Part shown: in pieces, positions 1 to 64,000 of the stretch
Position numbering within the stretch: the first letter of the stretch is position 1
How the letters are laid out: each line of letters starts with the position of its first letter
DNA from: an uncultured Actinomycetes bacterium
Lineage (GTDB): Bacteria; Actinomycetota; Actinomycetes; Nanopelagicales; Nanopelagicaceae
DNA: 64,000 nt
Direction: 5' to 3'
Assembly: GCA_937876245.1 (NCBI GenBank)
Contig: CALEGP010000010.1
Span: forward strand, 1-64,000
The notes under the pieces: generated by a model
What the model was told of the DNA's origin: nothing
The model's database searches: none
Seen by the model: the letters and a program-made list of their open reading frames with translations, nothing else
Made by a program: the position numbers and the translations under genes

Positions 1-1
1 T

Positions 2-52
2 GAATTGGCACCTCAGCCTGAATTGGCACCTCAGCCTGAATTGGCACCTCAG
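2..52 (+). repeat. 18-bp tandem repeat encoding LAPQPE
   Basis: Two perfect 18-bp copies (2-19, 20-37) and a third copy missing its last three bases (38-52). In frame they encode repeated E-LAPQP units, a proline-rich linker of the metalloprotease. The array probably continues upstream of the window. Identical DNA copies suggest recent expansion or slippage. Confidence 0.9.
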
Positions 53-1240
53 TTATCGCTAGAGAAATTAAATACGTGTCAGATTAAAGACCAGCGGCCA
101 GCAGGCTTGGTCCCATACCAGGAAGCAATTGCCTATCCAGTGACTGATTTTAATCGTGAACAAAAGTTGCCAGTTATTGGTACAGCTAAAGTAGTTTTTA
201 TTCCGATTGATTTTTCGGATGTTCCAGGCAAAGGGAAACCTCTTGATTTTGGGCAATCACAGATAGATGCTGCCAATGAATGGCTATCTTGGTACACAAA
301 TGGAAAACTCACATATGAATGGCAGTCATACAACTCGTGGATTCGCGCACCTAAACCTTCTACGCAATACAACTGGGCGCATCCTGTTCACGGAGGTTAT
401 CAAGGACAAGCGGCGCCTCAGGCGCAGAGTACTGAAGAGATTGTTCAACAATTAATTACTGCGGCAAGTCCACACTTTAACTTCGATGGAGTTGGTGCAG
501 TCTTCTTACTCTTTCCCAATGAAGTCAAAGCAATTGAATTAGAGATTACTCAGCGCAACAGGCCTTTTCAAACTGCTCAAGGTCCGCAGCAATTTAGTTT
601 CTTTGGACCAGGATCTGAAATAAATAAACGTGGTGATCGCTTGTGGGGTTGGTGGATACACGAAGTTCTTCACTCGCATGGATTTAGTGGACACTTTCCA
701 TTCGGATTTCTCAATTTGCATATGATGATTGGCGGACGGCAATCAAATGCGCTTTCTTCATGGGATGGGTTGATTGCAGGCTGGTCGAATGAAGAAGACG
801 TTTATTGCTTATCAAAAGAGAAGGTCACCAAGACAACTTTGGTTCTAAGTCCACTGGATAGAAAACAGAAAGGCTTAAAGTCTTTAATGGTAAAACTCAA
901 TAATCATCAAGTGTTGGTTTTTGAATCACGCCGACCAGAAAAGTGGAGTAGCCCTGAGCTTTATATAAATGGATTAATGGCCTACATCGTTGATACAAAG
1001 ATTATTAACGATCGCGAAGGTGAATCTTCGAGCGAAGAGCGCACTCGAACGGCAACATACTTAACAACAGATCAACGCCAGACCAACGGATCTAATTTGT
1101 TCGCTGGTTGTAATAGAACAAAATGTGATCGAACTATGATTTATGCCAAAGAAGGTCAGACATTTACGTTTGATGGAATTAGGGTTTCGCTCATCAAATC
1201 GGGGGTTAATGACGAGATTCTCCTAGAGAAAATCTCATGA
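2..1240 (+). CDS. Putative secreted zinc metalloprotease (M6-like), 5' end outside window
   Basis: The reading frame is already open at the first bases, so the N-terminus and any signal peptide lie upstream; the TTG at 5 is only an internal leucine codon. The visible 413 codons begin with an LAPQPE repeat, followed by a globular region. A zincin signature HEVLH (about residues 219-223 counted from base 5) is followed by SHGFSGH, giving HExxHxxGxxxH; a classical metzincin would have the third His one residue earlier and M6 enzymes usually have Asp. The Trp/Gly-rich flank and later Cys pair (AGCNRTKC) fit an extracellular protein. The family assignment is by motif only; substrate unknown. Followed by a tRNA-Val on the other strand. 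Confidence 0.6.
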   Translation, partial: ELAPQPELAPQPELAPQLSLEKLNTCQIKDQRPAGLVPYQEAIAYPVTDFNREQKLPVIGTAKVVFIPIDFSDVPGKGKPLDFGQSQIDAANEWLSWYTNGKLTYEWQSYNSWIRAPKPSTQYNWAHPVHGGYQGQAAPQAQSTEEIVQQLITAASPHFNFDGVGAVFLLFPNEVKAIELEITQRNRPFQTAQGPQQFSFFGPGSEINKRGDRLWGWWIHEVLHSHGFSGHFPFGFLNLHMMIGGRQSNALSSWDGLIAGWSNEEDVYCLSKEKVTKTTLVLSPLDRKQKGLKSLMVKLNNHQVLVFESRRPEKWSSPELYINGLMAYIVDTKIINDREGESSSEERTRTATYLTTDQRQTNGSNLFAGCNRTKCDRTMIYAKEGQTFTFDGIRVSLIKSGVNDEILLEKIS

Positions 1241-1363
1241 AATATGAACGTGAGGCTAGAAAATAATGAAGACTAATAAAGGAACATTGGCTAAGTGTTA
1301 GGTAAATGATAAAAACTAAATAATAAGACCGCGTAGGAATTGTAAAACCCCTGGTCGTAAGCG

Positions 1364-1435
1364 TGGACGATACTGGGATCGAACCAGTGACCCCCACAAT
1401 GTCAATGTGGTGCTCTACCGCTGAGCCAATCGTCC
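1364..1435 (-). tRNA. tRNA-Val (GAC)
   Basis: On the minus strand a full cloverleaf can be folded: acceptor GGACGAT/ATCGTCC, D arm GCTC..GAGC, anticodon stem CCACA/TGTGG around loop TTGACAT with anticodon GAC, T arm ACTGG-TTCGATC-CCAGT, discriminator A. The CCA end is not encoded. About 120 bp on either side hold no gene; the flank 1241-1363 shows only an AT-rich tract downstream of the tRNA that could aid termination, and no convincing hairpin. Confidence 0.95.
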
Positions 1436-1538
1436 GTTCGGTATTGCAGCTTTTGTGCTGGTCGAATATTACATGAAAAATATATGCATGTAACCAGATG
1501 GATGAAGAGTGCTGGCACCTGCTATATCGCGCTCTAGC

Positions 1539-1553
1539 GGGGGCTACGCCCCC
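1539..1553. promoter_or_regulatory. GC-rich palindrome abutting the tnaA -10 box
   Basis: GGGGGC-TAC-GCCCCC is a perfect 6-bp dyad whose last base touches the TAATGT box of tnaA. Because the inferred transcript begins at the tnaA start codon, this element would be DNA between -35 and -10, so an operator or a structural spacer is more likely than an RNA hairpin. A terminator is less likely, as no T-run follows on either strand. Confidence 0.45.
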
Positions 1554-1559
1554 TAATGT
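1554..1559 (+). promoter_or_regulatory. -10 box TAATGT, leaderless tnaA promoter
   Basis: TAATGT followed by exactly six bases and the ATG at 1566. The same TANNNT-N6-start layout recurs at eleven other genes in the window. No Shine-Dalgarno sequence is present. Confidence 0.6.
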
Positions 1560-1565
1560 GCTTGC

Positions 1566-2939
1566 ATGGAATTCAAGACGATAATCGAACCATTTAAAAT
1601 TCACTCAGTTGCACCAATCACCATGACAAGCGAGGAACAGCGTAATCAATTCATTATTGATGCCGGGTACAACCTTTTCTCGTTGCATTCTGACGACGTG
1701 CTTATTGATTTGCTTACAGACTCGGGCACAGGAGCTATGAGTAGAAATCAGTGGGCAGCAATTCAACGGGGCGATGAATCTTATGCAGGTTCACCATCCT
1801 GGCTTACTTTCAAAGCAGCCGTGCAAAATCTCTTTCCTTTTGAGCACATCATTCCGACGCATCAGGGCAGAGCTGCCGAGAAGATCCTGTTCACCGCTAT
1901 TGGCGGTGCTGGGAAGATAATTCCGAGCAATACTCACTTTGATACAACACGAGCGAATATCGAATACTCAAAAGCAGAGGCGGTTGATTTAGTTATCGCA
2001 GAGGGCAAAGATCCTGCGAGTCTGCATCCATTCAAAGGCAATATGGACTTGGTGGCGTTAGAAGACTTTATAGGCAAAACAGGCGTTGAAAATATACCAG
2101 TTGTAATGATGACAATCACGAATAACTCTGGCGGGGGTCAACCTGTTTCACTCGAAAACCTGAGAGCAGTTAGTGCGATATGCAAGAAGTATGAAATTCC
2201 ATTCTTCTTAGATGCCTGTCGATTTGCCGAAAATGCCTGGTTCATTCGCGAACGCGAAGTTGGGCAATCCGCTCGACAAATAATTGACATAGTCCGAGAG
2301 ATGGCAAGTCTTGCCGATGGAATGACGATGAGCGCAAAGAAAGATCCGCTAGGAAATATTGGTGGATGGCTTGCGTTAAACAATGACGCACTTGCAAGTA
2401 TCTGTCGAAATTTACTTATATTGACAGAGGGATTCCCAACCTACGGTGGTTTGGCTGGGCGCGATCTTGAGGCGTTGGCAGTTGGCTTAACTGAAGTTAT
2501 TTCACACGATTATTTGAAGTACAGAATTGGATCGACCGCATATCTTGGTGAAGCGCTAGCAAAAATGGGAATTCCGGTTGTCCAACCGATTGGTGGTCAT
2601 GCAGTTTATATCGATGCGAAAGCACTTTTACCTCACATTGCGCCACTTCAATATCCTGGTCAAGCATTAGCTGTTGAACTTTATAGGGCCGGAGGAATAA
2701 GGGGTTGTGAAATTGGTTCTGTAATGTTTGGCAGAAAACCAGATGGCAGTGAAGTTCCAGCCGCGATGGAACTTGTTCGGTTGGCTATTCCAAGGCGGAC
2801 ATACACACAGAGTCATATTGATTATGTAATTGAAGTTTGCGCAGAAGTGCTAAGGCGGGCTCCGAAGCTAAAGGGTTTTAGGATTCAGCAAGAACCACCA
2901 GCGCTACGTCATTTCACATCCCAATTCGCGCCGCTCTAG
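1566..2939 (+). CDS. tnaA: Tryptophanase (tryptophan indole-lyase)
   Basis: PLP-dependent beta-eliminating lyase, 457 aa, the usual length. It can be read along most of its length against the E. coli enzyme: DVLIDLLTDSGTGAMS near 44-59, RGDESYAGS near 68, PTHQGRAAE near 97, and the PLP lysine in MSAKKD (K258/K259). The C-terminal LRHFT has His449 at the position that is His in tryptophanase and Phe in tyrosine phenol-lyase, favouring Trp to indole, pyruvate and ammonia; tyrosine phenol-lyase is the alternative. Start chosen because homology begins at the first residues and a -10 box sits six bases upstream. No TnaC-like leader peptide and no tryptophan permease nearby. It lies between tRNA genes beside a cupin, so it may be an acquired gene. 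Confidence 0.9.
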   Translation: MEFKTIIEPFKIHSVAPITMTSEEQRNQFIIDAGYNLFSLHSDDVLIDLLTDSGTGAMSRNQWAAIQRGDESYAGSPSWLTFKAAVQNLFPFEHIIPTHQGRAAEKILFTAIGGAGKIIPSNTHFDTTRANIEYSKAEAVDLVIAEGKDPASLHPFKGNMDLVALEDFIGKTGVENIPVVMMTITNNSGGGQPVSLENLRAVSAICKKYEIPFFLDACRFAENAWFIREREVGQSARQIIDIVREMASLADGMTMSAKKDPLGNIGGWLALNNDALASICRNLLILTEGFPTYGGLAGRDLEALAVGLTEVISHDYLKYRIGSTAYLGEALAKMGIPVVQPIGGHAVYIDAKALLPHIAPLQYPGQALAVELYRAGGIRGCEIGSVMFGRKPDGSEVPAAMELVRLAIPRRTYTQSHIDYVIEVCAEVLRRAPKLKGFRIQQEPPALRHFTSQFAPL

Positions 2940-2983
2940 AAAATTCCTAGTTTGAATCTATTTAGCAGATAGACGTTGGTTTC

Positions 2984-3334
2984 TTAGGCGCGACCGAAAT
3001 CATCTTCAAGGCGTTCAATATCATCCTCGCCAAAATATGACCCCGTCTGCACTTCGACAAAAACTATTTCTTCAGTTCCAGTATTAGTTAGACGGTGAAG
3101 TACTCCTGCAGCAAAATCGACAGTATCTCCAGTCGCCACCTTTGACACTTTCCCATCAATTGTTACTTCGCCAAATCCTTTTATAATTAACCAGTGCTCG
3201 GCACGATGTTTATGGCGTTGGTATGAGAGGCGAGAGGATGGGTTTAGCCAAATACATTTCACCTTATGAGTTGAAGTTTCTTGCAACACCTCGTATCGAC
3301 CCCAAGGGCGCTCTGACTTCTCAAGATCACTCAT
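2984..3334 (-). CDS. Cupin, mannose-6-phosphate isomerase type II-like
   Basis: 116-aa single-domain cupin. The sequence resembles the C-terminal cupin domain of bifunctional ManC-type enzymes (SERPWGRYEVL at the N-terminus, then HKHRAEHWLIIKGFGEV, then LHRLTNTG and FVEVQTG). The metal-binding His/Glu set HxH..E..H is present around residues 42-48 with a later His near 81. Stand-alone versions are annotated as phosphomannose isomerase or sugar-isomerase cupins; the actual substrate cannot be told from sequence. ATG start with a TAGGA-type ribosome site five bases upstream. Convergent with tnaA, 44 bp apart. Confidence 0.8.
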   Translation of the reverse strand: MSDLEKSERPWGRYEVLQETSTHKVKCIWLNPSSRLSYQRHKHRAEHWLIIKGFGEVTIDGKVSKVATGDTVDFAAGVLHRLTNTGTEEIVFVEVQTGSYFGEDDIERLEDDFGRA

Positions 3335-3378
3335 GTTTTTCCTAACGGCTAGTTAGTGGTGGCAGTAGTGGTTAATTA

Positions 3379-3452
3379 TGGAGGTCGGGACGGGATTTGA
3401 ACCCGTGTAGCAGGATTTGCAGTCCTGAGCCTCGCCTCTCGGCCACCCGACC
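3379..3452 (-). tRNA. tRNA-Cys (GCA)
   Basis: Minus-strand cloverleaf: acceptor GGTCGGG/CCCGACC, anticodon stem AGGA/TCCT around CTGCAAA (anticodon GCA), T loop TTCAAAT, discriminator U as in other tRNA-Cys. Here the CCA end is encoded in the DNA, unlike the other three tRNAs of the window. Confidence 0.95.
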
Positions 3453-3516
3453 ATATTTATGTGGAGCGTTCCTCACGCTACGAAAGATACTGAATAGAAC
3501 TCTCTATCCGACTGAG

Positions 3517-3589
3517 AGCGGACGACCGGGTTCGAACCGGCGACCTGAACCTTGGCAAGGTTCCGCGCTACCAACTGCGCTACGTCCGC
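3517..3589 (-). tRNA. tRNA-Gly (GCC)
   Basis: Minus-strand cloverleaf: acceptor GCGGACG/CGTCCGC, D arm GCGC..GCGC, anticodon stem with loop TTGCCAA (anticodon GCC), T arm CCGG-TTCGAAC-CCGG, discriminator U, no encoded CCA. Downstream a small CTCTC/GAGAG hairpin overlaps the acceptor end. The flanks 3453-3516 and 3590-3685 hold nothing recognisable. Confidence 0.95.
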
Positions 3590-3685
3590 ATTTCTCCACC
3601 TCTGCATTTTGTGCAGAATCGAGAGGGCAAATCTAGCGCACGAATGAGGCAAGCGCCAAAGCGTGTGAAGTTGGCTCCAGTCATC

Positions 3686-3691
3686 TAGCGT
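3686..3691 (+). promoter_or_regulatory. -10 box TAGCGT, leaderless pabBC promoter
   Basis: TAGCGT plus six bases then ATG at 3698; no Shine-Dalgarno sequence. Confidence 0.55.
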
Positions 3692-3697
3692 TAGGGC

Positions 3698-5389
3698 ATG
3701 CTCCTAAATGCGCCTTTTTTTTGGATGGATGGGGTGTTGGCGACCGACCTGATTGAAATCAGTAGCGATCCACAATCTCTGGATGATGGTGGGTTTTGGG
3801 CGGTTTTAACAACCTTCGAAGGAGGCTATACCTTTGCAAAATTTGGCAGCGTTCGTCGTTCGGTTTCCTTCCCTGAAGTTGGCAAGTGGATCGGATTGGA
3901 CGAAGTTTGGGAGAGTTCTATTTCTAGAATTGAATATGAGGAGCATGTAGAAACTATTAGATCCGAGATTAAGTTAGGAAATGTTTATCAGGTCAATGCT
4001 TGTCGAATATTGAGAGCCAAGGTAGCTAAGGAACTTTCACTTGCCCCACTTTTTGCCAGTTTATTGGCAAATAATCCGGCGCCAAATTCATGCTATTTGA
4101 GATTGCCCGATATTGAAGTTGCATCGGCCTCACCAGAACTATTTATCTCAAGAAGCAAGGATCAACTTAAGACAAGTCCAATCAAGGGAACTCGTGATTT
4201 GAGAGAAGTCGGAACGCAATTTTCTGAGAAGGAGAAGGCAGAGAACATCATGATTGTGGATTTGATGCGAAATGATTTTGGGCGAATCTGTAAACCAGGG
4301 TCCGTGAAAGTTTCTGAGCTTCTGCGAAGCGAATTGCATCCTGGCTTAGAGCATTTAGTGTCAGACATAGTTGGAGAGGTTAACAAGGACATAACTTGGG
4401 AACAGTTTTTTGCAGAAATTTTGCCACCCGGTTCAGTAAGTGGCACACCTAAGTACACGGCTTTGAAAATTATCCAGGAGCTAGAGCCAACGAAGCGTGG
4501 ACCGTACTGCGGTGCGCTTGGTTGGGTGCAGGGAGGCGATGCTTATCTAAGTGTGGGAATTCGACTCTTCTGGAAAACTGGAGAGGAAATCAGATTCGGA
4601 ACTGGCGCTGGCATCACTTGGGACAGCAAAGCGATCGCCGAATGGGAAGAGACTGAGTTGAAGGCGGCAAAGTTGCTTTCGATAGCTGGGGGATTGAGGC
4701 CTGACGGCTGGCCATTTGGTTCTGGATTATTTGAGACCTTACGTGTTGAGGATGGTCGAGCACAACTGTTTGATCTTCACATTGAAAGAGCTAGGAAAAG
4801 CGCGGAGGTTTTGGGTTACGAGATACCCCCTGATGTCGAGATTATCGCCGCGATAGGCAACTTGGCAGATATCGAACTTGGTCGGCTTCGCCTGACTTTT
4901 GGTGAAAGTTTTCAAGTCGCGCTCGACCCATATATTGATTCGATTCACCCAGCTAAATTGGGTATTCGCCACCTCTCACTTGGAGAGGAAATAAAGTCAC
5001 ATAAAATTTATCCATATACCAAAAATCTCACTTTACTAACCGAAGCGAGAGTAGATGGATTCGATGAAGTTGTCGTAGTCAATGATGCTGGCCGAGTTTG
5101 CGAGGGGGCGGTCTCTAATTATGTATTTCGGATAGATGGATTATGGATGACGCCAGCTCTTACTTCTGGGATTCTGCCCGGAATAATCAGAGGGTTTGCA
5201 ATCTCCTCAGGGCTGGCGATTGAAAGCGAAATTATGTTGACTGATCTCGAGAAGGTAACCCATGCATTTGCGCTATCGTCCCTGCGAATCGCGCAACCTA
5301 TAAGCGAAATAGCGGGTCGGAAATTGCAGATTGATGAAATTGGCGAGCAATGGGGCGACAAATTGCGGCAAATCCTGCGAAGCCATTAG
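3698..5389 (+). CDS. pabB: Aminodeoxychorismate synthase component I / 4-amino-4-deoxychorismate lyase fusion
   Basis: 563-aa two-domain enzyme of p-aminobenzoate (folate) synthesis. Residues about 70-330 are the chorismate-binding domain: YQVNACR, ASASPELFIS, SPIKGTRDL, DLMRNDFGR, PPGSVSGTPK and GAGITWDS. PIKGT, with Lys in place of the PIAGT Ala of anthranilate synthase, marks it as PabB rather than TrpE. Residues about 335-560 are a PLP fold-type IV lyase (FGSGLFETLRVEDG, Lys in YPYTKNLTLL, EGAVSNYVF), so PabC. One chain makes chorismate into pABA with an amidotransferase partner that is not in the window. 13 bp upstream of thrS. Confidence 0.93.
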   Translation: MLLNAPFFWMDGVLATDLIEISSDPQSLDDGGFWAVLTTFEGGYTFAKFGSVRRSVSFPEVGKWIGLDEVWESSISRIEYEEHVETIRSEIKLGNVYQVNACRILRAKVAKELSLAPLFASLLANNPAPNSCYLRLPDIEVASASPELFISRSKDQLKTSPIKGTRDLREVGTQFSEKEKAENIMIVDLMRNDFGRICKPGSVKVSELLRSELHPGLEHLVSDIVGEVNKDITWEQFFAEILPPGSVSGTPKYTALKIIQELEPTKRGPYCGALGWVQGGDAYLSVGIRLFWKTGEEIRFGTGAGITWDSKAIAEWEETELKAAKLLSIAGGLRPDGWPFGSGLFETLRVEDGRAQLFDLHIERARKSAEVLGYEIPPDVEIIAAIGNLADIELGRLRLTFGESFQVALDPYIDSIHPAKLGIRHLSLGEEIKSHKIYPYTKNLTLLTEARVDGFDEVVVVNDAGRVCEGAVSNYVFRIDGLWMTPALTSGILPGIIRGFAISSGLAIESEIMLTDLEKVTHAFALSSLRIAQPISEIAGRKLQIDEIGEQWGDKLRQILRSH

Positions 5390-5390
5390 G

Positions 5391-5396
5391 TAGGCT
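5391..5396 (+). promoter_or_regulatory. -10 box TAGGCT, leaderless thrS promoter
   Basis: TAGGCT plus six bases then ATG at 5403, in the 13-bp gap after pabBC. Confidence 0.55.
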
Positions 5397-5402
5397 AGGT
5401 AG

Positions 5403-7394
5403 ATGGGAAATATTTCGATTACGGTAGATGGGAATTCTCGATCCGTTGATTCCGAAATTCGCCCAACACAAATCTTTGCAGATAAGAGCGAGATAGTTGT
5501 TTGTAAAGTAAATGGAACCCTAAAAGACCTCTGGAGTGATCTCCACGAAGGCGATACCGTCGAAGGCATAACCATTGATTCTCCTGAGGGTCTCGCAGTC
5601 CTTCGCCATTCGAGTGCGCACGTTTTAGCGCAAGCCGTTCAGGAAGTTTTCGCAGATACCAAGCTTGGAATTGGGCCACCTATAACTGATGGCTTTTATT
5701 ATGACTTTGAACCAGAACGAGCTTTCACACCGGATGATCTGGTGAAACTTGAATCTGCAATGCGAAAGATTGTAAAGGCCGGACAAAGATTTCGTCGTAG
5801 GGTTGTAACGGAGAGTGAGGCTCTTGCCGAGCTCGCACGCGAGCCTTACAAGTGTGAACTTATTAGTTTGAAATCTGTAAATATCGACGATGAATCGAGC
5901 GTCGAAGTCGGCGCTGGGGAATTGACTATTTATGACAATTTGGGAAGAGATGGTGAACCGGCGTGGAGCGATCTTTGTCGTGGACCACATTTGCCTTCGA
6001 CCAAACATATTCCGGCTTTCAAATTAATGCGAACAGCTGCGGCTTACTGGCGAGGTTCTGAGAAGAATCCAATGTTGCAGCGTATATATGGGACTGCTTG
6101 GCCAAGCCAAGAGAAACTTGATGCGTATCTTGAACTATTGATTGAGGCTGAGAAGCGAGATCATCGTCGACTTGGAACTGAATTAGATCTCTTTTCGTTC
6201 CCAGAGGAAATTGGTTCTGGGTTGGCTGTCTTTCATCCAAAGGGCGGAATTATTCGCCGAGCGATGGAAGATTATTCCAGACGTCGACACGAAGAAGAAG
6301 ATTATCAATTCGTTTACTCGCCACATTTAACTAAGGCAGCTCTATTTGAAACTTCGGGCCACTTGCAGTGGTATTCGGAGGGAATGTATCCACCGATGAT
6401 TATGGATGAAGAGCTTCATGGCGATGGCACCATAAAGCGCGCGGGCCAGAAGTACTACATGAAGCCAATGAATTGTCCTTTTCACAATTTGATCTATAAA
6501 TCTTCCTCTCGCTCTTACCGTGATCTTCCACTTCGTTTGTTCGAGTTCGGAACGGTTTATCGGTATGAAAAATCCGGTGTAATTCATGGGCTGACTCGGG
6601 CTCGTGGTTTCACTCAGGATGATGCACATATTTACTGCACTAAAGATCAAATGGCGGGAGAGCTAGACAGTTTGTTGACTTTTGTGCTCAATTTACTCCG
6701 CGATTATGGCCTTGAGGATTTTTATCTGGAACTCTCAACGAGAAATCCGGAAAAATCAGTTGGTGAAGATTCAGATTGGGATGCTGCAACCGAAGCTTTA
6801 CGTGCGGCAGCTACTAAGCAAAATTTGGAACTGGTTCTAGATCCTGAGGGTGCGGCTTTTTACGGACCTAAAATTTCGGTACAGGCGAAAGATGCCATCG
6901 GGCGGACCTGGCAGATGTCAACAATCCAAGTTGATTTCCAATTGCCACAACGTTTTGATTTGGAATACCAAGCTTCAGATGGTTCTCGAAAGCAACCCGT
7001 GATGATTCACCGCGCGCTATTTGGTTCAATTGAGAGATTCTTTGGAGTATTAACGGAGCACTATGCGGGGGCATTCCCACCCTGGCTCGCGCCAGTTCAA
7101 GTTCGCGCCATTCCGGTGGCCGATGCTTTTGAACCGTATTTATCAGAGGTAGTTGTGAAGATGCGCAGGTGCGGTATCAGAGTAGATCTTGATTCCTCAG
7201 ATGATCGCATGCAGAAGAAGGTGCGCACTGCGCAGATGGAAAAAATCCCGTTCATGATGATTGCCGGTGAAGAAGATCAAAATGCAGGCGCTGTCTCATT
7301 TAGATATCGCAACGGCGAACAAAAGAACGGAATCTCCGTAGATGAAGCAATCGCTGAAGTTCTTGCCACGATCGCTAATCGGACTCAGATTTAG
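5403..7394 (+). CDS. thrS: Threonyl-tRNA synthetase
   Basis: 663 aa, class II synthetase charging tRNA-Thr in the cytoplasm. Order: TGS domain (about 1-65), editing/second additional domain with [11 protein letters not shown] and later [15 protein letters not shown] (about 65-230), catalytic core (about 260-550), anticodon-binding domain (about 555-655). The zinc ligands are visible: Cys in KPMNCPFHN, His in QDDAHIYC and His in [13 protein letters not shown] (motif 3); motif 2 is [15 protein letters not shown]. It heads the actinobacterial thrS-HIT-pgsA block. Confidence 0.98.
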
Positions 7395-7434
7395 CGATAG
7401 ATTCGGGTATAGATATGGTAGAAAATAATATTGT

Positions 7435-7442
7435 AGGTGGAG
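7435..7442 (+). promoter_or_regulatory. Ribosome binding site deciding the HIT gene start
   Basis: AGGTGGAG five bases before the ATG at 7448; the in-frame ATG at 7415 has no such site and no -10 box at the six-base position. Confidence 0.5.
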
Positions 7443-7447
7443 CGGGA

Positions 7448-7948
7448 ATGCCGGATCGTTGGCAGCGAATTTGGGCGCCGCACCGGATGTCATATCTTGA
7501 AGGCGAAAATCGGCCGCTTCCTGGGAATGCAATCGAATGCCCTTTCTGTCGAATTCAAAAATTGAGCGATGAGGAAGGACTTATCGTTGCCCGCGGCGAA
7601 GAAGCTTATGTTGTTATGAATCTTTATCCCTATAACGCTGGGCACCTATTGATATGTACTAACCGCCATGTTGGTGATTTGACCGAACTGACAACAAGTG
7701 AACGCAATGAAATTTTCGAGCTTTCTGCCCACGCGATGAAGACAATTCGCGAGGTAAGTGGCGCCGGGGGATTTAATCTGGGCATGAATCAGGGTGCAGT
7801 TTCTGGTGCAGGTGTAGCCGACCATATTCACCAACATATTATTCCTAGATGGGCTGGTGATTCCAACTTCATGCCGCTCATCGGGGAAACTAAAGTGATG
7901 CCACAATTGCTAAGTCAGACTCGTTCGGATTTAGCCGCGGCCTGGTAG
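7448..7948 (+). CDS. HIT-family nucleotide hydrolase/phosphorylase
   Basis: 166 aa (177 if the ATG at 7415 is used). Histidine-triad protein acting on dinucleoside polyphosphates or AMP conjugates: the HIT motif HIHQHIIPRW is near the C-terminal third, NLYPYNAGHLLI is the typical upstream strand, and CPFCRI near the N-terminus suggests half of a zinc site. The position between thrS and pgsA matches the M. tuberculosis Rv2613c type (AP4A phosphorylase). Its last 18 bp overlap convergently with the neighbouring minus-strand gene. Confidence 0.9.
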   Translation: MPDRWQRIWAPHRMSYLEGENRPLPGNAIECPFCRIQKLSDEEGLIVARGEEAYVVMNLYPYNAGHLLICTNRHVGDLTELTTSERNEIFELSAHAMKTIREVSGAGGFNLGMNQGAVSGAGVADHIHQHIIPRWAGDSNFMPLIGETKVMPQLLSQTRSDLAAAW

Positions 7949-8521
7949 CCGATTTAAGTAAGTTGCGATTTCGTAACTTCCTAAATTATTCTCTGGAATA
8001 AAAGGTATTGCTGGAAAGCTAAGTCCCTGTATAAAACTATTTTCGCCAAATTCTTCTATCTTTTCCAAGTGTTCTTTACGAAACTCAAAGACTAGAAGTT
8101 TATGTTCGGGATCACTGTCTCGCTCAAGGCGTTTGCCATCTAAATATTCGGAGAGTCCTAGGGTTACTAGATCAATCAGCGCCATGGGAAATCCCGAATC
8201 ATCATGCAATACCAAGTAAGGGGTTAGGAGCGGATCTAAGAGTCGGCCAGCAATTGCGCTCATGTCATCAAAATCTATTTCACCATTCGTAATCTCAGTG
8301 ATCAAAACAAGTGAAGGGATATAGAGCTCTCTAGCACTTTGCCACAATTCTTGGCTGGGCGAATCAATACCTTCTACAGCGCTCACGATGAATAGGGCTA
8401 CATCTGCCTCCTCAAGGGGAACGGGCTCTAGAGCGAAATAGTTGGCAATCTCGACACTGGATTTCCCTGTTAGGCAGACTCGTATTCCGGGGGTAATTGG
8501 TGGGAAGATTTGGTTGCTCAC
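7931..8521 (-). CDS. Degenerate translational-GTPase-like protein (pseudo-GTPase)
   Basis: 196 aa from a GTG at 8521 (a TTG at 8530 adds three residues). I recognise an EF-G-type G-domain core: ADVALFIVSAVEGIDSPSQE then LWQSARELYIPSLVLITEI aligns by eye with the strand-helix-strand of EF-G where VDAVEG and later NKxD occur. But the P-loop is reduced to LTGKSS, no DxxG motif is left, and NKxD is replaced by TEIT, so GTP binding is doubtful. There are no EF-G domains II-V. It occupies the thrS/HIT-pgsA neighbourhood on the opposite strand. A frame this long without stops argues it is a retained gene. Function unknown. Confidence 0.65.
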   Translation of the reverse strand: MSNQIFPPITPGIRVCLTGKSSVEIANYFALEPVPLEEADVALFIVSAVEGIDSPSQELWQSARELYIPSLVLITEITNGEIDFDDMSAIAGRLLDPLLTPYLVLHDDSGFPMALIDLVTLGLSEYLDGKRLERDSDPEHKLLVFEFRKEHLEKIEEFGENSFIQGLSFPAIPFIPENNLGSYEIATYLNRLPGRG

Positions 8522-8529
8522 GACTACCA

Positions 8530-8535
8530 AGCCTA
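8530..8535 (-). promoter_or_regulatory. Candidate -10 box TAGGCT for the pseudo-GTPase gene
   Basis: TAGGCT read on the minus strand, eight bases before the GTG at 8521. It overlaps by two bases the candidate pgsA -10 box on the other strand. Confidence 0.35.
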
Positions 8536-8539
8536 CGAT
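8534..8539 (+). promoter_or_regulatory. Candidate -10 box TACGAT for pgsA
   Basis: TACGAT seven bases before the ATG at 8547; supports the short pgsA start over frames that run back into the divergent gene. Confidence 0.4.
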
Positions 8540-8546
8540 GGGAATG

Positions 8547-9143
8547 ATGCTTCAGGAATCATTACGCGCTCCAGCCACCAGAATAGTTGATCCAATCTGC
8601 CGTGGCTTGATTCGCATTGGCGTTCGCGCCAATTTAGTGACCGCAATCGGCGCCTTTTTCACCATTTTGGCTGCGCTTCTTACTTTCCCAAATGGTCATT
8701 TCCTATTGGGCACACTCCTGATTATGTTCTTTGTTCTCTTTGATTTGCTCGATGGAACAATTGCCAGGCTCTCACCTCAAGGTTCGAGTACTTGGGGCGC
8801 ACTGCTTGACTCAACCCTTGATCGACTTAGCGACGCCGTAATTTTGGCATCAGTTCTTTGGTATTTCACAAAGATTGATGACCCACTAGTTGGGTTGCTA
8901 ATCTTTGTCCTAGTGGCTGGATTTCTTATTTCTTATATAAAAGCAAAATCCGAGGCCTTAGGAATCGAATGTAATGGTGGACTGGCTGAACGTGCAGAGC
9001 GTCTGATTATTATTATTGCGTCGACGGGATTGACAGGACTGGGTGTTTCATTCGCAATGGCGATCGGTCTATGGGTTTTGGCTCTTGCCAGTTTGATAAC
9101 TATTGGGCAACGGCTAGTAATTGTTCACCGAGGTTGCAAATGA
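8547..9143 (+). CDS. pgsA: CDP-alcohol phosphatidyltransferase, probable phosphatidylinositol phosphate synthase
   Basis: 198-aa integral membrane enzyme. The CDP-alcohol signature DxxDGxxAR-x9-GxxxDxxxD is complete (D66, D69, G70, R74, G84, D88, D92). Several hydrophobic segments follow, with the typical SYIKAKSEALG and ERAERLIIIIASTG stretches. In actinobacteria the enzyme at this locus makes phosphatidylinositol phosphate from CDP-diacylglycerol and inositol phosphate, the base of PIM lipids; a phosphatidylglycerophosphate synthase is the alternative. ATGs at 8538 and 8544 are in frame and possible; a longer frame exists back to 8442 but overlaps the divergent gene. Stop overlaps the next gene by four bases. 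Confidence 0.88.
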   Translation: MLQESLRAPATRIVDPICRGLIRIGVRANLVTAIGAFFTILAALLTFPNGHFLLGTLLIMFFVLFDLLDGTIARLSPQGSSTWGALLDSTLDRLSDAVILASVLWYFTKIDDPLVGLLIFVLVAGFLISYIKAKSEALGIECNGGLAERAERLIIIIASTGLTGLGVSFAMAIGLWVLALASLITIGQRLVIVHRGCK

Positions 9144-10015
9144 TTTCAAACCTTACTTATTGGGGTTATAGCTTTGCGTGGAAAATAGTTCGCCTGCTGC
9201 CAGAAAGTATTGCATACGGCCTGGCGGATAAATTTGCGGATTATCTTTATGGGAAAAATGGCAAGAGCGTAATCCGCCTGCGTGCTAACTATGCAAGGGT
9301 TCGCCCGGACCTGGCTCCTGATGATTTGGAATTCCTCACCAACGCAGGAATGCGCTCTTACTTACGTTATTGGTGTGACACATTTCGATTTCCAGGTTGG
9401 GATAACCAGCGCCTCCTTGAAACCACCGTAGTCGAAAACGAAGAGTTATTGCGCGAACCGATTGCTGCAAAGCGCGGCTGCATCGTGGCTCTTCCACATG
9501 CCGGGAATTGGGATCATGCTGGAGCTTATTTTTGCGCAACAGGTATTCCGCTTACTACGGTTGCCGAGCACCTGAAACCGGAGAAACTTTTTCAGAAATT
9601 TCTTTCCTATCGCACGAAGATTGGCATGGAAGTTTTAGATTTGGATTCAAGGAGCATCGCAGTACTTTCGCAGAGACTTCGAGCTGGCAAATTAGTCGCG
9701 CTGGTTGCCGATCGTGATCTTTCAAAGAATGGTATTCCCGTTAAATTCTTTGGCGAGGGAGCCCAGATGCCCGGCGGTCCGGCTCTGTTGGCAATCCAAA
9801 CGGGAGCCGATTTAATCACTGCATTTGTAAAATATGAAGAAAGTGGAATCCGTATTATTTTTGAAAAAGCTATCGGAGTGCCAGAAATAGGCGCCACCTC
9901 TGCTAAAGCCGCAGCCATGACACAGGAGATTGCTGACCGTTTTGCCAAGCAGATAACGGCACACACGGTTGATTGGCATATGCTGCAACGGATTTGGTTG
10001 GACAAAAATGAGTAG
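9140..10015 (+). CDS. patA: Phosphatidylinositol mannoside acyltransferase
   Basis: 291 aa, lipid A acyltransferase-like (LpxL/HtrB superfamily) membrane-associated enzyme. The catalytic HX4D motif is HAGNWD (H120, D125); an N-terminal hydrophobic stretch precedes it and ADRDLSKNGIPVKFFG matches the conserved second block. It should transfer an acyl chain to the mannose of PIM, between pgsA and pimA. The ATG at 9140 is chosen since it overlaps the pgsA stop as ATGA and leaves the family-typical N-terminus; a GTG at 9071 would add 23 unlikely residues. Confidence 0.9.
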   Translation: MISNLTYWGYSFAWKIVRLLPESIAYGLADKFADYLYGKNGKSVIRLRANYARVRPDLAPDDLEFLTNAGMRSYLRYWCDTFRFPGWDNQRLLETTVVENEELLREPIAAKRGCIVALPHAGNWDHAGAYFCATGIPLTTVAEHLKPEKLFQKFLSYRTKIGMEVLDLDSRSIAVLSQRLRAGKLVALVADRDLSKNGIPVKFFGEGAQMPGGPALLAIQTGADLITAFVKYEESGIRIIFEKAIGVPEIGATSAKAAAMTQEIADRFAKQITAHTVDWHMLQRIWLDKNE

Positions 10016-11180
10016 CATGCGGATTGGGATTGTCTGTCCGTATGGCTGGGATACTCCTGGCGGAGTGCAAATTCATATCAAGGAGTTGGCCGAGTGGTTG
10101 ATTGCTAAGGGTCATTTTGTTTCAGTTTTAGCACCGGTTACTAATGAACAATCGGGGCTAGAGCCCTGGGTGGTTTCCGCTGGGCGCCCGATTTCGATTC
10201 CATACAATGGCGCGATAGCAAAAGTCATATTCGGTCCGATCGCTTCCTCGCGAGTCAAACAATGGATTGCAAGCGAAAATTTCGATTTGCTCCATCTCCA
10301 CGAGCCAGCTATACCTTCTCTCTCTTTGCTTGCTGGTTGGGCTGGTGATGGTCCTATGGTTGCCACATTTCATGTGGCCGCAAATTCTCAGAAAATTGCT
10401 AACGCGATAGGGACAATGCTTGATCCTCTTATAGAGCGCATCACGGCGAAAATCGCGGTGAGTGAAATTGCCCGCAATACTCTCAAGGATCGTTTTAATA
10501 CGGAAGCGGTGGTTATTCCTAATGGGATCGATACTCGGAAATTCGAAGGCATTGGTGCCCGCAGCGAATGGGCGCTACCAAACACGATTGGTTTTATTGG
10601 AAGATTTGATGAATCTAGAAAAGGCTTAAGCGTTCTGCTCGCCGCTATTCCCGAAATAGTTTCTCATGTGCCAAATTTGCGGGTACTGATCGCTGGTCCT
10701 GGAGATCCGCATAATTTTAGAGATGAAATTTCACCTACCCTGCTTGAGAGAGTCACTTTTCTGGGTCGACTTTCTGAGACTGAGAAGGCGCAATTTTTCA
10801 AATCGATTTCGATCTACATTGCCCCAAATACGGGAGGTGAGTCTTTCGGTATTATTTTGGCTGAAGCAATGGCTTGTCATACCCCGATTATTGCAAGCGA
10901 CTTATCTGCATTCGCCAATCTCTTGGATCAGGGGAAGTCCGGGGAGCTCTTTGAATCAGGAAGTTCTTCAGTACTTGCTTCTAAAGTCGTAAAGCTTCTG
11001 GCCAGCCAGCGCGAGCGAGAAAATATCGCAGAGGCCGGTTATAAGAAGTCAAGGATTTTTGACTGGAACGTGGTTGGTGAGCAAGTTCTTTCAATCTATG
11101 AAATGGCGATAGTTGGCAACAGCGGAGTTAAACTTGCATCCGAGAATCGCTTTTGGAACCGTTTGAGGTCAAATGATTAG
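10008..11180 (+). CDS. pimA: Phosphatidylinositol alpha-mannosyltransferase
   Basis: 390-aa GT4 glycosyltransferase that adds the first mannose from GDP-mannose to phosphatidylinositol on the cytoplasmic face. N-terminal Rossmann domain starts with IGIVCPYGWDTPGGVQIHI (nucleotide/acceptor Gly-rich loop), HLHEPAIPSLSLL follows, and the C-terminal domain has IGRFDESRKGL and the NTGGESFGIILAEAMAC EX7E donor motif. ATG at 10008 overlaps patA by eight bases; the ATG at 10017 is also possible. Confidence 0.93.
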   Translation: MSSMRIGIVCPYGWDTPGGVQIHIKELAEWLIAKGHFVSVLAPVTNEQSGLEPWVVSAGRPISIPYNGAIAKVIFGPIASSRVKQWIASENFDLLHLHEPAIPSLSLLAGWAGDGPMVATFHVAANSQKIANAIGTMLDPLIERITAKIAVSEIARNTLKDRFNTEAVVIPNGIDTRKFEGIGARSEWALPNTIGFIGRFDESRKGLSVLLAAIPEIVSHVPNLRVLIAGPGDPHNFRDEISPTLLERVTFLGRLSETEKAQFFKSISIYIAPNTGGESFGIILAEAMACHTPIIASDLSAFANLLDQGKSGELFESGSSSVLASKVVKLLASQRERENIAEAGYKKSRIFDWNVVGEQVLSIYEMAIVGNSGVKLASENRFWNRLRSND

Positions 11181-11679
11181 ATCGATAATTGCCGCTATTT
11201 TTCTGCTCGTATTGGCGGGTTGGTACCTCTCATTTTTGGCTTCTCGTTTGGATTCCTTGCATCACAGGATCGAAACATCCTGGGCGCATTTAGATGCCCT
11301 ACTTCAGCGCCGAGCAGCGATCTCCTTGGAAATCGCTGGTTCGAAAGGAATAGATCCTGCGACCAGTTTGGTACTCACAGCTGCGGCATACCAGGCACGA
11401 GAAGCCAATATCGTAGATCGCAGCGATGCCGAGATAATTCTTTCGCAAAGTTTGAAGTTGTTACAAGAGGATGAACTTTTACTGCCGAGTGGAATAGCTG
11501 GTGAGCTTTTAGCCGCACTTGCATTAGTGACCGAAAAAATATCGGTTGGTATTACAATTCACACCGAGGCCGTACGAAGTGCACGAAATCTGAGAAGCCG
11601 AGCGCTTTTTAGATTTTTCAGATTAGCTGGCCACGCCCCACTTCCAATGCGATATTCCTTTGAGGACCATATTTTATGA
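11173..11679 (+). CDS. LemA-like membrane-anchored helical protein
   Basis: 168 aa with one N-terminal membrane helix (about 5-26) followed by a cytoplasmic-type helical domain: RLDSLHHRIETSWAHLDALLQRRAA is the LemA-like first helix. The rest is Ala/Leu-rich alpha-helical with no catalytic motif. Overlaps pimA by eight bases and the next gene by four. In mycobacteria, from memory, the gene after pimA encodes a similar N-terminal region joined to a NUDIX domain; here no NUDIX box is present. Function unknown, probably envelope-linked from context. Confidence 0.7.
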   Translation: MIRSIIAAIFLLVLAGWYLSFLASRLDSLHHRIETSWAHLDALLQRRAAISLEIAGSKGIDPATSLVLTAAAYQAREANIVDRSDAEIILSQSLKLLQEDELLLPSGIAGELLAALALVTEKISVGITIHTEAVRSARNLRSRALFRFFRLAGHAPLPMRYSFEDHIL

Positions 11680-12707
11680 AGAAAATTTTGGCAGCTTTCT
11701 CGATTCTCATTGTATTGAGTTCATGCGCTTCGCCGAATGAATCGAACAATAGCGCGGAGAGCGCTGGTGAAATTAAGATTGTTGAGAAGAATGTATTGAC
11801 CAATTTGCCCGGTAAAAATGGTCCTGTCTTGGCAGTCAAGATTGATGATACGCCGCCTGGGCATCCGCAGGTTGGTTTAGATCTGGCCTCTGTTATTTAT
11901 ATTGAGCAGGTGGAAGGTGGCCTGACACGTATAGCTGCAATTTTTACCGATGAGATTCCGCCACTGATTGGCCCAGTTAGATCGGCACGTGTGAGCGATA
12001 TAGAAATTCTCGCGCAATACGGTCGAGTTGGTTTTGCTTACAGTGGTGCCCAATCAAAATTTCAGCGGGAGCTAAGCGCAGCAAATTTGGAGAATATGAG
12101 CGCAGAACGCAATCCGCCAAGCATTTATAAGAGCGTTAACGATCGGTATGCGCCTACAAATATGATGCTGGACGCCAAAGCTTTGTTGACTAAAACAATT
12201 GATACTGAAGGCAAAAAAATTGACATTGTTAAATCTGTTGGTTGGCAATTTGGCGAGATTGCCGATAGCGCTAAACGGGTAGCGAGTGTGTTGATTAAAT
12301 GGCCTGCTTCAAAATACGGCTTGACTTGGTCAAAGGCTGAAAAGAGATGGTTGATTTCCTATGACGGGAAACCCGATCTTGATTCAACAGGCAAACAATT
12401 GGGCTCTCCAAATTTTGTTATCCAGAAAGTTGCCCTGACTAATTCGATTTATCATGACAAGGTTGGTGGCATTACGCCATATATCAATTCCGTCGGAATC
12501 GGAACGGGCTATTTACTCCGTGATGGGAAAATCATTGATGTTAATTGGCAGCGCCCGAGCGCCGAGGTTGGCACGATTTGGACCCTGGCAGATGGGAATG
12601 TGGCTAATTTTGCCGATGGCCAGGTTTGGATAGCACTTACCGATAATGAGCCGACCATCTCTTATCCAGCACCACACGCGAGTGCGCAGCCAACAAAGTC
12701 AAAGTAG
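11676..12707 (+). CDS. DUF3048 (YerB-like) lipoprotein
   Basis: 343 aa. Signal peptide with lipobox LSSC (Cys17) indicates a lipid-anchored exported protein. The remainder matches the DUF3048/YerB pattern: VLAVKIDDTPPGHPQVGLDLASVIYIEQVEGGLTR region, IGPVRSAR, GFAYSGAQ, YAPTNM and the C-terminal WQRPSAEVGTIW block. The biochemical role of the family is not established. ATGA overlap with the preceding gene puts it at the end of the pgsA-patA-pimA unit, suggesting envelope function. Confidence 0.85.
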   Translation: MKKILAAFSILIVLSSCASPNESNNSAESAGEIKIVEKNVLTNLPGKNGPVLAVKIDDTPPGHPQVGLDLASVIYIEQVEGGLTRIAAIFTDEIPPLIGPVRSARVSDIEILAQYGRVGFAYSGAQSKFQRELSAANLENMSAERNPPSIYKSVNDRYAPTNMMLDAKALLTKTIDTEGKKIDIVKSVGWQFGEIADSAKRVASVLIKWPASKYGLTWSKAEKRWLISYDGKPDLDSTGKQLGSPNFVIQKVALTNSIYHDKVGGITPYINSVGIGTGYLLRDGKIIDVNWQRPSAEVGTIWTLADGNVANFADGQVWIALTDNEPTISYPAPHASAQPTKSK

Positions 12708-12771
12708 ACTGATTCTCTGGGATTTCTGAGCATTTAGCGGATTCCCTGATTTAAGTGAAGAACTAAACAAC

Positions 12772-12776
12772 AGGAG
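12772..12776 (+). promoter_or_regulatory. Ribosome binding site of pdxS
   Basis: AGGAG six bases before the second of two consecutive ATG codons (12783), favouring that start over 12780. The 70-bp gap after the DUF3048 gene holds no clear -10 box. Confidence 0.5.
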
Positions 12777-12782
12777 CAGATG

Positions 12783-13682
12783 ATGTCTAAAGCGAATGAG
12801 ACAGAAGTAGGCAGCGCGAGAGTAAAGCGCGGAATGGCCGAAATGCTTAAGGGTGGCGTCATTATGGACGTCGTTAACGTCGAGCAAGCAAAGATTGCCG
12901 AAGATGCCGGAGCCGTTGCAGTCATGGCCTTGGAACGTGTTCCAGCTGATATTCGCGCACAGGGCGGAGTATCTCGCATGTCAGATCCAGACATGATTGA
13001 AAAAATTCAAGCAGCGGTATCAATACCTGTCATGGCCAAGGTACGAATTGGGCATTTTGCGGAGGCGCAAATATTAGAAACTTTGAACGTTGATTACATT
13101 GATGAGTCTGAAGTATTGACTCCAGCTGATTACGAGCACCACATCAACAAATGGAATTTCACGATTCCCTTTGTATGCGGAGCGACTAATTTGGGCGAAG
13201 CCCTGCGGCGCATCAGTGAAGGTGCAGCGATGATTCGCTCGAAAGGCGAGGCGGGTACTGGTGATGTTTCTAATGCGACTACTCATATGCGAAAAATTGG
13301 TGGCGAAATTCGTCGACTTACCTCGATGCGCGAAGAGGAACTCTATGTGGCAGCTAAGGAATTGCAAGCGCCATACGCGCTGGTTAAAGAGGTTGCTGAA
13401 AGTGGAAAATTGCCCGTTGTTCTCTTTACCGCTGGTGGAATTGCCACACCTGCTGATGCAGCAATGATGATGCAGTTAGGCGCCGACGGAGTATTTATTG
13501 GGTCTGGTATTTTTAAATCCGGTGATGCAGCAAAGCGTGCGGCTGCCTGCGTTAAAGCGACGACATATTATTCTGATGCAAAAATTGTCGCAGATGCCTC
13601 TCGTGGACTTGGCGAGGCGATGGTTGGAATCAGCGTGGCTGACATTCCTGCACCGCATCGATTGGCTGAACGGGGCTGGTAA
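12783..13682 (+). CDS. pdxS: Pyridoxal 5'-phosphate synthase lyase subunit
   Basis: 299-aa TIM-barrel subunit of DXP-independent PLP synthase, joining ribose 5-phosphate, glyceraldehyde 3-phosphate and ammonia. Seen: [21 protein letters not shown] (Asp of the active site), [14 protein letters not shown] with the Schiff-base Lys, [10 protein letters not shown] phosphate loop, and [13 protein letters not shown]. Length is normal. Ammonia comes from PdxT encoded immediately downstream. It may serve the PLP needs of tnaA and pabBC here among many others. Confidence 0.97.
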
Positions 13683-13684
13683 GT

Positions 13685-14284
13685 CTGAAAAAACTTAACG
13701 TTGGAGTATTGGCGCTCCAAGGTGATTTTCGAGAGCACCTACTAGCGTTCCAAGATTTGGAAATCGAAGGAAATTTAGTTAAGACGGCATCGGAAATTTC
13801 TAAAGTGGATGCACTCGTAATCCCCGGAGGCGAATCGACAACGATTAGTAAGTTGGCGAAAAGCTTTGGCCTCCTTGATTTGATCTCCGAGCGAATTGCC
13901 AGTGGGATGCCTGCGTTTGGCACCTGCGCGGGGATGATTTTGCTTTCGAATTCGATTGTTGATCCAGCTTCTAGCCAGGATGTTTTTGGTGGAATTGATA
14001 TGCAAGTTAGGCGCAATGCTTTCGGCCGTCAGACTGAGTCTTTTGAGGCTGATTTAGATTTCCAGGCAATAGGTGAAGAGCCATTTAGGGGTGTTTTCAT
14101 TCGAGCGCCTTGGGTTGAGAAATTCGCGCCTGAAGTTGAGATTTTGGCAAGCATCGAAAGTGGGGGAATCCAGCGGTCGGTAGCAGTACGCCAGGGCTCG
14201 ATTCTTGCCACAGCTTTTCATCCCGAACTTACAGGCGATAGGCGAATTCATAATTACTTCCTTAACGAGGTTTGCGGGAAATAA
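13685..14284 (+). CDS. pdxT: Pyridoxal 5'-phosphate synthase glutaminase subunit, probable CTG start
   Basis: Class I glutamine amidotransferase feeding ammonia to PdxS. Motifs: ALQGDFREH, GGESTTISKLAKSFGL, nucleophile Cys in FGTCAGMI, and C-terminal AFHPELTGD with the His/Glu pair. The family begins with a beta strand KxxVGVLALQG, encoded here from 13688, but the frame has no ATG, GTG or TTG before the TTG at 13709, which would remove that strand; an in-frame stop lies at 13667. The CTG at 13685 (two bases after the pdxS stop) or at 13676 is therefore the likely start. 199 aa from 13685. Confidence 0.85.
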   Translation: MKKLNVGVLALQGDFREHLLAFQDLEIEGNLVKTASEISKVDALVIPGGESTTISKLAKSFGLLDLISERIASGMPAFGTCAGMILLSNSIVDPASSQDVFGGIDMQVRRNAFGRQTESFEADLDFQAIGEEPFRGVFIRAPWVEKFAPEVEILASIESGGIQRSVAVRQGSILATAFHPELTGDRRIHNYFLNEVCGK

Positions 14285-14290
14285 TTCAAG

Positions 14291-14296
14291 TAAACT
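14291..14296 (+). promoter_or_regulatory. Candidate -10 box TAAACT for yebC
   Basis: TAAACT lies 35 bases before the yebC GTG; initiation near 14303 would give a short leader carrying the AGGAGG site at 14313-14318. Confidence 0.35.
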
Positions 14297-14312
14297 CGGG
14301 TCATTGATTTAT

Positions 14313-14318
14313 AGGAGG
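14313..14318 (+). promoter_or_regulatory. Strong ribosome binding site of yebC
   Basis: AGGAGG seven bases before the GTG start at 14326; one of the few perfect Shine-Dalgarno sites in the window. Confidence 0.7.
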
Positions 14319-14325
14319 TTTCACA

Positions 14326-15075
14326 GTGTCAGGCCATTCCAAGTGGGCAACGACTAAGCACAAGAAGGCAGTAATCGATTCGCGTCGTGCCAAGAATTTT
14401 GCAAAGTTGATTAAGGGTATCGAAGTAGCGGCCAGAAATGGTGGGGCAGATGTAACTGGAAACCCGACGCTCTTTGATGCAATTGCAAAGGCCAAAAAGA
14501 ACTCGATGCCGGCCGATAATATCGAACGTGCAGTAAAGCGAGGCGCAGGACTTGAATCTGGTGGCGCCGATTGGCAGACGATTATGTACGAAGGATATGG
14601 GCCAAATGGCGTAGCCCTGTTGATTGAATGTTTATCTGATAATCGCAATCGGGCCGCTTCAGAAGTTAGAGTCGCTGTAACTCGAAATGGTGGAAATATG
14701 GCTGATCCTGGTTCTGTTTCTTACATGTTCAATCGCAAAGGCGTAATTATTGTTTCCAAGGTTGATGACATAACGGAGGATAAGATTTTAGAACATGTTC
14801 TGGACGCAGGCGCGGAGGATGTCGTAGATCTAGGGGAGTCATTCGAAGTAGTAAGCGAACCGAGTGACCTTGTAGCAGTGCGTACAGCTCTTCAGTCAGC
14901 GGGGATCGAATACGAATCCGCTGAAACATCTTTCTTGCCCTCAGTTTCTGTCGCACTAGATGCAGAAGGGGCGGTAAAAGTTTTTGCCCTAATAGATGCA
15001 ATCGAAGAGTTGGATGATGTGCAAAACGTCTTCGGTAACTTTGATGTATCAGATGAGGTAATGGCGAGCCTCTAA
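14326..15075 (+). CDS. yebC: YebC/PmpR-family protein
   Basis: 249 aa, GTG start. Begins [29 protein letters not shown], the family hallmark, with DNADNIERA-type stretch [13 protein letters not shown] and the [14 protein letters not shown] block. Family members act as DNA-binding regulators or as ribosome-associated factors relieving polyproline stalling; which applies cannot be told. Directly upstream of ruvCAB, the common bacterial order. Confidence 0.96.
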
Positions 15076-15076
15076 G

Positions 15077-15616
15077 ATGCGAGTTCTTGGGGTCGATCCG
15101 GGTTTAACGAGATGCGGCTTGGGAATTGTCGAAAATGGAGTTTCGCAAAAATTGATTATGGTGGGCGTTGGGGTTATTCAAACTCCTGCGGATGTCGATT
15201 TAGCTCAACGTTTATTGATGCTCGAGACAGAACTGATTTCTTGGATTAAGGAGTTTGAGCCCGATGTTATTGCGGTTGAAAGAGTTTTTTCGCAGTTGAA
15301 TATCCGAACTGCAATGTCGACTGGGCAAGCTGCAGGAGTGGCCCTACTTGTTGCTGCCAGGTCTGGGATTCAGGTTGCAATGCATACGCCGACAGAAGTA
15401 AAGGCGGCAGTTACTGGTTCAGGGCGCGCAGATAAGAAGCAGGTAGCCCTGATGGTTCAGAAACTGCTATTTCTGAAAGAAATTCCTAAACCCGTTGACG
15501 CTACGGACGCGCTAGCACTTGCTATCTGCCATCATTGGCGAGGTTCGGGTAATGCGCGCATCGAGCAGGCAGTTTCCAATGAGAAAGCGCGCTTAAAGAA
15601 AGCGGCAAAGAAATGA
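15077..15616 (+). CDS. ruvC: Holliday junction resolvase RuvC
   Basis: 179-aa endonuclease resolving Holliday junctions with RuvAB. Acidic catalytic residues are seen in [12 protein letters not shown] (Asp), [10 protein letters not shown] (Glu) and [12 protein letters not shown] (two Asp). One base after the yebC stop and four-base ATGA overlap with ruvA, so co-translated. Confidence 0.97.
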
Positions 15617-16218
15617 TCGCTTCAGTATCGGGTATTGTGAAAGCGACGACGCTTAATTCGGCGATTATCGAAGTTGGTGGTGTCGGCCTATTGGTTTCCC
15701 TGCCAGCCAGGTTGGCTGCTTCGTTAACGGTAGGGACCCATGCTGAGATTTTTACAACCCTGGTGGTACGAGAAGATGCATTGACACTTTTTGGTTTTGA
15801 TCGCATCGAGTCAAAGGATTTTTTTGAATTACTTCAGACCGTCAGCGGCATCGGCCCCAAGGTTGCGCAATCCGCGCTATCGATTTATGAACCTGAAGAA
15901 TTGGCTAGCGCTATTTCAAATGAGAATTCGGCGCTATTAGAAAGAATCCCTGGGCTTGGTAAAAAAGGTGCCCAACGCGCCCTTTTAGAGTTGAGGGAAA
16001 AAGTTACCTCATTGATTTTGCCCAGGAGCAAGAATGGCAAAGAGGCAAAGAGGCATTGGCGCACTCAGCTACAGAGCGCCCTTATTGGTCTGGGATTTAC
16101 GGCGCGCGAAGCCGAAACTACGATCGATTCTGTAGTAACCGAGCTTGGATCTAAAGTTGAAGATACTGATATTTCTCAGCTTCTTAAATTAGCTTTGCAA
16201 AATCGGGGACGAGGATAG
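15613..16218 (+). CDS. ruvA: Holliday junction branch-migration subunit RuvA
   Basis: 201 aa. OB-fold N-terminal domain (about 1-65), two helix-hairpin-helix motifs ([13 protein letters not shown] and [16 protein letters not shown]), flexible linker, and C-terminal domain III ([15 protein letters not shown]) that contacts RuvB. Normal length. Confidence 0.97.
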
Positions 16219-16220
16219 AG

Positions 16221-17273
16221 ATGTCTGATGAGTCAAGAGTTATAGATTCGAATTCTGATGAATTTGAACGGACTCAGGAGTTGGCGCTCCGTCCTAAAAC
16301 TCTTAAGGAGTTTGTGGGTCAGAAGAGAGTCGCAAATCAACTAGACCTTTTATTATCTGCGGCTAGAAATCGAATGGCACCGGCAGACCACGTTCTACTC
16401 TCTGGGCCTCCTGGACTTGGCAAAACGACTTTGGCAATGATTATCGCCTCGGAGATGAAGGCACCACTTCGTATTACGAGTGGGCCGGCGATACAACATG
16501 CCGGAGATCTTGCATCGATTCTCTCTTCACTGGTGGAAGGCGAGATCTTATTCTTGGATGAGATTCATCGGATGTCGCGTCCGGCTGAAGAGCTTTTATA
16601 TTTAGCAATGGAAGATTTTCGAGTTGATGTAATTGTCGGCAAAGGCGCAGGGGCGACTGCAATTCCTTTGGAGCTTCCGCACTTCACACTCGTTGGAGCG
16701 ACGACTCGAGCTGGTTTACTTCCAAGTCCACTTCGAGATCGTTTTGGCTTTACTGCGCAATTGGACTTCTATGAAAATAGCGAACTTTCAGTAATCGTAA
16801 AGAGAAGTGCAAAATTGATGGGTATTCAAATCGATGATGAAGCGATTGTTGAATTAGGATCAAGATCTCGCGGTACGCCTCGTGTCGCAAATCGCCTACT
16901 TCGCAGAGTTCGAGATTTTGCCCAAGTTCATTCGAATGGCAGGGTAGGAATTAAAGAGGCAAAGGCAGCTCTGGAAATGTATGAAGTAGATGCCATAGGC
17001 CTTGACCGCCTGGATCTTGGGGTTCTAAATGCCCTTGTGAATCGATTTAACGGGGGACCGGTCGGTATTTCGACCCTGGCCATGGCCATCGGTGAAGAGG
17101 TTGAAACTATCGAGTCACTGGCTGAACCTTTTCTGGTGAGAATGGGATTTATCTCACGAACTCCGCGTGGCCGGATTGCGACAGCGGCCGGATTCGAGCA
17201 TTTAGGGCAAAAAGCGCCGATTGGCCTGCCAAATCTACCGGGTCTTTTCGACACACCGGCCTCTGATGCCTAG
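16221..17273 (+). CDS. ruvB: Holliday junction ATP-dependent helicase RuvB
   Basis: 350-aa AAA+ motor of branch migration. Walker [10 protein letters not shown], Walker B LFLDEIH, sensor GATTRAG, arginine finger region PLRDRFGF, and the winged-helix C-terminal domain with [10 protein letters not shown]. Two bases after ruvA. Confidence 0.98.
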
Positions 17274-17284
17274 ACTTCGTTTCC

Positions 17285-18832
17285 ATGTCTGCCATTAATA
17301 GTTCTCAATCCTCAAAGCCGGCGAAGACTTCGGGTAAATCCGCAAAGTCAATCGCGATCCTTGCTGTGGTTCTAATTGCTTTCAGTGCACTTGCAGTTTT
17401 GCAAGGCGCAACAAAAGTAAAACTAGGACTTGATCTTCGAGGTGGAACTAGCGTGACGTTAACGCCTAGAGCAACTGAGGGTTCCAAGGTCACAACTGAA
17501 GCGATTGATCAGGCAGTTTCTATCATTAGACAACGGGTTAACTCACTTGGCGTTGCAGAGAGTGAAGTCGCTGCACAAGGTTCTGGAACAAATAAACAAA
17601 TTGTTATTTCAGTACCTGGCCAGACAGGTGAAAAGATTATTCAATTAGTTGGTCAAACAGCTGAATTGCGTTTCCGTCAAGTTTTGGTTGCAGGGTCACC
17701 TAACGCAGCTTCTCTTTCTACCGATACAACAAGTGCTACGCTCCCAGCTGGAGTGACTCAAGATTTGAGCAGTAAATATGGCGCGCTAGATTGTACTAAG
17801 AGTAAAAATCTGCAAGGTGGATCTACAGAGTCACCTGATGTTGCAGTTATATCTTGCGATCGAACTGGTACTCAAAAATTTATTCTTGCACCAGCACAAG
17901 TTTTGGGAAGCATGATCTCGACGGCGAGCGCTGCTATTGATCAACAAGGCGCAGCCGGTTGGTATGTAACGGTTTCGTTTAATGGTGAGGGAACAAGCAA
18001 GTTCGGGGCGCTAACTACTTCAGTTACTGGATTAGCCTCTCCGCAAAATCAAGTTGCAATTGTCTTGGACGGATTAGTTGTTTCTGCGCCAAGAATTAAC
18101 GAAGCCATAAACGGTGGCAGCGCGCAAATAACTGGCAGTTTCGGTCAAGAAGAAGCATCTAACCTAGCTAACGTTTTAAAATATGGCGCACTTCCACTCG
18201 CCTTCGATCAAGGTGAAGTTCTTCAAGTTTCGCCTACTTTGGGCGCAGATCAGTTGCATGCTGGCTTACTCGCTGGATTGCTTGGATTCTTGTTAGTGTT
18301 TTTATACTCGCTTATCTATTACAAGGGTCTTGGAATAGTTACTGTCGCATCACTCTTAATTGCTTCAGCGATTGCTTATCTATCCTTCCTACTTCTCGGA
18401 GAATGGATTGGATTCACTCTGACACTCGCTGGTATTGCCGGAGCAATCGTTGCGGTTGGAATTACCGCGGACTCTTTTGTTGTCTATTTTGAGCGGTTGC
18501 GTGATGAAGTTCGAGAGGGTCGTTCACTGCGTTCCGCGGTTGAAACTGGTTGGGTAAAGGCTAGACGCACAATTATCGTAGCTGATACGGTATCTATGAT
18601 TGCTTCTGTACTTCTTTACTTCTTTGCTGTCGGCGGAGTTCGAGGATTTGCATTTACTCTTGGACTAACAACGTTGATTGACTTGTTAGTGGTATTCGTC
18701 TTTACGCATCCACTGGTTGCACTTCTTGCTCGTACGCCATTTTTTGCGAATGGAAACAAACTCTCGGGCTTCTCGGCTAAGAGCCTAGGTATGCCGAATA
18801 GGTCAGATGACTCAACAAAGTTGAAGGGTTAA
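17285..18832 (+). CDS. secD: Protein translocase subunit SecD
   Basis: 515-aa membrane protein that with SecF uses the proton gradient to aid Sec export. N-terminal membrane helix (about 22-42), LGLDLRGGTSV motif just outside, a large extracytoplasmic domain, and five more helices at the C-terminus (about 325-495) with ITADSFVVYFERLRDE. Starts 11 bp after ruvB. The usual yajC is absent from this position. Confidence 0.97.
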   Translation: MSAINSSQSSKPAKTSGKSAKSIAILAVVLIAFSALAVLQGATKVKLGLDLRGGTSVTLTPRATEGSKVTTEAIDQAVSIIRQRVNSLGVAESEVAAQGSGTNKQIVISVPGQTGEKIIQLVGQTAELRFRQVLVAGSPNAASLSTDTTSATLPAGVTQDLSSKYGALDCTKSKNLQGGSTESPDVAVISCDRTGTQKFILAPAQVLGSMISTASAAIDQQGAAGWYVTVSFNGEGTSKFGALTTSVTGLASPQNQVAIVLDGLVVSAPRINEAINGGSAQITGSFGQEEASNLANVLKYGALPLAFDQGEVLQVSPTLGADQLHAGLLAGLLGFLLVFLYSLIYYKGLGIVTVASLLIASAIAYLSFLLLGEWIGFTLTLAGIAGAIVAVGITADSFVVYFERLRDEVREGRSLRSAVETGWVKARRTIIVADTVSMIASVLLYFFAVGGVRGFAFTLGLTTLIDLLVVFVFTHPLVALLARTPFFANGNKLSGFSAKSLGMPNRSDDSTKLKG

Positions 18833-18837
18833 TATAA

Positions 18838-19905
18838 ATGCAATCACTTTCTGGTATCGGGGGCCGCCTATACAGCGGTGAAACTTCCATCGATTTCATT
18901 GGGAAAAGACGCCGTTGGTACGCCTTTTCAGGAATTTTGATTATCGCATCTGCGTTGGTACTCGGGACTCAGGGGCTTCACCTTGGAATTGAATTCAAAG
19001 GTGGTTCGGAGTTTTCTATAAATAAAGCGGGAGCCACTATTGAAGAGGGCCGCGCTGCTATTGCAAAAGCTGGTGTAACAGGGGAGAGCGTCGTACAAAA
19101 AGTTGGCAGTAACCGACTCAGAATGCAGACTGGATCTCTCGATAATTTTTCAGCAGTTAAGGATTCACTGGCCAAGAGTTTTGGCGTGAATGTAAATGAT
19201 ATTGACACGCAGATTATTGGGCCTTCATGGGGGAAAGAGATAACAAAGAAGGCTCTTTATGGATTGTTCGGCTTTATTCTCGTAGTTATGCTTTTTTTGA
19301 CAATGGCTTTTGAATCTAAGATGGCACTTGCTGCGATCATCGCGACTATTCATGATGTATTTATAACTGTTGGAATTTATGCGCTCGTTGGCTTTGATGT
19401 AACACCGGCTACAGTTATTGGATTTCTGACGATTCTTGGCTACTCGCTTTATGACACGGTAGTCGTATTTGATAAAGTTAGAGAAAACACGAAATCGGTC
19501 ACCAGTACTGGCAAAGTCACTTATTCGGCGGCTGCCAATCTCGCGGTGAATCAAACTTTGGTACGTTCTTTCAATACTTCACTTATCGCTCTTATGCCAG
19601 TCGCATCAATCCTCTTCGTTGGGGCGGGGCTACTTGGCGCAGGGACGTTGAAAGATCTCTCACTTGCCCTGTTCGTTGGTTTGGCTACGGGTACTTACTC
19701 TTCGATATTTATCGCTACACCGATTTTGACACAACTACGCGAACGTGAACCTGCGATGCGCGCTCTTACCAAGAGGGTTGCTCAGCACGCACCTGGCGCT
19801 GTTACTTTGGAAGCAAGGGCGCAACAAGGGGTTGAAGTTGGGTCGCCTGCTAAAGCAAGTTGGTCTCGCGGGCCGCGCAACCAACCGAAACGCAAACGTC
19901 GTTAA
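18838..19905 (+). CDS. secF: Protein translocase subunit SecF
   Basis: 355 aa, partner of SecD. N-terminal helix (about 28-47), LGIEFKGGSEF motif, extracytoplasmic domain, then five helices with GYSLYDTVVVFDKVRENT. C-terminal tail is basic (QPKRKRR). Five bases after secD. Confidence 0.97.
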   Translation: MQSLSGIGGRLYSGETSIDFIGKRRRWYAFSGILIIASALVLGTQGLHLGIEFKGGSEFSINKAGATIEEGRAAIAKAGVTGESVVQKVGSNRLRMQTGSLDNFSAVKDSLAKSFGVNVNDIDTQIIGPSWGKEITKKALYGLFGFILVVMLFLTMAFESKMALAAIIATIHDVFITVGIYALVGFDVTPATVIGFLTILGYSLYDTVVVFDKVRENTKSVTSTGKVTYSAAANLAVNQTLVRSFNTSLIALMPVASILFVGAGLLGAGTLKDLSLALFVGLATGTYSSIFIATPILTQLREREPAMRALTKRVAQHAPGAVTLEARAQQGVEVGSPAKASWSRGPRNQPKRKRR

Positions 19906-19929
19906 GGTCCGATAAAGTTTCAAAATAGT

Positions 19930-19935
19930 TAAGAT
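19930..19935 (+). promoter_or_regulatory. -10 box TAAGAT, leaderless relA promoter
   Basis: TAAGAT plus six bases then ATG at 19942; no Shine-Dalgarno sequence. Confidence 0.55.
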
Positions 19936-19941
19936 AGAACC

Positions 19942-22116
19942 ATGAATCCGGTTCTAGATGGTTTGAGCAAGGCTTTACTTGCCCACCATCCTGATGTGTC
20001 GCTTTCGGAATTGGAGCGAGCTTATGTTGTCGCCGAAAAGGCACATGAGGGCCAACTTCGTAAATCAGGAGAGCCCTACATAACGCACCCGCTTGCGGTC
20101 GCAGAGATTCTTGCAGATATTGGTTTAGATCTAGAGACAATAGTTGCAGCCTTATTGCATGACACAGTCGAGGATACGAAATATTCCTTGGCTGCGGTGC
20201 GCAAAGATTTTGGCAAGGAAGTTGCATCATTGGTCGATGGTGTTACGAAGTTGGACAAGTTGAGTTATGGGCCAACAGCAGAGGCCGAAACGCTACGCAA
20301 AATGGTCATTGCTATGTCGCGCGACATCCGAGTCTTGGTCATTAAATTGGCAGACCGTTTGCACAATGCCAGAACATGGAAATATGTATCTGCTGAATCA
20401 GCCCAGCGTAAAGCGCGTGAAACTTTAGATATTTATGCTCCGCTGGCTAATCGATTGGGTATGAGCGCGATTAAATGGGAGTTAGAGGATCTCTCCTTTA
20501 AGACTCTGGAACCCAAAAAATATGACGAAATTGAGAGATTGGTTCTGGAGCGAAATCCGGCACGCGAGAAAATGACGCTCGAGGTTTTGGATTTGGTGGA
20601 GAGCGACCTCGCGCTAGATGGCATAGAGGCGAAAGTTCTTGGAAGACAGAAGCACCTGTATAGCGTTTATCAAAAGATGGTTATCAGAGGGCGGGATTTT
20701 AACGATATTTATGATTTAGTTGGAATCAGAGTGCTGGTTGGAAGTGTTCGAGATTGCTATGCGGTGCTTGGGGCAATTCACGCAAGATGGAGTCCGATTC
20801 CAGGAAGATTTAAAGACTACATCGCTATGCCTAAGTTCAACCTTTATCAGTCTTTACATACGACAGTGATCGGGCCAAACCGAAAGGCCGTTGAAATCCA
20901 GATTAGAACTTTAGATATGCACGCGAGAGCCGAATATGGAATTGCGGCGCATTGGAAATATAAGCTGGCAGCGGTTGGGGAAAATGCCAGCGATAAACCG
21001 GAGATGATGTGGCTGAAGCAACTTCACGAGTGGCAGCAAGAGACTACTGATGTCGGGGAATTTCTCGACACTCTTCGGTATGACTTGCGCACCCCAGAAG
21101 TTTTTGTATTCACACCCAAAGGCAGTGTCATTGCTCTGCCTTCGGGTTCAACTCCGGTTGATTTCGCATACGCCGTTCATACTGAGGTTGGAGAAAGATG
21201 TGTCGGCGCTAAAGTGAATGGAAAATTGGTTCCCCTTGAATCGATACTCGGAAATGGCGATGTGGTTGAAGTCGTTACCAACAAGAGTCCCACTGCCGCA
21301 CCAAGTCGTGATTGGTTGAATTTCGTTTCTTCCCCAAGAGCGCGCTCCAAAATAAAGGCCTGGTTCTCCAAGGAGCGCAAAGAGGAGGCGGTCGATGCGG
21401 GGCGGGAGTCGATAGCGAGACAGATGCGCAAAGCAGGGTTGCCTCTTCAGAAAATTTTTGCTGGCCATGCATTCCTGGAACTTTCTCACGATTTACATTA
21501 TCCAGATATTGAAAGTATGTATGCCGCAGTCGGTAACGGCCATACCAGTGCTCAGTTTGTTATCGAGAAGCTCGTGTCCAGCAGGAATTTACACGAACCG
21601 GATACCGAAGTAGAAAGTCATACTCCACAGATCATTCATACTTTTGATAAGACTCGAAGAAGTACTTCCGGTGTCGATATAGAGGGCGTTGAAGACGTTC
21701 TGATTAAGTTGGCTAGGTGTTGCACGCCTGTTCCTGGAGATGAAATCATCGGCTTTATAACTAGGGGGAGTGGGGTATCGGTCCATAGAACCGATTGCAT
21801 AAATGTTACAGATTTAAAATTGAACCAGGGTGATCGAATGGTTGGGGTTAAGTGGAATCACAATTCGAAAGCCCTGTTCTTGGTAAATATTCAGGTAGAA
21901 GCTCTAGATCGATCACGATTGCTCTCCGATGTAACACGCACTCTCTCGGATCATCACGTGAATATCCTTAATGCATCTGTAAATACTTCTAAAGATCGCA
22001 CGGCAATATCTAGATTCACTTTTGAAATGGCGGATGCATCCCATTTAGATGCGGTGTTGGCTAGTGTGCGCTCTATTGAAGGCGTATATGATGTTTATCG
22101 GATCATCAATAACTGA
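19942..22116 (+). CDS. relA: Bifunctional (p)ppGpp synthetase/hydrolase, RelA/SpoT family
   Basis: 724-aa long RSH enzyme. HD hydrolase domain (about 30-190): PYITHPLAVAEIL and LLHDTVEDT retain the metal-binding His/HD residues, so hydrolysis should work. Synthetase domain (about 230-350): RFKDYIAMPKFNLYQSLHT. TGS domain near 390-450 (FVFTPKGSVIALPSGSTPVDFAYAVH), zinc-finger-like region RCCTPVPGD near 590, and C-terminal ACT. It is the stringent-response enzyme. The apt gene often found between secF and relA is absent. Confidence 0.97.
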   Translation: MNPVLDGLSKALLAHHPDVSLSELERAYVVAEKAHEGQLRKSGEPYITHPLAVAEILADIGLDLETIVAALLHDTVEDTKYSLAAVRKDFGKEVASLVDGVTKLDKLSYGPTAEAETLRKMVIAMSRDIRVLVIKLADRLHNARTWKYVSAESAQRKARETLDIYAPLANRLGMSAIKWELEDLSFKTLEPKKYDEIERLVLERNPAREKMTLEVLDLVESDLALDGIEAKVLGRQKHLYSVYQKMVIRGRDFNDIYDLVGIRVLVGSVRDCYAVLGAIHARWSPIPGRFKDYIAMPKFNLYQSLHTTVIGPNRKAVEIQIRTLDMHARAEYGIAAHWKYKLAAVGENASDKPEMMWLKQLHEWQQETTDVGEFLDTLRYDLRTPEVFVFTPKGSVIALPSGSTPVDFAYAVHTEVGERCVGAKVNGKLVPLESILGNGDVVEVVTNKSPTAAPSRDWLNFVSSPRARSKIKAWFSKERKEEAVDAGRESIARQMRKAGLPLQKIFAGHAFLELSHDLHYPDIESMYAAVGNGHTSAQFVIEKLVSSRNLHEPDTEVESHTPQIIHTFDKTRRSTSGVDIEGVEDVLIKLARCCTPVPGDEIIGFITRGSGVSVHRTDCINVTDLKLNQGDRMVGVKWNHNSKALFLVNIQVEALDRSRLLSDVTRTLSDHHVNILNASVNTSKDRTAISRFTFEMADASHLDAVLASVRSIEGVYDVYRIINN

Positions 22117-22181
22117 GAAGTTAAGTCAGCCATATTGAGACCTTCTAATTGACGCCTTGGCGTGAGAGAATTTATGCCAGG

Positions 22182-23513
22182 TTAGTTAGTATTGAAATCG
22201 GAGAGGCCCTTTTGGGCTTCGGCTAACCAAGCCTTTCTTGCTTCAGCTGCTTCGCGCGCCACCTTAGCTTTCGCCGTATTTCCTGCAGCTTCCGCTTTTG
22301 TTGCCTGTAGTTCATAGCCAGCTATCGCGTCAATTAAGCCTTGCACAACGTCGTTTGCACGTGCGATTGCAGTCGGATCAGTTCGGCGATTTTGCTCTTC
22401 AGTAAGGGTATGAATCTCATCCTCGATACGGCCCAATCGGGCATCTAGCGCCGCGCGTTTTGCACGCTCAGTCATGCCAATTCTCTGCCATTGCTCCATC
22501 AGGGCGCGGAAAGTTTTCTTGGCGATGTTTATATCCGAGATTGGTAGTAACTCTTCGAACTTAACTATCAATTCTTCACGTTTAGCTAAATTGGTAGCCA
22601 TCGTTACTTGTCGCTTATCGAGATCTTCGTTCTTGGCTGCAAAGAATTGATCTTGAGCAGCTTTGAAACGGGCCCATTGTTTGGCATCTACAGATTGTTT
22701 GCCACGACCCGATGCCTTCCAAGTGTCCATGAGTTCTTTGAATTTACGTGCAGTTGGCAGCCACTCGCGCGAATTAGCAAGTGCTTCTGCCTGCTTTACG
22801 ATCTCTTCCTTCTTGGCGGCAACCTCACTCTGTACAGATTCAAGGGCAGAAAAATGAGTACGGCGGCGCTTATCGAACTTATTACGGGATGATGAAAACC
22901 GCTTCCAAAGTTCGGTGTCTGTCGTCTTATCTAGTCTTGGAGCAGCTTTCCATTCTTCAAGCAGAACTTTTAGTCGCTCACTAGTTGCTTTCCAACTTTC
23001 AGAGAGTGCCAGTGACTCAGCCTCGGAGACAAGCTTTTCCTTCTCGAGTAGCGCGGCTGCGCGCTTGGCTTCACGGACGACAGTTTCAACTTCCTTGCGC
23101 TCCTGGTATGCAGCGCGATGATCTTCAATTAGATTAGGAATCTGTTCAACAGATGCCGCAAGTGTTGCAAGATCTCCAACGCCATTTAAATTTGCCACGC
23201 TCTCCCGCAATTTTACGACGGCCTCGGAAGCGTCAGATGGAACCATTGCGCCACTTTTGATACGCGCCGCCAGAAGAGCAACTTCAGATGCGAGTGCTTC
23301 AAATTTCCTAACGAAATATGCGAGTGCTTCCTCTGGACTTTTGCCAGGATAGGAACCAACAGCTTTCTCTCCGGAGGATGTAAGGACATAAACAGTTCCG
23401 TCCTGATCAACGCGTCCAAACTTTGATGGATCACCGATTAGCGCAGATGCCGCGCTTAGGTGTGAATCGCCAGTTGAAAGTACTTGGGCAACTTCAGTTG
23501 GTTTAATATCCAT
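22182..23513 (-). CDS. DUF349-repeat protein
   Basis: 443 aa, Ala/Glu/Lys-rich and almost wholly alpha-helical. Several repeats of the DUF349 type occur, each with W-x-A/R and K-F-x-L/R elements (for example EEWKAAPRLDKTTDTELWKRFSS, LMDTWKASGRGKQSVDAKQWARFK, LMEQWQRIGMTERAKRAALDARL). No enzyme motif. The family is widespread in actinobacteria but its function is not established. Convergent with relA across 65 bp; it has an untranslated leader of about 100 bases containing a hairpin. Confidence 0.9.
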   Translation of the reverse strand: MDIKPTEVAQVLSTGDSHLSAASALIGDPSKFGRVDQDGTVYVLTSSGEKAVGSYPGKSPEEALAYFVRKFEALASEVALLAARIKSGAMVPSDASEAVVKLRESVANLNGVGDLATLAASVEQIPNLIEDHRAAYQERKEVETVVREAKRAAALLEKEKLVSEAESLALSESWKATSERLKVLLEEWKAAPRLDKTTDTELWKRFSSSRNKFDKRRRTHFSALESVQSEVAAKKEEIVKQAEALANSREWLPTARKFKELMDTWKASGRGKQSVDAKQWARFKAAQDQFFAAKNEDLDKRQVTMATNLAKREELIVKFEELLPISDINIAKKTFRALMEQWQRIGMTERAKRAALDARLGRIEDEIHTLTEEQNRRTDPTAIARANDVVQGLIDAIAGYELQATKAEAAGNTAKAKVAREAAEARKAWLAEAQKGLSDFNTN

Positions 23514-23540
23514 GTTAGTTCTCGCTTTCGTTGCGCGTTG

Positions 23541-23560
23541 GGATCACGGGGTTGTGATCC
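23541..23560 (-). promoter_or_regulatory. Hairpin in the DUF349 gene leader
   Basis: GGATCAC-GGGGTT-GTGATCC is a perfect 7-bp stem with a six-base loop, 28 bases before the DUF349 ATG on the minus strand. No T-run follows. Whether it acts in RNA or DNA is not known. Confidence 0.5.
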
Positions 23561-23619
23561 TTCCGTTAGGGCTATCCAATGTTTGAGCAGGGCTCTCGGT
23601 TAGAAATGCGTGCGGGCTA

Positions 23620-23647
23620 AAGATACCCTTAACCCTTGCTGAGACAA
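23620..23647 (-). promoter_or_regulatory. Candidate promoter of the DUF349 gene
   Basis: Read on the minus strand: TTGTCT (23642-23647), 16-base spacer, TATCTT (23620-23625). Initiation near 23613 would give a leader of about 100 bases. Confidence 0.35.
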
Positions 23648-23688
23648 AAGTGATGGCCACGGCTGCGCTTTTTTCAGCCACATACGCG

Positions 23689-23694
23689 TAAAGT
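23689..23694 (+). promoter_or_regulatory. -10 box TAAAGT of the metallo-beta-lactamase-fold gene
   Basis: TAAAGT seven bases before the ATG at 23702; the intervening AAGGGG could alternatively serve as a very close ribosome site. Confidence 0.4.
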
Positions 23695-23701
23695 AAGGGG
23701 A

Positions 23702-24409
23702 ATGGCTTTGATTCTTGAGGTGATTGTTGCCCCCTATTTCGCCACAAATTGCTGGATTTTTGCACCAACCAAGAACTCGGAATGTTTCATCGTTGATCCG
23801 GGAATGGCCAATCCAAATTTACTCTCAGCGATCAAGGGTGTACTAAATAAACACAATCTGAAGCCGGTTGCTACCTTGGTTACTCACGGCCATCTGGACC
23901 ACACTTTTTCCGTTCTTCCCTTCGCTAATGAGTACAAAGTACCCACGTTAATTTATTCGAACGACCGAAAATTGCTATCTGATCCATACCGGGCTCTCAC
24001 CGCAGGGGGGGAGAGTTCACAGATAATGGCGGCGCTGGGAGTAACAAAATTTGAAGAACCCGACATTGTCCGAGAACTGCAAGACCGTGAAAGTTTCCAA
24101 CTTGCGGGTTTTGATGTGGTCGTAGATCATGCACCTGGTCACACTGCCGGATCTGCTATTTTCACAATAAATGAGGAATTCTTGATATCTGGTGACGTAC
24201 TGTTTGCTGGAGCAATTGGTCGGACTGATTTACCGACTGGCTCGCCTGGTGCGATGCGTGAATCGCTTATAAGAAAAATATTGCCGTTAAAAGATGAACT
24301 AATAGTCCTGCCTGGGCATGGTCCACAAACTACAATTGGCAAGGAACGATTGAGTAACCCATATTTGCAAGAGAAATTCTTGCGCTCAAAACCAGAACGG
24401 GGGGAGTAA
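23702..24409 (+). CDS. Metallo-beta-lactamase-fold hydrolase (glyoxalase II-like)
   Basis: 235 aa. Two-metal hydrolase fold with THGHLDH (metal ligands), APGHTAGSA, ISGDVLFAG and LPGHGPQTT. The order relA..MBL-hisS matches M. tuberculosis Rv2583c..Rv2581c-hisS. A hydroxyacylglutathione hydrolase label is common for such proteins, but actinobacteria mostly lack glutathione, so the thioester substrate is uncertain. Stop and hisS start share one base (TAATG). Confidence 0.9.
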   Translation: MALILEVIVAPYFATNCWIFAPTKNSECFIVDPGMANPNLLSAIKGVLNKHNLKPVATLVTHGHLDHTFSVLPFANEYKVPTLIYSNDRKLLSDPYRALTAGGESSQIMAALGVTKFEEPDIVRELQDRESFQLAGFDVVVDHAPGHTAGSAIFTINEEFLISGDVLFAGAIGRTDLPTGSPGAMRESLIRKILPLKDELIVLPGHGPQTTIGKERLSNPYLQEKFLRSKPERGE

Positions 24410-25674
24410 TGCGAGAGTTACAGGCCCCGAAGGGCGTGAGTGAATATTTTCCACCGCGCTCTTATTATTTTGAATTCGTCCGGCAAACGCTAATTGATTC
24501 CGCTAAAATTTCTGGCTATCAATTGATGGAACTTCCGGTCTTTGAGGACACTGAACTATTTAGACGGGGTGTCGGAGAGTCTACGGATGTAGTTTCTAAA
24601 GAGATGTACACCTTCGACGATCGTGGCGGTCGATCTCTGACCCTGCGCCCCGAAGGAACAGCTGGTGTAATGCGTAGCGTTATCGAACATAATCTCGATA
24701 AATTGGCTCTGCCTATTAAGGTTTGGTATTCGGGTGCTTTTTTTCGAGCTGAACGTCCGCAAGCCGGCAGGTATCGGCAATTTTACCAAGTGGGGATTGA
24801 AGCCATTGGTCTGCCTGATCCCGAAATTGATTTTGAAGTAATTGCTATTGCTGATCGCGCATTTAAGAGCTTAGGCTTGAAATCGTATCGATTGGATATT
24901 ACTTCACTCGGCGATGCTCAGAGCCGCGCAAGTCATCGCATTGATTTGGTGGAGTTTATTTCCAAACTCAATCTGGATGAAGCGACAAGAGCTAGGTCTG
25001 AAATTAACCCGCTTCGACTTTTCGATGACAAGCGAGAAGAAATTATTGCCATAATGGCTGATGCGCCTTTACTGCTCAACTACCTTTCCAAGGAGAGCAA
25101 GGAGAGTTTTGCCAAAGTCCAGGAGCTTCTTGCGAGAGCGAAAATTGATTACGTTATAAATCCACGCATGGTGCGCGGGTTGGACTATTACACGGGCACT
25201 ACCTTCGAGTTTGTCAGCGAAAAATTGGGTGCGCAATCTGGTATTGGTGGTGGCGGTCGCTATGACGGACTGATGGCCGAACTTGGTGGCGATGATTTGT
25301 CTGGTATTGGATTTGGCTTGGGTGTTGATCGAATTCTTCTGGCGTGTGAAGCCGAAGGAGTTTTTGATTCCACTCTGAATAATTCCGAATTGTCACTTTT
25401 CTTGATCGCATTAGGGCCGGAGGAGAAGGTTTTTGTTTCGGTGTTATTGAATGACCTTAGAGATAGTGGAATCTCGTGCGATATGGCATATGGCGATCGA
25501 TCGCTGAAGGGCGCCATGAAGTCGGCAGATAGAAGCGGGGCGAGATATAGCCTGGTTATCGGGCCGGATGAAATTTCTTCAGGAAATGTGCTACTTAAAG
25601 AGATGCGATCAGGGGAGTCAAAAGAAGTTAGAATCGCCTCATTAATAGAATTTTTAACGCCAAGTAATTCCTAA
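24409..25674 (+). CDS. hisS: Histidyl-tRNA synthetase
   Basis: 421-aa class II synthetase. Motif 1 region with TDVVSKEMYTFDDRGGRSLTLRPEGTA, motif 2 FRAERPQAGRYRQFYQVGIE, the histidine-specific RGLDYYTGTTFEF loop, and motif 3 GIGFGLGVDRIL; C-terminal anticodon-binding domain from about residue 325. Confidence 0.97.
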   Translation: MRELQAPKGVSEYFPPRSYYFEFVRQTLIDSAKISGYQLMELPVFEDTELFRRGVGESTDVVSKEMYTFDDRGGRSLTLRPEGTAGVMRSVIEHNLDKLALPIKVWYSGAFFRAERPQAGRYRQFYQVGIEAIGLPDPEIDFEVIAIADRAFKSLGLKSYRLDITSLGDAQSRASHRIDLVEFISKLNLDEATRARSEINPLRLFDDKREEIIAIMADAPLLLNYLSKESKESFAKVQELLARAKIDYVINPRMVRGLDYYTGTTFEFVSEKLGAQSGIGGGGRYDGLMAELGGDDLSGIGFGLGVDRILLACEAEGVFDSTLNNSELSLFLIALGPEEKVFVSVLLNDLRDSGISCDMAYGDRSLKGAMKSADRSGARYSLVIGPDEISSGNVLLKEMRSGESKEVRIASLIEFLTPSNS

Positions 25675-25677
25675 AAT
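25672..25677 (+). promoter_or_regulatory. Candidate -10 box TAAAAT for aspS
   Basis: TAAAAT overlaps the hisS stop codon; a transcript from about 25684 would have almost no leader, so the GGAG at 25681-25684 may instead act on a hisS-aspS read-through mRNA. Confidence 0.25.
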
Positions 25678-25694
25678 GATGGAGCAGACGAACA

Positions 25695-27455
25695 ATGATT
25701 AGAACTCACACGGCTGGTTCACTACGTAAGAGCGATGTCGACAGCAAAGTCACGCTTGCTGGTTGGGTGGCCAGACGCCGTGATCATGGCGGGGTGGCAT
25801 TTATTGATTTACGCGATTCCTCGGGAGCCGCGCAGGTTGTCATTAATGACGAGTCCTTAGCGGGCTCGTTGAGAGCTGAATGGTGCGTTCTAATTACTGG
25901 AACCGTTCGTTTACGCCCTTCAGGAAACGAGAATGCAAATATTCCTACTGGCGATATTGAAGTTGTATGCGAGGAACTTACAGTCCTGAGCGAAGCGGCG
26001 CCCCTTCCATTCCCAGTTGATAGCGGAGACCTAAGTACGATTGGCGAGGAAGTACGGCTTAAGTATCGTTACTTAGATTTACGTCGTGAAGGACCAGCTA
26101 AAAATCTTCGACTCCGGTCTAAAGTCACTTCAGTAATTCGCTCAGTTATGGATGAGCAAGATTTTCTGGAGATCGAGACACCGTATTTGACTAGGTCTAC
26201 TCCAGAAGGCGCACGAGATTTTTTAGTTCCGGTTCGCTTACAACCGGGAAGTTGGTATGCGCTACCGCAATCTCCGCAACTATTTAAGCAGTTATTGATG
26301 GTTGCTGGTATGGAACGATATTATCAAATTGCGCGATGCTTTCGAGATGAAGATTTCAGGGCTGATCGCCAACCAGAATTTACACAGCTAGATATTGAGG
26401 CCTCATTCGTTGATCAAGAGGATATCTTGAAATTGGCCGAGGAAGTCTTGTCGCGAGTTTTCAAAAAGGTAGTTGATTACGAGATTCCCCTGCCTATCGC
26501 GCGTATGACTTACTGGGAGGCGATGCGACGATTTGGTTCGGATAAACCCGACTTAAGATTTGAAAACGAATTAGTGGATTGCACGCAATATTTTTCAGAC
26601 ACCACCTTCCGAGTTTTTCAGGCTGATTATGTTGGATCAGTTGTTATGCCTGGAGGCGCTGACTCACCAAGACGCGAACTCGATGCCTGGCAGGATTGGG
26701 CGAAAGCGCGAGGAGCTAAGGGGCTTGCCTATATCCTGGTTGGTAACGAGGGAGTATTGGGCGGTCCGGTCGCGAAAAATCTCTCAGAGAAAGAGATTGC
26801 CGGAATTGTTAAACATACGGGAGCTAAGACCGGGGATGCAATATTTTTTGCGGCAGGAGATCGCCTATCCTCACTGAATCTATTGGGCGCTGTCCGCCTT
26901 GAAATCGGCCACCGTTGCTCTCTCATTGACAAGAAAGCATGGAATTTTCTCTGGATAGTTGATGCGCCTATGTTCGAACAGATTGATAGCTCGGATGCTA
27001 CGAGCGGTTGGACTGCGGTGCACCATCCATTCACTGGGCCAAAACCTGAGTTTGCGGAAACATTCGACAAGGATCCGGCAAATGCGCTGGCCTATGCATA
27101 TGACATCGTGTTGAACGGTAATGAAATCGGTGGCGGGTCAATTCGTATTCACGATCGCAAAATGCAGGCGCGAGTTTTTGAAACCATTGGCCTTTCCAAA
27201 GAAGAAGCTGAAAATAAATTCGGTTTTTTGCTTGAAGCATTCAATTATGGTCCTCCACCTCATGGTGGAATAGCGCTGGGCCTCGATCGACTTTGTGCAC
27301 TTCTCGCAGGAGCCGAATCAATTCGTGAAGTTATTGCTTTTCCTAAAACGGCTAGCGGCGGCGACCCTCTGACAGGTGCTCCAACCCCAATCACTGTGCC
27401 GCAACGCAGAGAGACAGGCGTTGATTTCATTGCTGAAAATAAGCCTCGAGAATAA
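25695..27455 (+). CDS. aspS: Aspartyl-tRNA synthetase
   Basis: 586-aa class IIb synthetase of the bacterial type. N-terminal OB-fold anticodon domain ([19 protein letters not shown]), motif 2 [18 protein letters not shown], bacterial GAD insertion domain (about 280-420), motif 3 [14 protein letters not shown]. No asnS or gatCAB lies in the window, so whether it also charges tRNA-Asn cannot be judged. Confidence 0.97.
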
Positions 27456-27462
27456 AATCAGG

Positions 27463-27468
27463 TAGGCT
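27463..27468 (+). promoter_or_regulatory. -10 box TAGGCT, leaderless promoter before the DUF948 gene
   Basis: TAGGCT plus six bases then ATG at 27475; would also drive alaS, ruvX, mltG and aroE. Confidence 0.55.
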
Positions 27469-27474
27469 GAGCTC

Positions 27475-27855
27475 ATGGGACCAGGTGGAATCGCAACAAT
27501 AATCGCTGCTAGTTCATTGGCGGTTATTTCTATAGCTCTGGCATACGCAGTGGTCAAGGTCGGTCGACTTGTAGATCAGGCAGGCACGGCAATAACAGAT
27601 TTAAAGGATGAAGTAGCCCCGCTTATTGAAGAGGTGACCACAACTGTTGAGTTGGTCAATGGACCGCTGCATAGCGTGAATAGATTGACTAAAAATATTG
27701 AGGAATTCTCTACTAAAATTACTGATTCAGCAGAAGATTTTTTGGATAAGAACAGTTTGGCGATGAATGCTGCTGGCGCTCTACTCGCGCTAGCCAAAAC
27801 CAAAAAGCCTGCAAGCAAGAAGAAGAGTGATAAACCCGAGCAGGGGTCCGAGTAG
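27475..27855 (+). CDS. DUF948 membrane-anchored protein
   Basis: 126 aa. N-terminal membrane helix (about 5-27), a central amphipathic helix DQAGTAITDLKDEVAPLIEEV with the heptad pattern of the DUF948 family, and a Lys-rich C-terminal tail. Function unknown. Conserved position just upstream of alaS in actinobacteria. Confidence 0.85.
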   Translation: MGPGGIATIIAASSLAVISIALAYAVVKVGRLVDQAGTAITDLKDEVAPLIEEVTTTVELVNGPLHSVNRLTKNIEEFSTKITDSAEDFLDKNSLAMNAAGALLALAKTKKPASKKKSDKPEQGSE

Positions 27856-27859
27856 GAGC

Positions 27860-30553
27860 GTGGATTCAGCAGAGATTAGATCGCGTTGGCTCAATTTTTT
27901 CGAAAGTGGAAATAGCCAGGGATTAAAGCACACGGTCGTTCCCTCGGCTTCACTGATTGCGGATGATCCTAATTTACTTTTAGTTAACGCTGGAATGGTT
28001 CCGTTTAAACCTTTTTTCTTGGGAGAGATTACCCCTCCATACGCAAGAGCCACATCGGTCCAAAAATGTGTACGAACCTTAGACATTGATGAAGTGGGAA
28101 AGACGACTCGTCATGCTTCTTTCTTTCAAATGTGCGGCAACTTCTCATTTGGAGACTATTTCAAGGAGGGTGCCATCTCTCTTGCTTGGGAATTGCTAAC
28201 TAAGCCGACTAGTCAAGGTGGTTATGGATTTCCTGAGGAAAAATTATGGGTTACCGTTTTTGACAACGACGATGAGGCCGCCGACATATGGCATAAGAAA
28301 ATTGGCGTTCCAAAAAATCGCATTCAACGTCGCGGCATGGAAGATAATTACTGGTCTATGGGCGTTCCTGGTCCCTGTGGTCCCTGCTCGGAAATTTATT
28401 ACGACCGCGGACCGGAATATGGGCGAGATGGCGGACCGATTGCGGATGAGGATCGATATCTTGAAGTTTGGAATTTGGTTTTCATGCAAAATGTTAGAGG
28501 AGTTGGCAATGGCAAAGATGATTATCCTATTCTTGGCGAGCTACCGAATAAGAATATTGATACTGGCCTAGGGCTAGAAAGAATGGCCGCCTTATTGCAG
28601 GGCGTAGAAAATATTTATGAAATAGATACGACAATGCAGATTTTGAATATGGCTTGCGTTCTAACTGGCGTCAAATATGGCGTTAACGAGAAGAACGATG
28701 TTGCGCTACGCGTAATAGCTGATCATGCTCGAACTTCAATGATGTTGATAGGCGATGGAGTCTTGCCTGGAAATGAAGGCAGAGGTTACGTACTCCGCCG
28801 GATGATGCGACGCACCATTCGTAATATGCGAATTCTCGGGGCCGCAGAGCCGACTTCGCGTGAGCTTGTCGGTGCTGCTATTGGCGCAATGGGTGCGCAA
28901 TACCCGGAATTAATCGAAAATCAAGAACTTATTACCGCGGTTACTGTGAACGAAGAAGAGTCATTCTTGACTACGTTGAAGAGCGGTACTCAAATCTTTG
29001 ACTTAGCGGTAGGAGCAGTGAAGAAATCTAAATCCAATACTACAAATCTATTGGAAGGCGATACTGCATTTAAGTTGCACGATACTTACGGGTTTCCCTT
29101 CGATCTGACTCTCGAGATGGCGGCTGAGCAAGGACTAAGTGTTGACGAAGAGGGTTTTCGCAGATTAATGAAAGAACAGAAAGATCGAGCTAAAGCTGAT
29201 TCTCGGGCAAAAAAGACAGGTCATACCGATGTTAGCGAATACCGCAAGATTTTGGATTCATTCGGGGCAACGCAATTTATTGGTTACACCGAGATCGCCA
29301 GTGAATCAAAAGTTTCGGCAATTATGGTTGATGGAAAGTCTGTAGCCGAGGCGGATATGGGCACCGATGTTGAGATAATTTTGGATAGAACTCCTTTCTA
29401 TGCTGAGGCTGGTGGTCAGCTACCCGATGCTGGACTAATTACTTTGGCAAATGGCGCAGTCATTGAGATCGATGATGTACAAACACCGGTCCCTGGACTA
29501 TTTATTCACCGTGGTCAAATTATTTCGGGAACTATAGATCTCAAGAGTGGCGCACTAGCAGCGATTGATAATGAACGCAGACTTGCGATTTCAAGAGCGC
29601 ATACTGCAACGCATATGGTTCACAAGGCATTCCGCGAAGTATTGGGTGAAAGTTCAACTCAGGCTGGGTCAGAAAATTCACCCGGACGTTTCAGATTTGA
29701 TTTTCCAGCTACAGGCGCAGTTCCGGCCAGCGCTTTAGATGAGGTGGAAGGACGAGTCAACGCTCTACTATTGAAGAATCTTATGGTGAGCGCAAAAGTT
29801 ATGACGCAACCTGAAGCTAAAGCGATGGGGGCAATGGCCCTTTTTGGCGAGAAGTACGGTGATCAGGTTCGCGTAGTTAGTATCGGTGATTGGGCTCATG
29901 AACTTTGCGGAGGTACGCACGTAAATTCTTCCGGCGAATTAGGCGTGGTGAAATTGCTTTCAGAATCTTCGATTGGAGCTGGCGTAAGACGAGTAGAGGC
30001 GCTGGTTGGAAGAGATGCTTATAGTTTCTTGGCCAGGGAACATCTACTTTTAAGTTCACTCACACAAATAATTAAGGGTGCACGAGTAGAAGAGTTGCCA
30101 AATCGCATTTCTGAATTAGTTGAGAAATTGCGGTTGGCTGAAAAACAATTGGCCTCCTTTAAGAGTGCGAAAATATTGGCTTCAGCAACCGGCCTGCTAA
30201 AGGGCGTGGTCAAAATATCTGGATTTGAAATTTTGTCTGCCGAACTAGAAAGGGATATTTCGGGCGAAGATTTACGAAGTATCTCACTTGATTTACGAGG
30301 CCGCTTGCAAGATGGAATTGTAATCCTTGCATCTCGCGGAAGTGAACGCTCTACCTTGGTAGTGGCTTCCAGTCCTGCTGCCGTTAAGGCTGGAGTTAAA
30401 GCAGGATTATTAGTAAAGATTGGCTCACAAGTCCTCGGCGGTGGAGGCGGCGGAAAAGATGACTTCGCGCAAGGCGGAGGTTCTAATCATGACCAAATCA
30501 CTGCTGCGTTAGCCGCGATTATTCAATCTATAGGTCAAACCGCGGGGAACTAA
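27860..30553 (+). CDS. alaS: Alanyl-tRNA synthetase
   Basis: 897 aa. Start GTG at 27860 chosen because the family begins with (M)xSAEIRxRxLxFF; a GTG at 27827 adds 11 residues inside the DUF948 gene. Catalytic domain with PFFLGEITPPYARATSVQKC, HHTFFEM-like HASFFQMCGNFSFGDYFK, editing-domain zinc motif HTATHMVHKAFR and CGGTHV, and the C-terminal glycine-rich LGGGGGGKDDFAQGGG of the C-Ala domain. It aminoacylates tRNA-Ala and proofreads Ser/Gly. Confidence 0.97.
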   Translation: MDSAEIRSRWLNFFESGNSQGLKHTVVPSASLIADDPNLLLVNAGMVPFKPFFLGEITPPYARATSVQKCVRTLDIDEVGKTTRHASFFQMCGNFSFGDYFKEGAISLAWELLTKPTSQGGYGFPEEKLWVTVFDNDDEAADIWHKKIGVPKNRIQRRGMEDNYWSMGVPGPCGPCSEIYYDRGPEYGRDGGPIADEDRYLEVWNLVFMQNVRGVGNGKDDYPILGELPNKNIDTGLGLERMAALLQGVENIYEIDTTMQILNMACVLTGVKYGVNEKNDVALRVIADHARTSMMLIGDGVLPGNEGRGYVLRRMMRRTIRNMRILGAAEPTSRELVGAAIGAMGAQYPELIENQELITAVTVNEEESFLTTLKSGTQIFDLAVGAVKKSKSNTTNLLEGDTAFKLHDTYGFPFDLTLEMAAEQGLSVDEEGFRRLMKEQKDRAKADSRAKKTGHTDVSEYRKILDSFGATQFIGYTEIASESKVSAIMVDGKSVAEADMGTDVEIILDRTPFYAEAGGQLPDAGLITLANGAVIEIDDVQTPVPGLFIHRGQIISGTIDLKSGALAAIDNERRLAISRAHTATHMVHKAFREVLGESSTQAGSENSPGRFRFDFPATGAVPASALDEVEGRVNALLLKNLMVSAKVMTQPEAKAMGAMALFGEKYGDQVRVVSIGDWAHELCGGTHVNSSGELGVVKLLSESSIGAGVRRVEALVGRDAYSFLAREHLLLSSLTQIIKGARVEELPNRISELVEKLRLAEKQLASFKSAKILASATGLLKGVVKISGFEILSAELERDISGEDLRSISLDLRGRLQDGIVILASRGSERSTLVVASSPAAVKAGVKAGLLVKIGSQVLGGGGGGKDDFAQGGGSNHDQITAALAAIIQSIGQTAGN

Positions 30554-31003
30554 GTGCAACTGGGAAGACGGTTGGGCTTTGATTTTGGTGATGTAAGAAT
30601 CGGCGTAGCGGTTAGTGATCCATCTGGAATATTGGCCACTCCTATAGCCAGAATACTGAACACCCCGGAAACTTTTAATATTGAAATCACACAACTTTTT
30701 GCCGAGTATCAACCTTTATATATTGCCCTGGGCTTTCCGTTGCATCTCTCTGGCACAGAGGGTGCAAAAAGTGAAAGCGTTCTAACTTTCGCGAGACGAA
30801 TTTCGACGATTTCGCAAGCTCCGATCTATCTAATTGACGAAAGACTTTCCACTGTTTCAGCAACAAAAATTCTTCGCGAGAAAGGCTTGAACTCTAAGGA
30901 AGCTAGGAATGAAGTGGATTCTGTTGCGGCAGCAGCGATTTTGGAGGCTGCTCTTAATCAGGAGCGATTGCAGGGCGCACCAATGAATCGGTTTGAAATA
31001 TGA
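30554..31003 (+). CDS. ruvX: RuvX/YqgF Holliday-junction resolvase-like nuclease
   Basis: 149 aa, GTG start directly after the alaS stop. RNase H-like fold with LGFDFGDVRIGVAVSD (Asp), ALGFPLHLSG, and LIDERLSTVSA plus NEVDSVAAAAILE acidic residues. The family processes 16S rRNA ends and/or resolves junctions. Standard alaS-ruvX-mltG-aroE order. Confidence 0.93.
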   Translation: MQLGRRLGFDFGDVRIGVAVSDPSGILATPIARILNTPETFNIEITQLFAEYQPLYIALGFPLHLSGTEGAKSESVLTFARRISTISQAPIYLIDERLSTVSATKILREKGLNSKEARNEVDSVAAAAILEAALNQERLQGAPMNRFEI

Positions 31004-32001
31004 GAAGCAGGCTTAGAGCGTTAGTCGCAGTTTCGATCTTGCTGATTGTCGTTCTGATATTCCTTGGTGCAAAACCAAGGAATGATTTTCCTGCGGGTAC
31101 TCCTGGTGTCGAGATTGAATTCATCATTTCCGATGGCGAGATTGGCAGTTCGATTGCAGCGCAGTTGCAGAAAAGTGGCGTAATTAGGGATGCCAAAAAA
31201 TTCATCGCAATTTTTACAAGCGATCCGGCGGCGCAGGGAATTAGTCCGGGTTCGCACAGCGTTGAAACGCACATTCCTGCTAGCCAAGCTGTGTTACAAC
31301 TTCTTGATCCAAAGAGAATCAACAATATTTTGGTAGTTAGAGAGGGCTCTACGCTCTCTGATGTTATTGCGACACTTCAACTAAATGACCATATAAGTAA
31401 GAAGAGGAGCGGCTTTGCGAGAGTGAAATCTCTTTACCCACAGGAATCGACTTCACTTGAAGGATCACTTTTCCCTGCACAATATACATATGAACCAAAT
31501 ACCACCACCGCAACTGCTCTCGAAGCAATGGTAACAAAAGCCAAGGAGGAGACTCTTAAGATTGGCATGAATCTAGGATTTGAGAAATTCACGCCATTTC
31601 AAGTACTGACTATCGCCTCGATGGTTCAGGTAGAGGGTGATCCTAAGAGTTACCGAAAAGTTGCCCGAGTAATTTACAACAGACTTGCCATTGGTATGGC
31701 GCTACAACTCAATTCGACGGTCCAATATGCATCTAATCTTCGTGGCCAAATCACTCTGTCAAAGAGAGCAACTCAGATAGATTCGCCTTTCAATACTTAT
31801 AGGCGAGTGGGCTTGCCACCGCACCCTATTTCAAATCCGGGTTTAAGTGCGATTTCTGCCTCGCTAAAACCGGCGAGCGGGGATTGGCTCTATTTCATTA
31901 CAGTTGCTCCTGGTGATACCAGGTTCACGAAAGACTTTTTGGAGTTTTCTGGTTGGAATACAGAATTTAATAGGAATGTCGCTGCGGGGGTATTTAAATG
32001 A
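31000..32001 (+). CDS. mltG: MltG/YceG-like endolytic transglycosylase
   Basis: 333-aa protein with one N-terminal membrane helix (about 6-23) and an extracytoplasmic LysM-like then YceG domain that trims nascent peptidoglycan strands. Conserved blocks: SLEGSLFPAQYTY, IASMVQVEGD, VIYNRLAIGMALQLNSTVQYA, FNTYRRVGLPPHPISNPG. The residue matching the E. coli catalytic Glu218 (ASIVEKE) is Gln210 here, with Glu212 two residues on; activity is thus uncertain. Four-base overlap on both sides. Confidence 0.9.
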   Translation: MRSRLRALVAVSILLIVVLIFLGAKPRNDFPAGTPGVEIEFIISDGEIGSSIAAQLQKSGVIRDAKKFIAIFTSDPAAQGISPGSHSVETHIPASQAVLQLLDPKRINNILVVREGSTLSDVIATLQLNDHISKKRSGFARVKSLYPQESTSLEGSLFPAQYTYEPNTTTATALEAMVTKAKEETLKIGMNLGFEKFTPFQVLTIASMVQVEGDPKSYRKVARVIYNRLAIGMALQLNSTVQYASNLRGQITLSKRATQIDSPFNTYRRVGLPPHPISNPGLSAISASLKPASGDWLYFITVAPGDTRFTKDFLEFSGWNTEFNRNVAAGVFK

Positions 32002-32783
32002 TAAAGGCAGCAGTGCTTGGTTCGCCTATTTCGCATTCACTATCCCCGAAGATTCATATGAAGGCCTACGAATTATTGGGGATTGCCGGCGACTATGTGG
32101 CCATCGAATTGGGTGAAGAAAGCCTCCGGACATTTTTTGAGGAAAATAAGGATAGTAGTTGGACTGGCTTCTCTCTGACCATGCCTCTGAAGGAAGTAGT
32201 GCTCGAGGTCTGTCAAAATGTTAGTGCGATTGCAACCCGATGTAATTCAGCCAATACTTTATACAAGCGGGAAGATATTTGGACAGCGACATCGACCGAT
32301 TATTTAGCTTTCGAAAATTTACTCAAAGTTGCGAGCAATTCAAAGATAGCGATCATCGGAGGTGGCGGCACGGCGCGTGCCGCCGCAGGAGCGCTGGATT
32401 CCAAGGTCTCTAATCTGGATATAATTCTTCGAAATCCTGAACGTGAAGAGGCGCTACGGGCCGCTGCTCCTAATACGAGAATTTCTTTTCTGCGCGAAAG
32501 CGCCCCAATCGAGAGATATGATTTCGTGATTCAAACACTTCCATCTGGTGCGTACGATTTGAACTCGAAAAACTTACTCCGGACAGAGGGTACTTTGTTG
32601 GAGTGTTTATATCGACCGTGGCCGACCCAGATTGCCTCACGATTTCTAGAGTTAGGAGGAAAAGTAATTTCGGGTCAAGAGTTGCTGGTCGAGCAGGCTC
32701 TTTTCCAAATCAAACTTTTTTCCCAAATTGAATTTGATTTTGACACTATGCGTAAATCCTTGCTGGAGTATCTGGCTATATAG
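31998..32783 (+). CDS. aroE: Shikimate dehydrogenase
   Basis: 261 aa. Reduces 3-dehydroshikimate with NADPH. N-terminal AVLGSPISHSLSPKIH substrate site, LTMPLKE with the catalytic Lys, CNSANTLY, and the Gly-rich nucleotide site IIGGGGTARAA. Starts four bases inside mltG. First of five shikimate genes in the window. Confidence 0.95.
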   Translation: MIKAAVLGSPISHSLSPKIHMKAYELLGIAGDYVAIELGEESLRTFFEENKDSSWTGFSLTMPLKEVVLEVCQNVSAIATRCNSANTLYKREDIWTATSTDYLAFENLLKVASNSKIAIIGGGGTARAAAGALDSKVSNLDIILRNPEREEALRAAAPNTRISFLRESAPIERYDFVIQTLPSGAYDLNSKNLLRTEGTLLECLYRPWPTQIASRFLELGGKVISGQELLVEQALFQIKLFSQIEFDFDTMRKSLLEYLAI

Positions 32784-32827
32784 CGGTGGTTTTCCACACC
32801 CAGTGCTATTTCCAAATTGTTTCAAAT

Positions 32828-32833
32828 TAGGGT
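32828..32833 (+). promoter_or_regulatory. -10 box TAGGGT, leaderless promoter of the A24 peptidase gene
   Basis: TAGGGT plus six bases then ATG at 32840; decides that start over the GTG at 32834. Confidence 0.55.
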
Positions 32834-32839
32834 GTGCAG

Positions 32840-33253
32840 ATGCTCGCTTCCCTGCAAATAGCAACTTTCACTTATTTTGCAATCAGGATCTCGACTAGCG
32901 ATATTCTTCTTCGGACAATTAGAAATATCGATCTCGGATATTTCCTAACTGCTTCACTGATCGTTAATAATGAGAAATTACGCGGAACATCCTTTGTTGG
33001 TGCTTTAGGAGTAGTTATGGTCTGCTTATTTTTACATTTTGCCTTTCGCGGAAAAATTGGAATCGGTGATTTAAAACTATTCATTGCTATGGGTGCATGG
33101 GCTCCAGATTTCTTAACCTGGTTCCACAATTTTGGCTTTTCCTGGTCCCTCGGCGGAATTTTTGCCGTTATTCAGTTTTTAGCAAGAAGAAAGCAATCGA
33201 CCAGTATCCCGTTTGCGCCCTTTATCTTTTTAGGATTTTTCAGCTCGATATAG
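32840..33253 (+). CDS. Small A24-type prepilin peptidase
   Basis: 137-aa membrane protein with four or so hydrophobic segments. Two aspartates of the A24 aspartic peptidase family are visible: Asp in STSDILLRTIRN (place of DxxxxxIPN) and Asp in GIGDLKLFIAMGAW (GxGDxKL), and the end FAPFIFLG matches the family. It is the short form without the N-methylase domain. Synteny with M. tuberculosis Rv2551c. No pilin or secretion genes accompany it, so the substrate lies elsewhere. Confidence 0.8.
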   Translation: MLASLQIATFTYFAIRISTSDILLRTIRNIDLGYFLTASLIVNNEKLRGTSFVGALGVVMVCLFLHFAFRGKIGIGDLKLFIAMGAWAPDFLTWFHNFGFSWSLGGIFAVIQFLARRKQSTSIPFAPFIFLGFFSSI

Positions 33254-33330
33254 CCAAATTAAGCGCCCGCACCTCAAGGTATCTGACACAATAACTTCCT
33301 AGGGTTTACTAGATAGACCTTCTCGTGATT

Positions 33331-33336
33331 AAGGAG
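33331..33336 (+). promoter_or_regulatory. Ribosome binding site deciding the aroC start
   Basis: AAGGAG six bases before the GTG at 33343; the in-frame GTG at 33325 has no such site and would add six residues unlike the family. Confidence 0.6.
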
Positions 33337-33342
33337 ATCTTC

Positions 33343-34527
33343 GTGATCCGTTGGTTAACTGCTGGTGAATCCCACGGTCCTGCACTTAGTGCAATTTTAG
33401 AGGGCATGCCCGCACATATTGAGATCACAAAAGAGATGATTGATTTTGATTTACAGCGCAGGAGATTAGGTTTTGGTCGAGGTGCACGTCAAAGTTTTGA
33501 AGCAGATCTACTTTCAATTCTTGGCGGAGTGCGCCATGGCAAAACCCAAGGTGGACCAATAGCGCTGCAGATTGCTAACTCGGAATGGAGCAAGTGGTCG
33601 AAAGTAATGGCTGCAGAGAAGATTGCGGAGAATGAACTCGCTGATCTGGCAAGGAATGCACCGCTGACCAGACCAAGACCGGGACATGCCGATCTCGCTG
33701 GAATGCAAAAATATGGATTTGAGGATGCGAGGGCAATTCTTGAGAGAGCTAGTGCAAGAGAAACTGCGGCTCGTGTCGCCCTCGGCGCAGTGGCTCGAGC
33801 TTTTCTTGATCAGAGCGTTGGTATTCAGATTTTGAGTCATGTGCTCTCGATCGGCGGAGCATCCGCGCCTATCAACTACGCTCTTCCTAGTTATTCTGAC
33901 CGTGATCAGATTGATGCTGACCCAGTTCGTGCCTTTGACAAGTCGCTTAGCTCTGCGATGGTCAGTGAAATTGAGTCAGCCCATAAAGATGGTGACACTC
34001 TCGGTGGTGTCGTCGAGGTGTTGGCTTTCAATGTTCCGGTTGGCCTGGGTTCACATACGCACTGGGATCGACGGCTAGATTCAAAGTTGGCTGGTGCTCT
34101 CATGGGAATACAGGCGATTAAAGGTGTAGAAGTCGGAGATGGATTCGAATCGGCTAGACGAAGAGGTTCAAAGGCGCACGATGAAATAGAGAAGAGCCCA
34201 CAAGGAAAAATTGCACGACGCACTGATAGGGCTGGCGGAACTGAAGGTGGCATTTCAAATGGTGAAATACTTAGAGTGCGTGCGGCAATGAAGCCCATTT
34301 CAACGGTCCCAAAAGCGTTAGACACTATTGACGTTGCGACAGGGGAAGTAGCGAAAGCGATTAATCAACGTTCGGATGTTTGCGCAGTTCCCGCTGCAGG
34401 CATCGTTGCCGAAGCTATGGTTGCCCTTACTTTGGCTGATGCTGTTCTGGAAAAATTCGGTGGCGATAGCGTGTTTGAAGTTTCGCGAAATTTCCGTAGT
34501 TTTATTGAAGCGTTGGGCATAAGTTAA
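33343..34527 (+). CDS. aroC: Chorismate synthase
   Basis: 394 aa. FMNH2-dependent conversion of EPSP to chorismate. Signatures: [53 protein letters not shown] and KPISTVPK plus [15 protein letters not shown]. Chorismate is the substrate of PabBC encoded 30 kb upstream. aroA is not in this cluster. Confidence 0.97.
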
Positions 34528-35039
34528 TGCCAAGGGCGGTTCTAATTGGCCCGCCTGGTGCGGGAAAGTCTTCAGTGGGTCGACAGCTAGCGAAAATTTT
34601 AGAGTGTGAAGTTCTAGATACGGATCTTGAAATTGAGAAACAGACAGGGCGAAAGATATTTGACATTTTTACAGAAGATGGCGAGTTGGCATTTCGTGCG
34701 CTGGAACACGATTTGGTGCTGGCTGTCCTATCGAGCGCACCAGGCGTAGTCGCTTTGGGAGGTGGTTCGGTTCTTGATAAGGATGTGGCGCACTATTTAG
34801 AAAAATGCAATTTTCCTGTGGTCTATTTGGAGGTATCCATTTCTCAGGCTGCTCCGCGCGTAGGTTTTAATCGGGAGCGACCACTATTAACAATTAATCC
34901 ACGACAGCAATGGCTCTCTTTGATGGATAAACGTCGCCCAATTTACGAATTCCTTTCTACAATTAAGATTTCAACGGATAATAGAAAGCCAGCTGAAGTG
35001 GCAAAAGAAATAGCTAGTGCAATTGGAGCAGCGTTATGA
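34527..35039 (+). CDS. aroK: Shikimate kinase
   Basis: 170 aa. P-loop GPPGAGKSSVGRQLA, shikimate-binding DTDLEIEKQTG, VVALGGGSVLD and the adenine-lid Arg region NRERPLL. Start overlaps the aroC stop by one base (TAATG); end overlaps aroB by four. Confidence 0.96.
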   Translation: MPRAVLIGPPGAGKSSVGRQLAKILECEVLDTDLEIEKQTGRKIFDIFTEDGELAFRALEHDLVLAVLSSAPGVVALGGGSVLDKDVAHYLEKCNFPVVYLEVSISQAAPRVGFNRERPLLTINPRQQWLSLMDKRRPIYEFLSTIKISTDNRKPAEVAKEIASAIGAAL

Positions 35040-36067
35040 AATCCATTCTTATCTCAGCCGAACGGGAATACCAGGTCGATTTTGATCGGGACTGGAAATC
35101 AGCCCTGGCTGAGATTACCGGGCGCCATGCAAAAACTATGATCATTGCCCCACGGACAGTGGTCAAAGTTTATGAGCTGGAGTCACTGGTTTCAGATCGG
35201 ATTATTTTGATCCCGACGCCTGAGGGAGAGAACGCTAAATCGACAGAGATGTTGTTGCAAATGTGGGAAGAGTGTGGCAGAAATACTTTAACTAGAAGTG
35301 ATTGTATTGTTGGTATTGGCGGTGGCGCAACCACGGACCTTGCTGGATTTGTTGCAGCGAGCTGGCTCCGTGGTATTTCCTGGTATGCAATTCCGACTTC
35401 GTTGGTAGGAATGGTTGACGCTGCTATCGGGGGCAAGACTGGAATAAATAGTGAATATGGAAAAAATTTAATTGGTTCTTTTAATTCTCCATCATCTGTG
35501 ACTATCGATCCAAGTTTTCTCGAAACTCTGCCCGAGCGAGACTTCAACGCAGGAATGGCAGAGATCATTAAAAGTGGGTTTATTGCCGACGCGCAAATAC
35601 TTCAAATGGCTACTACTCCAATAAAGGAAGTTGCGGAGATGATTTCAAGAACAGTGAGCGTTAAGGCGCACGTAGTAGGTCAGGATTTTCGAGAGGGAAA
35701 ACTGAGAGAGATTTTGAATTATGGTCATACTCTCGGCCATGCAATAGAAAAGCGCGAAGAATATCGTCTTCGACATGGCGAAGCTGTTGCAATCGGCTTG
35801 GTATTTGCTGCGGAGCTAAGTAATGTGCTGGGAAAACTAGATTCACGGGTCGTCGAGCAGCATCGAGAATTGTTGACCTCCTTCGAGCTGCCAATCTCTT
35901 ATGATAAATCGGCGCTTCCAGAGCTCCTTGATTTGATGGCAAATGATAAGAAAACGCGAGGAAGTAAGTTGAGATTTATTGGTCTTGAGGCGATAGGGAA
36001 ACCTATTTGGCTAGAGAACGTAGGGTTAGAGCAGATCTCTCTGGCTTATGAGAGGATTTCGCTATGA
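35036..36067 (+). CDS. aroB: 3-dehydroquinate synthase
   Basis: 343 aa. NAD-dependent cyclisation of DAHP. VGIGGGATTDLAGFVAASWLRG, PTSLVGMVDAAIGGKTGIN, LNYGHTLGHAIE (zinc His) and HGEAVAIG are all present. Normal length. Confidence 0.97.
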   Translation: MKSILISAEREYQVDFDRDWKSALAEITGRHAKTMIIAPRTVVKVYELESLVSDRIILIPTPEGENAKSTEMLLQMWEECGRNTLTRSDCIVGIGGGATTDLAGFVAASWLRGISWYAIPTSLVGMVDAAIGGKTGINSEYGKNLIGSFNSPSSVTIDPSFLETLPERDFNAGMAEIIKSGFIADAQILQMATTPIKEVAEMISRTVSVKAHVVGQDFREGKLREILNYGHTLGHAIEKREEYRLRHGEAVAIGLVFAAELSNVLGKLDSRVVEQHRELLTSFELPISYDKSALPELLDLMANDKKTRGSKLRFIGLEAIGKPIWLENVGLEQISLAYERISL

Positions 36068-36495
36068 GAATTTTGGTGTTGAATGGCCCCAATCTCGGTC
36101 GAATAGATTTGAGAGATTCAGCCATTTATGGGGATATGAATTTTGTCGCTCTAAAAAATCTAATTGTCGAAGCTGGCAAAGAGATGAACCTAGAATGCGA
36201 TGTACGGCAGAGCGATAGTGAGGTCGAGATGATCTCGTGGCTTCACGAAGCTGCCGAGGAGAACCTACCTGTAGTTATAAATCCAGCTGCTTTCACCCAC
36301 TATTCGTATGCGATTCGCGATGCCGCCGATATGGTATCTGCGCCACTAATTGAAGTTCATCTCTCCAACCCAATGTCGCGCGAGGAATTTCGTCACACCT
36401 CGGTGATCTCTGGAGTGGCAAATGGAACGATTGCTGGTTTTGGTCCAGATTCTTACCGGCTGGCCTTGATAGCAATTTCGCGCATGGCTAAGTAG
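36064..36495 (+). CDS. aroQ: 3-dehydroquinate dehydratase, type II
   Basis: 143 aa. Small type II enzyme: LNGPNLGRIDLRDSAIYG carries the catalytic Arg and Tyr, INPAAFTHYSYAIRDA the Asn and His, and PLIEVHLSNP the substrate loop. Overlaps aroB by four bases; its TAG stop lies within the left arm of the inverted repeat before efp. Confidence 0.95.
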   Translation: MRILVLNGPNLGRIDLRDSAIYGDMNFVALKNLIVEAGKEMNLECDVRQSDSEVEMISWLHEAAEENLPVVINPAAFTHYSYAIRDAADMVSAPLIEVHLSNPMSREEFRHTSVISGVANGTIAGFGPDSYRLALIAISRMAK

Positions 36496-36566
36496 ATAAA
36501 TCTGCCTGATTAGTCAGGTATTGTTGCGACCTTACATCTGGCGCAGATTGCAACCTAGATTTATCT
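36494..36566 (+). repeat. Paired palindromes / potential branched RNA structure in the aroQ-efp gap
   Basis: AGATAAATCT (36494-36503) and AGATTTATCT (36557-36566) are each near-perfect palindromes AGAT-WW-ATCT and are also perfect inverted copies of one another, 63 bp apart. Between them are CCTGA-TTAG-TCAGG (36505-36518) and ATCTG-GCG-CAGAT (36536-36548), the latter enclosed by GTTGC/GCAAC (36523-36527, 36550-36554). This could fold as a three-way RNA junction in the efp leader, or be two operator sites. Confidence 0.5.
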
Positions 36567-36585
36567 CGGAAATGGAATTTTGATA

Positions 36586-37146
36586 ATGGCAACAACGAAT
36601 GATTTGAAAAATGGCATGACCTTGGACATTGAAGGTCAACTCTGGAACGTTGTTGAATTTCAGCACGTGAAGCCAGGAAAAGGTCCTGCTTTTGTACGAA
36701 CGAAATTAAAATCAGTAACCACGGGAAAAGTAATTGATCGTACACTCAATGCTGGCGTCAAAGTGGACATTGCAGTTCTAGAAAAGCGTGACATGACCTT
36801 TTTGTACCGTGACGGTGATGATTTTGTTTTTATGGATCAGAAAACATTTGACCAAATGAATATTTCGGAGCAAATTGTTGGGGAATGCGCTGATTATATG
36901 TTGGAAAATTGTGAGGCTAATGTTGCTATCCATGAAGGGAATCCACTTTACATAGAGCTGGCTGCTTCTGTAGAACTGACCATCACTTACACCGAGCCAG
37001 GCTTACAGGGCGATCGTTCCTCAGGTGGCACTAAACCTGCAACAGTTGAAACTGGCATCACAGTGCAGGTGCCGCTTTTCATTAAGCAGGATGAAAAAGT
37101 ACTTGTGGATACTCGCACTGGAGCGTATCTAGGTCGCGCCAACTAG
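36586..37146 (+). CDS. efp: Elongation factor P
   Basis: 186-aa tRNA-shaped factor that rescues ribosomes stalled at polyproline. KOW-like N-terminal domain with loop KPGKGPAF (Lys32 at the tip), then two OB domains; C-terminal [25 protein letters not shown]. No modification genes are nearby; the PGKGP loop is the form usually unmodified in actinobacteria. ATG at 36586 chosen because the protein then starts [13 protein letters not shown] as in relatives; a TTG lies six bases upstream. Confidence 0.97.
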
Positions 37147-37553
37147 TGAGCGCACGACGCAAGGCCCGAAAGCGCGCCTTAGATTTTCTATATGAGGCTG
37201 ATATTCGGGGAACAAATGCGCTTGAACTGTCCGTGGCACGTCCAGTGGCTGAACTTTCCCAGGGGGAGTATGTGCAAGTTTTATTGGAGGGTGTAAGTAA
37301 CCACAAGGTCAAGATTGATGAGTTGATAACAACATATGCCCAGGGTTGGGATATGGACCGCATGCCTGCGATTGATCGTAATATTTTGCGAATCGCTCTC
37401 TACGAAATTCTTTGGGAAATTGATCTCGATGATCAGATCGCCATTTCAGAGGCAATCGAAATTGCCTCTGAACTTTCTACAGATGATTCGGCCAAGTATA
37501 TAAACGGAGTCTTGGGCCGAATTGTTGTTTTGAAGCCCTCCTTCGCCCTATAG
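37146..37553 (+). CDS. nusB: Transcription antitermination factor NusB
   Basis: 135 aa, GTG start overlapping the efp stop by one base (TAGTG). All-helical: ARRKARKRALDFLYEADIR at the N-terminus, MPAIDRNILRIALYEIL, and IAISEAIEIASELSTDDSAKYINGVLG near the end. Partner of NusE in rRNA antitermination. Confidence 0.95.
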   Translation: MSARRKARKRALDFLYEADIRGTNALELSVARPVAELSQGEYVQVLLEGVSNHKVKIDELITTYAQGWDMDRMPAIDRNILRIALYEILWEIDLDDQIAISEAIEIASELSTDDSAKYINGVLGRIVVLKPSFAL

Positions 37554-37565
37554 CCATCTCTCGTT

Positions 37566-38051
37566 TCAAGATTTTAGAAGAAGTAGGTGATTGCTAGCAA
37601 GCCATTCGTATGCGCTTGCTTCATCTCTATTTGTAAGTAGCGCAATCGTGGTCAAATCCGAATTTCTAATTGATAGGACTTCGCCGTTCCAATCTCTTCT
37701 CTTGGCACATAAAAGAGTCAGAAAATTTCTCAAGTGCTCCAGATTAGAATCGCTAGAAGTCGAATTAATGGCCGACCTTATATCCAAGGTGATTTTTCCA
37801 TTAGGGCTAACCTTGTTTTCGACGCTGAGACCGAGAAGTTCATCAAGTGGAACCTGGTAAAAATTGGCCAAGTTGATTGCTTTCTTTACTGAGAGAGCGC
37901 GGTCGCACCTTTCATATGAACCAATTACTACCGCTTTCCAGACTCCTCCTGATTTGGTCTCAACCTCTTTAAGGGTGAGGCCCTTTGTCTTGCGAACAGC
38001 TCGAAGAGAGGCTGCTATTTCGGCAATGGAACGTTCCGGGATAATTATCAT
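37566..38051 (-). CDS. bldD: BldD-type transcriptional regulator with c-di-GMP motif
   Basis: 161 aa. N-terminal XRE-type helix-turn-helix (about 8-75: IAASLRAVRKTKGLTLKEVE, GSYERCDRALSVKKAINLANFYQVPLDELLGL), a variable linker, and a C-terminal helical domain. The C-terminal domain keeps the full RXD-X8-RXXD c-di-GMP signature as R118-R-D120, eight residues, R129-N-S-D132. In Streptomyces BldD needs a c-di-GMP tetramer to dimerise on DNA. Convergent with nusB, divergent from pyrR. Start supported by a -10 box six bases upstream. Confidence 0.9.
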   Translation of the reverse strand: MIIIPERSIAEIAASLRAVRKTKGLTLKEVETKSGGVWKAVVIGSYERCDRALSVKKAINLANFYQVPLDELLGLSVENKVSPNGKITLDIRSAINSTSSDSNLEHLRNFLTLLCAKRRDWNGEVLSIRNSDLTTIALLTNRDEASAYEWLASNHLLLLKS

Positions 38052-38057
38052 GGGCCG

Positions 38058-38063
38058 AGAATA
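38058..38063 (-). promoter_or_regulatory. -10 box TATTCT, leaderless bldD promoter
   Basis: Read on the minus strand TATTCT, six bases, ATG at 38051. Confidence 0.55.
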
Positions 38064-38104
38064 GGCAGAAGGAGTGGCGGATGGATTTGGTTCTCCACAG
38101 GTGG

Positions 38105-38110
38105 TATCTT
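38105..38110 (+). promoter_or_regulatory. Candidate -10 box TATCTT of the pyr operon
   Basis: TATCTT would place initiation near 38117 and give a leader of about 60 bases containing the PyrR hairpin. No convincing -35 box. Confidence 0.3.
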
Positions 38111-38146
38111 TTCACCGCCCGAGAGGCAAGAGAGTCCTTTAACGAT

Positions 38147-38162
38147 CCGTCCAGAGAGACGG
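38147..38162 (+). promoter_or_regulatory. PyrR-binding hairpin before pyrR
   Basis: CCGTC-CAGAGA-GACGG forms a 5-bp stem with the loop sequence GTCCAGAGAGAC that fits the known PyrR binding-loop pattern (ARUCCNGNGAGGYU type). It ends three bases before the AAGGAG site (38165-38170), so UMP-bound PyrR could block ribosome entry, as reported for mycobacterial pyrR leaders. Confidence 0.65.
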
Positions 38163-38175
38163 CGAAGGAGAAAAA

Positions 38176-38706
38176 ATGGCTACAGTGCTGGATGGCGGCG
38201 ATATCGGCCGAGCTTTAAAACGTATTGCTCATGAAATAATTGAACATAATCAAGGTTTATCCAACGTAGTTCTCTTGGGAATTCCTACCAGGGGAGCCCT
38301 ACTTGTAGAGCGAATTGGAAAAATCCTGACTGAAATTCAAGAGCCGGTTCCTATTGGTACCTTGGATATCACTCTGCATCGAGATGATTTAAGAATCAAG
38401 GCGCCGCGGGCGCTGATGCCAACTTTGATTCCTGTCGGTGGAATTGAAGGCAGAGATGTGGTTCTGGTCGATGATGTTCTCTACTCTGGAAGGACGATTC
38501 GCGCCGCGCTTGATGCGCTTGGTGAAATTGGCCGCCCAAAAACTGTGCAATTAGCAGTTTTAGTTGATCGAGGCCATCGAGAACTTCCGATCAGACCGGA
38601 CTATGTCGGAAAAAATATTCCAACCTCTGCAAATGAGTCAGTGAAAGTACACCTCTCCGAAATTGATGGTTCAGATAGTGTAGAAATTATTGCGGGGCTC
38701 AAATGA
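38176..38706 (+). CDS. pyrR: Pyrimidine operon regulator / uracil phosphoribosyltransferase
   Basis: 176 aa. Type I PRTase fold with the PRPP loop [21 protein letters not shown] and the [12 protein letters not shown] substrate loop. Binds pyr mRNA in response to UMP. Has a clear AAGGAG ribosome site and heads an eight-gene operon; overlaps pyrB by four bases. Confidence 0.96.
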
Positions 38707-39656
38707 GAAAACATCTGCTATCCATAAACGATTTATCCCGCGCAGATGCCTTTGAAATCTTGGATACAGCTGGCGCCTTGGCCAAGATAACTGACGGACC
38801 AGTTAAAAAACTTCCGACTCTTAGAGGCTTATCGATTGTTAATCTCTTCTTCGAGGATTCAACAAGAACGCGCATTTCCTTTGAGAGCGCAGCAAAAAGA
38901 TTATCTGCTGATGTGATTAATTTTTCAGCTAAGGGCTCTAGCGTTAGCAAGGGAGAGTCTCTGAAGGATACGGCACAGACGCTGCAAGCTATGGGCGCTG
39001 ATGCGGTAATAATTAGACACGGTGCTTCTGGCGCAGCGCAGAGACTTGCCGACTCTGGTTGGATTAGCGCGTCAGTGATAAATGCTGGAGATGGTACGCA
39101 CGAGCATCCAACTCAAGCGCTCTTGGATGCGTACACAATCCGAAGTAGATTTCCCCAATACGTGAGCGGTTTTGAAGGATTGCGAGTGGCAATTGTTGGC
39201 GATGTTCTGCATTCTCGAGTCGCTCGCAGCAATGTTTTGCTGTTAACAAAATTAGGCGCCAAACTCACTCTGGTCGCGCCTCCGACTCTCTTGCCAGTTG
39301 GGGTAACCGAGTGGAATGTAGATGTCAGTTTCGACTTGGATGCAGTCATTCCTGAGGTTGATGTGCTTATGTTGCTCCGTGTGCAATCTGAAAGAATGAA
39401 AGAGTCATTTTTTCCTTCCGAACGTGAGTATTCACGAGGTTATGGTCTGGATTCAAGAAGACTAAATACACTGAGCGAGAGTGCGATTGTTATGCACCCA
39501 GGTCCAATGAATAGGGGCTTAGAAATTTCGGCGGAGAGCGCTGATTCGCATAGATCAGTTGTTCTAGCGCAGGTAGCCAATGGCGTACTCGTCCGGATGG
39601 CAGTTCTGTATCAATTACTTGGTGGCGCAAGACTAACTGGAGAGGCAAGTGCGTAA
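38703..39656 (+). CDS. pyrB: Aspartate carbamoyltransferase catalytic subunit
   Basis: 317 aa. Carbamoyl phosphate plus Asp to N-carbamoyl-Asp. [19 protein letters not shown] (STRTR loop), [14 protein letters not shown], and C-terminal [11 protein letters not shown] are visible. No pyrI regulatory subunit in the window. Confidence 0.97.
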
Positions 39657-40949
39657 ATGGAATTCACAATTTCTCAGGCACGCTTAGTCGATGGATCTGT
39701 CGTAGATCTTGTGATAAATAATGGAACCATTAGCGAAATCGGCAATAAGTTGCGGGTTGGTAGGGTCATAAGCGCCGAGCAAAACTTATTGATTCCTGGA
39801 TTAGTTGATCTCCACACTCATTTGAGGGAGCCAGGTAGGGAAGATTCGGAAACGGTAGCCACTGGAAGTGCAGCGGCCAGTAAAGGCGGTTACACCGCAA
39901 TTTCAGCTATGGCTAATACTTTTCCGGTGGCTGACACGGCCGGGGTAGTTGAGCAAGTTTTTCGATTAGGTCAGGAGGCGGGCTATTGCGATGTATTCCC
40001 AATTGGTGCGGTTACCCAAGGTTTAAACGGTGAAAAATTAGCAGAACTTGGCGCTATGGCGAATTCGAAGGCAAAGGTTCGAATATTTAGTGATGATGGT
40101 AAATGCGTATCTGATCCATTATTGATGCGTCGCGCTCTAGAGTATGTAAAAACTTTCGATGGAATTATCGCGCAACATGCGCAAGAGCCCAGACTTACTG
40201 TTGATTCACAAATGAATGAAGGGGTAGTTTCTTCACGACTTGGGCTTTCAGGGTGGCCCGCTGTTGCAGAGGAAGCAATAATCGCGCGAGATATCTTATT
40301 AGCCGAACATGTGGGGAGTCGACTTCACATCTGTCATTTGACAACTGCAGGTGGCGTCGAACTAGTTCGATTCGCCAAGGCACGTGGAATTAGAGTGAGC
40401 GCAGAAGTAACACCGCATCATTTACTTCTGACCGACGACTTAGTTGAGAATTATGACCCAGTCTTTAAGGTAAATCCACCGCTGCGCACCGAAGCTGATG
40501 TCAAGGCACTTCGTGAAGGTTTAGCGGATGGAACTATAGATATAGTCGCGACAGATCATGCGCCTCATCCGGTCGAGGATAAGGATTGCGAGTGGCAGAG
40601 TGCGGCTTTTGGAATGGTCGGACTAGAGACGGCTCTCTCCGTAGTTGTTAAGGCGATGGCTAATATTAAGGAGTTCAGATGGGAAGAGATTGTAAAGACG
40701 ATGTCGATTAATCCAGCAAGGATTGCCGGATACGGGAGACACGGCCAAGAAATAGCTGTGGGCTCCAGCGCAAATTTAGCAATATTGGATACTGATACCA
40801 CTTGGGTCGTCGAGCGTAATAGACTGGCCTCCAAGAGCAAAAATACGCCTTTTGAATCCATGGAACTGCCTGTGCGCGTACTCCATACGTTTTTAAATGG
40901 TAAACAGGTTTTAAGTAATGGAACTTTAAGTAATGGAGGAAGCAATTGA
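39657..40949 (+). CDS. pyrC: Dihydroorotase
   Basis: 430-aa amidohydrolase (type I, long form). Zinc ligands in [15 protein letters not shown] and the later His/Asp residues [15 protein letters not shown] and [12 protein letters not shown]. Starts immediately after the pyrB stop. Closes N-carbamoyl-Asp to dihydroorotate. Confidence 0.96.
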
Positions 40950-42067
40950 GTAAGGCTTTCCTCGTTCTAGAAGATGGTTCGATTTTCGAAGGCGAGAGTT
41001 GGGCCTGCGAGGGAGAAACTTTCGGCGAAGCAGTTTTTTCGACTGGCATGAGCGGATATCAGGAGACTTTGACCGATCCTTCCTACTCCAAGCAAGTGGT
41101 CGTGATGACAGCCCCTCACATTGGAAATACCGGAATGAACAGTACGGACGCGGAATCAAAGAGGATTTGGCTAAGCGGATTTGTAGTTCGAAATCCCTCC
41201 CCAGTTGTTAGTAGTTGGCGATCTGAAAGTTCTTTGGAGGAGGAACTCATTAAAAATGGCGTGGTTGGGATTAGGGGAGTCGACACCAGGGCAATCACTC
41301 GCCACCTTCGCGACTTAGGTGCAATGCGAGTAGGAATCTTCTCTGATACTTTGTTAACGCGCGAAGAGATGGCTATCAAAGTAAGAAAATCACCTTATAT
41401 GGTAGGAGCGCTTTTAGCTGATGAAGTTTCCACAAAGGTGCCCTATCTGGTTTCTGCGGTCGGAGAGAAAAAATTCACGGTAGTTGCTCTTGATCTGGGC
41501 ATAAAGGCCGCCACGCCAAGAGCGATGGCGGAACGAGGCATGGATGTGCATGTTCTTCCCGTTGGAAGTTCACTTGCGGAAATATTGTCCTATAACCCCG
41601 ATGGAATATTTCTATCTAATGGTCCAGGTGATCCAGCGGCAATGGTTGAGATTATTTCGCTTGTTCGTGAAATATTGGCTGCAAGAATTCCTCTCTTCGG
41701 TATCTGTTTCGGACACCAAATAATTGGACGGGCGCTTGGTTTTGATACCTACAAGTTGGGTTTTGGTCATCGTGGAATTAATCAGCCGGTGAAAAATTTG
41801 CGAACTGGCAAAGTTGAAATTACTGCACATAACCATGGCTTTGCCGTGTCGGCGCCGATTGAGAGAAATTTCCAGACTGTCTATGGAGCTGGACTTGTCA
41901 GTCATGTTTGCCTAAATGACGGCGTGGTTGAAGGCTTGGAACTTTTAGAAAGTCCGACATTCAGTGTTCAGTACCACCCAGAAGCTGCTGCTGGGCCACA
42001 TGATGCAATCTATTTATTCGACCAATTTGCAACACTGATGTCTAACTCTCGGGTCACAAATGCCTAA
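40946..42067 (+). CDS. carA: Carbamoyl phosphate synthase small subunit
   Basis: 373-aa glutaminase. TTG start overlapping the pyrC stop (TTGA), with GGAGG about five bases upstream. C-terminal class I amidotransferase domain: [19 protein letters not shown] (Cys nucleophile), HNHGFAV and [12 protein letters not shown]. Overlaps carB by eight bases. Confidence 0.97.
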
Positions 42068-45000
42068 AGACGATTCTATAAAGAGTGTTCTGGTTATTGG
42101 CAGTGGTCCGATAGTTATTGGGCAGGCTTGCGAATTTGATTACTCAGGAACCCAAGCTTGTCGAGTTCTCAGAGCTGAAGGGATTCGAGTTATTTTGATT
42201 AATTCAAATCCAGCAACAATCATGACTGATCCCGAGTTCGCGGATGCAACATATATTGAACCCATCACAGCTGAAATTATCGAACAAATTATTCTCAAAG
42301 AGAAGCCGACAGCGATTTTAGCGACTCTGGGTGGGCAAACTGCGCTTAACGCAGCCATGGAACTTTTCGAGCGAGGAACTCTAGACCGACTTGGAGTCCA
42401 GCTAATTGGAGCTGATATTCCGGCGATTAAACGGGGTGAGGAGAGAAAAATATTTAAGGAAATAGTAGAGAAAATTGGCGGTGCTTCAGCAAAATCAATT
42501 CTTTGTCACTCGATGGATGAATGTATCGCCGGGGCGAATATCCTTAATTATCCGGTTGTGATCAGGCCATCTTTTACTATGGGAGGACTTGGCTCTGGGA
42601 TAGCACGCGATCAGAAGGAACTCGAGTTGATCGCTGGTGCTGGACTGCGGCATAGCCCCACCACAGAAGTTCTTTTGGAAGAGTCGATTATTGGTTGGAA
42701 AGAATTTGAACTAGAAGTTATGCGTGATCACAAGGACAACGTGGTAATTGTTTGCAGTATTGAGAATATTGATCCAATGGGCGTGCATACAGGGGACTCT
42801 ATGACAGTTGCTCCTGCTCTAACTCTCACGGATGTCGAGTATCAAAAACTTCGAGATCTCTCAATTGACATTATCAGAGAGGTTGGCGTGGCTACAGGTG
42901 GATGCAATATTCAATTCGCTGTTAATCCGGATGATGGTCGCATAATTGTAATTGAGATGAATCCTAGAGTTTCGCGTTCCTCGGCATTGGCTTCCAAAGC
43001 CACTGGTTTTCCGATTGCGAAAATCGCTACAAAATTGGCGATCGGCTATACGCTAGATGAAATTCAAAATGATATTACTAAATCAACTCCAGCATCATTT
43101 GAGCCAGCGTTGGATTACATCGTAGTGAAAGTTCCGAGATTTGCATTTGAGAAATTTCCAGAGGCGGACACTCGGCTGACAACGACAATGAAATCAGTAG
43201 GCGAAGCAATGGCAATTGGACGATCTTTTCCCGAAGCCCTACAAAAAGCTCTACGTTCTGTGGAGAAAAAGAGCGCAATTTTCCACTGGAATACATCTGG
43301 CCTCACTAAAGAATATTTGTTATCAGCAATGGCAATCCCTACTGAGAATCGTTTACAGCAAATCCAACTTGGGCTATTTATGGGTGCAAGTATCGAGGAA
43401 GTTTATGCGGTAACTAAAGTTGATCCTTGGTTCCTGGCTCAGATCGTAGAGATAAATGATCTAGCAGCTGAAATTGAGTCGCACTCGACTTTGCCAGTTG
43501 ATATTTTGATTAGGGCAAAAAGGTATGGATTTTCGGATGCCCAGATAGCTGCTTTGATTCATCAAGAGCCATCCGAGGTTACTGCGACCAGAAATCGCAT
43601 CGGATTGCACCCGATATATAAGACTGTTGATACCTGCGCAGCGGAGTTCGAAGCACATACCCCTTATCACTATTCGAGTTATGAGCTGGAATCTGAAGTG
43701 GAAGCTAGAACCAAACCGGCAGTAATAATTTTAGGTAGCGGCCCTAACCGTATCGGCCAAGGCGTCGAGTTTGATTACTCTTGTGTTCACGCTGCTTTTG
43801 CTTTGAAAGATGCCGGATATGAGACTGTGATGATTAACTGTAATCCAGAGACCGTTTCGACTGATTATGACACTTCAGATCGTCTCTATTTCGAGCCACT
43901 AACTCTTGAAGATGTACTTGAGGTGATCAGGGCTGAAGAACTTGCGGGACCAGTTTTAGGGGTCATAGCTCAATTGGGCGGTCAAACTCCACTGGGCTTG
44001 GCGCGCGGTTTGCAAGAGGCCGGAGTCAAAATTCTAGGAACAGCGCCAGATGCAATCGATCTGGCAGAGGATCGGGGCCAATTTGGTGAATTATTGCGTG
44101 TTAATTCTTTGGCTGCGCCCACCTTCGGCATGGCTAGTGGCGTTGCAGAAGCAATTGAAATAGCACATCGAATTTCTTATCCTGTACTTGTGCGACCATC
44201 TTTCGTGCTCGGAGGTCGTGGCATGGAAATAGTTTATGATGATGAATCTCTAGGAAGTTTTGTCCGTAAGGCCGCTGACGTGACTCCTGATCACCCCGTC
44301 TTGGTTGATAGATTTCTAGATGATGCGATAGAAATAGATGTGGATGCCCTTTTCGATGGCGACGAGCTCTTTCTTGCTGGAGTTATGGAACATATTGAGG
44401 AGGCCGGGATTCATTCGGGTGATTCAGCTTGCGTAATTCCCAGTTATTCAATCGGGAAGGAGCTATTGTCCGAGATTAGAGTTGCGACCGAAAAGATGGC
44501 TAGAGGCATAGGAGTCCTCGGGCTAATCAATATTCAATTCGCTGTTATTAACAACGGAGAGAAGGGCCAAAAACTTTATGTACTCGAGGCGAACCCTCGC
44601 GCCTCCAGAACGGTTCCCTTTGTTAGTAAGGCGACCGGAAATCCCTTGGCAAAATGCGCTGCGTTAATTTCTACTGGTAAATCGATTTCCGAGCTGAGGT
44701 CAATCAAGCTTCTTCCTTCATCGGGGGACGGTATTGCTAAGGGGATTTGCGTTAAGGAAGCAGTTCTACCTTGGAATCGGTTTCGTAGAATGGATGGAAC
44801 AGGGGTCGATTCTGTACTCGGCCCTGAGATGCGTTCTACTGGCGAGGTAATGGGAATTTCGAAAACTTTCGGTGAGGCATATGCAAAGAGTCAGGCAGCT
44901 GCCTTTGGTGCGCTACCGGTTGAGGGTTCGGTATTTCTCTCCCTATCCGAGCGCGACAAAGAGATGGCGCTGATGCCTGCGAAAGAACTTAACGTCCTTG

Positions 45001-45341
45001 GTTTTAGACTTTATACAACTGAAGGAACACATAAATATCTTCAGGAGAATGGGGTTTCGAGCGAGCTAGTACGCAAACATTCTCAGGGTCGCGGAGTAAA
45101 TGGTGAACTCACCGCCGTTGACCTAATTACCGAAGGGATTGTTGCTCTTGTGATCAATACGCCACTAGGACGCGGTGCACGTCTAGACGGTTGGATGATT
45201 CGGACCGCTGCAATTCAAAGGGGTGTTCCATGTATTACGACAATCGCAGGATTCAGAGCAGCTGTTGCTGGAATTTCTGATTTGGCTGGGCGCAGTTTTT
45301 CGATTAACTCAATTCAGGAGTGGCTGGCGGTTTCCGAATGA
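42060..45341 (+). CDS. carB: Carbamoyl phosphate synthase large subunit
   Basis: 1093 aa, the usual size. Two homologous ATP-grasp halves: [20 protein letters not shown] at the start and [22 protein letters not shown] near 556, each followed by [23 protein letters not shown] or [25 protein letters not shown]-terminal MGS-like allosteric domain from about 945. Supplies carbamoyl phosphate for both UMP and arginine. Confidence 0.98.
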
Positions 45342-45368
45342 ATTTTCTATTGATAACTCTGGCTAGCC

Positions 45369-46217
45369 ATGAATAAGTTTGCACAGCAAGTATGGGCCGA
45401 AATAGTAAGCAATAAAAAGGTAGGCGCTTACCACCATATGGTCTTTGCTGTTGGAGAGCTGGCTAAGCACGCTAAACCAGGCAATTTTGTTGCGATATCA
45501 GTTGGTGGCGGCGATAGCTCGATGGTCCTGCGAAGAGCGTTTGCCATTTATCGCACTTTTGATCGTGGTGTGAACGGTGGACTTTTGGAAATAGTTGTTG
45601 CTCCTCATGGAAGTGGGAGCACGTGGCTGACAAATCAAAGCCCAGGATTTAAGGTGGATTTAATAGCGCCACTTGGTACCTCTTTTGGAATTCCTACCCA
45701 ACCAGTTAGAGCGTTATTGGTCGGAGGGGGGTATGGCAGCGCTCCACTATTTGGCCTATCAGAAGTCTTAAAGAATAGAGGCTGCAGAGTAGATATGATT
45801 CTTGGTGCCAGTACTGCAAAAAAAATATATGCACCGCTAGATGGAAAACGAACAGTCAGTAGTATGACGATAACAACTGAGGATGGCACAACTGGAATCA
45901 CTGGGAAAGTGACCGATGTACTCGCTAATATTATTGAAACAAACGAAATAGATATAGTTTATTCGTGTGGCCCGATGGGAATGCTTGAAGCGACAAGCGC
46001 CATATCTTCGCAACTTGGCGTCATGCACCAGTGTGCAGTCGAGGAGGCAATGGCTTGCGGAATCGGAGTATGTATGACCTGCGTTCTTCCTATTCGGGGC
46101 GAGGATGGTCAGATTCGAATGGTGAGATCTTGTATTGATGGTCCTGTGGTTGATGGTGCAAGTGTTATTTGGGGTTCAAAGCGCATGATTCCAGAAGGTA
46201 CATGGGGCGCTAAATAA
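45369..46217 (+). CDS. pyrK: Dihydroorotate dehydrogenase B electron-transfer subunit
   Basis: 282 aa. FAD/NAD-binding ferredoxin-reductase fold with LLVGGGYGSAPLFGL and YSCGPMGMLEATS, and a 2Fe-2S site in EEAMACGIGVCMTCVLP then RSCIDGP (four Cys). It passes electrons from PyrD to NAD. One-base overlap with pyrD indicates a class 1B enzyme. Confidence 0.94.
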   Translation: MNKFAQQVWAEIVSNKKVGAYHHMVFAVGELAKHAKPGNFVAISVGGGDSSMVLRRAFAIYRTFDRGVNGGLLEIVVAPHGSGSTWLTNQSPGFKVDLIAPLGTSFGIPTQPVRALLVGGGYGSAPLFGLSEVLKNRGCRVDMILGASTAKKIYAPLDGKRTVSSMTITTEDGTTGITGKVTDVLANIIETNEIDIVYSCGPMGMLEATSAISSQLGVMHQCAVEEAMACGIGVCMTCVLPIRGEDGQIRMVRSCIDGPVVDGASVIWGSKRMIPEGTWGAK

Positions 46218-47152
46218 TGTTCAACTTTTCTACCAATGTCGGGGGAGCCGAATTCAGTAATCCGATTTTTACTGCAAGTGGCTGTGCTGGGTCAGGCAAA
46301 GAATTGAGCCAGTTCTTTGATATCTCACGTTTAGGGGCGATAGTCACAAAGTCCATCATGATTAAGCCGCGATCTGGGCGCGCAACTCCAAGGATGGCTG
46401 AAACACCGAGCGGAATGCTTAATTCAATTGGACTTCAAGGCCCTGGTATTGATCAATTTTTAGCAATTGATGTCGCATGGCTGAGGGAGCAGGGCGTAAA
46501 GATTATCGTGAGCATTGCTGGTGAAAGTGTGGAGGATTATGCAGTTCTCGCCCGCAAACTCCGTTCTGTTCCAGGCATTAGCGCGCTCGAGGTAAATATT
46601 TCTTGTCCCAATGTGGAAAATCGAGGTCAAGTTTTTGCTTGTCACCCGAAGACAGCAAGAGCTGCGATCGAAGCCGTTAGACGCAACGTCGGCGGTGAGT
46701 TGCCAATCATTGCAAAACTTACCCCGGATGTAACAAGTATCGTAGAGATTGCCGAAGAAGTTATTGCAGCAGGCGCAGATGCCTTGGCTTTGATCAACAC
46801 AGTCCTGGGCATGGTGATAGATACAAATACGATGAGGCCGAAGCTGGCTGGCAAAACTGGGGGTCTTTCTGGGCCGGCAATCAGACCAATTGCAGTTAGA
46901 GCAATTTATCAAATACATGAAGCGATGCCTCATGTCAAAATTCTTGGTATGGGTGGCGTGACTAGCGGGCGAAGCGCTTTGGAATTGATTTTGGCCGGGG
47001 CCTCAGCAATTTCGGTTGGAACAGCAACTTTTGGCGATCCTACAGCGGCGATGAAGATCAAGGATGAATTAGAAAAAGAGTTAATTGCTCACGGATTTGA
47101 TTCAGTACGCGAGGCTGTCGGGTATGCCCACCGCGATGAAGGGAATTTGTAG
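46217..47152 (+). CDS. pyrD: Dihydroorotate dehydrogenase, class 1B catalytic subunit
   Basis: 311 aa, no N-terminal membrane helix. FMN barrel with NPIFTASGCAGSGKEL, KPRSGRATPRMAETPSGMLNSIGLQGPG, VNISCPNVENRG including the catalytic Cys, and GMGGVTSGRSALELILAGASAISVGTA. Paired with PyrK; together NAD-dependent, unlike the quinone-linked class 2 enzyme of mycobacteria. Confidence 0.95.
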   Translation: MFNFSTNVGGAEFSNPIFTASGCAGSGKELSQFFDISRLGAIVTKSIMIKPRSGRATPRMAETPSGMLNSIGLQGPGIDQFLAIDVAWLREQGVKIIVSIAGESVEDYAVLARKLRSVPGISALEVNISCPNVENRGQVFACHPKTARAAIEAVRRNVGGELPIIAKLTPDVTSIVEIAEEVIAAGADALALINTVLGMVIDTNTMRPKLAGKTGGLSGPAIRPIAVRAIYQIHEAMPHVKILGMGGVTSGRSALELILAGASAISVGTATFGDPTAAMKIKDELEKELIAHGFDSVREAVGYAHRDEGNL

Positions 47153-47850
47153 TGAAACCCTCACCGATTATATTGGCCTTGGACACCAAGGATTTAGGGG
47201 TTGCAAAGAATTGGATCGAGGCAACTAACTCCTCGATCGATATTTACAAAATTGGCCTCGAATTTTTTCTGAAATTTGGCAGTCAAGGTCTTTTGGATTT
47301 GGCGAGCGCCGGAGATTTTCAGGTCTTTTTGGACCTTAAATTGCACGATATTCCTAATACTGTAGCTGGCGCAGTTTCTTCGGTCGCGCAACTCTCTCCA
47401 AAGTTTCTAACTATTCATGCGAGCGGTGGTGGAGAGATGATTAGGGCCGCTGCGTTGGCAGCTCCAGAGATTTCGATCACTGCTGTAACTATTCTGACTT
47501 CACTTTCAGATCACGAGCTCGGGGAAATTGGTTTTGTTGGGGGTGCTAAAGAGAGGGCAATTGGTTTAGCAAAATTAGCCCAGGCAAGTGGGGCCAGGTC
47601 GATTGTTTGTTCGCCCTTCGAGGCAGCAGAGATTAGATCAGTTCTAGGAGATGGAATAGAAATAATTACACCGGGGATTCGCCCGGAAGGTAGCGATCAC
47701 GGAGATCAAAAGCGTGTGATGAACCCGGCGCAAGCAATCGCTGCTGGAGCTAGTTACTTAGTGATAGGAAGAGCAATAACAGAGCTTTCAAAAATCTCGT
47801 TGAAAGCCATGGGTGAAGGTGCAAGACAAATTTTAGAAAGCATTGAATAG
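47152..47850 (+). CDS. pyrF: Orotidine 5'-phosphate decarboxylase
   Basis: 232 aa, GTG start. Short class I form: LALDTKD at the N-terminus, FLDLKLHDIPNTVAGAV with the catalytic Lys/Asp set, and TPGIRPEGSDHGDQKRVMNP. As I recall, mycobacteria and streptomycetes use a longer divergent type, so this form is notable. Last step of UMP synthesis; pyrE is missing from the operon. Confidence 0.95.
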   Translation: MKPSPIILALDTKDLGVAKNWIEATNSSIDIYKIGLEFFLKFGSQGLLDLASAGDFQVFLDLKLHDIPNTVAGAVSSVAQLSPKFLTIHASGGGEMIRAAALAAPEISITAVTILTSLSDHELGEIGFVGGAKERAIGLAKLAQASGARSIVCSPFEAAEIRSVLGDGIEIITPGIRPEGSDHGDQKRVMNPAQAIAAGASYLVIGRAITELSKISLKAMGEGARQILESIE

Positions 47851-47853
47851 CGC

Positions 47854-48735
47854 ATGGCTAATATGCCGCCCAAACTATCCGATTCCCAGAGATTAGCGGC
47901 TAGCGATAAAGCGGTTCAATCCAGACGAGAACGGGCGGATGTTAAAGAGAGATTGAAATCAGGATCGCTTGGGATATTTGATGTCATAAATGATCCGAGA
48001 GAGTCAATCCAACGTATGCGGGTGAGGGAACTTCTGGATGCAGCTCCAGGTGTCGGAGTACGGCGTGCCTTTTCTATAATGAGCCGGGCAAATATTTCTA
48101 AGACGCGTAGAATTGGCGGTCTTGGAATTAATCAACTTCAGAATTTAAGAAATGAGATGCTTTTGAACAAGGTGGCAATTACAAGGGGTGCTCTAATCGT
48201 GATGTCAGGGCCAGGCGGCGTTGGTAAAAGTACGATCACCTCTTTTTTGCGAGAGCACCCATCTCTCTGGGTCAGTCTCTCTGCGACCACTCGAGAACCT
48301 CGAGAGAATGAAAAGGATGGGAGAGATTACCTATTCATTACTGATGAGAAATTTGATCAAATGATAGCCGGTGAAGAATTTTTGGAATGGGCTGAGTTTG
48401 CCGGCGCAAGATATGGGACTCCTAAGAGAGCGGTTGAACAAGCACGCGAATTAGGAAGACATGTGCTTTTGGAGATTGAGATAGCTGGAGCTAGACAGAT
48501 TCGAAAAAGCGACCCAGCGGCGTTATTGGTATTTATTTCGCCCCCATCCTGGGAGCAATTGGTGGAACGACTAACCGCTAGGGGTACGGATTCTGCCGAG
48601 CGGCGAGCGGCGCGTTTAGCGCTAGCTGAGGAGGAGATGGCCTGTTCTGGCGAGTTCGACGAGGTGCTGATTAACCACCGAGTCGAGGAAGTAGCCTCAG
48701 CACTGCTATCCTTGGCCACTTCGAGGGCTAAGTAG
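47854..48735 (+). CDS. gmk: Actinobacterial integration host factor fused to guanylate kinase
   Basis: 293 aa in one uninterrupted frame. Residues about 1-105 match mIHF, the actinobacterial nucleoid protein (LSDSQRLAASDKAVQSRRERADVKERLKSG; APGVGVRRAFSIMSRANI; KTRRIGGLGINQ). Residues about 112-290 are a complete guanylate kinase: Walker A GPGGVGKST (119-127), SATTREPRENEKDGRDYLF, EEFLEWAEFAGARYGTP, EIEIAGARQI, FISPPSW. In other actinobacteria mihF and gmk are separate neighbours. Internal starts (ATG for M102, GTG V107, V116, ATG M117) could give free kinase. Three bases after pyrF. Confidence 0.92.
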   Translation: MANMPPKLSDSQRLAASDKAVQSRRERADVKERLKSGSLGIFDVINDPRESIQRMRVRELLDAAPGVGVRRAFSIMSRANISKTRRIGGLGINQLQNLRNEMLLNKVAITRGALIVMSGPGGVGKSTITSFLREHPSLWVSLSATTREPRENEKDGRDYLFITDEKFDQMIAGEEFLEWAEFAGARYGTPKRAVEQARELGRHVLLEIEIAGARQIRKSDPAALLVFISPPSWEQLVERLTARGTDSAERRAARLALAEEEMACSGEFDEVLINHRVEEVASALLSLATSRAK

Positions 48736-48793
48736 CCAAAAATATTCTCGTTCTTATTTTTTTGGAATCATTAATTAGTAAGGAAGGCTCGTT

Positions 48794-49072
48794 ATGACAA
48801 ACATGGATGGCATTACAAACCCACCGATTGATGAATTGCTAGACGCCGCTGGTTCGAAATACAGCCTAGTTCTTTATGCAGCGAAGCGAGCTCGTCAGAT
48901 TAATGCTTACTATTCACAACTAGGAGAGGGGCTGCTCGAATATGTAGGCCCACTCGTTGAAACTTATGTTCATGAAAAGCCGCTTTCTATTGCCCTTCGT
49001 GAGATCAATCAAGGTCTTCTTACTATTGAGAACCTAGAGCCAGTTGCTCTTGAAGTTACCGCTTCGGAATAA
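48794..49072 (+). CDS. rpoZ: RNA polymerase omega subunit
   Basis: 92 aa. [34 protein letters not shown] is the omega signature, with C-terminal [21 protein letters not shown] ribosome site about six bases before ATG. The 58-bp gap before it contains a T-run but no stable hairpin. Confidence 0.95.
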
Positions 49073-49132
49073 TTCGGCCCGACAGATCTAGTTCATTCCG
49101 GCCAGATTAATTATCCAGGAGCCCAGAAAATT

Positions 49133-50323
49133 ATGTCACTCGCGGGTCGAGAAATATTGTTGGGGGTCGGGGGCGGAATTTCTGCATATAAAGCTGCAGA
49201 ATTACTGCGAAGATTACAGGATCTGGGCTTGGGTGTAACGGTAATCCCAACGCAAGCAAGTTTAAGATTCGTAGGCTCTGCAACTTGGGAAGCTCTCTCA
49301 GGACGAGCAGTCTTAGAAAACCTCTGGGAGAATGTTCAGCAGGTGCCACATATAAAAGCAGCGCGGGAAGCCAATTTGATTGTGATTGCTCCAACGACAG
49401 CGGACTTATTATCAAGAATTGCAGGCGGTGTCGCCAATGACCTACTAACGAATGTCGTGCTTGCAACAACGGCGCCAATTGTCTTAATTCCAGCGATGCA
49501 CCCTGAGATGTGGCTTAATGCTGCGACGCAAGAGAACGTTGAGAAATTACGCGATCGAGGCGTACTAGTAATCGAACCTGACGAAGGTCGAATGACTGGT
49601 GATGACATTGGTGTTGGAAGATTTCCTGAGGTAACTCGCCTCCTATCCGAAATTTCGAAATTTGTAGACCTCAACTCTGATTTACTTGGCAGAAGGATTC
49701 TAGTTACAGCAGGTGGAACCAGGGAGCCAATTGATCCGGTTCGCTATATCGGCAATCTTTCGAGCGGAAAACAAGGATATGCAATCGCACGTGCAGCTCG
49801 TAATAGGGGGGCAATTGTCACGCTGATTTCTGCAAATTCTTCATTGGCAGAAGAGCAAGGTGTTAGAACAATTCATGTAACAAGCACAGAAGAGATGTCA
49901 TCTGCGCTAAATGTTGAATTCGCAAAAAATGATGTGCTCTTCATGGCGGCGGCGGTAGCTGATGCCAAGCCCCTTCTTGTTTCTGATGCAAAGATTAAGA
50001 AGGAGAATTTTTTAAGTATCGAGTTGGTACAAAACCCCGATTTACTGGCAGGGATAACCAAAGCTAGAAGAGGCGATCAAGTTATCGTCGCCTTCGCAGC
50101 AGAAACTGGTGACATAGATATTGCTGGAGCTCAAGAGAAGTTGAAGCGCAAAGGCGCTGATCTTCTTTTTTTGAATGATGTCACAGATGGGGCGATATTC
50201 GGCTCTGAAGAGACGCAAGGTTCATTGCTCGACTCGGACGGAGAAATCTTGAGCATCGAAAAACAGGGGAAAGACACGCTCGCGGATATCTTGCTGGATA
50301 GAGCGTTAATTAAGTTAGGTTAA
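49133..50323 (+). CDS. coaBC: Phosphopantothenoylcysteine decarboxylase / synthetase
   Basis: 396 aa bifunctional coenzyme A enzyme. FMN-binding CoaC half: [47 protein letters not shown]. CoaB half from about residue 187: [24 protein letters not shown] and KIKKEN. Order mihF-gmk-rpoZ-coaBC-metK-priA is the actinobacterial norm. Confidence 0.96.
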
Positions 50324-50327
50324 GCCA

Positions 50328-51521
50328 ATGAGAAAACGCTTATTCACTTCAGAGTCGGTTACCGAGGGCCATCCAGATAAAATGGCAGATCAAATTTCTG
50401 ATGCGATTCTAGATTCCCTACTAGGCCAGGACCCAAAGAGTCGAGTAGCAGTTGAAACACTGATTACCACAGGACAGGTTCACGTTGCAGGGGAAGTTAC
50501 AACCGAAGGCTATGCGGATGTAATGTCTATTGTTCGAGACACTGTTCTCAATATTGGCTACGACTCTTCTGAAAAGGGCTTCGACGGTAATTCGTGTGGC
50601 GTATCGCTTTCCATCGGTCAACAATCAGGAGATATTTCACAGGGAGTAGATAGCGCTTTTGAAAATCGGGTTTCAGCGTCAGTGGATCCGTTGGATTTGC
50701 AAGGAGCGGGAGATCAAGGACTTATGTTCGGCTATGCCTGCGAAGACACTCCAGAATTGATGCCGCTGCCAATTTCTCTTGCCCACAAACTCTCATTTCA
50801 ACTTTCACAAATTCGTAAATCTGGCGCCGTTAACTATCTGCGGCCAGATGGTAAAACTCAAGTAACAATTGAATATGACGGAGATAGGGCAGTAGCTTTA
50901 AATACCATTGTGATCTCCACTCAGCACGCTCCTGATGTCGATTTGGAAAAAACTTTAGCCCCGGATCTTAAGGCCCTAGTGATTGATCCACTAATTGCAG
51001 ATTTGGAAATAGATGTCTCGGATGTTCGCATACTAATTAATCCGACTGGACGCTTTGTGATAGGTGGACCAATGGGAGATGCGGGGCTGACAGGAAGAAA
51101 AATTATTGTTGATACATACGGCGGTATGGCGCGTCATGGTGGCGGTGCGTTTTCTGGGAAGGATCCATCCAAAGTGGATCGCAGCGCAGCATATGCGATG
51201 CGCTGGATAGCCAAGAGCGTAGTAGCTGCGAAATTGGCAACTAGATGTGAAGTTCAAGTGGCTTATGCAATTGGCAAGGCTCAGCCAGTTGGGTTATTTA
51301 TCGAGACGTTTGGTACCGAGAAGGTTGAGCCACATAAAATCGCTGATGCGGTAATGGATACATTTGATCTTCGCCCAGCTGCGATAATTCGTGACCTCAA
51401 TCTTTTGCGTCCGATCTATTCGGCTACCGCCTCCTATGGTCATTTTGGTCGTGAACTTCCTGACTTCACTTGGGAGAATACCGATCGCGCTTCCGCCTTA
51501 AGCCAAGCCGCGTCTAGGTAA
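50328..51521 (+). CDS. metK: S-adenosylmethionine synthetase
   Basis: 397 aa. ATP plus Met to [24 protein letters not shown] at the N-terminus, [13 protein letters not shown] hexapeptide, and [18 protein letters not shown] phosphate loop. Four bases after coaBC, so no room for a SAM riboswitch. Confidence 0.98.
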
Positions 51522-51527
51522 ATTGAA

Positions 51528-53390
51528 GTGGCTGAAATAAAGCCACTGCGTTTGCGGACGCAACGGGTTGCAAAAAAAGTTGAGATAGCGATTCAAGACC
51601 CTGTAGTTCAGGTCTGCGTTGATACCGGTGTATTTCATCTGGCCGAGGAGTTCGATTATTTAGTACCAGAGCGCCTCTCGCGCCAAATATTTCCGGGCTC
51701 TTTAGTAAAAATTCCTTTCGGCACAAAGGAGCGCATAGGTTATGTGGTGAGCCGTGACCCTAGCAACGTAGATTCGGCCAAACTTAAAGCGATTAGCAAA
51801 CTCGTTTCGCCAATACCGCTTCTCTCTACGGAATTAATTGAGATAGTTCGCGCTGTCTGTTCAAGGTATTCTGCAAAACCATGGGATGTCATCCGTAGCG
51901 CTATTCCGCCACGTGTTGCCGCTGTCGATGAGAAATTTACTGATTTTACTCCTTTGATTCTAAACCAAACAGGGCGATCTCATCATTATGAATTGACGGT
52001 GAGTGCAAACATCGATGGCCTACGTAAGCTCATATTTGAGTTATCTGCTAATCCCATTGCCGGAGAACAAATCCTGGTCGTTGTTCCAGATGAGCGCGAT
52101 ATTAGAGTTTTACTCGATGGCGATTTGCCTTATTCGCCGATTGTATTGAATTCGGATTTATCCAAGTCTGAGCGTTACGAGAATTATTTGATAGCTCGAA
52201 CGCGCTCACCAGAAGTTATTATCGGAACAAGAAGCGCCATTTTTCTTCCGCTAAACCCCAACTCAACAATCGTGGTCTGTGATGACGGCGACGAATCAAT
52301 GTATGAGAGGCGTTCTCCAGGTTGGAATGTACGGGATGTGGCGCTGTTAAGAAGTGAGTATCACTCTCTTCATTTTTTTGGAGCCAGCCCTAGTCTGGAA
52401 CTCGTTAGATTGGCCGAGAGCGGCTGGTTGAAGGCTAAGAAGTTGACTTCGGATGCGCTTGCGGATCGAACGCCTATCTATTTTTCCAACACAGAGATCT
52501 CAGAGATTTCCGTTATAAAAAGCGGTTTACTAAGTGGCAATGTCTTGGTTGCGATGGCGGAGAGTGGATATATAAACGCTATCGGCTGTCAGAAATGTCG
52601 AAACCAAGCGAAATGTTCTTGCGGGGGCAAACTCTATATACCGGAGAGGGATTCCACTCCGATTTGCCATCTCTGTGAAAAAAAGTTCGTGGATTGGAAA
52701 TGCGTCTGGTGTGAAGGTAAAGTAATTCGTAGCTTTGCAAAAGGTGCTGCAAAATTTGCCGAAGAGATAGCAAGGTCGGTGCCGGGCGCAAGAGTGATCT
52801 CCAGTAAGGGCGGATCGCGTATTGACTCACTGCCTAAATCTGCAGAAAACCTCCTAGTGGTTTCCAGCTATGGATGTGAACCGAGTGGGAAATATTCGGC
52901 AGTTGTATGTCTATCACTTGAAAATTTAACCAATAGAGTAGATCTGCGCAGTCTAGAGATTGCTAGAAGATTGATTTTTGATAATCTGAATAGAATTTCA
53001 CAAGGCAAGGGGTCAGTCATATACGTTGATCTGAAAAGTGAAAATCCAATTTCGCAAGGACTTTTACGCCGAGATGCTTATGGATTGGCGCTCTCAGAAT
53101 TACTTGAACGTGAAAGCTCGGATCTGCCTCCATTCACACGGATTGCCACAGTTAGCGGCGAGGGAGCAGTTATTAGAGTTTTAGCAGACCAGTTCCAAGA
53201 TAATAATCTTTTTTGTGGTCTATCTATTCTGGAATTAGCTGGTGATAAATCTGGTATTTCTAAAATGATTTTGCGAGCTCGTATTTCTAAGTCCGCGGAG
53301 TTTTCGCATTTTTTTAGAGATCTCATGCGTTATCGGAGCATAAAGGGATTGCCCGCCTTGCAGATACGATTGGATCCATATTCGATTTAA
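51528..53390 (+). CDS. priA: Primosomal protein N' (PriA), ATPase-degenerate actinobacterial form
   Basis: 620 aa, GTG start. N-terminal DNA-binding domain (VCVDTGVFHLAEEFDYLVPERL; GSLVKIPFG) and a Cys-rich zinc region CQKCRNQAKCSCGG then CHLCEKKFVDWKCVWCEG are kept. The helicase core has no Walker A loop, and the DEEH box is replaced by DDGD, so ATP-driven unwinding is unlikely. This degeneration is common in actinobacterial PriA annotations. Presumed structural role in replication restart. Confidence 0.88.
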   Translation: MAEIKPLRLRTQRVAKKVEIAIQDPVVQVCVDTGVFHLAEEFDYLVPERLSRQIFPGSLVKIPFGTKERIGYVVSRDPSNVDSAKLKAISKLVSPIPLLSTELIEIVRAVCSRYSAKPWDVIRSAIPPRVAAVDEKFTDFTPLILNQTGRSHHYELTVSANIDGLRKLIFELSANPIAGEQILVVVPDERDIRVLLDGDLPYSPIVLNSDLSKSERYENYLIARTRSPEVIIGTRSAIFLPLNPNSTIVVCDDGDESMYERRSPGWNVRDVALLRSEYHSLHFFGASPSLELVRLAESGWLKAKKLTSDALADRTPIYFSNTEISEISVIKSGLLSGNVLVAMAESGYINAIGCQKCRNQAKCSCGGKLYIPERDSTPICHLCEKKFVDWKCVWCEGKVIRSFAKGAAKFAEEIARSVPGARVISSKGGSRIDSLPKSAENLLVVSSYGCEPSGKYSAVVCLSLENLTNRVDLRSLEIARRLIFDNLNRISQGKGSVIYVDLKSENPISQGLLRRDAYGLALSELLERESSDLPPFTRIATVSGEGAVIRVLADQFQDNNLFCGLSILELAGDKSGISKMILRARISKSAEFSHFFRDLMRYRSIKGLPALQIRLDPYSI

Positions 53391-53421
53391 GGTCATTTAG
53401 GCGAAAGAGTGAGGTCTAGAA

Positions 53422-53427
53422 TAGAAT
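53422..53427 (+). promoter_or_regulatory. -10 box TAGAAT, leaderless def promoter
   Basis: TAGAAT plus six bases then GTG at 53434. A second TAGAAT overlaps at 53417-53422. Confidence 0.55.
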
Positions 53428-53433
53428 TCTCAG

Positions 53434-53994
53434 GTGCCTGTTCAACCAATACGCTTTTTCGGAGATCCGGTTTTGACAACGACTGCCTCTTTGGTAAGCA
53501 CTTTTGATAAAGAGCTGAGAAATTTGGTTTCGGATTTATTGGACACTATGCATGAGGCGCCGGGAGCCGGACTTGCAGCACCACAAATTGGTGTTTCGCT
53601 CCAAGTTTTTGTCTGGGATATCGAAGAGGGTGATGGACATTTGATTAATCCATCTCTAGAGCTATCTAGTGATATCCAAGAAGGTGAAGAGGGGTGCCTA
53701 AGTTTTCCTGGGCTTACTTATGAGACTGTGAGATCACTTAAGGCGATAGCGAAGGGTTTTAATATGTTCGGTGAACCAGTAATCGTTGAAGGCACTGAGT
53801 TGCTCGCGCGAGTTCTCCAGCACGAGACGGATCATTTGAATGGAATTGTTTTTATCGATCGACTGAGCACAAGTGAGCGGAAAATTGCAATGGCAGATAT
53901 TCGTAATTCGGATTGGTTCAACGAGGCAATTGATTTAGGCAGTTCACCCACTGTCAAATTTAGTCCCCATTCTTTGAAGGGTATGGCCCTTTAG
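53434..53994 (+). CDS. def: Peptide deformylase
   Basis: 186 aa, GTG start. Three metal/active-site motifs are complete: GAGLAAPQIG, EEGCLSFPG (Cys ligand) and QHETDHLNG (HExxH). Removes formyl from nascent proteins; one base before fmt. Confidence 0.96.
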   Translation: MPVQPIRFFGDPVLTTTASLVSTFDKELRNLVSDLLDTMHEAPGAGLAAPQIGVSLQVFVWDIEEGDGHLINPSLELSSDIQEGEEGCLSFPGLTYETVRSLKAIAKGFNMFGEPVIVEGTELLARVLQHETDHLNGIVFIDRLSTSERKIAMADIRNSDWFNEAIDLGSSPTVKFSPHSLKGMAL

Positions 53995-53995
53995 T

Positions 53996-54913
53996 ATGCA
54001 GATTTCTGTTGCTTCCTCGTCTTTAGTATCGGTTCCCATTATCGAGGCAATTCTTGCTAGCGAACATACGCTGGGTTCGATTATTACCAATCCTGACAAA
54101 CCATCGGGACGCGGAAAGAAGATTGAGGCAAATGATTTAGCCAAATGGGCTCTGGCGCGGGATTTAGAAGTTGCCAAACCGAGTGATACCTCTGAATTGA
54201 ATCGCCACCTACTTGCCGCCCAGCCGCAACTAATTGTTACGGTGGCATATGGTCGTCTGATTCCAGTTGAACTCCTTCATGGACCGCGCTTCGGTTGGGT
54301 AAATTTGCATTTCTCTGTTTTGCCGAAATTGCGTGGCGCGGCGCCCGTGCAGTGGGCTTTGCTAAATGGTGAAAGCACAACGGGCTATACAATTTTTAAA
54401 TTGGATAAGGGGATGGACACCGGACCGGTATACCTCTCCAAGGAAGTAAATATTTCTGACTCCGATACAACTACTAGCCTCTTATCTAAGTTGGCGAACT
54501 TGGCCATTCCTGACTTGTTTGAGGTTATTTCTACAATTGGTAAGACCAGAGCCACGCCACAACCTTTAACCGGAGCAACACTTGCTCCCAAAATTTCAAA
54601 AGAGATGGCAAAGATTCTCTGGGACCAACCAACTGAGAATATTCTTCGACAATTCCGGGCCCTTGCAGATAATCCGGGCATTTGGACTACTTTCAATAGC
54701 GAACGAGTATCACTCTTTGGATTGCACGAAGTTCTATTACCAAATGCCCTGATCAGTCCGGGGGATATTGAGATCGTCGAGGGGAAACTTTTAGTACGAA
54801 CAGGAGACAGTGTGGTTGAAGTTGAGGAAGTGATACCGGCTGGAAAGAAGAGAATGTCAGGCGCCGATTTTGCCAGGGGGGCGAGGTTAATCCAAGGATC
54901 AAAGTTTGACTAA
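53996..54913 (+). CDS. fmt: Methionyl-tRNA formyltransferase
   Basis: 305 aa. N-terminal formyl-THF domain: VNLHFSVLPKLRGAAPVQWAL with the Asn-His pair, and DKGMDTGPVYL; C-terminal OB-like tRNA-binding domain (ISKEMAKILWDQPTENILRQFRAL). Forms a def-fmt-rsmB unit. Confidence 0.96.
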   Translation: MQISVASSSLVSVPIIEAILASEHTLGSIITNPDKPSGRGKKIEANDLAKWALARDLEVAKPSDTSELNRHLLAAQPQLIVTVAYGRLIPVELLHGPRFGWVNLHFSVLPKLRGAAPVQWALLNGESTTGYTIFKLDKGMDTGPVYLSKEVNISDSDTTTSLLSKLANLAIPDLFEVISTIGKTRATPQPLTGATLAPKISKEMAKILWDQPTENILRQFRALADNPGIWTTFNSERVSLFGLHEVLLPNALISPGDIEIVEGKLLVRTGDSVVEVEEVIPAGKKRMSGADFARGARLIQGSKFD

Positions 54914-56261
54914 CAAGGGATTCGCAAAGCCTAAGCCTGGGGGAGCTCGATTGCTTTCCTATGAACTTGTTTCACAGGTTAACAGGGGTGGCGCATTCGC
55001 AAATCTTCGACTTCCTGAACTTTTGGATGAATCAGACCTTGATCAACGTGACCGAGCCTTTGCCACCGAGCTTAGTTATGGCACGCTACGGATGCAGGGC
55101 AAGCATGACTATGCTATTTCCAAGAAGATTGACCGGTCATTTCTAGAGTTAGACGAGAAAATCCTAGACCTCTTGCGTATTGGCACCCATCAGATTTTTG
55201 AAATGCGAGTTCCAATTCACGCTGCGGTCGGTGAGACTGTAGAGGTAGCAAGGCTTGTGGCGGGGGAGTCAAAGGGCTCTTATGTAAATGCACTGCTTCG
55301 TTCTATAGCGGCAGATTTACATATCTATGAAGAACTTGAGAGCGATCCAGATATCGCAGATATTGAAAAGATAGCAATTATATATTCACATCCGGTATGG
55401 ATTATTAACGCATATTTCGATCAACTTAAGGATTGGGATGCAGTTAAGAAACTTCTGGCAATAAATAACCTGCCAGTAGCGCCGCATATTGTGGCCTGGC
55501 CAGGTAAGTCCAGTGTTGATGAAATTCTTGCCATCGGTGGAAGTAAATTGGGATTGGGTTCTTATTCAGTGCTTTCCAATCATTTACCTAATCAGTACCC
55601 TGCGATAAAAGATAAGCGGGCTGGAGTTCAAGATATGGGATCACAATTGATCTCCGAGATCTTCTTCGCCACAAGAGATGCTGCTTCGAAAGATTGGCTT
55701 GATTTGTGCGCGGGGCCAGGTGGGAAGGCGGCACTTCTCAACAATCTCCTAGCGCAAAATTTCCCCGATGCTCATTTTACGGCCAATGAACCGGCAGCAC
55801 ATCGAGCAGAGTTAGTCGCAAGAGTTGTGCCAAAGGAAAAGATTGTCTCCTTTGATGGTCGCGATCATCTGGCCTTTGGTAAAAAATTTGATCGAATCTT
55901 GATAGATGCTCCCTGTACTGGTTTAGGTGCTCTGCGCCGAAGGCCCGAGGCTAGATGGCGTCGCAGCTTGAGCGATCTTAAGGAGTTAATTCCACTGCAG
56001 AGGGATCTGATTGATTCGGCATATGAAATGCTAAATCCAGGTGGAATTATTGGTTTCGCAACTTGTTCGCCCTTACTGGCTGAGACAAGAGGTCAGGTTT
56101 TGGATGCAAAGTACCGCCATAAAGATTTGGAGATTTTGGATATTTCTAACTTCTCGCCAGCTGGCGCCACGGGGGTCGGAGAAGATGGCACTATGCAGCT
56201 TTGGACTCATGTAGAGGGTTCGGACTCGATGTTTCTGGCTTTGTTACGCAAACCAGAGTGA
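54906..56261 (+). CDS. rsmB: 16S rRNA (cytosine967-C5)-methyltransferase
   Basis: 451 aa, TTG start eight bases inside fmt. N-terminal NusB-like helical domain (about 10-150) followed by a SAM-dependent RNA m5C domain: DLCAGPGGKAALL, RILIDAPCTGLGALRRRPEARW (Cys of motif IV) and GFATCSPLLAET (Cys of motif VI). Normal length. Confidence 0.94.
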   Translation: MTNKGFAKPKPGGARLLSYELVSQVNRGGAFANLRLPELLDESDLDQRDRAFATELSYGTLRMQGKHDYAISKKIDRSFLELDEKILDLLRIGTHQIFEMRVPIHAAVGETVEVARLVAGESKGSYVNALLRSIAADLHIYEELESDPDIADIEKIAIIYSHPVWIINAYFDQLKDWDAVKKLLAINNLPVAPHIVAWPGKSSVDEILAIGGSKLGLGSYSVLSNHLPNQYPAIKDKRAGVQDMGSQLISEIFFATRDAASKDWLDLCAGPGGKAALLNNLLAQNFPDAHFTANEPAAHRAELVARVVPKEKIVSFDGRDHLAFGKKFDRILIDAPCTGLGALRRRPEARWRRSLSDLKELIPLQRDLIDSAYEMLNPGGIIGFATCSPLLAETRGQVLDAKYRHKDLEILDISNFSPAGATGVGEDGTMQLWTHVEGSDSMFLALLRKPE

Positions 56262-56270
56262 GTCCCGCGA

Positions 56271-56276
56271 TAGTAT
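56271..56276 (+). promoter_or_regulatory. Candidate -10 box TAGTAT of rpe
   Basis: TAGTAT 34 bases before the rpe start; a short leader would include the GGGAGG ribosome site at 56300-56305. Confidence 0.4.
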
Positions 56277-56310
56277 CCGAGGCTAGAGAGATTTTACTTG
56301 GGAGGAATTA

Positions 56311-56970
56311 ATGGTACGAATTTGCCCGAGTATATTGAACGCTGATCGAAGTAATCTAGTTGGGGAGATTGCCAAGATTTCCAAAGAATCGGACTATCTC
56401 CATTTGGATGTTATGGACAATATTTTTGTACCTAATAAGACTTTTACCCTCGAGGAATCTAGGAAGATTATTTCTGATTCTGTGCTTCCAGTCGATGCAC
56501 ACTTAATGATTGCAAATCCTGACCAGGAAGCACATCTCTACGCACTAGCAGGAGCTAGCAGTGTAACTTTTCACTTGGAAGCAAGCCTTCAGCCTGCAGC
56601 GACAGCGTCAAATATATCTCAGGCAGGTGCTCGGGTAGGCATAGCCTTGAAACCCGCGACGCCGTTCCATCTTTTGGCGCCGATAATGCAATATATCGAT
56701 ATGGTCTTAGTAATGAGCGTTGAACCAGGATTTGGCGGGCAGAGTTTCATGAGTGAAATGATGCCGAAAGTTGCCGAGGCGCGCCTTGAGATCGATGAAA
56801 AGTATTTCGGCAAGATTTGGTTGCAGGTAGATGGTGGAATAACACTTCAGACAATTGTCGCAGCTAAGAGGGCAGGTGCTGACACTTTTGTGGCGGGAAG
56901 CTCTGTTTTTAACGCGCCGGATCCTGGGGAGATGGTGGCGCTGCTTCGCAACGCTGCGAGCATTAATTAG
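56311..56970 (+). CDS. rpe: Ribulose-phosphate 3-epimerase
   Basis: 219-aa TIM barrel. ICPSILNADRSNL, HLDVMDNIFVPNKTF (metal His/Asp; relatives have DGxFVPN), DAHLMI, VMSVEPGFGGQSF and DGGI match the family. Note DNIF where most have DGHF. Pentose-phosphate pathway enzyme. Clear ribosome site. Confidence 0.95.
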   Translation: MVRICPSILNADRSNLVGEIAKISKESDYLHLDVMDNIFVPNKTFTLEESRKIISDSVLPVDAHLMIANPDQEAHLYALAGASSVTFHLEASLQPAATASNISQAGARVGIALKPATPFHLLAPIMQYIDMVLVMSVEPGFGGQSFMSEMMPKVAEARLEIDEKYFGKIWLQVDGGITLQTIVAAKRAGADTFVAGSSVFNAPDPGEMVALLRNAASIN

Positions 56971-56994
56971 GGAACGGTCTGGCAATTATTGGGA

Positions 56995-57000
56995 TAAAAT
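56995..57000 (+). promoter_or_regulatory. -10 box TAAAAT, leaderless hisE-hisG promoter
   Basis: TAAAAT plus six bases then ATG at 57007; no leader, so no his attenuator. Confidence 0.55.
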
Positions 57001-57006
57001 TACTAA

Positions 57007-57270
57007 ATGAAGAACTTCGAATCTCTCTGGGTAGAGCTCAAGGCGTTAGAGATAAGTAGGCCAGCGGATTCAGGGACTGTAAAGGCGCTAGAAGCCGGAG
57101 TTCACGCAATAGGAAAAAAGATTATTGAGGAAGCCGGGGAAGTTTGGTTGGCTGCTGAATATCAAAGCGACGACGAACTTGCCCTCGAGATAAGTCAATT
57201 GATTTATCATCTTCAAGTTTTGATGCTAGCTCGTGGCCTTTCCCCGGATGATATTTACAAATACCTATAG
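57007..57270 (+). CDS. hisE: Phosphoribosyl-ATP pyrophosphatase
   Basis: 87-aa stand-alone HisE, all-helical MazG-like fold: [47 protein letters not shown] carries the EExxE and later acidic metal ligands. Second step of histidine synthesis; 12 bp before hisG. Confidence 0.94.
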
Positions 57271-57282
57271 AACGGAAAAATC

Positions 57283-58131
57283 TTGACACTTAAAATTGCG
57301 GTACCAAATAAGGGTTCCTTGGCGGAGAGCTCGGCGCTTGCGCTTAGAGAAGCTGGCTATAGGCAGCGAAGTGACTTGCGTGATCTGGTATTTATTGATC
57401 CAGAGAACAACGTTGAATTTTATTATTTGCGCCCAAGGGATATTGCCATCTATGTGGGAAGTGGCGAATTAGAGGCGGGAATTACCGGTAGAGATCTTCT
57501 AATTGATTCTGGTGCCAAGGCAATTGAAATCCTGCCCCTTGATTTTGGGAGAAGTACTTTTCGCTTTGCCGCTCCTTCTAACTCTGCTATTTCGGAGGGT
57601 GATCTTGCTGAGAAACGAATTGCTACAGCCTATCCAGGGTTGCTTGCTGATTACCTTGCAAGGAAGAAAATTACCGCGTCCATTATTAAATTAGACGGAG
57701 CTGTCGAGAGCTCGGTTCGCCTCGGCGTTGCCGATGTGATCGCCGATGTAGTCTCCACGGGAGGGACACTTCGAGCTGCGGGGCTCAGTGTTTTTGGTGA
57801 CGTGCTTCTAAACAGTGAGGCCGTTCTTATTGGGCGAGTGGGAGCAGAGTCCAACGAAGCTGTCCAGACATTGGTGCGGCGTCTAAGCGGAGTTGTTATG
57901 GCACGACAATATGTATTGGTTGACTACGATGTTAAAAGCTCAGATCTAGAGGCAGCTTGTGCAATAACTCCGGGAATTGAATCTCCAACGATTTCACCTC
58001 TGCAGAAAAGTGAATGGAGCGCTGTTCGCGCGATGGTGAGGCGTTCAGATATTAATGGCATCATGGACAAACTTTGGGCAGTAGGAGCAAGAGGTATCTT
58101 GGTAACTGATATCCATGCTTGCAGGCTTTAG
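57283..58131 (+). CDS. hisG: ATP phosphoribosyltransferase, long form
   Basis: 282 aa. First step of histidine synthesis. IAVPNKGSLAESS, GITGRDLLIDSGA, DVIADVVSTGGTLRAAGL (PRPP loop) and a C-terminal ACT-like regulatory domain from about 210, so self-sufficient and probably His-inhibited without HisZ. TTG start. Convergent with serB, overlapping by four bases. Confidence 0.95.
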   Translation: MTLKIAVPNKGSLAESSALALREAGYRQRSDLRDLVFIDPENNVEFYYLRPRDIAIYVGSGELEAGITGRDLLIDSGAKAIEILPLDFGRSTFRFAAPSNSAISEGDLAEKRIATAYPGLLADYLARKKITASIIKLDGAVESSVRLGVADVIADVVSTGGTLRAAGLSVFGDVLLNSEAVLIGRVGAESNEAVQTLVRRLSGVVMARQYVLVDYDVKSSDLEAACAITPGIESPTISPLQKSEWSAVRAMVRRSDINGIMDKLWAVGARGILVTDIHACRL

Positions 58132-59336
58132 CCGATCTGATCTGCTTTTTCGATCTCTTCTCGAGTAATGCCCATTAGATAAAGAACGCTATCGAGGTAT
58201 GGTGAATTAATTGAGCTATTGGCTGCCTGTCGAACTGCAGGCTTGGCATTGAAAGCTATACCGAGTCCGGCAATTTCCAACATTCCCAAATCATTGGCTC
58301 CATCTCCGATAGCAATAGTTTGAGCAAGACTTACGCCCTCAGCTGCTGCGAAATCTCTTAGGGCTTGGGCCTTGGCCTCTCTGTCAATTATCTGGCCAGT
58401 AATTTTTCCAGTGAGTTTTCCATCAACTAGTTCCAGTTTGTTTGCTCTATAGAAATCTATATCCAAGTCTTGCAGAATCGGTTCTATTACATCTAGGAAG
58501 CCGCCGGATACAACACCGACTTTATGCCCAAGTCGATGGAGGGTTCGAATCAGCGTCCTAGCGCCAGAGGTGAGGGTAATTTCAGCCTTGGCCTTCTCTA
58601 AAATTGTGCCCTGTGCGCCTGTTAAAAGCTCTACTCTTGAGGTTAGAGATTGAGCGAAATCCAACTCGCCCCGCATTGCCTTTTCAGTAATCTCGGCAAC
58701 CTGTGCTCCAACTCCATATTTTTCTGCGAGTAAATCTATAACTTCCTCTTTGATCAGAGTGGAATCCATATCTAGCAATACGATCCGCTTGGCTCGTCTT
58801 GCTAGTCCGCTCCGTTCTACCGCTATATCTATGTTATTGCTTCGGGCTATCTCTGCAAGCTCGCGCTGAATGTTTCTTAAGTCATCGGTTCTAGTAGTTA
58901 GCGTTACTTCAAATTCAATGGCAGTGAGAGGATAAGACGCAGTTCTACGAATTCGGTCAATGTTTCCGCCCTGCTCAGCAATTTTTGCAGCAAGGGCTGA
59001 GATTGCTGCTGGTCGAAGTTCCTGAGAAAGGGCAACAACATGAAGATTAGATCCTTCAATTTCTGCTGAAGCGTTCTGGCTCGTGAAGTCAATAGCGATA
59101 TCAAGACCCAATTTTTCTGCTGTCGCTAAAAGATCAATTTCCACGGCCTCGGCATGGACTTCATCGAGTGAGATTAGGGTGGTCAAAATAAGGCGACCGC
59201 GAATTACTACTTGCTCAATATCTAGAATTGTTATCGCAAATGGTTCAAGGGCTGAAAATAGCGCCTCAGTTACACCGGGTGCATCTGTGCCGGAGACGAG
59301 AATTAGACCGGTGTGTTGGATTATGTTTTGGCTCAC
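58128..59336 (-). CDS. serB: Phosphoserine phosphatase with tandem ACT domains
   Basis: 402 aa, GTG start. Two ACT-like domains (about 8-80 and 95-170; LILVSGTDAPGVTEALFSAL marks the first), then a HAD phosphatase: LLDMDSTLIKEEVIDLLAEKYG (DxDxT), SGARTL and VGVVSGGFLDV, and IGDGANDLGML. Architecture like M. tuberculosis SerB2, last step of serine synthesis. Divergent from an ABC ATPase with overlapping -10 boxes. Confidence 0.95.
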   Translation of the reverse strand: MSQNIIQHTGLILVSGTDAPGVTEALFSALEPFAITILDIEQVVIRGRLILTTLISLDEVHAEAVEIDLLATAEKLGLDIAIDFTSQNASAEIEGSNLHVVALSQELRPAAISALAAKIAEQGGNIDRIRRTASYPLTAIEFEVTLTTRTDDLRNIQRELAEIARSNNIDIAVERSGLARRAKRIVLLDMDSTLIKEEVIDLLAEKYGVGAQVAEITEKAMRGELDFAQSLTSRVELLTGAQGTILEKAKAEITLTSGARTLIRTLHRLGHKVGVVSGGFLDVIEPILQDLDIDFYRANKLELVDGKLTGKITGQIIDREAKAQALRDFAAAEGVSLAQTIAIGDGANDLGMLEIAGLGIAFNAKPAVRQAANSSINSPYLDSVLYLMGITREEIEKADQIG

Positions 59337-59341
59337 GGAGG

Positions 59342-59347
59342 TAGATT
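59342..59347 (+). promoter_or_regulatory. -10 box TAGATT, leaderless promoter of the ABC ATPase gene
   Basis: TAGATT plus six bases then TTG at 59354. Shares five bases with the serB -10 box on the opposite strand. Confidence 0.5.
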
Positions 59348-59348
59348 A
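59343..59348 (-). promoter_or_regulatory. -10 box TAATCT, leaderless serB promoter
   Basis: Read on the minus strand TAATCT, six bases, GTG at 59336. TAGATTA (59342-59348) thus reads as a -10 box both ways. Confidence 0.55.
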
Positions 59349-59353
59349 GCGGT

Positions 59354-60181
59354 TTGAAGCCTAAAGATGACCTGGTTGCAGGTATCTTTACGCCTGTGAT
59401 CGCAGTGCTTCAAATTGAGAAGGTATCAGTTATTCGCGACGGAAAAACTATATTGGACGCAATCGACTGGCAAGTACTTGAAAATGAGCGATGGGTGATA
59501 CTCGGCCCTAATGGAGCAGGTAAATCAACGCTCTTTGCCTTATGTTCGAGCCAGATGCATCCAAGTAGTGGCAGCATCCAGATATTAGGAGAGAAATTGG
59601 GCGCCGTCGATGTCTTCGAACTTCGTCCCAGAATTGGTTTTATGGGCTCAACTTTAGTAAGTCAATTTCCAGAAGATGAGACTGTGAGTGATGTGGTACT
59701 GACTGCTGCCTATGGTGTTCTCGGTCGTTGGCAAGAAGCGTATGAATTGTGGGATGAATCCAGAGCTCAAGCACTTTTGACAACGCTCGGTGTCCGAGAA
59801 TTGGGAGCACGTAAGTTTTTTACTTTGAGTGAGGGTGAGAAGAAACGAACTCTAATTGCACGAGCCCTTATGGCAGATCCAGAAATCCTGCTTCTCGATG
59901 AACCAGCTTCAGGTTTAGACCTAGGCGGGCGGGAAGACTTGCTTCGAAGATTTGATGCTCTGGCAACAGACCCGCTCTCGCCCGCTACTCTGATTATCAC
60001 CCACCATATTGAAGAAATTCCATCAGGGTCGACACATGCTCTCTTATTGAAGAGTGGGAGAATCTTAGCTAGCGGTCCGATTGCGGATGTCGTTACTTCA
60101 GAAAAATTGACCCAAGCATATGACATGGAGATCAATGTCAGTGTTGTCAATAATAGGTATACGGCCAGCGCCATACATTGA
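59354..60181 (+). CDS. ABC-type ATP-binding protein
   Basis: 275 aa, cytoplasmic ATPase: Walker A GPNGAGKST, signature LSEGEKKR (degenerate LSGGQ), Walker B ILLLDEPASGLD, switch His in THHIEE. No membrane partner adjoins. The pairing with serB resembles M. tuberculosis Rv3041c next to serB2; the partner permease and substrate are unknown. TTG start favoured by the -10 box; GTG at 59396 or 59405 would drop 14-17 residues that precede the conserved VLQIEKVSV strand and cannot be excluded. Confidence 0.85.
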   Translation: MKPKDDLVAGIFTPVIAVLQIEKVSVIRDGKTILDAIDWQVLENERWVILGPNGAGKSTLFALCSSQMHPSSGSIQILGEKLGAVDVFELRPRIGFMGSTLVSQFPEDETVSDVVLTAAYGVLGRWQEAYELWDESRAQALLTTLGVRELGARKFFTLSEGEKKRTLIARALMADPEILLLDEPASGLDLGGREDLLRRFDALATDPLSPATLIITHHIEEIPSGSTHALLLKSGRILASGPIADVVTSEKLTQAYDMEINVSVVNNRYTASAIH

Positions 60182-60813
60182 ACCTTTACGACTTACTTCC
60201 AAGTTCTTGGAGAGCGGTGCTACCCAATTCGAGAGAAATTTTGGCAAAAATAGATTTGAGCCATCCCTTTATTCCGGGGGAGCAAGAGATATTCCGTGCG
60301 CTTCGGATTCCACCAGAATCAATCAAAGTATGCATAGTAGGGCAAGATCCTTACCCAAGTCCAGAACATGCAATGGGGTTGGCTTTTAGCGTTCCTAGAG
60401 AAATTGAGAAACTTCCTCCTACTCTGAAAAACATACTGCAAGAACTCAAGGATGATGTGGGCATCAGCGCGCCGAGCGGCGATCTCTCCTCTTGGGAAGA
60501 GGCAGGGGTCTTGTTATTGAATCGCACTCTAACAACAGTGCCGCATCAAAGTCTGGCCCATCATAAAATAGGATGGGAGAAATTTACAGAGGAGCTTGCA
60601 AGTTACTTGTCAGAGCAAAGTGTTGTCTTTCTCCTTTGGGGCAAAAGCGCACAGCAACTTCTGCCTTCGATAGATTCCAGCCGCGTTGTTCTTGGTGTGC
60701 ACCCGAGCCCTCTATCTGCTTACCGAGGTTTCTTTGGCTCTAAACCTTTCACAGCAGTGAATCGCAAACTGGGGGAATTAGGGATCAGCGAGATCGATTG
60801 GAAAATCGAGTAA
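60178..60813 (+). CDS. ung: Uracil-DNA glycosylase, family 1
   Basis: 211 aa, TTG start overlapping the previous stop (TTGA). Catalytic water-activating loop GQDPYPSPEHAMGLAFS, NRTLTTV-type uracil pocket LLLNRTLTTVPHQSLAH, and HPSPLSAYRGFFGSKPF Leu-intercalation loop. Its 3' end overlaps the convergent gene by 29 bp. Confidence 0.96.
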   Translation: MNLYDLLPSSWRAVLPNSREILAKIDLSHPFIPGEQEIFRALRIPPESIKVCIVGQDPYPSPEHAMGLAFSVPREIEKLPPTLKNILQELKDDVGISAPSGDLSSWEEAGVLLLNRTLTTVPHQSLAHHKIGWEKFTEELASYLSEQSVVFLLWGKSAQQLLPSIDSSRVVLGVHPSPLSAYRGFFGSKPFTAVNRKLGELGISEIDWKIE

Positions 60814-61474
60814 CGAAATTTAGATTTGTTGCAATTGAATTACCAATAAATAGCGCGAACATGGCTGTGCCGATACCCAGAGAACCTCCCAGGAGTTTGC
60901 CAACAATTAGCACCGTAACTTCAATAGCCAACCTCACTCTGGAGATTCTTATTCCTGTCTTTTTATGGATCGAAGTCATCAAACCATCGCGGGGTCCGGG
61001 ACCGAGCCCACAAGTGATGTAGATGGCTGAACCAGCCCCGACCAAACCAATTCCGATAAAAATATAGAACAATTGTAAGAGAAATCCGCTTGCGATTAAG
61101 GGAATCCAATCAACCCCAATTTGAATAAAGATCGCAATGACAGCTATGTTAGCGAGGGTCCCAAAACCAGGTTTCTCTTTGAGTGGCCACCAGAAAAGAA
61201 GAACTGTGACGCTAATCAACCCGGTAGATTCACCAATAGTCAAAGGCGTGTGCAGCGATAGACCCTGAGCGAATACCGACCAAGGCGAATTCCCGATTGT
61301 CGATTGGATTAGTAGCGCCTCGCCCAAACCGAAGATTGCCAGGCCAAAGAATAGAATGAGAAAGTTTGCTGGTGTTACGGCCCAACGATGCCTAGCTGTC
61401 CATGAGGTGTGGGGAACAGTTCGTGCGGGCTTTAGGAAATGTCCTACCTTATTGAGAATCCGCGTATCTTTCAC
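60785..61474 (-). CDS. YczE/YitT-like integral membrane protein
   Basis: 229 aa, GTG start. Five or so membrane helices. Conserved YczE-type motifs: FGLGEALLIQSTIGNSPWSVFAQGLS and GLGPGPRDGLMTSIHKKTG. Function of the family is not established. Start supported by a -10 box six bases upstream. Convergent with and overlapping ung. Confidence 0.85.
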   Translation of the reverse strand: MKDTRILNKVGHFLKPARTVPHTSWTARHRWAVTPANFLILFFGLAIFGLGEALLIQSTIGNSPWSVFAQGLSLHTPLTIGESTGLISVTVLLFWWPLKEKPGFGTLANIAVIAIFIQIGVDWIPLIASGFLLQLFYIFIGIGLVGAGSAIYITCGLGPGPRDGLMTSIHKKTGIRISRVRLAIEVTVLIVGKLLGGSLGIGTAMFALFIGNSIATNLNFVTRFSNRSR

Positions 61475-61480
61475 TGTTAG

Positions 61481-61486
61481 AGTCTA
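61481..61486 (-). promoter_or_regulatory. -10 box TAGACT, leaderless promoter of the YczE-like gene
   Basis: Read on the minus strand TAGACT, six bases, GTG at 61474. Confidence 0.55.
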
Positions 61487-61510
61487 CCGATTAGCGAGGG
61501 GTAAGAGTAA

Positions 61511-62245
61511 ATGTTTGTTGGTCTAGGAACAGTAATCAATATTCTCGCGATTCTAACTGGCGCATCACTTGGTATTTTCGCCGGATCCCGGTTTAAAGAG
61601 CAAACTCGTGAATTAGTAACTACGGTCCTAGGTTTTGTCACGTTACTGGCCGCAGCCGATGCAATAAAAGAGCTTTGGAATTCCACTCTTGTTCTAGCCC
61701 TTCCCAGAGGTTGGACGCTTCTTACAATTTTGGCATCGCTGCTGATAGGCGCTCTGATCGGAAATGCGTTAGGTATCGAGAAGAGATTGGAAATCTTGGG
61801 ACACCAATTGAAATCAAGATTTGATCCCAACGGTTCTAGCCCCTTTGTTGACGGTTTTGTCTCATCATCACTACTTTTTGTAATTGGTCCACTAGCTATT
61901 TTAGGCTCCATCAGTGATGGCATGGGCAGTGGAATAGATCAACTTGTTTTGAAGAGCGTGCTAGATGGTGTCACTTCGATAGCTTTCGCAGCTTCTCTTG
62001 GCTGGGGTGTTGCAGTTTCAGCAATCCCTGTGGGCATTTACCAGTTCGCTTGGACCGGGGTTGGTTTGGTATTGGGCAACGTGCTTCCCGAGTATCAAGT
62101 CCTTGCTATGACGGCCACCGGAGGAGTGTTGCTCCTCGGTATTTCATTGAGAATGTTGAAGATAAAGATAGTGCCGGTAGGAAATCTCCTCCCAGCACTA
62201 TTCTTGGCCCCGCTAATATCAGGGCTAATACATATTTTTAATTAA
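61511..62245 (+). CDS. DUF554 membrane protein
   Basis: 244 aa. Seven or so membrane helices with DUF554 features: GTVINILAILTGASLGIFAG at the N-terminus, FVSSSLLFVIGPLAILGSISDGMGSG with the charged LVLKSVLDGVTSIAFAASLGWGV, and a C-terminal GGVLLLGISLRML. Predicted transporter or uncharacterised membrane protein; role unknown. Confidence 0.88.
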   Translation: MFVGLGTVINILAILTGASLGIFAGSRFKEQTRELVTTVLGFVTLLAAADAIKELWNSTLVLALPRGWTLLTILASLLIGALIGNALGIEKRLEILGHQLKSRFDPNGSSPFVDGFVSSSLLFVIGPLAILGSISDGMGSGIDQLVLKSVLDGVTSIAFAASLGWGVAVSAIPVGIYQFAWTGVGLVLGNVLPEYQVLAMTATGGVLLLGISLRMLKIKIVPVGNLLPALFLAPLISGLIHIFN

Positions 62246-62247
62246 AC

Positions 62248-63291
62248 CTAGAACTTCTTAGCGTCAATTACGAAGCGATACTTTACATCGCTCTTGACTG
62301 TTCGCTCATAGGCTTGGTTTATATAGCTTGGCTCAATAACTTCAACTTCACTAACAATATTATGTTCGCCGCAAAAATCTATCATCTCTTGCATTTGCGC
62401 TATGCCACCAATCATTGAGCCAGCAAGTGACCTGCGTTGGGCAAGCAGTGTAGGTGTGCTAATTTCGTAAGGTTTTCCTGGAAGACCTATCAAGACTAAA
62501 GTTCCATCAAGTTTTAGGAGCTCTAGGTACGGTGTTAAATCAATATCTGCCGAAACCGTATTAAGTATTAGGTCGAAATCCTTGGCCAGACTTGCTAGAT
62601 TTTTCGGATCTTTTGTCACGACGAAGTCGTGAGCTCCCATAGCCTTGGCATCAGCTTCCTTTTCAGGAGAATGTGAGAAAACAGTTGTGTGGGCGCCAAG
62701 TGCTACAGAAAACTTCAGTCCCATATGACCTAGGCCGCCAAGACCGATTACTCCAACCTTTTTACCAGAACCCGCGTGCCAATTCTTAAGCGGCGAGTAG
62801 AGCGTAATGCCGGCGCAGAGCAAAGGTGCAACACCGGCCATATCCAAATTAGCGGGGATGGTAATCGCATAATCTTGGTCAATTATAAAAGTGTCACTAT
62901 ACCCACCTTGGGCAACAGTTTTTCCATCGCGCTCATAACCATTGTAAGTTCCGGTCATTCCTTCGACGCAGTATTGCTCAAGACCAGCTTTGCAAGATCC
63001 ACATTTGCGACATGAGTCGATAAATACACCAACCCCGATGCGATCTCCAACCTTGAATTTAGTTACGGCATCGCCGATTTCGATAACGACTCCAGCTATT
63101 TCGTGGCCAGGCACCATCGGAAAAATTGCCGGACCCCATTCTTCGCGAGCTTGATGAATATCAGAGTGACAGATGCCGGCATACTCGATCTCTAGTGCCA
63201 CGTCGCCAGAGCGCAACTCGCGCCTGGTGAATTGAAATGGGACGAGAGGTTTTGAAGCTTCTAATACGGCATAACCTTTTGACTGCATCAT
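62248..63291 (-). CDS. Zinc-dependent alcohol dehydrogenase (CAD-like)
   Basis: 347 aa. Medium-chain dehydrogenase: catalytic-zinc Cys in YAGICHSDIHQAREEWG, GHEIAGVVIEIG, structural-zinc Cys set CRKCGSCKAGLEQYC, nucleotide loop GLGGLGHMGLKF. Resembles NADP-linked cinnamyl-alcohol/YahK-type aldehyde reductases; the residue after the second strand (FSHS) fits NADP better than NAD, but this is inference. The start is ATG-ATG; an AGGAG four bases before the second (63288) favours it. Convergent with DUF554 gene. Confidence 0.9.
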   Translation of the reverse strand: MMQSKGYAVLEASKPLVPFQFTRRELRSGDVALEIEYAGICHSDIHQAREEWGPAIFPMVPGHEIAGVVIEIGDAVTKFKVGDRIGVGVFIDSCRKCGSCKAGLEQYCVEGMTGTYNGYERDGKTVAQGGYSDTFIIDQDYAITIPANLDMAGVAPLLCAGITLYSPLKNWHAGSGKKVGVIGLGGLGHMGLKFSVALGAHTTVFSHSPEKEADAKAMGAHDFVVTKDPKNLASLAKDFDLILNTVSADIDLTPYLELLKLDGTLVLIGLPGKPYEISTPTLLAQRRSLAGSMIGGIAQMQEMIDFCGEHNIVSEVEVIEPSYINQAYERTVKSDVKYRFVIDAKKF

Positions 63292-63337
63292 TCTCCTATT
63301 TAGCTAAGGACCCATTGAGTCGTATCGGTACTACTTG

Positions 63338-63421
63338 TGTCGGAGAAGGGACTTGAACCCTCAATCCCTTGCGGGAACTAACACCTCAAGCTAGCGCGTC
63401 TGCCAATTCCGCCACCCCGAC
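63338..63421 (-). tRNA. tRNA-Leu (GAG)
   Basis: Minus-strand 84-nt tRNA with the long variable arm TTCCCGCAAGGGA. Acceptor GTCGGGG/CTCCGAC with one G-T pair, anticodon stem CTAGC/GTTAG around TTGAGGT (anticodon GAG), T loop GTTCAAGT, discriminator A, no encoded CCA. Confidence 0.95.
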
Positions 63422-63491
63422 GAGGGTAAAAATACTTGCTAGAAGGATACCAATTGCACGAGGTTGTTCACAATTGAGGCAAGATAGGACC

Positions 63492-64000
63492 ATGAGCGAT
63501 AGAGGAATGGATAGCGGCGCAATGGCTGAAAGCACTGGAATATTAGATCTTGCCCTGCTTGAAGAAGAATGTATTTCGATCTGCCAGGAAATGATTCGGA
63601 TTCCGAGCGTCAATCATGGTGGCGGCGTTGGAGATGAAAGGGCCATGGCTGATTATGTAGCCAAGAAACTGGCCGAAGTAGGCATTGCATCAGAATTGAT
63701 TGTTACAGGTGAGAACCGCGTAAATGTTGTTGCAAAAATAGTAGGTCGAGATCAGAGTCGACCAGGGCTAGTTCTCCATGGCCACTTGGATGTTGTGCCA
63801 GCAAACCCTGATGATTGGAGCGTCGATCCATTCGGCGGAATCATCAAAGATGGCTATTTGTGGGGTCGCGGTGCGGTGGACATGAAAGATATGGATGCGA
63901 TGATTTTGGCAACTGTACGTGCATGGAAAAGGGCAAATTATCAACCACCTAGAAATATTTTACTACTCTTTTTTGCTGATGAGGAAGCAGGGAGTGAATT
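63492..64000 (+). CDS. M20-family metallohydrolase, 3' end outside window
   Basis: First 169 codons; frame runs off the window. M20/M25/M40 dizinc fold: HGHLDVVP (H98, D100), GRGAVDMK with bridging Asp130, FFADEEAG with general-base and ligand Glu164/165. Members include DapE/ArgE-like deacylases and carboxypeptidases; the IRIPSV and DWSVDPFGG stretches fit dipeptidase-like members, but substrate cannot be fixed. CAAGAT six bases before ATG is a one-mismatch version of the leaderless -10 box. Confidence 0.85.
   Translation, partial: MSDRGMDSGAMAESTGILDLALLEEECISICQEMIRIPSVNHGGGVGDERAMADYVAKKLAEVGIASELIVTGENRVNVVAKIVGRDQSRPGLVLHGHLDVVPANPDDWSVDPFGGIIKDGYLWGRGAVDMKDMDAMILATVRAWKRANYQPPRNILLLFFADEEAGSE

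Follow-up and report, generated by a model that had tools for sequence, protein, structure and literature searches.

Does a single reading frame that joins a nucleoid protein to an essential enzyme make one protein or two, and how did it come about? We analyzed 64,000 nucleotides of contig CALEGP010000010.1 ("the window"), from an uncultured bacterium in the family Nanopelagicaceae (Actinomycetes). One gene in this window encodes both mIHF, the actinobacterial integration host factor, and guanylate kinase (Gmk).

A full mIHF and a full guanylate kinase in one frame

The first-pass annotation of this DNA read a full mIHF and a full guanylate kinase, with an intact Walker A motif at residues 119-127, from one open frame. 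The translation and the NCBIfam domains bear this out (Table 1). The mIHF half scores 94.4 bits against actino_IHF (NF041260; cut-off 60) and matches positions 3-100 of the 102 in the model; H2TH_5 (PF22525) was also matched in this half. The kinase half scores 208.1 bits against guanyl_kin (TIGR03263; cut-off 160.45) and matches positions 1-178 of 180. NF041260 is typed as "equivalog_domain" by NCBI, which suggests that mIHF as part of a longer protein was already familiar to the curators of this model. Each half has one match across the whole source genome (1.52 Mb in 39 contigs, 99.99% complete).

Both halves are well conserved. In all 51 of the fused proteins that we aligned, residues G119, P120, G124, K125, R147, R150, E153, Y159, E178, and Y187, from the P-loop and the GMP-binding region, are invariant. 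The ratio dN/dS is about 0.03 for each of the three segments (mIHF, linker, and kinase), and thus strong purifying selection acts on both halves. The P-loop starts with GPGG in almost all of the Nanopelagicaceae kinases examined (48208-48216 in the window), with GPSA in Gmk from Mycobacterium tuberculosis, and with GPS or GPT in more distant relatives.

We modeled the fused protein with AlphaFold2, using an alignment of 51 fused relatives (mean pLDDT 94.1). The packing of the domains was judged by pTM alone (0.86). The kinase half of the model resembles Gmk from M. tuberculosis (1s4q; Z 25.1). The mIHF half resembles sIHF on DNA (6bek; Z 15.1, rmsd 0.9, 87 residues), aligns end to end with sIHF 4itq and mIHF 6tob, and is predicted to have the sIHF fold with its H2TH motif. 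Like sIHF of Streptomyces coelicolor (SCO1480; 4itq, 6bek) and mIHF (6tob), this half is a full-length mIHF domain with the H2TH fold and the RR-x-x-GLG segment. Those are free proteins of about 107 residues without a kinase, whereas the domain here has a kinase attached.

The genes upstream are carB, a gene for a PyrK-like subunit, pyrD, and pyrF, and those downstream are rpoZ, coaBC, metK, and priA. This agrees with the earlier placement of the gene at the end of a pyrimidine operon and beside rpoZ. mihF and gmk are already known to form an operon in M. tuberculosis, where mihF is essential and rpoZ comes after gmk; deletion of mihF is polar on gmk and rpoZ, and the expression of both had to be restored (PMC6155035). 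The gene order and the domains are the same in the two organisms, but mihF and gmk of M. tuberculosis (Rv1388-Rv1389) encode two separate proteins, while the genome here has one open frame.

Table 1. Features of the fused gene and its immediate neighbors, in window coordinates
Feature	Position	Strand	Remarks
pyrF	47152..47850	+	immediately upstream; its stop codon lies 3 nt ahead of the fused gene; NF001273
Fused gene, mIHF + guanylate kinase	47854..48735	+	293 aa, 32.5 kDa; no stop in the translation
mIHF (actinobacterial integration host factor) domain	47869..48156	+	residues 6-101; NF041260
TAGAAT, -10-like hexamer, candidate internal gmk promoter	48108..48113	+	within the mIHF coding sequence
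AGAAATGAG, Shine-Dalgarno-like site of the proposed internal start	48148..48156	+	the core GAG is codon 101
TTG (codon 104), at which free guanylate kinase is proposed to start	48163..48165	+	NTG kept in the genus
Guanylate kinase domain	48187..48717	+	residues 112-288; TIGR03263
P-loop (Walker A), GPGGVGKST	48208..48234	+	residues 119-127
TGCTATCCT, candidate promoter of rpoZ (extended -10-like element), within the 3' end of gmk	48704..48712	+	TGnTANNNT
rpoZ	48794..49072	+	directly downstream; TIGR00690

Distribution and origin of the fusion

The junction is open in all 24 genus members with enough sequence for assessment. Every sequence that we checked from seven related genera of Nanopelagicaceae (g238, g239, g240, g241, g245, g248, and g250) is fused as well, and several of these relatives are single-contig genomes. 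The first-pass annotation had suggested looking for the same fusion in related genomes, and it is present in the genus and in these seven further genera; we found neither a stop or frameshift at the junction nor separate genes in all close relatives. Because the same open junction occurs in independently assembled genomes, including single-contig ones, the relatives refute an assembly or sequencing artefact, which has almost no chance of explaining this gene, even though one apparent fusion elsewhere is an artefact. That case (L148 from genome G297, family f51) has a run of N at its junction, and we rejected it as a further fusion. We also rejected recurrent fission in g238 and g239: internal stops were listed there in our search of the order, and on reading the sequences, these were the terminal stop.

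The two genes are separate in genera g242, g243, g244, g247, g249, and g251, and their stop and start often overlap, as in ATGA. In the split loci L065, L066, L067 (g243), L073, L074, and L077, the stop codon of mihF and the start codon of gmk abut (TAGATG) or overlap (ATGA). Abutting or overlapping genes are likely the state before fusion. On a tree built from PyrF, RpoZ, and CoaBC, the fused genera form one clade (support 92/88), with one change between split and fused in 93% of the bootstrap trees. This tree points to a single origin of the fusion in Nanopelagicaceae.

Across 396 genomes from the phylum, most matches that span both halves have a stop between them. In another family of the same class (f9), all five of the sampled genomes have the fusion (L008, L144-L147). 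These are also in-frame, open fusions with the same domain order. But unlike the gene here, they have a longer, GC-rich linker that contains no start codon, and their origin is independent of the fusion in Nanopelagicaceae. So, the fusion arose at least twice. The junction is open in G265 (family f13, L149) too; we give this little weight, as it comes from a single fragmented genome and the junction has homopolymers. Our scan of contigs also gave a split mIHF/Gmk locus that is labelled Bacillota (L062) and two loci with Gmk only (L060 and L061).

Our literature search found no paper that deals with both guanylate kinase and mIHF (or integration host factor), and such an absence is weak evidence. 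The fused gene is a variant of a known arrangement, with members already in public genomes, and not a new kind of system.

A putative internal start at codon 104

As the protein puts no demand on third bases, we looked codon by codon for those that are conserved. Codon 101 is GAG in 24 of 24 members of the genus, as compared to 12-78% GAG in the other Glu columns. Codon 104 is NTG in all 24 (19 TTG and 5 GTG). Among 283 degenerate columns in the genus, these two codons share the top conservation with three columns near the 3' end. We also counted changes on a tree of the flanking genes, using the window's genus (g1) with g241, g245, and g240 (51 rows and 281 degenerate codons). The median codon has 21 third-base changes, while codon 101 has 3 (rank 4 of 281) and codon 104 has 7 (rank 10 of 281). 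The first base of codon 104 changed 6 times across the 51 rows, with NTG kept as TTG, GTG, or ATG and the amino acid being Leu, Val, or Met. In g238 and g239 together, codons 101 and 104 are ordinary, with ranks of 55 and 56. Initiation at codon 104 would give M-NKVAITRGALIVMSGPGG..., a complete kinase of 190 amino acids (21.0 kDa).

Upstream of codon 104, genomes from g241 have sequences of the AAGGAG or GGGGAG type, with a spacing of about 6 nt. A Shine-Dalgarno (SD) match of at least 4 nt together with an NTG codon is present in the linker of 25 of 29 genomes from g241, where 300 synonymous shuffles average 11.9 and reach at most 18; for g240, the count is 8/8, versus a mean of 1.6 and a maximum of 5. 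The count for the window's genus (4/24) is not above synonymous shuffles, and most members have only the GAG. There are few or no such sites in the linkers of g238, g239, and f9. The SD duplex of the internal site has a median energy of -12.0 in g241, -8.5 in g240, and -6.5 in g1; other in-frame NTG codons give -3.2 to -3.9 (-3.9 in the window's genus). Of the 29 g241 genomes, 10 lack NTG at codon 104, and 5 of these have ATG at codon 105. The start codon used by split relatives does not align with the proposed internal start. For the window's half of the clade as a whole, these comparisons indicate a putative ribosome-binding site and start codon that are conserved beyond the protein's need, with a weak SD in the window's own genus.

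The first-pass annotation had left open that free kinase is made from internal ATG or GTG codons at M102-M117. The idea of an internal start gained support, at the TTG of codon 104 (with the GAG of codon 101 and a TAGAAT box upstream), and V116/M117 did not. M102 is the obvious internal ATG, and it is kept in only part of the genus, while codon 104 is kept in all of it. V116/M117 has the best SD score in the window, but we do not consider it to be the internal start, because a kinase begun there would lack the strand with which its fold opens (E114-118 in the model).

Candidate promoters within the coding sequence

A second constrained block, CGTAGAAT, lies at codons 85-87 (48106-48113) and includes the TAGAAT hexamer. 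TAGAAT is found in 23 of 24 members of the genus, where Arg codon use predicts 1.03. Elsewhere, it is found in 7/8 genomes of g240, 11/29 of g241, and 8/38 of g238 and g239 together. Wherever both are present, TAGAAT is 49 nt before the NTG of codon 104. TAGAAT looks like a -10 hexamer and is probably a -10 element; in f9, sites that resemble the rpoZ promoter read GTCGTAGAATTG. We hold TAGAAT as a candidate promoter only, because it has no recognisable -35; our scan for consensus promoters did not report the box. We infer that initiation and a promoter account for the nucleotide-level constraint at codons 85-86, 101, and 104, which is specific to the window's half of the clade.

The 3' end of gmk probably contains the promoter of rpoZ. 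A match to TGnTANNNT, which in the window is TGCTATCCT, occurs within the last 75 nt of 99 of 101 fused genes, with near zero matches elsewhere in these genes. Codons 284-285 have zero third-base changes on the tree. TGnTANNNT is also found in many split relatives and in some more distant actinobacteria.

One protein or two

We think it fairly probable that loss of a stop codon made the fusion, that the window's half of the clade (clade B) produces both the fusion and a free kinase from codon 104, and that the other half (clade A: g238 and g239) produces the fusion only. In the ancestor of one clade of Nanopelagicaceae, the stop codon between mihF and gmk, which were long adjacent and co-transcribed, would have disappeared in a single event. 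From the start at 47854, the ribosome would then make a two-domain protein of 32.5 kDa, and with no stop at the end of mIHF, it would do so each time mIHF is translated. Of the two domains, mIHF is predicted to bind DNA and Gmk to phosphorylate GMP, with a short and variable linker joining them. In clade B, initiation at codon 104 (48163, TTG), behind the SD-like site, would also yield a free kinase of 21 kDa, possibly from its own mRNA started at the TAGAAT box (48108). Clade B would have retained the kinase's own initiation signals, and clade A would have lost them.

Guanylate kinase is essential. The internal signals are absent from g238 and g239, so the fusion must supply all of the guanylate kinase there. 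Given this essentiality and the single fused Gmk in single-contig genomes, the fused kinase must work in clade A. In infB, cheA, and mcrB, one frame gives both a full-length and an N-terminally shortened protein. The layout that we propose is similar, with an in-frame internal start and two products that have a common C-terminus. Unlike in those genes, the short product of the fused gene would be a complete separate enzyme, and the dual products here are proposed from sequence.

Alternatively, all of the kinase might be in the 32.5 kDa protein, and the internal signals might be relics or be kept for another nucleotide-level reason. Clade A and f9 lack these signals and evidently manage on the fusion alone, and the SD is weak in the window's genus. 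But clade B shows strong constraint at codons 101, 104, and 85-86 where clade A shows none, and a relic would decay over a divergence of 50-78% protein identity. Also, the first base of codon 104 exchanges while TG is kept, which is how a start codon behaves. We consider it unlikely, though still credible, that the fusion is the only product in clade B.

The first-pass annotation raised a functional explanation instead: a kinase tethered to the nucleoid would link the GTP or ppGpp state to chromosome structure. The fusion arose at least twice and was kept, the model has a confident overall arrangement (by its pTM), RelA/SpoT is present in the genome, and GMK is a target of (p)ppGpp in several phyla (PMC6783271). 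However, genes that adjoin in an operon can be expected to fuse repeatedly in any case, the linker is variable in both length and sequence, and a start for free kinase that is kept in half of the clade argues against an obligatory tether. We view this explanation as improbable. The loss of a stop codon in an ancient co-transcribed pair is enough to explain the fusion.

A possible link to (p)ppGpp and the nucleoid

The genome's single RelA/SpoT synthetase domain is at 20641-20964 in the window, about 27 kb upstream of the fused gene. The presence of RelA/SpoT implies that a stringent response exists. HU is also present in the genome, so mIHF is not the sole nucleoid protein. The response of GMK to (p)ppGpp depends on the lid and on C-terminal contacts between subunits (PMC6783271). 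Nucleotide state and the nucleoid may be tied by regulation; our results neither support nor exclude this. More specifically, gmk might be a nested unit of transcription and translation whose internal promoter and start determine how much GMP kinase is nucleoid-tethered and how much is free, and so tie the local supply of GTP, or its inhibition by (p)ppGpp, to chromosome architecture; we give this idea little credence.

Implications

Every mIHF that is made from the fused gene would carry a GMP kinase, and none would be free. Work on the nucleoid of these bacteria must reckon with that. The hosts are abundant freshwater bacteria, and the fused clade is a large group of freshwater actinobacteria with small genomes. 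This clade is a natural experiment on gene fusion, in which the signals of a separate enzyme seem to have been kept in one half and lost in the other. It may allow tests of whether a fused essential enzyme suffices, and of how small genomes nest promoters and starts within coding sequence.
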